A stretch of 30,300 bases of DNA from assembly GCA_009602725.1 (NCBI GenBank), contig WELB01000314.1:83538-113837 (forward strand), read 5' to 3'. This DNA is from Spirogloea muscicola (lineage: Eukaryota > Streptophyta > Zygnematophyceae > Spirogloeales > Spirogloeaceae). The position numbers and the translations under genes were made by a program. Under the pieces are notes generated by a model. It made no database searches and was not told where the DNA came from. It saw only the letters and a program-made list of their open reading frames with translations. Positions 1 through 30,300 of this stretch are shown piece after piece (the stretch's first letter is position 1; each line of letters opens with the position of its first letter).

Positions 1-145
1 CCCCCCTTCCCCCCCCGGTCCCCCCCCCCTCCCTCCCCCCCCCCATCCCCGCCTCGCCCCCCCCCCGCCGCCGCCTCCCCCTCCGCCTCCTCCTCCTCCT
101 CGCCGCCGCCGCCGCCGCCGCTCACGCCGCCGCCGGCCCCCCCCC
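1..145. repeat. C-rich low-complexity left edge with (GCC)n tract
   Basis: The first 60 bases are almost pure C, followed by CTC and GCC triplet runs to about 125. Part of this is coding: read in the frame of the downstream DUOX exon, 66-134 gives an Arg-rich start, a run of six Leu and then an Ala run, as expected of a signal peptide. The homopolymeric C at the very edge probably marks an assembly break rather than a biological boundary. Confidence 0.7.
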
Positions 146-3100
146 GCCCTTCGGCGCCGGCTCCATCCTGCCCGCCAACTACACCGTGACCATCCCCGGC
201 GCCGGCGGCCACAATGTCTCCTATGCGCCCTGCGTCTACCCCTGCGTCCCCACGCTCGGCCGCGCCGGCACCGAGGAGACCATGTCCTACGACGGTCAGC
301 GTCACCGCCAGCGCGCACACCCCACATTGCGCCTACCCTCGCCCCGCCAGCGCTTCGGCTCTTCGACCCGCCCGCCCGCCGGTGTGCCTGACGCCCGCCC
401 CTCCTCTCTCCCGCAGGATACTACCACAGCTTGGCTCACCCGGACTGGGGCATCACAGGTCAGTCATCCCATCCTTCTCCCCTCGCCGCTCCCGGACCTC
501 TCCCGGTTCGGACCGCGTCAGTTGTGCCTTGCCTAGGGTCAAGCCCTCTCGCGCCTTGCCTCTCTGCCGGCAGCGGCGCTCTGCTCGGCCTCTCGCCGTG
601 GTGGCCCGCTGGCCACCTGTGCCCCGTGCCCCCACCCCGCGCGCCCTGCTCGGCCCTCGCGTCGTCCCGTCAAGCCCCTGAGGAGGAGCCGTCTGTCCGC
701 GTCGTCCCCCGTGCAGAGGGCCAGCTGTCGAGGAGGCTGCCGTACGGGTACAGGGACGGCGTGCGAGAGCCGGGCGGGTGGGACCGGCCCAACCCCCGCA
801 CGCTGTCCAGAGAGCTGCTGGCCGGCAACACCGGGTAAAGCGCGCCCCTTCTCCGCTGCCGCGCCACGGGCTGGCAGCTCGCCTCCCCCCCTCCCCCTCA
901 CTCGCCGCCCACCCACCGGTGCCCACGCGCCCGTCGGCTATGCCCGCGCCGGATAAGCCCGGGCTCCCGCGAGGCTCTCGCCACCGCTCAATGACCGGCA
1001 GTGTGCCGGCATGGAGCCTGCGAGCGGGGCAGGAGAGCGGCGCCGCGTGCCTGCCTGCACTGCCCCGCTGCCCGGATGCTGACGTGCCCACCGCCTGGCT
1101 TGTGCAGGCACGGGTCGTACCGCAACCGCACCGCGCTCATGGTCTTCTTCGGGCAGCAGGTCGTGGAGGAGATCATCGACTCGCAGGTCCCGGCGTGCCC
1201 CTTGGGTGAGCTCTCCTCCGACCCGCTCTTGCCCGTGGACGGCCACCCGCGCTGGCGTCTGCCGCCCCTGCCAGTCGCGCGAGCGTGTCCTGTCAAACTC
1301 CACGACCCCATTTGCCTCTCCCTGCCCGGGCCGCACACTGACGGTGTTCTGAAGGTTCTGCCCGGCGCTCCCGGCTTGCCGCCTCGCCCGGAGCATGCAT
1401 GGCTGATACCCTCCGCGCGCGTGGCCAGAGTATTTCAACATCCCCATCCCCGAGTGCGACGACCTCTATGACCCCAACTGCACGGTACTGCCCGGCCACC
1501 AGGCCCCTCAGCCGGCTGCCGGGCCCGCCGACCTGCCACTATCTCCACTGCCTCACGTGCCGAGAAGGGCAGGGGCCCGCGGCTGCCACGCGAGAGCTTG
1601 ATGCACAAGCCACGAGCTCCGCTCCGGCCCTCGACCTGCTCCTGCTCTGGCAAAAGCCCCGCTGCGGGCGTCGCAGCTGCGCCGGGCCGCTGCGCTCAGT
1701 CATCCGATGCTGTGCTCCTCTGCCCAGGGCAAAGTGGAGATCCCTCTGCCCCGCATCCGGTACATCGCCAGGACTGGCGATGGGCCGAGCGCCCCCCGCG
1801 AGATCCTCAACGAGGTGCCCCTCATTTCCCCCGATGAATCCGGGACGCAGCTCCTTGCGCGACCCTCCCAATCAGCGCGGCGAGCGTCACACGCTGACCC
1901 CCACGGGGGCGTGCACGGTCGTTCGCCGGCCGCGCAGGCCTGCTGCCGAACCCCCCCTCGTGCCGGATTGCCTGCTCGCCTGCTCTTTCCGCCCGCCCGG
2001 GGGGAACACGGTCTGTCGGGGAGCTGCGGGCCTAGAGCAAGCAGCCCATCCTGATGGGCAGGAGTGCCGTGAGTGGTGGCCAGGTGACGCCGTGGATTGA
2101 CGGCGGGCTCATGTACGGAACCGCCAAAGCTTGGTGCGACGCCTTGCGGAGCTTCAAGGACGGCAAGCTGCTCGAGAACCCCGAGCGGTGAGCAGGGCAT
2201 CCAACCCTAGTTCCTGGAGCGCGGTCTGCTCTCTTGCGGCTGGGGCGGGGGACTTGGTGGTGCGATTTGAATGCACGTCCCCTCTTGCCGATGCCGCGGG
2301 AGGTGAGCATGCACGGATGCAATCCGCCGACTCACGTTCATCTCCGCCCGCGCTCTCGGCCGCAGTCCTGGCTACCCCGCCCACAACGAAGTGGGACTCC
2401 CGATCTTCAACCCGACGCTGCCCCTCGACCACCACTACAAGCCAGCCTCCCGCCTCTTCAGTCCGTGCCCCACCCTCCTCTGACAGCTCTCGTGCTCGAC
2501 AGCTCTGTCGCCCTGACGCCGTCGCACGACGCTGTCCGCGGTCCTGCATGCTCGGGCTGGGTGCTGCGGTCCGAGCCTGGGCAGCCTCGCTCCTCGCTGC
2601 TGCACGGGATGCTGGGAGGACTCGTCGACAGGCGGAGGCTTCGTGTGCCTGATGCCTTCCCCTCTATCGCTCTCCCCGTCTCTCTGGTGTGGCGGCAGGG
2701 ATCGGCAACCCCCGTGGGGAGGAGAACCCTTACCTGGTGAGCACTGGCATTTGAAGGCTCGGCTGCGGTTGACGGGTGCTATCAGCCGCTTCGGCGTTCG
2801 GCGGAAGAGCCGGTAGTGTGCACAGGTTCTCCCTGTGCCGATGCCCGCGACAGGACACCAGCACTGACCTTTGGACCGTCCTGTGCCTGGCTTTCACAGC
2901 TGTCCTTCCAGGTGCTGTGGTTCCGCCATCACAACTGGTACTGCGAGCAGCTCAAGCTGCAGCACCCCACTTGGACCGATGAGCAGCTGTTCCACCGAGC
3001 CCGCCAGTTCGTGGTTGCCACCTACCAGGTAGCCAACCGGCCCGCCAGGTTGCGCCTGCGCCTCGGCGCCATCTTGCACTCGCTGGCGGGGGCTGGCTGC

Positions 3101-6100
3101 CGTGCACCGGATGCTGACGAGCCAAGCGCGTCGCCTGTCGTCCGCCGCTCGCAGCACATCCTGATGGACGAGTGGCTGCCCGCGTGGCTTGGCCCCGTCA
3201 TTACGATCCCAGCCTATGACGGGCACAAGCCCAAAACCTTCCCTTCGGTCCCCGTCGAGTTCCAGGTGCAAAGTCGGCCCCTTCCCTGGCCCGTGCGGGC
3301 CCTGTCGCCTGGGGCCTCCGTTGAGCCGGCAGCTTGCCTCAGCTCCTGAGCTCACACCAGCTCAAGTCAGACGAGCACGGGGAGAGCCTGGCTGACCCCG
3401 ATCCTGCACCCGCAGAGTGCCGCGATGAGGTTCGGGCACACGCTGGTGACCCCCGGAGTGTTTCTCCGGGACAAGACCTGCAAATTTCGTGACATGAACC
3501 CAAAGGTCGGTCGCACGACGCGGCGCCCTCCTGTGTCTCTCTGGCATGCTGGCCATCTGGGACATGAGGGCCTGTGGGCCTCACAGGCGGACTCACGATG
3601 TGGGGCTGTCACCGAGGCTGCAGGCGGACCCGCACACGGTCCTCTCGGGCAAACACAACATCCGCACGTGCAACAGCTACTTCAACTCTCCCACCGTGCT
3701 CACGCACGTCACCATCGAGGAGGTCTTCATGGGCCTTGCTTCGCAGAGGTGCGAGCGCGAGGACAACATCATCACCGAGGACCTCCGCGGCTTCGTCTTT
3801 GGGCCACCCGAGTTCGATCGCCGCGACCTCATGGTAGGCTTCTGCATGCCCAGTCCTGTTTTCGCTCTCCGAAAGCCCTCCGCAACAGCTGGGCTCCCTG
3901 CCTACATGTGGAGCCGAGGGCTGGCTGGGCAGTCGGCGGTTGTAGCCTGGAGGGACCTGCCGTTGCGGTACGGCGGCCGGCTGGATCGCGCCCTGCACTG
4001 GGCACGCGGCGAGGACTGACGAGCCCAGCGCCCGGGCATCGCTTGACGCAGGCCATCAACATCCAACGCGGGCGTGAGACTGGCTTGCCAGACTTTCAGG
4101 TGAGGTTTCGCTGCTGCTGCACCCGCAGTGGGATCCGGGCACGCCAATCCCCTCCTTAATTGCAGGCCACAAGCGCTCCGGAGCACACGAGGCCCCGCCG
4201 GCAGCACCGTTGCTCGGGCAGCGTGCTGGGCACTCAGTGGGGCTGACGACCTCCACCGGGAGCTCGTGCGCAGACTGCTCGGAGGGAGTACGGCCTGCCC
4301 GAGTACACGACCTTTGAGGAGATCGTCGCTGGCCAGGAGGGCACCGACGACGACGGCACTCCTACCAAGGACCGCCTGGCTCGCAAGCTCAAGGAGCTCT
4401 ACAACAACGACATCAACAACATTGACATCTGGGTCGGCGGCATCCTGGAGACCACGCGCAACGGGCCCGGCGGCCTGTTCAAGTACGTGCCCTCTGACTC
4501 TGACCATCGTCGATGTCCCCTCCTCCTCCTCGAAGCGAGGGTCTGCGTCTCGCCCACGCGCTCGAGCGGGTGGGGACGTCAAAAGCGCCCCGGTCGCTGA
4601 GTGCTGGTGCATGTGTGCAGAGCGATCCTGCTCAACGTCTTCACGAGCTTGAGGGAGGCGGACCGCTGGTGGTACGAGAACCGGTTGAACCGCCTCTTCT
4701 CCGAAGAAGAGATTGCCGACATAAAGGCAGCCAAGCTGTCCCACATCCTCAAGTGAGACAGCTCGCCCCGCTCCCTCGCGTCTGTCTCTTTGAGGGGCCG
4801 GCTTCTGGCACCATCCGGCTGCTCTGCCCCCTCGATTGGCGTCTGCCAGCTCGCCGGCCCGAGGCTGCTCTCTATCCTGAGCAAGCCACCCCCCTCCCTG
4901 GGCACGGCCAACTTCAGGAGGGTGGACATTTATGACATGTTTGGAGAGTCGCTCCAAGAGAACGTGTTCCAGGCCTCGGATGAGCCCAAGTACTGCCCGC
5001 AGCCGTTCCAGCTGAGCCAGTTTGACTTTGCCAACTGCACGGCGCCTGGGGTGAGTGACCAGTGCCACACATACTCCCCGAGGCATGAAGCGTGAGCAGC
5101 GACACCCTGCGCGAGCGGGTGTCTCAGCTCCCCTGACGTGCCAGGCGGTGGGGGCATTGTGGCTGGTTGCAGCACCATGACTACTACCCCGACGACACGC
5201 ATCCCATCTTGTGGACGCTTGTGGGGACCTCTGTGTGCACCCTGCTGCTCACGGCAGCCTACTGGCTGCTGACTGCCGGCAAGCTGGGGGGAGCCAAGCG
5301 GTCCTTCTTTGCCTGCAATCCGTGGCGCAGGCATCACCCATCCAAGATCCTCGAGAGCATGCCGCGGGCCCACCTCTCTGGCGAGAACGCACAGCGAGGT
5401 GAGAGTGGCTCACGCCGCTGCTCTTGCTGCCCGCTCGAGGGCGAGGCTCTGGTGACCAGGAACGACAGCGTCCGCCGTCGTGACCGGTTGCCGAGGCCAC
5501 GCTCCGAGACCTGCTCACATTCGGACCTTGAAGCAGCGGCAGCCGCGCCCCCTCTCCCCTGCTGCAGCTGCGAGCCCTTTGAAGGGCGGAGACGAGGAGA
5601 TTGTGTTTGGGGAGCGGGGGACGCGAGCCTCCAGCTGCTTCCTGGTTCTCGGCTTCCGTACGGCACCCGTCGCTCGTGAGTGCCGACGCTGCTGATGACC
5701 TTGTCGCGGCGAGGAGCTCAGCGGCGGGGAAGCTGGTGCCGCCTCTCTCCCGAGGCTGCTTGCTCCCGTACGTGGTTGCCTGTCTGCCCGGTGGCCGACC
5801 GCAGCACTACTCTGTTGGCGTGCTGCAGACATCGAGAACGCCGACCTGAAGGAGGAGGCCAAGTGGATGGTGCTTGAGACTCGGGGGCATACCATCATGG
5901 ACTGCTCCGAGCTCAAGAGCCCTGCAGGCCTGAATGCGGTCAGGTACCTCCAGCTCCGGAGCCTGGTCTGCGAGACCACCGGCAACGCGTTCCCAGCCCT
6001 CGCCGTCCTCGCCAAGAAGCCCCCGGCCTTTGAGGGCGAGAAGGTGCTGTACGTGGAGCGCACGATCCCTCTGCAGCTCGTCGACGCCATCTCCCTCGAC

Positions 6101-9100
6101 GCCGCCGCCCAGCTGCTCTGGCTCGAGGTGAGCCTCGGAGCCCGCCTGGGGCTGCTGCCAGCCTGCCGTCGGCTCCCTCTGCGGTCGCACGGGATGTGCG
6201 CCTGCGGAGAGAAAAGAGCGTCTGGCTCACGTTCGCCGAGCCCGTGGTTTGCAGGTGCGCGTGGGGCACGATGTCCTCATCACTACTGACCGGTGTCGGG
6301 AGCTGTTCGAGGACATGGCAAGGGGAGTGAGCGGAGCCCGTGAGGCTGCGGGGCTTGATGCGCCCCTGCTCAACAGCACTGCGGATGTTGCTGGCTCTGC
6401 CATCGGGCGCGGGCGCCTCAAGACTGCTGATAAGCGGAGGGAGGAGGTCGACGGCATTTCGCGTCACATCATCAAGCGCCTGGTGGACACTCGCGAGGGT
6501 GCTCCAGGTGTGCGCTGCTGGCAGACGCACAGAGCCCCTCCCTGCATGCTCATCGCTTCTGCTCTGCCGACTCTGGACCAGCTGTGGCACGCTCCTCTGA
6601 CGTCCTCGTGCCGCGCCTTGGTCATGCCTTGCTGCACAGGCCTCTCGGGGTCGCTACGCATTCGCTTCTCCGGCCTGTTGGGCATCCGTGAGGAGCCTGA
6701 GAACGGCGCAGGCCTCGCGCCCACGGTGGTGGATGACCCCTTGGAAGCCGTGATCGGCCGGCAGGAGCTTGCGGACGCCTTCCAGAGATCCCCCAACTCG
6801 TTCTTCATACGGTCCACCTTTGAGCTGGCCCTCAAGCTGGAGAGCACGCAGAAGCTGCCGCCCGGCTACGTCGTGGCGCAGGACGTGGTCTGGTTCTTCC
6901 GCCTCTTTTATGCGAAGGACGCATTCGCAAAGGCCCAAATGATCTTCGCGCGCTTTTCCTGTGGTGAGACTGCGCTCACACGCCGGGCGGCCCCCGCACC
7001 GGCCCATTGCCTGAGATGGCTGATGCCCCTCTTCTGCTTGCCTCTGGATGGGGACGTCACTTGCAGGGATGCCTGATCCAGGCTCCCCTCCTCGGAGCTC
7101 TTGGTGTGGTGTGGATCCTGACGAGTGCGTGGCTGGCAGGCGAGACCGTGGTGTCTGGGCTCCAGAAGCAGCAGATGCACTCGTTCATGCAAGCCGTGGC
7201 CCCGCGAGGCACCGCTGTGCCAGACTATTCCGCCAAGAAGGGCCTCACAGTGGAGGAGTTTGCTCGCCATGATGCCACGCGCATTGTCTCGCACTCTGGC
7301 CCCTTGGTTGCCAGCTCCGCCCCCCTGGCCTCGGTTTACGAGGGCGAAATCAATCTGGTGAGGGTGGTTGCCCCTTGACTTGTTGCCCTGTCCTCTGGTG
7401 ACACTGAGAGCCCTCTCAAGTGGTCCTGGCATCACGGTGCCTGCTCTAGAGCAGGACGACGGTGAGCAGTCCTCCTGCAGGCGGCCAGTCAGCATGCAGG
7501 GTAGCGTTGGGAGCCTCGTCCACCTCAGAGGTGGCGGCAAAGAGGGTGTGGGGTGTAGCCAGCTCCTTCTTGCTGTAACTCGCATCGTGACTCTGCAGGT
7601 GGTGAAGGACAATGTGAACAAGGCCGTGGGCACGCTTGATCTCGTGGCTGATGCCATGGACACCATCGCGCAAGTCAAGCACAGCGTCAGCGAGACGCTT
7701 GGCCTGGACCCCGCCGAGGATCTGGTGCTCACCATGGAGCAGAACCCCCTCAGGGAGCTCCGGGACGGGGACATAGTGGCAGAGTACAACATCCGAGCAG
7801 GGTCGACACTGATTGTTCAGCGCCGCCGGGATTTCACCAAGGGCCCGCAGGTGCTCGATCGGCACCGCAGTCTGAGGTCCCGCTGTAAAGCGGGTGGTGT
7901 GCGCAAGGCGTGCTTCGGGCCTTTCGCCAACGTGACTGACGGTGTTTGTCGGTCCTTGTGCTGGTGGCTGTGCATCAGCTGCAATCATACCCGAGCATAG
8001 GCGGACGGGGCAGGGCAGGTGTCCTGGAGGAGGATATGGCACAAGCAGAGGAGGTGCAGGCTGCTGAGGTCGCGCGGCCTCGCTCCAGGTGCATGGGCAA
8101 GGCAACGGGGCCTTCTTGAGCCCCTCCTGCAGGCCCTTCCTATTCTGTGCTGGATCGAGCACTGCTTTGATTGGTGCGGAGATTGGAGCCGGGTGAGCCC
8201 ACATTGTCGCCAGCTGACCCTCACTCTCGCGCCCCTCATGCTCAGGCTCAGCAAGCTGTGGTACCACTTCATAGACAGCATCGTCGAGAACCGCCTCCTC
8301 TGGATCTGGCTCACCCTGTATTTCCTCGTGGAGATCGGCCTCTTTGTCGGTAAGCATGCTTCTTCCTGCCCCCTCCCATCCCCATCCTCGAATAGGCAGC
8401 TCTTGCCTGGTGGCGGAGTCTCTGGATGGCCACCACTGTGCCGTCATCAAGTCGCACGTGCAGACATCTCTTGCGCCTGCCCGAGCGATCTGACACCCCA
8501 TGATCAATCAAGTTCGTGCACTCATGGGGGGGGGTGGCCCGTTGCTCCTCGTCCCTCAGAGCGGTGGTACACCTATGCTTTTGAGATGGAACGCGGCGGC
8601 CTGCGCCTCATCGCGGGTTATGGCGTCGCCACAACCCGTGGCGCTGCGCAGTGCTCCATGTATAATCTGTCCCTCCTCCTGCTCATGGTCTGCAATCACA
8701 TGTGGACGTACCTGCGGGACACGCCCGTTCGCTTCATCTTCCCCATTGACAACGCCTTGCTGCTACACCAAGTGATCGGTTACAATGCCTTCTTCTTTTT
8801 TGGCCTCCACACTGTGGGACACATGTTCAATTTCTACAACATCTGCACGCAGCCACAGTTTGAGATCAACTGCTACTTCCGCGAGACCTTTCTGTACTCG
8901 GACGAGCTGGTGTCCTTCTTCTCCTTCTGGGGCCTGACGACCGTCACGGGCTTCTCTGGCCTCCTGCTCGTCATATTCAGCGTCCCCATGGCTGCCTTTG
9001 CCATGGTCCCACAGGCCCGCCAGCGCTTCTTCCGGACGTTCCAGTACACGCATGACCTCTTCCTGCCCATCTACGTGCTCGTCTTTGTGCATGGCTCTGC

Positions 9101-10337
9101 CAGGCTGGTTCAGGTCCCCTACTTCCACTGGTTCTACCTCGGCCCGGGGGTGCTCTACCTCCTCAACTGGATCGTGGCCAAGAACGCCTCGCTGGTCGGC
9201 TGGAAGGTCATGGCAGCGCAGCACCTCCCTGGCAAGGTGCTCAAGCTGGCGCTGGAGAAGCCGCCCAACTTCCAGTTCAAGTCCGGCCAGTACATCACGC
9301 TGTGCGTCAAGCAGATTGGCTCGACTCCACACCCCTTCACCATCTCGAGCGCGCCCGACGAGGAGTACCTGACCATTAACATCCGCGTAGTGGGCCCCTG
9401 GACTTCCAAGGTCTACGAGCTCTTCACCCCGAGCTTCTATGGGGAGGACTCCCGCAACCCCTGCACGCCGTTCCCGACCGTCTTCATCAATGGGCCGTTT
9501 GGCGAGGTGCACCAGACCCTTGCGGGCGAGGACATCCTTGTCCTGGTCGCCAGCGGCATCGGTGTGACCCCTGCGTCGTCCATCCTGAGGGACCTGCTCT
9601 ACCAGATTGCGCGCGACAAGGCGAACGAGGATCTCAAGGACAGGCTGACCTCGCACGCTTCCAAATACGCTGACAGCAACTCCGCGTCGGTGTTGGGGGC
9701 GTCTGCGCTCACCGAGTCGGCCCGCCTGCAGCCCACGCAGCGCTCCATCTACTTCTACTGGGTGGCGCGGACCCAGAACCAGTTTGAGTGGTTCACGGAG
9801 GTCTTGCGCGAGCTGGAAGAGCGCGCGGCTGCCGAGCCCAACCTGCACTTTGAGGCGGCATTGTTTGTCACCGAGCCCAGCGTGGGCTTGGACCGGCAGC
9901 TCGCCCAACTGGACCAAGCAGAGGTCCGAGGCGCCTACACGGACATCCCGTCTGCGTACACAGGACTCCGGGCCCGCACCTTCTTTGCCCGACCAGATTG
10001 GAGGAAAATCTTCAGGCAGCTCAAGGCTGAGTTGCCTTTGCGCCCTGCCATCACCGTCTGCTGCTGTGGAGCTCTGGCTGTCAGTGAGAGTGTCAAGTAA
10101 GTCCCACTTACCGAGCACCCACTCCACGCACTGTCGTCATATCAGGGTCCAAGCTGTCAGCTGTCAAGCCTGTCAGCTGGCGCTCTGCGCACTGCTAGTC
10201 ACCCTTGCAAAAAGTGCCTCGAAGTCCCTCTCTGCAACCAGCTCTTGCTGACGGGTGTTGGCTCCATTGGCAGGGAGGCTTGCGTGGAGGCCTCTGACGC
10301 GCACCAGACATTCCACTGCTACAGGGAGACGTTCTGA
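1..10337 (+). CDS. DUOX: Dual oxidase-like protein (peroxidase homology domain + NADPH oxidase), 5'-partial, 28 exons
   Basis: This enzyme family moves electrons from cytosolic NADPH through FAD and two hemes to O2, giving superoxide/H2O2 outside the cytosol. I place exons at 66-294, 417-458, 717-834, 1108-1205, 1429-1484, 1728-1814, 2084-2187, 2366-2460, 2699-2736, 2912-3028, 3155-3265, 3416-3505, 3624-3833, 4052-4099, 4274-4482, 4621-4752, 4918-5050, 5173-5398, 5568-5675, 5829-6127, 6255-6507, 6640-6963, 7140-7357, 7599-7850, 8133-8173, 8246-8349, 8560-10096 and 10274-10337. All join in phase, giving about 1,780 residues from codon 66 to the TGA at 10335; human DUOX is about 1,550. Order: leader (1-24), peroxidase-like domain (about 77-594), TM (about 651-672), EF-hand-like region (about 935-1115), ubiquitin-like domain (about 1113-1192), six-TM ferric reductase, FAD/NADPH lobe. 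The last exon ends FHCYRETF, like the aromatic-rich NOX C-terminus. No Met is visible, so the start is missing. The exon at 8133-8173 is the least certain. Confidence 0.95.
417..4752 (+). other. DUOX peroxidase homology domain (animal heme peroxidase fold)
   Basis: The exons spell the DUOX peroxidase signatures in order: SLAHPDWGI, FFGQQVVEE (about 1148-1171), PWIDGGLMYGTAKAW, LWFRHHNWYCEQL, RFGHTLVTPGVF with the proximal-type His codon at 3437-3439, EEVFMGLASQ, DRRDLM joined to AINIQRGRETGLPDF, TARREYGLPEY, and NIDIWVGGILE. After the FGQ motif, the distal His-Asp pair of true peroxidases is replaced by Glu-Glu, much as in animal DUOX, where this domain is thought not to act as a classical peroxidase. 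The 5' leader places the domain outside the cytosol. What it does here is not visible from sequence. Confidence 0.93.
5173..7357 (+). other. DUOX first TM and cytosolic linker with degenerate EF-hand region
   Basis: Exon 5173-5398 carries one clear TM helix (ILWTLVGTSVCTLLLTAAYW) followed by a basic stretch, matching the single TM after the DUOX peroxidase domain. Exons 5568-6507 match the DUOX PH-like linker in outline (for example VGHDVLITTDRCRELFEDM). Exons 6640-7357 follow the DUOX EF-hand segment: GRQELADAFQRSPNSFFIRS corresponds to the entering helix, and KKGLTVEEFARHDA to the last helix. The calcium loops are not preserved. No DxDxDG-like run occurs; the first loop position reads KLESTQKLPPG and the second FSCGETVVSG. 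Calcium binding is therefore unlikely (inference). Confidence 0.8.
7349..7829 (+). other. Ubiquitin-like (beta-grasp) domain inside DUOX
   Basis: The end of exon 7140-7357 (EINL) and exon 7599-7850 together read as a full ubiquitin-like domain of about 76 residues. Segments align in order with ubiquitin: INLVVKDNVNKAVGTLDLV (strands 1 and 2), DTIAQVKHSVSETLGL (helix), DLVLTMEQNPLRELRDGD, then VAEYNIRAGSTLIV, which resembles ubiquitin's SDYNIQKESTLHLV. The splice falls within the first strand and is in phase, so the domain belongs to the oxidase transcript. There is no C-terminal Gly-Gly; the strand is followed by QRRR, so it is an embedded domain and not a conjugable modifier. A Ras-binding beta-grasp domain is an alternative reading. 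The identity is a judgement by eye. Confidence 0.82.
8133..9190 (+). other. DUOX ferric-reductase transmembrane domain
   Basis: Exons 8133-8173 and 8246-8349 give the first helix region (LWYHFIDSIVENRLLWIWLT), and the large exon from 8560 gives the rest. The two bis-heme histidine pairs are present with NOX spacing: His codons at 8766 and 8808 (14 residues apart, within HQVIGYNAFFFFGLH) and at 9051 and 9090 (13 apart, within HDLFLPIYVLVFVH). The intron 8350-8559 is 210 bases long, a multiple of three, and has no in-frame stop. I treat it as an intron because exon 8246-8349 then joins at LFVERWYTYAF and the boundaries are GTAAGC...CCTCAG. Confidence 0.92.
9200..10337 (+). other. DUOX FAD- and NADPH-binding lobe
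   Basis: The FAD-binding motif HPFTISSAPDE lies at 9330-9362, after GQYITL. NADPH-binding segments follow: NGPFGEVHQ (about 9490), LVASGIGVTPASSIL (about 9540-9585) and IYFYWVARTQNQFEWF (about 9748). The C-terminal nucleotide-binding motif, usually CGP, reads CCCGALAVSESVK here, so Pro is replaced by Ala. The exon ends at 10096 with a donor AA|GTAAGT, and the last 20 codons come from 10274-10337. Without that splice the protein would stop at 10098 and lose the conserved terminal FxxxxETF. Confidence 0.93.
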
Positions 10338-11350
10338 GCTGCTACTGTTGCAGTCTGACTGTCGTGCTCGCCACGCGCCCATGGCCATCACCAATCATGG
10401 AGCATGGCTGAAGGGGAGGTCCACACCACGAGCTTGCTAGGAACATCGTTTTGTACCCTTATCAGCGCATCCCCTGGCTTCATAGTCCACCTAAGAGGCG
10501 AGGCAGTGAATGGTGATCACGGCCCCCCGCGGGTGGCTAGTGTCCCACTCAACTGGCTTTTCGAAGGGGTACCTGCCTAGATTATCTGACCAGTGGGACG
10601 GGAAGACTGATGATATGCCTGCCCGCTGCCCTTGTACAGCAGTTCTCCTGGAGGTCATGTCACAGGCTGCGTCGTTGGTGCCGTCGCACACCCTATCAAG
10701 CTGTCTTCCGCTGGGCAGTGAGGCCAGCGCTAGAAGAGCATCCTTTGTACTTGGCCATTTTGGCCTTCGTTTGTTTCAATCACACAAGCGTTCTCCTTGG
10801 CTAGCCGAGCTCCAGGGCAGCTGCAACAGCTCTGCCCTGGAAATTATATTGCAATCACTCTGGGAGATGTTATGGTAGAATTAGTGGATGTAGGGGTGCA
10901 TGGGCTTGTTGTCGAGCCGAAGCTGCATGCTGTGGAGCAAATGTAAGTGCTCAAAGGAAGGACATAGAGAGCCGGAACAACTGGCAGACATTGGACTGGG
11001 AGAGTGTGCTGCAGGATTATGCAGAATGATACGAGCATGTCGATGAGGATGAGGCGTCCTTGAGAAGCCAGCACATCAGGGAAGAGCGGGGGGAGAGAGT
11101 GTGTCGTGAGTTGACAAGCGCCTGACAAGAGGCTCTGTCGAAAAGCCTTGCCGGGGCTGGCCTCTTGCAGGCCCTCTCTCGTTTCTTCTCACAGCCAGTG
11201 GCCCTTGCGTCGGAAGAGCCTCTCTCTCAGTCACGGCATCGGCGTTGGGGGGTTAGGAGACGGCGCCTGCAACGAGAGAAAGGAGAGGGAGGCCAAACCA
11301 AGCCAGCACTCGGCGTCGGTGATGCGAGCTGTGCACAGCCGCCTGGGGAC
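10338..11350. other. DUOX 3' flank and intergenic region
   Basis: No coding segment with recognisable conservation is seen on either strand; the open frames here are short. A TGTAA at about 10941, some 600 bases after the DUOX stop, could be a chlorophyte-type polyadenylation signal, but a five-base match is weak evidence. The promoter of the gene at 11351 must lie in the right-hand part of this stretch; I see no clear core element. Confidence 0.5.
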
Positions 11351-13192
11351 ATGGGCAGCCGAGGCCCGGGGCCCGCCATGGCGGCGGCGCTGGTGGCGCT
11401 GCTGTGCCTGGCGCCCGCCGCGCGGGCCTACAGCGTCGGCGACTTCGTGCCCATGCAGCGCCGCGGGCAGTACCACAGCGTCGGGCCCGCGCCCCCGGCC
11501 CCGCTCCCCTCTCCTTCGCCGCGCAGGGCTTGGTTGGCCTCACCCTCACCCTCCCCCCCCCCCGGCGGCTGCTGCGCGCCTCGCAGATGCGCATGCACTG
11601 GCACGACGCCCTCGGCCGCCACTGCCCCCACTTCGCCGTCGACCGCGAGGTCGCCGCCCCGCTCTACTGCCCCCCCACCTCCTCGCCTGCATCACGGCCG
11701 AGGCACGCGGAGCCGGCGAGACGCTGAGCGGGCGCGACCTCCTCTCTCCTGGCTGCACGGCAGGTCGTGCTCCCCGTGCCCAGGCCCGTGGGGTACAGCC
11801 CAGGCGAGCCGTACAAGCTGTGAGCGACCAGCCGCAGGCGCCCAAGCACCGCGCGTTCTGTGCATGAGCATCTCACGTCCCCACGAACTGGCTCTTGGGC
11901 ATGCTGGCCTTCGGACTACCCCCCGGGGCCAAGGCATCCCACCGCCGTGTCTGCCGGTCTGCCACAGAGGCACGCCTGGCCACGGCCGCTGACAAGCCTC
12001 TCACAGCACACACTCGCCGGTCGCGGGGCAGTTCCTTGCAGTTTGGCAAGGAGCGCTTCGTGACTCCTTGGCTCTTCGTTCTCGGGCGCAAGGGGCCGGA
12101 CATACCTGTCGTTGACGTCACCCTGGTCAGTTGGACCCTTTCCAGACGCAAGCTGCAGGTCGCTCCCCCCCAGACTGGGTTGGCCGCGTGTGGGCTCCTC
12201 CTCCTGAACACCTCACCATCAAGCTGTCCGTTGCCTCAGACATGAGGCTAGGTGGGGCCACCGTGTCCTTTTCTCTGCAGGCTCATTTCGCCGGGGAGCT
12301 CCGCGGCGCGAAGGCCCAGGTTGCGCCCATGCCGAGCAAATGTGTGTCCCAGCCTCCGCTGCTTCTCTGACGCTTATCCTGGACTAGTTGGACAGTCCTT
12401 GGTCTTCCAAGGCAGCCCGCTGCTTTGCATGAAGCAGTCAGCCCTCCCCCGTGACTTGCTTGGCGTGGACTTGACCCGGAGGATATTCAGCTATTGCGTC
12501 GGCCTTGCGCAGTGCACGTTGTGGCCCTCGCTGGATGACTGAGCTGAAAGTCAGTCCGCTGTAGAGTGGTCTCCTTCTGCGTGTCAAGGTTGAGGTGACG
12601 GGTCTGCCTGCTCTGCTCAACAACAGCCCGCTGGCATTTGTTGGTCGACTGCAGATCTCCATCTGCACCCTGACATCGCACAGCACTACCACAACGACTC
12701 ATCATGGCCCAAACACATTCTTCTGCGCTACACCTGGTTCTGCTTCAGGCCTACCCAGAAACTGGCTTGCAACTACATGACCTTAGCCAGATGGGGTGCA
12801 CATGACATCTCTCTGACGCACCTTGACGCACTCATTGCCTTGGTCGCTTGAAGGAAGGAGCAGGCAGAGATGGACAGCAAGGCCGGACTCTATGTCCTCT
12901 TCGGCAGTGGTACAGCTTCCAGCTCTTGGCCCTTGAGCCGTGTACTTGCCTCTGTATTTGTCAATCGCCCCTTGTGACTTGCCATGCGCGACTGCCATAG
13001 CTGACTGTCTACTACTCCCTGCACACCATTGGCCATCTTGCAGCTTTTGCTATGACCACCACACTGGCTCTGTATATACTGCAGTCATCCAAGGAGAAGA
13101 TTGCTCGGTCCGTCCTCATCTCCTTCCTCCTGCTGTTACTTCCTCAGTGGCGCTTGACACAAGCTTTGAGTCAAGCTCTATTTTTGCGTTGA
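11351..13192 (+). CDS. Conserved small type I membrane protein of plant/algal type, function unknown (8 exons)
   Basis: Exons at 11351-11479, 11587-11649, 11764-11819, 12032-12125, 12281-12341, 12655-12736, 12854-12909 and 13044-13192 join in phase to 690 bases, 229 residues. The ATG at 11351 opens a signal peptide (MAAALVALLCLAPAARA, cleavage before YSVGD). The lumenal part carries strongly patterned segments: VGDFVPMQRRGQYHS, HWHDALGRHCPHFAVDRE, PRPVGYSPGEPYKL, FGKERFVTPWLFVLGR, WPKHILLRYTW. One TM lies near the end (AFAMTTTLALYILQSS) with a short cytosolic tail. I recall an uncharacterised single-TM family in land plants with the same order of motifs, but no established name or role, so none is assigned. 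The last exon's 3' end is the least certain part; the tail after ARSVL could be spliced differently. The gene follows DUOX on the same strand with about 1 kb between. Confidence 0.85.
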
Positions 13193-14253
13193 GCTCGCCT
13201 GTGCCTCTTGTTGGCACTGTCACGCTTTCCTAGGGCACCTCGCTAAGCACCTTGGTCCTCCTTTTCCCCTGGCAAGCAGCTTCATGAACGAACATGTGGT
13301 ATCAACCCCAGTACCGGGCACCGAGATAGCAAAGGTGGAGTAGATCACTGAGGAGCAGAGCCGAATGGCGGTGCATTGTTTGTTGCCACTAGGCCACAAG
13401 GCTCCTCCTGGCAGTGGCTGCAGGAGGGTCAGCCCGCACGAATTTGAGTGTCAGACGCGAGAGGGCGCCTGTGAGCATTGGAGGGGAGCAGCCACAAGGG
13501 CAGGCAGCAACCCAGCCCCTTGGTTTGCCAGCAGTCCCGCCAACCAGCCACCGGCTGTGCCAAGGCCCCCACATACTCACAAGGGCATCTGGCCAGTGTC
13601 GCTTCGTACTGCTCACAAGCGAGCATACCTTCTTAGAGGTTGCCTCGTCTTGCCCAAGATTGTGATTGCCATCTCATACGTCAAAGAGGTCTAGCTTCTA
13701 AGGAGTCAGGACCTTGAGCTGTGGAAGACTTTTTTCAGGAGTTGATGAAAGCAGCAACCGGGGAAGTTGCCGTAAGCAGCAACCGTAGAGGTACTATGTG
13801 GGGAAGGGATTGGGATGCGGTGAAATGTTGGCTCGGCAGGCGTGTCTCACAGCTTGGTCAGCCAGCAGAGCTGTACGCCCAGCAAGTCGAATTGTCTTCT
13901 CGGCAGCACAACTGTTTGTGCTCCGCCGGCCTTTCTCACTGGTGCATGCCCCACAGCATCAATTTCCGCTCACCACTTCTTGGCGACGAGATCCTAGGTC
14001 AGCAATGCATTGTCTGGCAACTTCTTGATGCACGTCTGCTCGCCAGGGTCCACCACCCAAAGCATGCAGGTGTACTACGTCCCAGGGCTGGTGCTTGATG
14101 TCACAACTTCCAATAGCTGAACCTTCAACTCTGCTCTTGCATCTGCCCTCAAATTGCTCCGCAACTCAGCTGCGCAGCCTACTGTCTCCAAAAGGTCAAA
14201 CGGCACTGAGCACATACAAAGACTGCTGAAGAAGAGCAGGGGACAGTCGTGAC
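13193..14253. other. Non-coding stretch between convergent genes
   Basis: I see no supported gene. Short open frames on both strands (for example 13721-14098 on +) lack recognisable motifs. The region should contain the 3' ends of the membrane-protein gene and of the leftward ORF at 14254, if that ORF is real. A short duplication (AGCAGCAACCG) occurs twice near 13750-13785 and looks trivial. Confidence 0.4.
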
Positions 14254-15228
14254 TTATGACACCAACTGCCAGAGGAGCTGCTGTCGATATGACCAACGAG
14301 CAGCCGCAGCGACGGCTGCCACAACAGCCACAAGGCGCAGTGCGAAGGGCAGGGAGGGCGGCTGCCTGCTGTGGCTGCTCACGTCCGCCGGTGAAAGCTG
14401 CACCTGCCCTTCGCCAGTCGACACTCCGCGACCGGCAGTGTACACTGCTAGAGCTGCAAAGGCCAGGAGCGCCGCTGCTCTCAATGGCAGGGGCGATACT
14501 GCTGCCAGGGTCGCCGCCACGGGCGTCGCCGCCGAGAGAGGCGAGGCTCTCTGCAGCAGCAGGCTGGCTGCTGCTGGCAGCAGGAGTGCGAGGAGCACGC
14601 GTGAAGGGCCGAGCACGCCCAGCAGGCCCAGCAGGACAGCAAGGCCGGCCCACTCGGCTCTGGCCGTGAGGGAATGCAGGTCGTCTCCGCGGCACAGTGC
14701 ACCGCCTGCGCTGAGGACCAGGGAGGCGGAGGCCACGGACAGCGCCGTGGGGCCCGGGGCCACGGCCTCGGTGACCGCGGCCGCGGCCACGAGCAGGCGG
14801 CGGAAGGCCCAGGCCAGCGCGGTGCGCAGGGCCACCAGCGCGGGCTGCTTGGCGGCCAGCAGCCAGNTCACCTGCTGCTGAACTGACCCGCTCAGTAACC
14901 ACGAATCAGCACGTAGAGGTCGCGAACTGATGCCCGCATAACGGACGGAAATCAAGCCCTTCTGCCACCAGCTATAGCTTACCAGCTTTCTTATGCAAAG
15001 CATGTGCCTGAGCTCGCTGCAGAAATCGCTGACACACGACGTCGCAAAGCGGTTATGCTGCCGACAGCATGCCCATCTTGGCTGGAAGCATATCTTTGCA
15101 TATCCCAAACCGGCGACCTTCTCAAGTAGGAAATCTTGACGAGGACCTATGCACTCAAGAAAGAAGTAAGCTCTTCCAAAGGGTGCGAGGGCTGTGGAAT
15201 CCAGCCTAAAAAACGAGACGAGGGCCAC
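14254..15228 (-). CDS. Hypothetical hydrophobic protein (doubtful start)
   Basis: This is an open frame of 324 codons. The C-terminal 210 or so residues (from about 14890 leftward) are markedly hydrophobic, with several Leu/Ala-rich stretches long enough to span membranes (for example WAGLAVLLGLLGVLGP and LLALLLPAAASLLL), broken by short charged links. The N-terminal third, before about 14890, looks unlike protein and may be a 5' UTR or intron; an acceptor-like CAGCAG lies just before the hydrophobic part. An unresolved base (N) at 14867 falls in the frame. I recognise no family. GC-rich sequence gives many chance frames, so this could be spurious; the run of TM-like segments is the only positive sign. 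It would be transcribed divergently from ECM29. Confidence 0.35.
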   Translation of the reverse strand: MALVSFFRLDSTALAPFGRAYFFLECIGPRQDFLLEKVAGLGYAKICFQPRWACCRQHNRFATSCVSDFCSELRHMLCIRKLVSYSWWQKGLISVRYAGISSRPLRADSWLLSGSVQQQVXWLLAAKQPALVALRTALAWAFRRLLVAAAAVTEAVAPGPTALSVASASLVLSAGGALCRGDDLHSLTARAEWAGLAVLLGLLGVLGPSRVLLALLLPAAASLLLQRASPLSAATPVAATLAAVSPLPLRAAALLAFAALAVYTAGRGVSTGEGQVQLSPADVSSHSRQPPSLPFALRLVAVVAAVAAAARWSYRQQLLWQLVS

Positions 15229-15350
15229 GAGTCTATCGCGGCCGGTAGGAGGTGATCACGGCGGCGGGGTAGTCAGGGTAGTTGCTGCAGCCCGGGGGGG
15301 CGCAAAGCAGAGGGAGCTGCCCGCGGCGGCCACGTGGCACGCCGGGGGCG

Positions 15351-15424
<74 letters not shown>

Positions 15425-15444
15425 CCCCGCGCCAGCTGCTCGCC
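15229..15444. promoter_or_regulatory. Likely ECM29 5' region, possibly a bidirectional promoter
   Basis: This interval lies between the start of the leftward hydrophobic ORF and the ECM29 ATG at 15445. It is GC-rich except for the T tract at 15356-15424. No TATA-like box is evident. Promoter function is inferred only from position. Confidence 0.3.
15356..15424 (+). repeat. 69-base uninterrupted T homopolymer
   Basis: Sixty-nine consecutive T residues end 20 bases before the ECM29 start codon, in a surrounding that is about 70% GC. Open frames crossing it encode long poly-Phe or, on the other strand, poly-Lys; these are artefacts of the repeat. It could be a true tract (a retroposed poly(A) inserted in reverse, or an unstable microsatellite) or an assembly or sequencing fault. 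Confidence 0.97.
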
Positions 15445-18400
15445 ATGGCCGCCCCCGCCGGCGCCGCCGACGAGGCCGCCGCCGAGGTGGCGGCGCTGGA
15501 CCGCCTGCTCACGCGCCTGGCCTTCACGGACGACTCCCGGCTGGGGCGCGTGCTCGCCAAGCTCCTGCCCGCCGCGCTGCTGCGCCTCGCCTCGCCCTCC
15601 CCCGCGTCGCGCGCCAAGGTGCTGGAGATGCTGTCCCACATCAACGGCCGCGTCCGCCACGACGGCGCCATCCAGCTCCCCCTCCACCACCTCCTCGACA
15701 TCGCCCGCGACCCCCTCGCCGCGCCCATGGTCGCCACCTTCGCCGCCGTCTACCTGGACCTGGCCTTCCAGCGCAGCAGCCCCGCGGAGCGGCGCGGCGT
15801 GCTGGGCGCCCTGCTGGACGGCGTCGCGCGGCGAGCCCCTGCGGACCGGGCCGTGCACCTGCGCCTCGCCGCCAAGGTGAGCCTGCGGTGGGCAGAGGCA
15901 CCGCGCCGGGTGCGCCGGCTCTGCACAGCTGGCCGTGACCTCGCCGAGCTGAGCTGCGCGGGCGGCCCGCCGTGCGGGCCCCGCCAGGCGCTCGACATGT
16001 ACGGGACGGCGAAGCCCCTGGCCAAGGAGGAGCTGCAGGACGCCCTCGCCTTCATGGCGCAGCCCGACGACCGCTCCCTCGCCCTCGAGTTCTGCCTCCA
16101 CAGCCTCATCTACGCCCCACCCGGCGCGGCCGAGCGTGGGTGAGCCCCTCGCCGCGTCCTTTACCCCTTTTCCCCGCCGCCTTCCCAGGCAGGTGCGAAA
16201 AGGGCAACTGCGGTACGGGCGCGCCTCGGGAGGTCCTGTTGGTGCTGAGCTGCAGGCAACTCCGCCATCGCAGCACCTCGCAGGCTCCTCCGGGGCTGTC
16301 CCAGGAGCAGGCCCAGGGAGTGGCCGGCACCAATGAGCTGGCCGGGGACGCCCTGGTCACGCGAAAGGTGCCTCCGTGCCCCAGCTGCGGCGGTCACGCC
16401 TGCACGCCGGCGCGCCCGGCAGCAGAGCGAGCTGCGCGGGCACCTGGACGTGACAGTTCCACTCGTGCACACCGCGCAGCTGGGCCTGCTCAACTTCCTC
16501 TCCGCCGCCGACTACACACCTGCAGACGTCTACCCCCACTTTCTCGTGGCCTCGGCTGATGGGTGAGCACCAGCAGCGTGCCCGTGCCCAACCGCCGCGG
16601 CTTCATAGGCTGCGGGCGCGCAGCTCCACCGGAAGCTCGTGGCAAGTGTCGGCCTTCAGCTGCTGAGCCGGTCGGACCAACTGCAACAGGGACGAGCGAG
16701 TGTCAAAGAGGGGCGAGGAGCTGATGAAGCAGCTGGGAGGATCCGCCGATCTCGAGGATGCGGGGCTGGTGTCCCGCCTGTTCCGCCTCTACTTGGGTGA
16801 GCAGCGCCGCCTCCTCCGTGGCTGCAGTGGCTTGCGGTGCCCTACAAGCCCCGTGGTGTCAAGCTGCGCGCCCTGAGATGGCGTACACCGAACATGGCGT
16901 GCACCAGGCACGTCAAGTAGCGGGCCTGCAGGCACCACTGTCCGCAAAGCAAGCTTTGCAGTGAGGGCTCGGCTGCTGGCTTGCTTCACGCACTCGGTGA
17001 CGGCTGCCAACAGGTTCCCCGATGTGCTCAGCCTCATCGACGACTCGGTCTCGGGTTGGTGCTGCGCCCACCTTGCTCACTGCACTGCAATTCACCACCG
17101 CATGCCGTCCATGTTGACAGCTGCCTCCGCTTGCCCTCGTGAAGTCTGTTCACCTGTCACGCTCGCTGGCTTGCCAGGTCCCCACACTGGTCCCCGTCTG
17201 AAGCGGGTGGGGATGGAGTTTGCCATCTGGGTCTTCAAGCACGTTAGCTTTCCCCCCGACTTTGCTCTGAGCATTCTGCCGTGTCCATGGTCGAGGCACT
17301 CTCCGTGGCCACTGCGTGAGCAATGCCTGACCTGGCATCGGGGGCGTGCCAGGCTTCCGACGACCACATGGAAAGCATGGGTGCTGAAATCTACAGGAGC
17401 CTGGTTGAGCTCCTCGACGCCACGGAGCCCGACGACACCTCCACTCCAGGCAACTCACCGCTTCCCTGAGTCCCCAAGCCACCGCCGCATCGGCCTGAAG
17501 GCAAGAGGTGACCCGGTGCGGTGGTGGGCCGTGCTCGCAGATGCCGTGTCGCAGCAGCTCCGCATCTTTGCGTTCCAGGGGCTTGGGCAGCTGGCCGGGA
17601 GGGCCCCGCACGTGTTCAGGTACGTGCCATCTCGTACCGCAGCACCTTGTGCTTGTGCGGCAGGCATCTGGCTCTGGTGGCTGTGAAGGTCAGAGTGCGG
17701 TCAGGGCAGTGAAGAAGTGATGGCCAGCTTTCCAGGTGCTCACAGGCGTGACGGGTTTTGTTCGTGACAGGGAGAACGAGATAATAGTCGAGCGGTTCCT
17801 TGCTGCACTGGCAGTGGAAAAGGGTTCGACACGCAGCGCGCTGCAGGAAGCAAGCGCAAGTCTGGCGTCTGCATACAAGGTGATTGTGTGCCATGTGGCA
17901 TTCAACTCTCGCTGAGAGGCACTCGAGTGTGCCAGGCTCACACCAGGCTCGCGGTGCTCTCGCTGGGCATGACACGTCCTTGACACACCCAGCTCCACTT
18001 GCTGGGGCGGTTGCAGGGCTGCTCACAGGGTGTCTCAAATCGCATTGAGCGGCTCCTACTCAAGTTTGTCGACACGGTGCGCTGCCCCCCCCGCTTTTCC
18101 CTCCTCCGGCCCAACCCCTACCCCTTCCTCAAGAAAACTTTCCCGTGCCCAACTACGGCATGCTCCACGAGGCACTCTAATAGCGTCCCAATATGGAGCC
18201 ACACTCGATGAGGGCTGTGCTTCGAGCTTGAGCATCATGTCCCATCATGTGCCTCTGGGTCTGGACAGGGCGACGATGCAGCTCGCTTTGCAGCCGTGCA
18301 GTGGGCTTCTCAGCTCTTCCACCCTACACATGCCCTCGGCCGCTACATCTGCATCAGAGGAGCTGGCGATAGCAGGCCAGATATACGGTATGCCGTTTGG

Positions 18401-21400
18401 CTTTGGCGACCAAAAGTTGGCGAGCTAGCCTGGCCAGGTCCTCCGGATGGCGTGGCTGACAACTTGGCTTCACCTGGCACGCTGGCAGAGAGATGGCAGA
18501 GCGTGCGCTTCAGGTGGAAGCTGATGCTGGTGTGCTCGTTGAGGGCAAAGCGGCCAGGAAGCTTCCCCAGCTGCGCTTCATGATGGACTGCATATTTGAG
18601 CAGCAACCAGGGCTGAAGGATCCTGTCGCCTCCCACGACAGCGTGCTGCTATTCCCTGTGCCTATCTACCTCATCCTCTTACGTTTCACTCGAAAGTGCT
18701 TTGAAGCGGAGCAAGGAGTCAAGAAGTACGTCAGAGAGGGTGGCATGGACGTGGAGACCCGGCAGATGTATCGGCAGCTTCTGGAGCATGCGTTTGCCAC
18801 CAGTGGCACTGCCGAGCTGCAGATAGAAGCTGCAGAGGGCATCTTGGCTTTAGCCTCCTTGGACCCACAGGCGAGTATCCCCTCAACTGCATGCATCTCA
18901 GAGGTTTCCGCTCAGACTCATGCACCAGTGCACGACCACGCACTGAGGAGGGGCATCACAGTCGTCAGGCGCGCTGGCTGGCATGCTGCAGAGATTGGCC
19001 TTGGCGTACCGCGACCGCTTGTGGTGGCTGAGCCAGCACGTTGCTTCCATCAGCAGCAACGTGCGCGTGATCATGGCAAAGATCATGGGCATTGTCACCT
19101 CCGCTCTCAGCTCGCAAGAAGCCCAGGGGCTCCTGCAAGAGCTCCACGCTACCCTCTCCCCTCCTCTAGATTCCGTCAGGTCCTTGGGGGGGCCTGTTCG
19201 TCACGAGAAGCTCCATGGCAGCGTGTGCGCCACAGGCTATGTACTGGCGCAGGCAGCAACCGGCACCCCGGAGGTAGGTCTCTGATAAGCAAGGCTGGCC
19301 GATCATGGGTGAGTCAGAGAGCAATGCTGACATTCGTCAGAGTCCGATTCACTTGCAGGTGCCACGGGAGCGGCAGGCACGCATTGTGGCAGTGCTGTGC
19401 AGCCTCTTGGCGGATGCAGATCCCCAAATCGCTGGTGCAGCGGCTGAAAGTCTTGGACACATTGGTCTGCGCGGCCCTCTCCCTGTGCTGCCGGGAGGCC
19501 TTGGGCCAGTCACTTCGAGTTGTCGAGTGGACGGCGATCAGGCAGCAGATGAAGCGGAGGTGGGCGGGTCGTCCTTGAGCTCTCTTGTCGAGCGAATGGA
19601 AGCATTGCTCCAAAGTGCTGATGCCAAGGCTGTGCAGAAGTCTGTCATTGCTCTTGGCCACTTGGGCTTTGGCTCCCCGTGGCCCAAGCTCTTGGATGCT
19701 GCCGCGAGGGCTGCCTTCTCGCTCGCCAGCTCCAAGGTTATTCAATGCCCCTGTGCGCGCATTTTGTCGGAGTTGCTGTGAGCACGTGTGAAATACTGCT
19801 TAAGTGAAGTGAAGGGCGTGCACGTGTTGTGGGGTTGACAGTCACAGCTGATACACAGAGGTGCCGCGGGAGGGCAGGCAGAGGACGTGCTTTTCGCAGC
19901 AGGGGAGTCATTGGCGTACACCTGGGGCAACCTGCCGATCAGTGCAGACGTGATACTACGGACCAGCTTCACGTCCCTGACAACGTCCTTCAAGCCCAAA
20001 CCCAATGGGGACCCTGGGGAAGCATCTACCATGGACACCGACGGTGAGGATGAGGAGCGCGGGGTGAGAGCCAAGATCACAGAGAAGCTCTTCAAGGAGC
20101 TTCTCATCAGTGAGCGCAGCGAGGAGCGGTGTGCTGGCTCTGTGTGGCTCGTGTCCCTCCTCACGTACTGTGGCCGCCAGCAGCAGCTCCAACGCATCCT
20201 TCCCGAGGCCCAGGTTGCTCCCGGGCGAGCTTCATTGGCTTGAGTCACTAGCCTTTGAGCAACAGTGAAGCAGGGAGGATGGGCTTGTTGGCATGTGAGC
20301 GCACCGGGGCACTGCCGTAACCTATCACGTGAAAGTGCAGGAGTCGCTTCTACAGCTGCTGGGAGACAGCGATGCCCTCACGCAAGACATGGCTTCGCGC
20401 GGCATGAGCCTCGTGCACGAGCTCGGGGATGATGCCACTCGCAAGCAGCTGGTGGCTGCTCTTGTCGACACCCTGTCTGGAGCGAATCGGAAGAAGCGGG
20501 CTGTCAAGGTCCAGTGCAGCTCCTTGGGCTCTTCTTGCTTCCCGTCCAGATATCGCGCGCTTACCTGTCCAGTAAGAGGACGTGTGCGTAAGCATCTGCT
20601 CCGCCGCGCGCTGCCATGCAGTTGACAGAGGACACGGAAGTATTCCAGGAGGGTGCTTTGGGAGAGGCACCAGGCGGCGGGAAGTTGACCACATACAAGG
20701 AACTGTGCACGCTGGCTACTGAGATGGGCCAGCCCGACCTTATATACCGCTTCATGGACCTTGAGAATTATCAGGTGTGCGTCTGCATGTTGAGCACTTG
20801 TCCGCAGCACTCGGCATGCTGCTTGAGGAGCGTCGCCCACGGAGCATGTGACGAGTAAGGCCGTTGCTGCATCACCGGGGTACAGTTTACTGACTCGCTT
20901 TCTTTCCCCCGCAGTCATCCCTGAACTCAAGCAGAGGCGCTGCATTCGGGTTTGCCAAGATTGCCAAGCAGGCTGGAGCAGCACTGGAGCCCCACTTGGC
21001 AACACTCTTGCCCAAGCTGCTGCGCTACCAGTATGATCCAAATCGAGGCATCCAGGATGCGATGACCCACATCTGGCGTGCCCTGGTTGTGGACCCCAAG
21101 GCCACTGTAGACAAGCACCTGGATGCAATCCTGGAGGATCTGTTGGCCAGTGCTGGATCCCGTCTGTGGCGTTCCCGCGAGGCGTCATGCCTTGCCCTGT
21201 CTGACCTGCTTGCCTCACGGCGCTTTGATGAGGTGAGAGTGATCTGCGTTATAGCAAGGGATTGTCAGCTTAGCTACTTGCTTGAGAGTGGCAACTTATG
21301 GTGGCCTGTCGGCATATGGAGCAGGTGGGCAAATTCTTGGAGAGAACGTGGCTAATGGCAATCCGCGCGATGGACGACATCAAGGAAAGCGTCAGACTTG

Positions 21401-24400
21401 CGGGGCAGCGGCTCGCGACGTCTGTCAGCAGTTTGTCAGTGCGGCTGTGCGATCCGGCACTGACATCCCCCCGAGCAGATGTGGACCGAGCTGTGGCCAT
21501 CGTGCTACCCTTCCTTCTCTCCCAGGGGCTTGACAGCGCTGTCGCGGATGTGCAGCGCCTCTGCCTCAAGGCCATCACCAAGATTGTCAAGGTCCACCAG
21601 TGTCCTCCTGCAGCCTCGTCACTTCGTCAACATCCGTTTTCACCTGCTCATAAGCTCTTCTGTGCTGCTTGACGTGTCGGCTTGGCAGGGAGCAGGGCCG
21701 GCAGTGCGGCCGCACGTGCCAGACCTTGTCGCAACGCTGCTCGAGAGCCTGTCCAGCATGGAAGACCAGCGTTTGAATTATGCTGAGGTTGGACTCGCCA
21801 CATTTTATCAAGGGCCCCCCTTTTCGTGCTTGCCAGCGGCCTGCGTGACTCTTGTGTACCACGCAGTGACCATTCTGAAACCATGTTGGATTGGATCCGT
21901 CAGATGCACACTGAAACCTTGGGGCTATCCCACGAGAAGCTGGAGGATGTGCGAGTGGGCATGTCGCGCGTGTCCCCAGCATGGGATGCCCTTGACACGT
22001 GTGTCTTCCAAGTCGATGACGCCTCTCTGGCTGCTCTTGTGCCACGGCTGGTCAGCCTTGCACGCTCCGCAGTCGGACTTAACACCAGGTAAGTGGCGAC
22101 TAGTGTAAAAAGGCGGCTCGCTCGCATCACCAGCTGGTTGCTCGCCAGCCATCTGACTTGTCCTGATAAATGCGCAAATAGCAGCTGCACTCCTTGTAGA
22201 ACCTGCACTCGTCCCTTGTTTGGGCTCATCTTGAGTGTGCTTATGGGTGCAACCTCCTGCCTCCCTGCCTCAGGGTAGGGCTGGGAAAAGTTGTGGGTCT
22301 TCTGGTGCAACGTCTAGGGGCAACATCGGTGAGGCCTTACTCGGGGCCGCTGATACGGGCCCTGCAGCAGGCAACCATTGGGGAGCGCAGTCCCACGGCC
22401 CGCCGAGCATTCGCCTCTGCATGTGCGGAAGTGGCCAACTGTGCACCAGGCACCTTGTTGACGAAGCTGTTGCAGGACGCTGTGGCCCTGTACTCTGATC
22501 CTGGTGACAAAGACTCGAGGGCAGCCAGTGGCCTGCTCCTGCGTGAGCTCTCCCGCAGGGCATCTTCGTCGCTTCAGGCCCAGCTGTCAGACTTCCTGCC
22601 GCTTGCATATCTTGCTCGCTATGACGAGGAGAAGGAGATCCAACAACAGTTCTCTGAAGTTTGGGAGGAGAACAGCGGAACTGAAACTGCAGCACTGCAG
22701 CTGTACGCTGCCGAGATTGTGGCACTAGTCTTGGACGCGCTCTCGTCTTCTTCGTGGACACGCAAGCGGCAGGTCTGTATGATCTGGAGATCGACATCTC
22801 ACAGAATGATGCACCATGTGACCTGGACATACAGCATGTGTTTGTCTTTGTATTGCTTGCTTACCAGTACCCCCCTGGATGCAGAGCGCGCTTGCCATCA
22901 AGGGGATGGCGGAGTCTGGCCTCAGCTCCTTGGATGGGCACTATGCATGTTCAATCGTTGCCCGATTGGTAGACGAGCTGCCTGGTCGGTTGTGGGAGGT
23001 ACTGTCTTGGGCTCTCAGGTGCTGCATCATCGCAGGCATGAGAGTCAATGACGACATTCCCTGATGCATGTTGTGGTCAGGGTCGTCAGGATATTGTGCA
23101 TCTCCCAACTGCGCATCTACTGTGTGCCGTTTCAGGGAAAGGAGTCGATCTTGGAGGCTGTTGCAGCCGTCAGCAAGACCTGTCACGTGGCCCTTTTGAC
23201 TGGATGCCAGTTACAGCATGAACCAAGGAGTATCGTGAATGCAGTTGTGGACTCCTGCAAGCGGAAGAAAACGGCCTTCCGCCTTGCAGCTCTAGCTTGT
23301 CTGGAGAAGGTGCACAGCATTTCCTTTCCCTGTTCTTGTATCCCACACAACACCTCGTTCTCTCACTAATCTGTTGGAGGTTCTGGGCATCACCCCAGGT
23401 ACTCAGCACCTTCCACGATGTGGACATGTACGAGGAAGTCCACAGCCTGCTTCTGCCTTCGTGCTATCAAGCAGAACCGAGTCGTGCAAGTGCTGGAGAA
23501 GTTGGTTGGTCTCGATGCGCTCTTTCTGCTCCGCGCCACTTGCTTTGCTGAGTGCATTGCTCACCAGGCAGGCTGACTAACGTCGTTGTCATGAGTGTGC
23601 CTCCTCTGAGCTTCTTGCTTATCTGCTCCTAGGTTACCTTTGATGCAGACGAGGGAGACGCAGTCGATGCGGCGTTGCCTGCCGGCCCAGCTCTTGCGTG
23701 CCTCTCTGCAGCTTGGAGTGCAGCCTCTCCATCAACAGTTGGTGCAAAAGGTGCTGAGGTCACCGAGGGGATTGCTCATGCCCTCCACGGAAACCTCGCT
23801 TGGAACGGTGAGTCTGAGACAGAAGTCCACAGCCTGTGCTACTCCCTCCCCCCCNCGGTGCCAGGTGCACAGGCACTTGTTGACAAAGAATGCCACCAAT
23901 TTGCGCACCATCTGCCCTTGGCACTGCACGGCACTCCTCAGAATGCAAGTTGACAATCCTTTTTTCTGAGCATTACCAGATCGCTTGGTTGGGCTTGGAC
24001 TGGCGAAGGCCTTCCTGAAGAAGCTGCAGCCTGGTCCCACAAGCCATGGCGACGCACATTCTGTTGTACGCGCTGTGTCGGTCTGTTAGCAGATACTATG
24101 AAGAGTTTATCTTTCTGGAGTCTTGGGAGCTGCACAATGCTGATATCATGTCACTGTCTATGTCCACTTATGTGTTTCAAAACATTGGCGTGTTATTCAC
24201 TCTCCTGGCTGCCTGCGCAGTTGTCGCTTGAGGAGCGGGAGCGCAATCGGCGCCGGGTTGAAGTCTTACTTCCATCAATTCTGCGTTGCTTGGAGGAGCC
24301 AAAGCATTCGCAGGTAGGCCTGTTTGCCAAGTATGCCACCAGATCAGCAAAGGCTAGATACCCTGAGTAAGAGTAAGGCAGCAGTGCCCTGGCGTTCCAG

Positions 24401-24660
24401 TACGGTGGTGCATTGCTTGGGTAGCACACGGCGTGCACTCTCTAAGCAGCAGGGTGATGGCATGGCAGGTGCGTTTAGGTGCATTGGAGTGCTTGCAGGT
24501 AGGTGTGGAAGTCCTGCGCGGTGTTGGGGCAGGTGCGGGAGCAGAGGAAGCCCTGCGCCAGGTGCGGGAGGCGGTGGAGGGGGCAAGGGCTGTGGAGAAG
24601 AGCGAGGAGGCTGCAGTCAAGGCAGCAATGGTGCTGGCAGCGGTGGTGGAGAGCACTTAG
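15445..24660 (+). CDS. ECM29: Proteasome adaptor/scaffold ECM29 (HEAT-repeat protein), intron-rich
   Basis: ECM29 is a large HEAT-repeat protein that binds the 26S proteasome, holding core and regulatory particles together and linking them to membranes and motors. The first exon (15445-15876) opens at the ATG after CTCGCC and carries the family N-terminus: LDRLLTRLAFTD, KVLEMLSHINGRVR, IQLPLHHLLDIARDP. Later segments follow family order: LGLLNFLSAADYTP (about 16480), RIFAFQGLGQLAGRAPH (17560), ARFAAVQWASQLFHP (18275), SLGHIGLRGPLPV (19450), DMASRGMSLVHELGDDA (20390), FQEGALGEAPGGGKLTTYKE (20645), RGAAFGFAKIAKQAG (20940), NRGIQDAMTHIWRALVVDP (21040), DDIKESVRLAGQRLATSV (21375), and DLVATLLESLSSMEDQRLNY (21720). 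The final exon ends LAAVVEST at the TAG, 24658-24660. More than 20 introns interrupt it. The stretch 23580-24230, with an N at 23855, is the part I can join least well. It converges on RAB3GAP1. Confidence 0.92.
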
Positions 24661-25851
24661 ATGGAGGGGATGAGCAGGTGTGCAGAGGCAGAGCAGGGCG
24701 GACAGGGGTCGCGAGGTCCTATACAGGGACCAGGGTAAAGCGGGGAAGCACATTAGTTGAGGACAATGTGGCCGCCAGCTTAGCACGACGGTGGAGCCGT
24801 GAAGGGTGGCAGAGAGCGTGTTCAAATGCCCTCGCACATTCTTGCAGCAAGAAAGCGCCCGTAGCTGCACACTGGCCATGCCCTTCCTCCCGTCTTCTTG
24901 TTGCGCTCTCCATTCAACCCGTTCCGTCGTCCACCGTTTGTTACTTCTCTGCCCCCGCCTGTGCTGTCTACCCCTGACCTATGCTCCCTTCACTTCCTGA
25001 TGTGGATCTACCCTCTTACGCTCTCAGGCCACATTAAGCTTGAGACATGCACTGATGCCATGTCCAGCTCAATCAGAAACGGCAAATCTATTGCACGCCA
25101 TATACTCTGGGAGGCCAACTTCCTATCCAAAACAAAGTCCAGGTGTACTGGAGAAAACTGGCACTGGACACAGACTGACCATCCGAAGAAGAGTGCATGC
25201 CTGTGAGTTATGCAAGACACAAAGCTGAGATGAAGGAGGCAAGAAGGACGGCACTGCAGAAAGGTAGTAGTGCTGTTTACAATCCGCTGAGCTTGACTTA
25301 TCGGCTACGTACCAGGAATGAGACAGTGTTTGTTGGAATTGACGTTAGTCGTCACCCTCTTCCTGTGCGATGGATAAAATCAGTGGTGAGACCAGGGGCT
25401 ACGCTGGCACGGCATCATCTGTGCTGCATGAAGAGGACGGCTCTATCAGCTTGTCTTGTATGCGATGTCTGTCCATCTCGGCTCGCCTCAGCTAGGTGAA
25501 AGGCTCCATGTTGACCTCGTAGAGGCCCATATTCTGAGGACCTCCCACGAAGGGCTGAAAATATCCCAAGGGTCTGCACAGAGTGGGATGGGGGATGCCG
25601 CGTCAGCCGGGACTTTGCTCAGTTGGCTGACAGTCCTCTCACTGCCGCGCACGGAGGCTGGATAGCCTTGTCCAACTTACCGTCTGCCTAGCGTACACTT
25701 CTTTGCTGGTCACGTGGGCATTGGAAAATGAGGCTCAGCTCTACAAATAGCTCGTCCAAAGGAAAAGATTCGTGTGCTTGAAACAAATGAAGGCCAAAAT
25801 GGCCTAGTACAAAGGCAAGCACATCCGAAGACGTACATCACCCACTTCATA

Positions 25852-25878
25852 TTGACCCGCTCCGTGAGCGCGGGTCAA
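25852..25878. repeat. 9-bp perfect inverted repeat with 9-base loop
   Basis: TTGACCCGC at 25852-25860 is the exact reverse complement of GCGGGTCAA at 25870-25878. It could form a hairpin in RNA or mark a protein-binding site. A match this short can arise by chance in 30 kb. Confidence 0.5.
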
Positions 25879-25940
25879 CACATGAAGGTCGCTAAGTGAC
25901 GCAAAGGGGGCGAGGTCTTTGGACAGCCAGCCCATGAAGG

Positions 25941-26141
25941 TTGAGCAAAGAAGTGGGTTTGCGTGTTGCTCATTCACATATGTCGGATGTATTACATGCC
26001 CTGCCCTCCCACTTAGTACAGTACCTCATGCTTGTCACTTCAGCAGGTGCACAAGGAGCTGTTGCGCAAAGAGATGTGACGGATGACAAGCTGCAGGCAC
26101 TGAAGGAGGTTGTAGCACAGGTCCTGCTCCCTCCTCGGTAA
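25941..26141 (+). CDS. Small open frame, possibly a terminal exon of an unrecognised gene
   Basis: The frame lies antisense to the presumed RAB3GAP1 3' UTR and ends in a protein-like stretch (VTDDKLQALKEVVAQVLLPP, then a stop at 26139-26141). The upstream part, SDVLHALPSHLVQYLML, also looks helical. No family is recognised, no other exon of such a gene is evident upstream, and the length is within chance expectation. Confidence 0.18.
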   Translation: MSKEVGLRVAHSHMSDVLHALPSHLVQYLMLVTSAGAQGAVAQRDVTDDKLQALKEVVAQVLLPPR

Positions 26142-26216
26142 GAGCAGCTCAGCATTTAGCAATGGTCTCTAAGGAGACATAAAGAACAAGTCAACTTTGG
26201 CTTCTACCTTCTAAAT

Positions 26217-29200
26217 CTAGATTGCCATCCAGTTATCAACAATTGGAACCCTGTCACTGCTTGTTCTTGGAATTGCTTTGATAGCCTCCAGACTTGTCAT
26301 GGAAGCAAGGGCCTTTCCTGCTCTGCTTCTCATTGCCTCGGCCTGAGAGCCCCATTCCGATGCACTCTTCTCTGGGAAGGACCGAGATTCGACAGTACCA
26401 TCGACTGCATCAGCCACATGACCCTTACTGATTGGTCCCCAAGATGTGTCTGCTGCTTGAGCGTTACAGAAAGCTTCGGGATGACCACTGGGGTCAAGAG
26501 TCGTGCTCTCTCCCTCAATTGTGCTGAGGAAAGCAGTCTCCATGGTTTCATAGACCTGGCACATAACGACCACCGGATTTACGAAACTTGCTTTTATGAC
26601 TACAGCAAGTAAGCTTGGCAAGTAAGACCGTGGCTGTCTCAGCATTAGGCAAGCACCGTGCTTGTTCACTGTCCTTCTAGTCCTGTCTGTGATAAGCATA
26701 ATTGCCAAGCGCGGGCATCATGCCTGCCAGTAAGCACACAGCATGATACATGAAGGTGAACTTCCTACCAGTCTGGACTCAAAGAAACTGACCTGGCAGA
26801 GCTTCTCCAGCTTGGAGGAGCCCATGCCCTGCGTGCATGTCTGCACAACATACGCCAGGCATTCCTCAAGGCAGCTAGCCAATGGCTCCTTTCCAGGTAG
26901 GGCAGATGCTTCAGCCAAGGCCATGCCCGCTCCCAACTGCAAATATCAACATCATTGACGGAGGGGCACTTGAGAAAATAGATGTATCTTATGGAAACAT
27001 ATTCGAACATTCTGCTACTCTACTTTGAGAGTGTAGCACACATGTGGCCACGCTTCAATCAAACCATAGCTACAATCAAGATTGCTCTGCTTCTTGTGCC
27101 AGATCGGTTCACGCACATGAGCATCTATGGCAAGTCATCAGAGTAAGGACTCATCTGATAACCAACTGAGTCATCACGGCATTCAAGACCACTGAGTTTG
27201 CAATGCAGGACAGCAGATGCAGAGATGTTGATCTGGAACCTCACAGCAACAACAAAGAGCTGCTCAAACAAGTCGGAGGGGGCAATCTTCTCAAGGAAAT
27301 CCAAAGTACTCTCTCTGCAGGTGACGATTGCAGGACACTGTGAATCCTCACTGGCACATGACAGGTGAGACTTGCCAGTCCACCTGCCTGCCAGCCGCCA
27401 AGCCAAGAGTTGTGCAGGTCGCAGATATGCCACCTGAAGACTCACCCAGAAAGCTCCTCATCAAAGAGGGGAGGTTGCCTTGCAGCCGGGATTGCCTTGG
27501 CAGATGCCCAGAGCTCCTGCCAGAGATTGCCTGAAAAGCAAGAAGTAGCAGTGTGCCAGAGCGAAAGACTACAACAAAGATGCACTGAGAAGCCTGCTAT
27601 AAAGCCAGGTGGCATTTCACATATGCAGACAGTACCTCAACAAACAGTAAGATGCTGCTAGCACAGTTGTGAGTCTGCTAGAAGGTCTGCATCTGAGATA
27701 GTTGATCAGCGAAAGCAAATAGATATGAGGGGATCACCCACCTGTCGTTACGCCCCTAAGGTCTCGCGCTGTTGCAGCCAGAAGACCCAAACACAGGAGA
27801 GATTGCACAGCAGTCAAGTGACAGGTCAAGCAACCAGGATATATTGCCCAATGTGTCACTTGTTGCTATCGCGGGAACCTCAGAAAGACAGCACCGACAA
27901 GGACTGTCTCAAGTACCACACCTTCTGATTGCATACGCACACTCAGATAGCCATGGACCTTGATTGCACAGGACACATCCGAAGCACTGCTCCCAGCCAC
28001 CATGCCTCCAGGGCTTCTAGGGGTCTCTCGCCAGTCCAACGGCGAGTACCACCTCACAAAGTCCTCAAGGATGCACCCTGGATTAGCGGCCTGAGATGCA
28101 GCTCAACCACAGACAGGAGTACACGACTGGCGTGGTGTAAGCACCACCCAACACAAAAAGTCCTGACGACAAGCTCAGCATGCATGTCAAAGGCACCGTG
28201 ACTGCAGCAATTATGACATCCATTGAGCAGTGGCCATCAGCAACTTTTGGGCCTCACCTTGAATGCTTGCATATCTCCAAAGAGCTGCTGACATCCAGCC
28301 CCAACACTGACGGACACACAAACCTCGTCTAGTGAGAAAGTAGTATCTCACATAGGCACTGCCTTGATACTTCTGGTGACCTCCAAAGGCATGCCACATG
28401 CAGTGGGGGCCTGGCAGTTTCTTTCCCTACCTGCCTGTGCGTAGAACGAGCTCCTCGTTCTCCCTGATCAGTACTTCCGTGAGTACTGGCAAGTCCTGTC
28501 ACTGGGTTGTTTCAGTACTTGCAGGCTGTAACAAACACATTCTTGGGGAGGTATGACAGCTATGCAATAATCCCTTAAGCAGACGCTTCTACAACAACCA
28601 GACCTGAAGCCGACAAGAGCCTCTGAGGCATGAGCTTGGCAAGCAATCCGAATGACCTGGCAAACTGGGGCATAGCATTGCTCGCCAGTCTCCAGAAGTC
28701 GCAAATGTGGAACAGGCTTCTGAACAGCTAGTCTCCTCATCAATTGGTCATCTGCAAGGCGAGCATAGAGCACCTCCTCTGCTACACCCACTTGACTGTT
28801 GGCATCTACATATGCACATTTGTCATCAAAGAGGTGCACAGCAGTGAGTGGAGTGATAAGCTTCCCAATGAGGTAACCGCTAAAGAACATAGCATCAGCC
28901 CACGCACTACCATTGCAACCATTTGGTTCCTACTATTGATTCCTTCAAAAACTACAGCAACGACAAGCGCAAGCACAACCGAAGAAACCCAATATAAGCA
29001 ATGTGCAACAGCAGTACGTGCTACTTTCAGAGGGCCAAAGATTCTGCCTGCTTCTGTCAGGGATTTGCCTGCTGAGCTCTCATTGTGGCTGTGACTGTGG
29101 CTGTGGCTGTCATCCAGGTCTACTTTCTGCAGAGCGGCAAGAGAGGTGGCCCTTCGCTTCCTCCTTGCAATACAGCAGTTGATCAGCTGCAGCTGCTGGT

Positions 29201-30193
29201 GGAGAAGGCAACTCCTGAGGTCTGGGTCTTCTTCCACCTCCACACCTGGAATGGGGCGTCCTTCAACCCAGTGCCTCCTCAACTGAATACATCAGAAACA
29301 CGGCATGGCCTCAGGTGACGAGTCCTGCAATCTGCCTCAGCACCCCTTGCTCCAAAGCAAGACTACATGCGGCTCTGACATACCTCTGCAACGACCGCCA
29401 ACCACAAGCTGGCCATCTCCTGCTCACTGCTGATGCCTCCCATCACCTCTGCTAGCTGAGCAACAAAGCTGTTCAAAGGTGCTGCATGGATTTCTCGGAG
29501 CAAGTCACACTTCGTCAACTCCTTCTCAGCACCGCTGACATGCTCTTGAGGTGCTGTGCAAGCTGTGGCTGCACAGGAGAAGAGGGGAGCAGACTGTGAG
29601 GTGCTGGCAGGTAGGAGCAAGATAACCACAGGCCAACAGCAGGATGGTGATGCCGCCCCTCTGGCGAGAGAGTCCGGCTCCCGAGGTCCTTGATGGAGAC
29701 GAGCACCCACCTCCACTCCTGAAGACAGCCCGTAGAAGTGCTGACCGTTGGGGTGCCTTGTCCTCACTTCTTGCCACCGTGGTCGAGCGGGAGCGGAGGG
29801 CAGCCAGGGAGGAAACCAAGCCTGACCAGCGTATGCTCCTCACCGCGTCTGCAGCCTCTTGCTTGAGCAGGCCCAAGTCCTTCATGCTGGCCACCGTCCT
29901 TGCCACACTGCACCAGTTGTGCCCGTCCGATTACTTGGCTTGAGTATGCGGCCCCTCCGCAGAGGCATGGGGCACAGTGGGTGGGTGTTGTGCGGGACAG
30001 GCAGCGTCAGGGTCGGAGGGGATGGGCTGAGCGCCGGTTGTGGCCTGCACAGCTGAGCTGACAGGAAGGGGGCTTTGGCAGGCGGAGGCTTCAGCCACCT
30101 GATGGCCGAAGCAAGCCGGCGCACGAGCCCAGCAGGTGGGACGGCGCTGACGCCCGAAAGCCTCTCATAGGCCTCCTCGTCAGACGAGTCCAT
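26217..30193 (-). CDS. RAB3GAP1: Rab3 GTPase-activating protein catalytic subunit, N-terminal part missing
   Basis: Rab3GAP1 works with Rab3GAP2 to stimulate GTP hydrolysis by Rab3-type GTPases and to activate Rab18, in vesicle traffic, ER shape and lipid droplets. Read leftward, exons match the family in order: LWLAVVAE (ends 29384); LRRHWVEGRPIP and DPDLRSCLLHQQLQLINCC (from 29282); PHLRLLETGEQCYAPVCQ (about 28660-28755); VLTEVLIRENEELVLRTG (about 28437-28500); FGDMQAFK (about 28260); AANPGCILEDFVRWYSPLDW (about 28030-28095); NLWQELWASAKAIPAARQ and PPLFDEE (about 27447-27530); TLDFLEKIAPSDLFEQL (about 27300); SSKLEKLCQ (about 26795); then VYETMETAFL to the stop at 26217-26219. The N-terminal 400-500 residues usual in the family are absent. 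The rightmost segment, starting at 30193, follows an acceptor-like CTCCAG, so the gene probably continues past the window. The family's usual C-terminal block (serine/proline-rich, ending in a phenylalanine-rich tail) is not seen. A Ser-His repeat (HSHSHSHN) lies at about 29085-29110. Confidence 0.92.
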
Positions 30194-30300
30194 CTGGAGC
30201 AGGGCGAGGCAGCCGGGCGATGGGGGCAGTCAGCATCGTGCGTCGCAGCCGCCACCCGGGCCGAGCGGAAGCCGGGCGGAGGGTGGAGGGGGAGGGGGGG
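30194..30300. other. G-rich right edge, upstream of the last visible RAB3GAP1 segment
   Basis: On the - strand this is C-rich sequence ending in a pyrimidine-rich run and CTCCAG immediately before the ATG at 30193. That fits an intron end better than a 5' UTR. The last 40 bases are almost only G and A, mirroring the C-rich left edge. Confidence 0.5.

Follow-up and report, generated by a model that had tools for sequence, protein, structure and literature searches.

Oxidases of the plant RBOH type and NOX5 are without a peroxidase domain and depend on EF-hands. The PB1 domains of p67phox and p40phox have the beta-grasp fold, and integral ubiquitin-like domains (Ubls) are present in RAD23-type shuttle proteins, in TBK1/IKK and in USPs. 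Control of NOX enzymes is described in the available part of PMC9421330 as acting by Ca2+ via EF-hands or through separate subunits. For human DUOX1, the accessible sections of PMC7794343 name D828, D830, N832, E839, D864, D866, N868, and E875 as Ca2+ ligands conserved in DUOX; there, the EF module plus the following linker hold the dehydrogenase domain, and the stretch that links the EF module to preM1 binds to a groove of this domain. Human DUOX/DUOXA gene pairs are listed as bidirectional in the part of PMC2871058 at hand.

The green alga Spirogloea muscicola encodes a DUOX-type oxidase in which, as far as sequence can tell, an integral Ubl is very probably real. By a slight preference, this Ubl is read here as a docking surface that would act as a switch on H2O2 production. 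The window, meaning the whole stretch of 30,300 nt that was analyzed, carries the oxidase gene on the plus strand from its left edge to 10337 (Table 1). In a PDB search with 1437 of the 1563 modelled residues, DUOX1 was the top match (6wxr_A, E = 7.6e-121, 408 bits; 7d3e_A, 3e-119), against 146 bits for NOX5. Pfam families PF01794, PF08022, and PF08030, representing the ferric-reductase, FAD, and NADPH domains of the NOX core, all exceeded their cut-offs, and the sequence was read as having four haem His, spaced by 14 and 13 residues. The animal haem peroxidase family PF03098 matched at 3498-3836 (E = 2.8e-8), and its exons were found at three DUOX loci and nowhere else in the genome search. 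The domain order by sequence is peroxidase-homology domain, transmembrane segment, cytosolic region, Ubl, and NOX core. By analogy, the cytosolic exons at 5568-6507 seem to stand where animal DUOX has its pleckstrin-homology-like domain (PMC7794343, accessible sections).

Exons were modelled from an alignment of three copies of the gene with a dynamic programme that weighs codon usage, synonymous change, indels that keep the frame, and splice signals. Because synonymous change is among the grounds on which it picks exons, its backing for borderline ones is partly circular. The Ubl exon had been proposed by the sequence-only reading before the programme was applied. Exons upstream of 2366 were read by eye only and are without an exon-by-exon model, because the copy on contig C68 fails to align upstream of about 2242; the translations of 1-2188 are taken by us to resemble animal DUOX. 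The model end of the core exon at 10097 was imposed, and a GTAAGT donor begins at this base. Another plus-strand gene with a signal-peptide-like start (MAAALVALLCLAPAARAYSVGDFVPMQRRGQYHS) lies at 11360-13100 of the window, with an open frame at 11868-12242 that has no Pfam family.

Table 1. Features of the oxidase locus and its neighbours (window coordinates unless a contig is named).
Feature	Position	Strand	Basis and remarks
N-terminal peroxidase-homology exons	1-2188, approximate	+	by eye; includes EETMSYDG / YYHSLAHPDWGITG and LPYGYRDGVREPGGWDRPNPRTLS
Further peroxidase-homology exons	2366-5050	+	comparative model, An_peroxidase, DUOX1 alignment
Individual peroxidase-homology exons, first part	2366-2460, 2699-2736, 2900-3028, 3155-3265, 3416-3573	+	comparative model
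Individual peroxidase-homology exons, second part	3617-3833, 4052-4099, 4274-4482, 4621-4752, 4918-5050	+	comparative model
Exon with first transmembrane helix past peroxidase domain	5173-5398	+	exon model, DUOX1 alignment
Cytosolic exons 5568-5657, 5829-6127, 6255-6507	5568-6507	+	comparative model
Exon where the EF-hand module is expected	6640-6963	+	exon model; weak alignment to DUOX1 739-814 (1.7 bits)
Second exon where the EF-hand module is expected, terminating in INL	7140-7357	+	exon model
Start of Ubl strand 1 (Ile-Asn-Leu)	7349-7357	+	sequence, hhalign
Ubl exon, 84 codons, 252 bases, phase 0-0	7599-7850	+	exon model, profiles
Linker exon, in-frame join from Ubl to NOX core (LQSYPSIGGRGRAGVLEEDMAQAEEVQAAEVARPRSR)	7979-8088	+	exon model
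Pre-M1 / first core helix exon	8246-8349	+	exon model
NOX-type ferric-reductase, FAD-, NADPH-binding core	8560-10096	+	exon model, Pfam, DUOX1 alignment
Last exon, ending ...HCYRETF stop	10274-10337	+	read by eye
DUOXA maturation-factor gene, upstream of window	about G000:C314:79035-81630	-	PF10204, PDB match
ECM29 proteasome adaptor gene, downstream of DUOX	16877-23048	+	PF24492, E = 3.6e-11

The Ubl spans 7349-7829 (INL/VVKD...TLIVQRRR) and has the expected EF-hand position on its N-terminal side and the NOX core on its C-terminal side. The sequence-only reading had placed a ubiquitin-like domain here, in frame with the oxidase and with the first strand split by an in-phase intron; exon, frame, in-phase upstream link, and ubiquitin similarity are confirmed as sequence features. 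A custom profile made with eight ubiquitin-like sequences found in this genome, including one near-identical pair, scored 27.2 bits on the Ubl, while none of 2000 shuffles reached this score (best 9.4) and the reversed sequence gave -0.1. When the first 10.5 kb were scanned in six frames with this profile over open stretches of at least 20 residues, the Ubl was the sole significant match, with E = 5.5e-7 and the next at 4.6. The Pfam ubiquitin family PF00240 matched with E = 3.3e-4 and 20.8 bits, under the curated cut-off of 25.4, and on the 473-residue cytosolic segment with 15.4 bits (E = 0.016). The 60 best of 288 rows in the PDB search were all ubiquitin, ubiquitin fusions, or engineered variants; natural single ubiquitins matched at about 2e-3 to 7e-3, and multi-ubiquitin chains get lower E values because the scores of their repeats sum. 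An hhalign comparison gave 94.6% over 71 columns with 30% identity, the intron-split strand 1 included. Identity with the alga's own ubiquitin was 34% in a separate alignment. The residue opposite ubiquitin Ile44 is Leu in one alignment and Thr in the other, and the classic binding patch is therefore unmappable; the loop following the Ile44 strand is longer than in ubiquitin. A C-terminal Gly-Gly is absent, the exon ending with QRRRDFTKGPQ, and the domain appears to be a genuinely integral, non-conjugated Ubl.

The claim that this is a complete ubiquitin-like fold draws on the sequence comparisons and on a homologue-aided structure model, and was not reproduced in AlphaFold with the three copies alone. 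The sequence-only reading had named a predicted structure other than a beta-grasp as a refuting result, and one of the two predictions was of this kind. In that run, with the Ubl exon of three near-identical copies as rows, the best model (mean pLDDT 78.2, others 50.5-64.5; pTM 0.56) had a helix at residues 2-35 and three strands, with no beta-grasp, and a PDB structure search with it gave no significant match (best E 0.51). The run was judged uninformative because of the near-identical rows, the mean pLDDT of 50.5-78.2, and the lack of a PDB match under E 0.5. In the second run, six more Ubls of the same genome, ubiquitin included, were added as rows; the best model (mean pLDDT 79.6, others 67.8-77.2; pTM 0.65) was a beta-grasp with the order b-b-a-b-b-a-b. 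Among the 50 Foldseek rows listed, this model matched ubiquitin from E 1.2e-4, with query TM of 0.62-0.71 in 48 and 0.27 in two. Since the added rows bias towards ubiquitin, this is a matter of compatibility and not independent proof. Both inputs were without the INL of strand 1, and secondary structure was taken from the best model of each run. That the segment is not a Ubl fold at all, but a local resemblance with a helical N-terminal half, draws on the helical model from three near-identical rows and on the Pfam score under cut-off. It is nevertheless very unlikely, as the shuffle test and hhalign span the whole domain, the best model with homologues is a beta-grasp, if a biased one, and the helical model has no significant PDB match.

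The Ubl exon is predicted to be joined to the oxidase on both sides. Phases in the exon model chain through 7140-7357, 7599-7850, 7979-8088, 8246-8349, and from 8560 onward, and the intron at 7358-7598 is bounded by GT..AG in all three copies. The splice sites flanking the Ubl exon are identical in the three copies, and the exon is without indels. Its downstream donor, GTGCTC, is conserved and non-consensus, and the 3' edge is therefore less certain than the 5' edge. The downstream exon proposed earlier at 8133-8173 was rejected: its length varies by one base between copies, and such a difference would break the frame. The model uses 7979-8088 instead. A separate transcript for exon 7599-7850, or its inclusion only sometimes, would fit the Ubl frame being open backwards into the intron as far as 7362 and an exon that can be skipped with the frame kept. 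The three copies agree in order, strand, phases, and splice sites, however, and the strand-1 residues INL are encoded in the upstream exon, so this alternative is extremely unlikely. Being symmetric (phase 0-0), the exon could have come as a module.

Further copies of the gene are on contigs C300 and C68, with 92.7% and 91.7% DNA identity over the aligned length and with 99% and 96% identity in the Ubl, respectively. Against these two copies, the Ubl exon has 17 codon differences, 13 synonymous and 4 nonsynonymous, and no gaps (counts are the sum of both comparisons, and a five-base 'exon' at 743-747, which the programme had set at the beginning of its range, was omitted). Its pN/pS is 0.10, next to 0.09 for the catalytic exon, 0.17 for exon 6640-6963, and 0.34 for exon 7140-7357, the least constrained of those counted. 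The intron upstream of the Ubl exon is 10.7% and 14.4% substituted, and introns overall range from 1.6% to 16.3%. Intron 7851-7978, with 4.7% and 7.0% substituted and no gaps, is also rather conserved, and conservation alone thus cannot mark the 3' edge of the Ubl exon. The low pN/pS, the mostly synonymous differences, and the absence of gaps indicate that purifying selection has kept the Ubl as a protein since the copies split. A stable fold serving as a functionally neutral spacer is quite improbable on these numbers, as the Ubl exon is constrained like the catalytic exon and has no indels in three copies, even if the pN/pS of 0.34 in exon 7140-7357 means that the neighbourhood tolerates change.

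The segment upstream of the Ubl had been called EF-hand-like. No EF-hand family matched at E<=1 in Pfam searches of the modelled region, nor in nine plus-strand open frames that cover 5699-8064, whether modelled as exons or not, while a control, a hand-entered EF stretch of human DUOX1, matched EF-hand_7 at 4.5e-16 along with eleven further families. Where 'FSLADK' of mouse DUOX1 stands opposite 'FELALK', a Leu is found at the first ligand Asp, in a stretch that scores only 1.7 bits. Searched in isolation, the region 6640-7357 had no PDB match at E<=10. Descent of these exons from the EF module is suggested by position and by the 1.7-bit alignment; it is likely, although weakly shown. Because two EF-hands with conserved ligands were not found, the protein is treated as a DUOX-type variant and not as a canonical DUOX.

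In all three copies (C314, C300, and C68), exons of the DUOXA family (PF10204, 10 matches) are upstream of DUOX on the opposite strand, so that the two genes stand head to head. The joined protein pieces of the algal DUOXA matched DUOXA1 in PDB with E = 2.1e-11. About 2.1 kb of C314 lie between the first Met found for DUOXA and the first motif found for DUOX, and an assembly gap separates the two genes in each copy. For the ECM29 gene downstream, a second family, PF13001, was slightly under its cut-off (E = 1.4e-4). A RAD23-like Ubl gene, recognized by eye, is at G000:C314:32538, C300:88983, and C68:598790, about 48-57 kb from DUOX on the same three contigs.

The genome searched comprises 153 Mb. 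PF08030 was found at the three DUOX loci only, and PF08022 at these and at three more (C355, C197, and C271). The C355 locus, a ferric reductase of FRO type by eye, was scanned with the profile in six frames and contained no Ubl. No RBOH was seen in exon-by-exon Pfam searches of the genome, which may miss genes. The chlorophyll-binding family gave 68 exon matches, which makes the host photosynthetic. An LHCII encoded in the genome matched chlorophyll a-b binding proteins, with 9vfj_2 as the best row and with rows taken to be from moss and land plants next, before those of Chlamydomonas; together with the genome size and the three copies per locus, this points to a streptophyte alga. The loci of DUOX and DUOXA, the other FAD_binding_8 loci, and some Ubl genes come in threes, as expected after triplication, and a genome triplication of Spirogloea muscicola is mentioned in the available part of PMC7994812. 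Contamination was considered and thought unlikely, given three diverged copies, ECM29 in the window, and the RAD23-like gene that accompanies DUOX on each of the three contigs. A small-subunit rRNA (L003 1343-3016, G000:C33) has a normal 3' end and looks interrupted further 5'; its score with the rRNA model, covering model positions 721-1831, is only 465 bits. A ubiquitin match at G000:C91:386413-386793, minus strand, lies in an open frame of 6335 codons that may be a run-through of N or repeats. Close relatives were also sought elsewhere: 11 stretches of viral contigs fitted a peptide pattern for the Ubl-NOX region and 23 stretches of a prokaryote collection fitted one for the NOX core, with none confirmed in either.

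In human DUOX1, the EF module, once loaded with Ca2+, grips the dehydrogenase domain together with the linker that follows, and electrons can then pass from NADPH/FAD to the haems. In the alga, the EF-hands are unrecognizable, and the Ubl sits in what would be the counterpart of that linker. The Ubl may take over the hold on the dehydrogenase domain or add to it, docking this domain of the same enzyme in cis and/or a Ubl-binding partner in trans, and the outcome would be a switch on H2O2 production that is either independent of Ca2+ or added to Ca2+ gating. Argued from position, this docking switch stands at about an even chance. A wider version is possible but doubtful: the Ca2+ switch of the DUOX-DUOXA pair may have decayed and been replaced by a built-in Ubl switch, through which the ubiquitin/proteasome system or a Ubl-binding protein would gate extracellular H2O2. 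An interaction domain that is part of the catalytic chain itself would extend the described modes of NOX control. As the Ubl is a single exon removable without a change of frame, its role is directly testable.

The interpretation in the sequence-only reading is partly supported: the Ubl-like domain within a DUOX frame stands, whereas of the partners that it offered, a ubiquitin-binding factor or the proteasome is possible and a small GTPase, in the case of a Ras-binding type, is not supported. As the main role of the Ubl, recruitment of the proteasome or of Ubl receptors, with a putative effect on oxidase turnover and not on catalysis, is unlikely. Integral Ubls of shuttle proteins do bind the proteasome, and the ECM29 gene adjoins in the window and the RAD23-like Ubl gene is nearby in three copies, both perhaps by chance; on the other side, the residue opposite Ile44 is uncertain, and that strand is followed by a longer loop than in ubiquitin. 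A Ras-binding-type beta-grasp that binds a Rac/Rop GTPase has next to negligible probability: NOX enzymes are under GTPase control in animals and plants, but no RA or RBD family matched the segment at E<=1 in Pfam, and the matches listed are ubiquitin.

A NOX or DUOX with a Ubl was earlier said not to be known, and among the papers listed in a literature search, judged by titles and abstract openings, none was about such an enzyme; among those listed for DUOX in algae, judged in the same way, none dealt with that subject. The word 'ubiquitin' is absent from the available parts of PMC3591440, PMC1940245, PMC9524095, PMC8956913, and PMC7794343, and in that of PMC9421330 it appears in a reference title only.

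Compared with known systems, the algal protein shares with animal DUOX1/2 the peroxidase-homology domain, the transmembrane helix, the cytosolic region, and the NOX core, and differs in its green-algal host, in having no recognizable EF-hands, and in the Ubl before preM1. The head-to-head arrangement with DUOXA is likewise that of animal gene pairs, the human ones being bidirectional (PMC2871058, in the part at hand). Plant RBOH and NOX5 share the NOX core and, N-terminal to it, a cytosolic regulatory region, but they are without the peroxidase domain and rely on EF-hands, as described in the available part of PMC9421330. The PB1 domains of p67phox and p40phox are, as proposed for the Ubl, beta-grasp interaction domains in NOX control, although no PB1 family matched the Ubl segment at E<=1 in Pfam; they sit in separate cytosolic subunits, whereas the algal Ubl is within the catalytic chain. 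As in other integral-Ubl proteins, the domain is inside a larger protein, non-conjugated and without terminal Gly-Gly, but here the host protein is a membrane oxidase.
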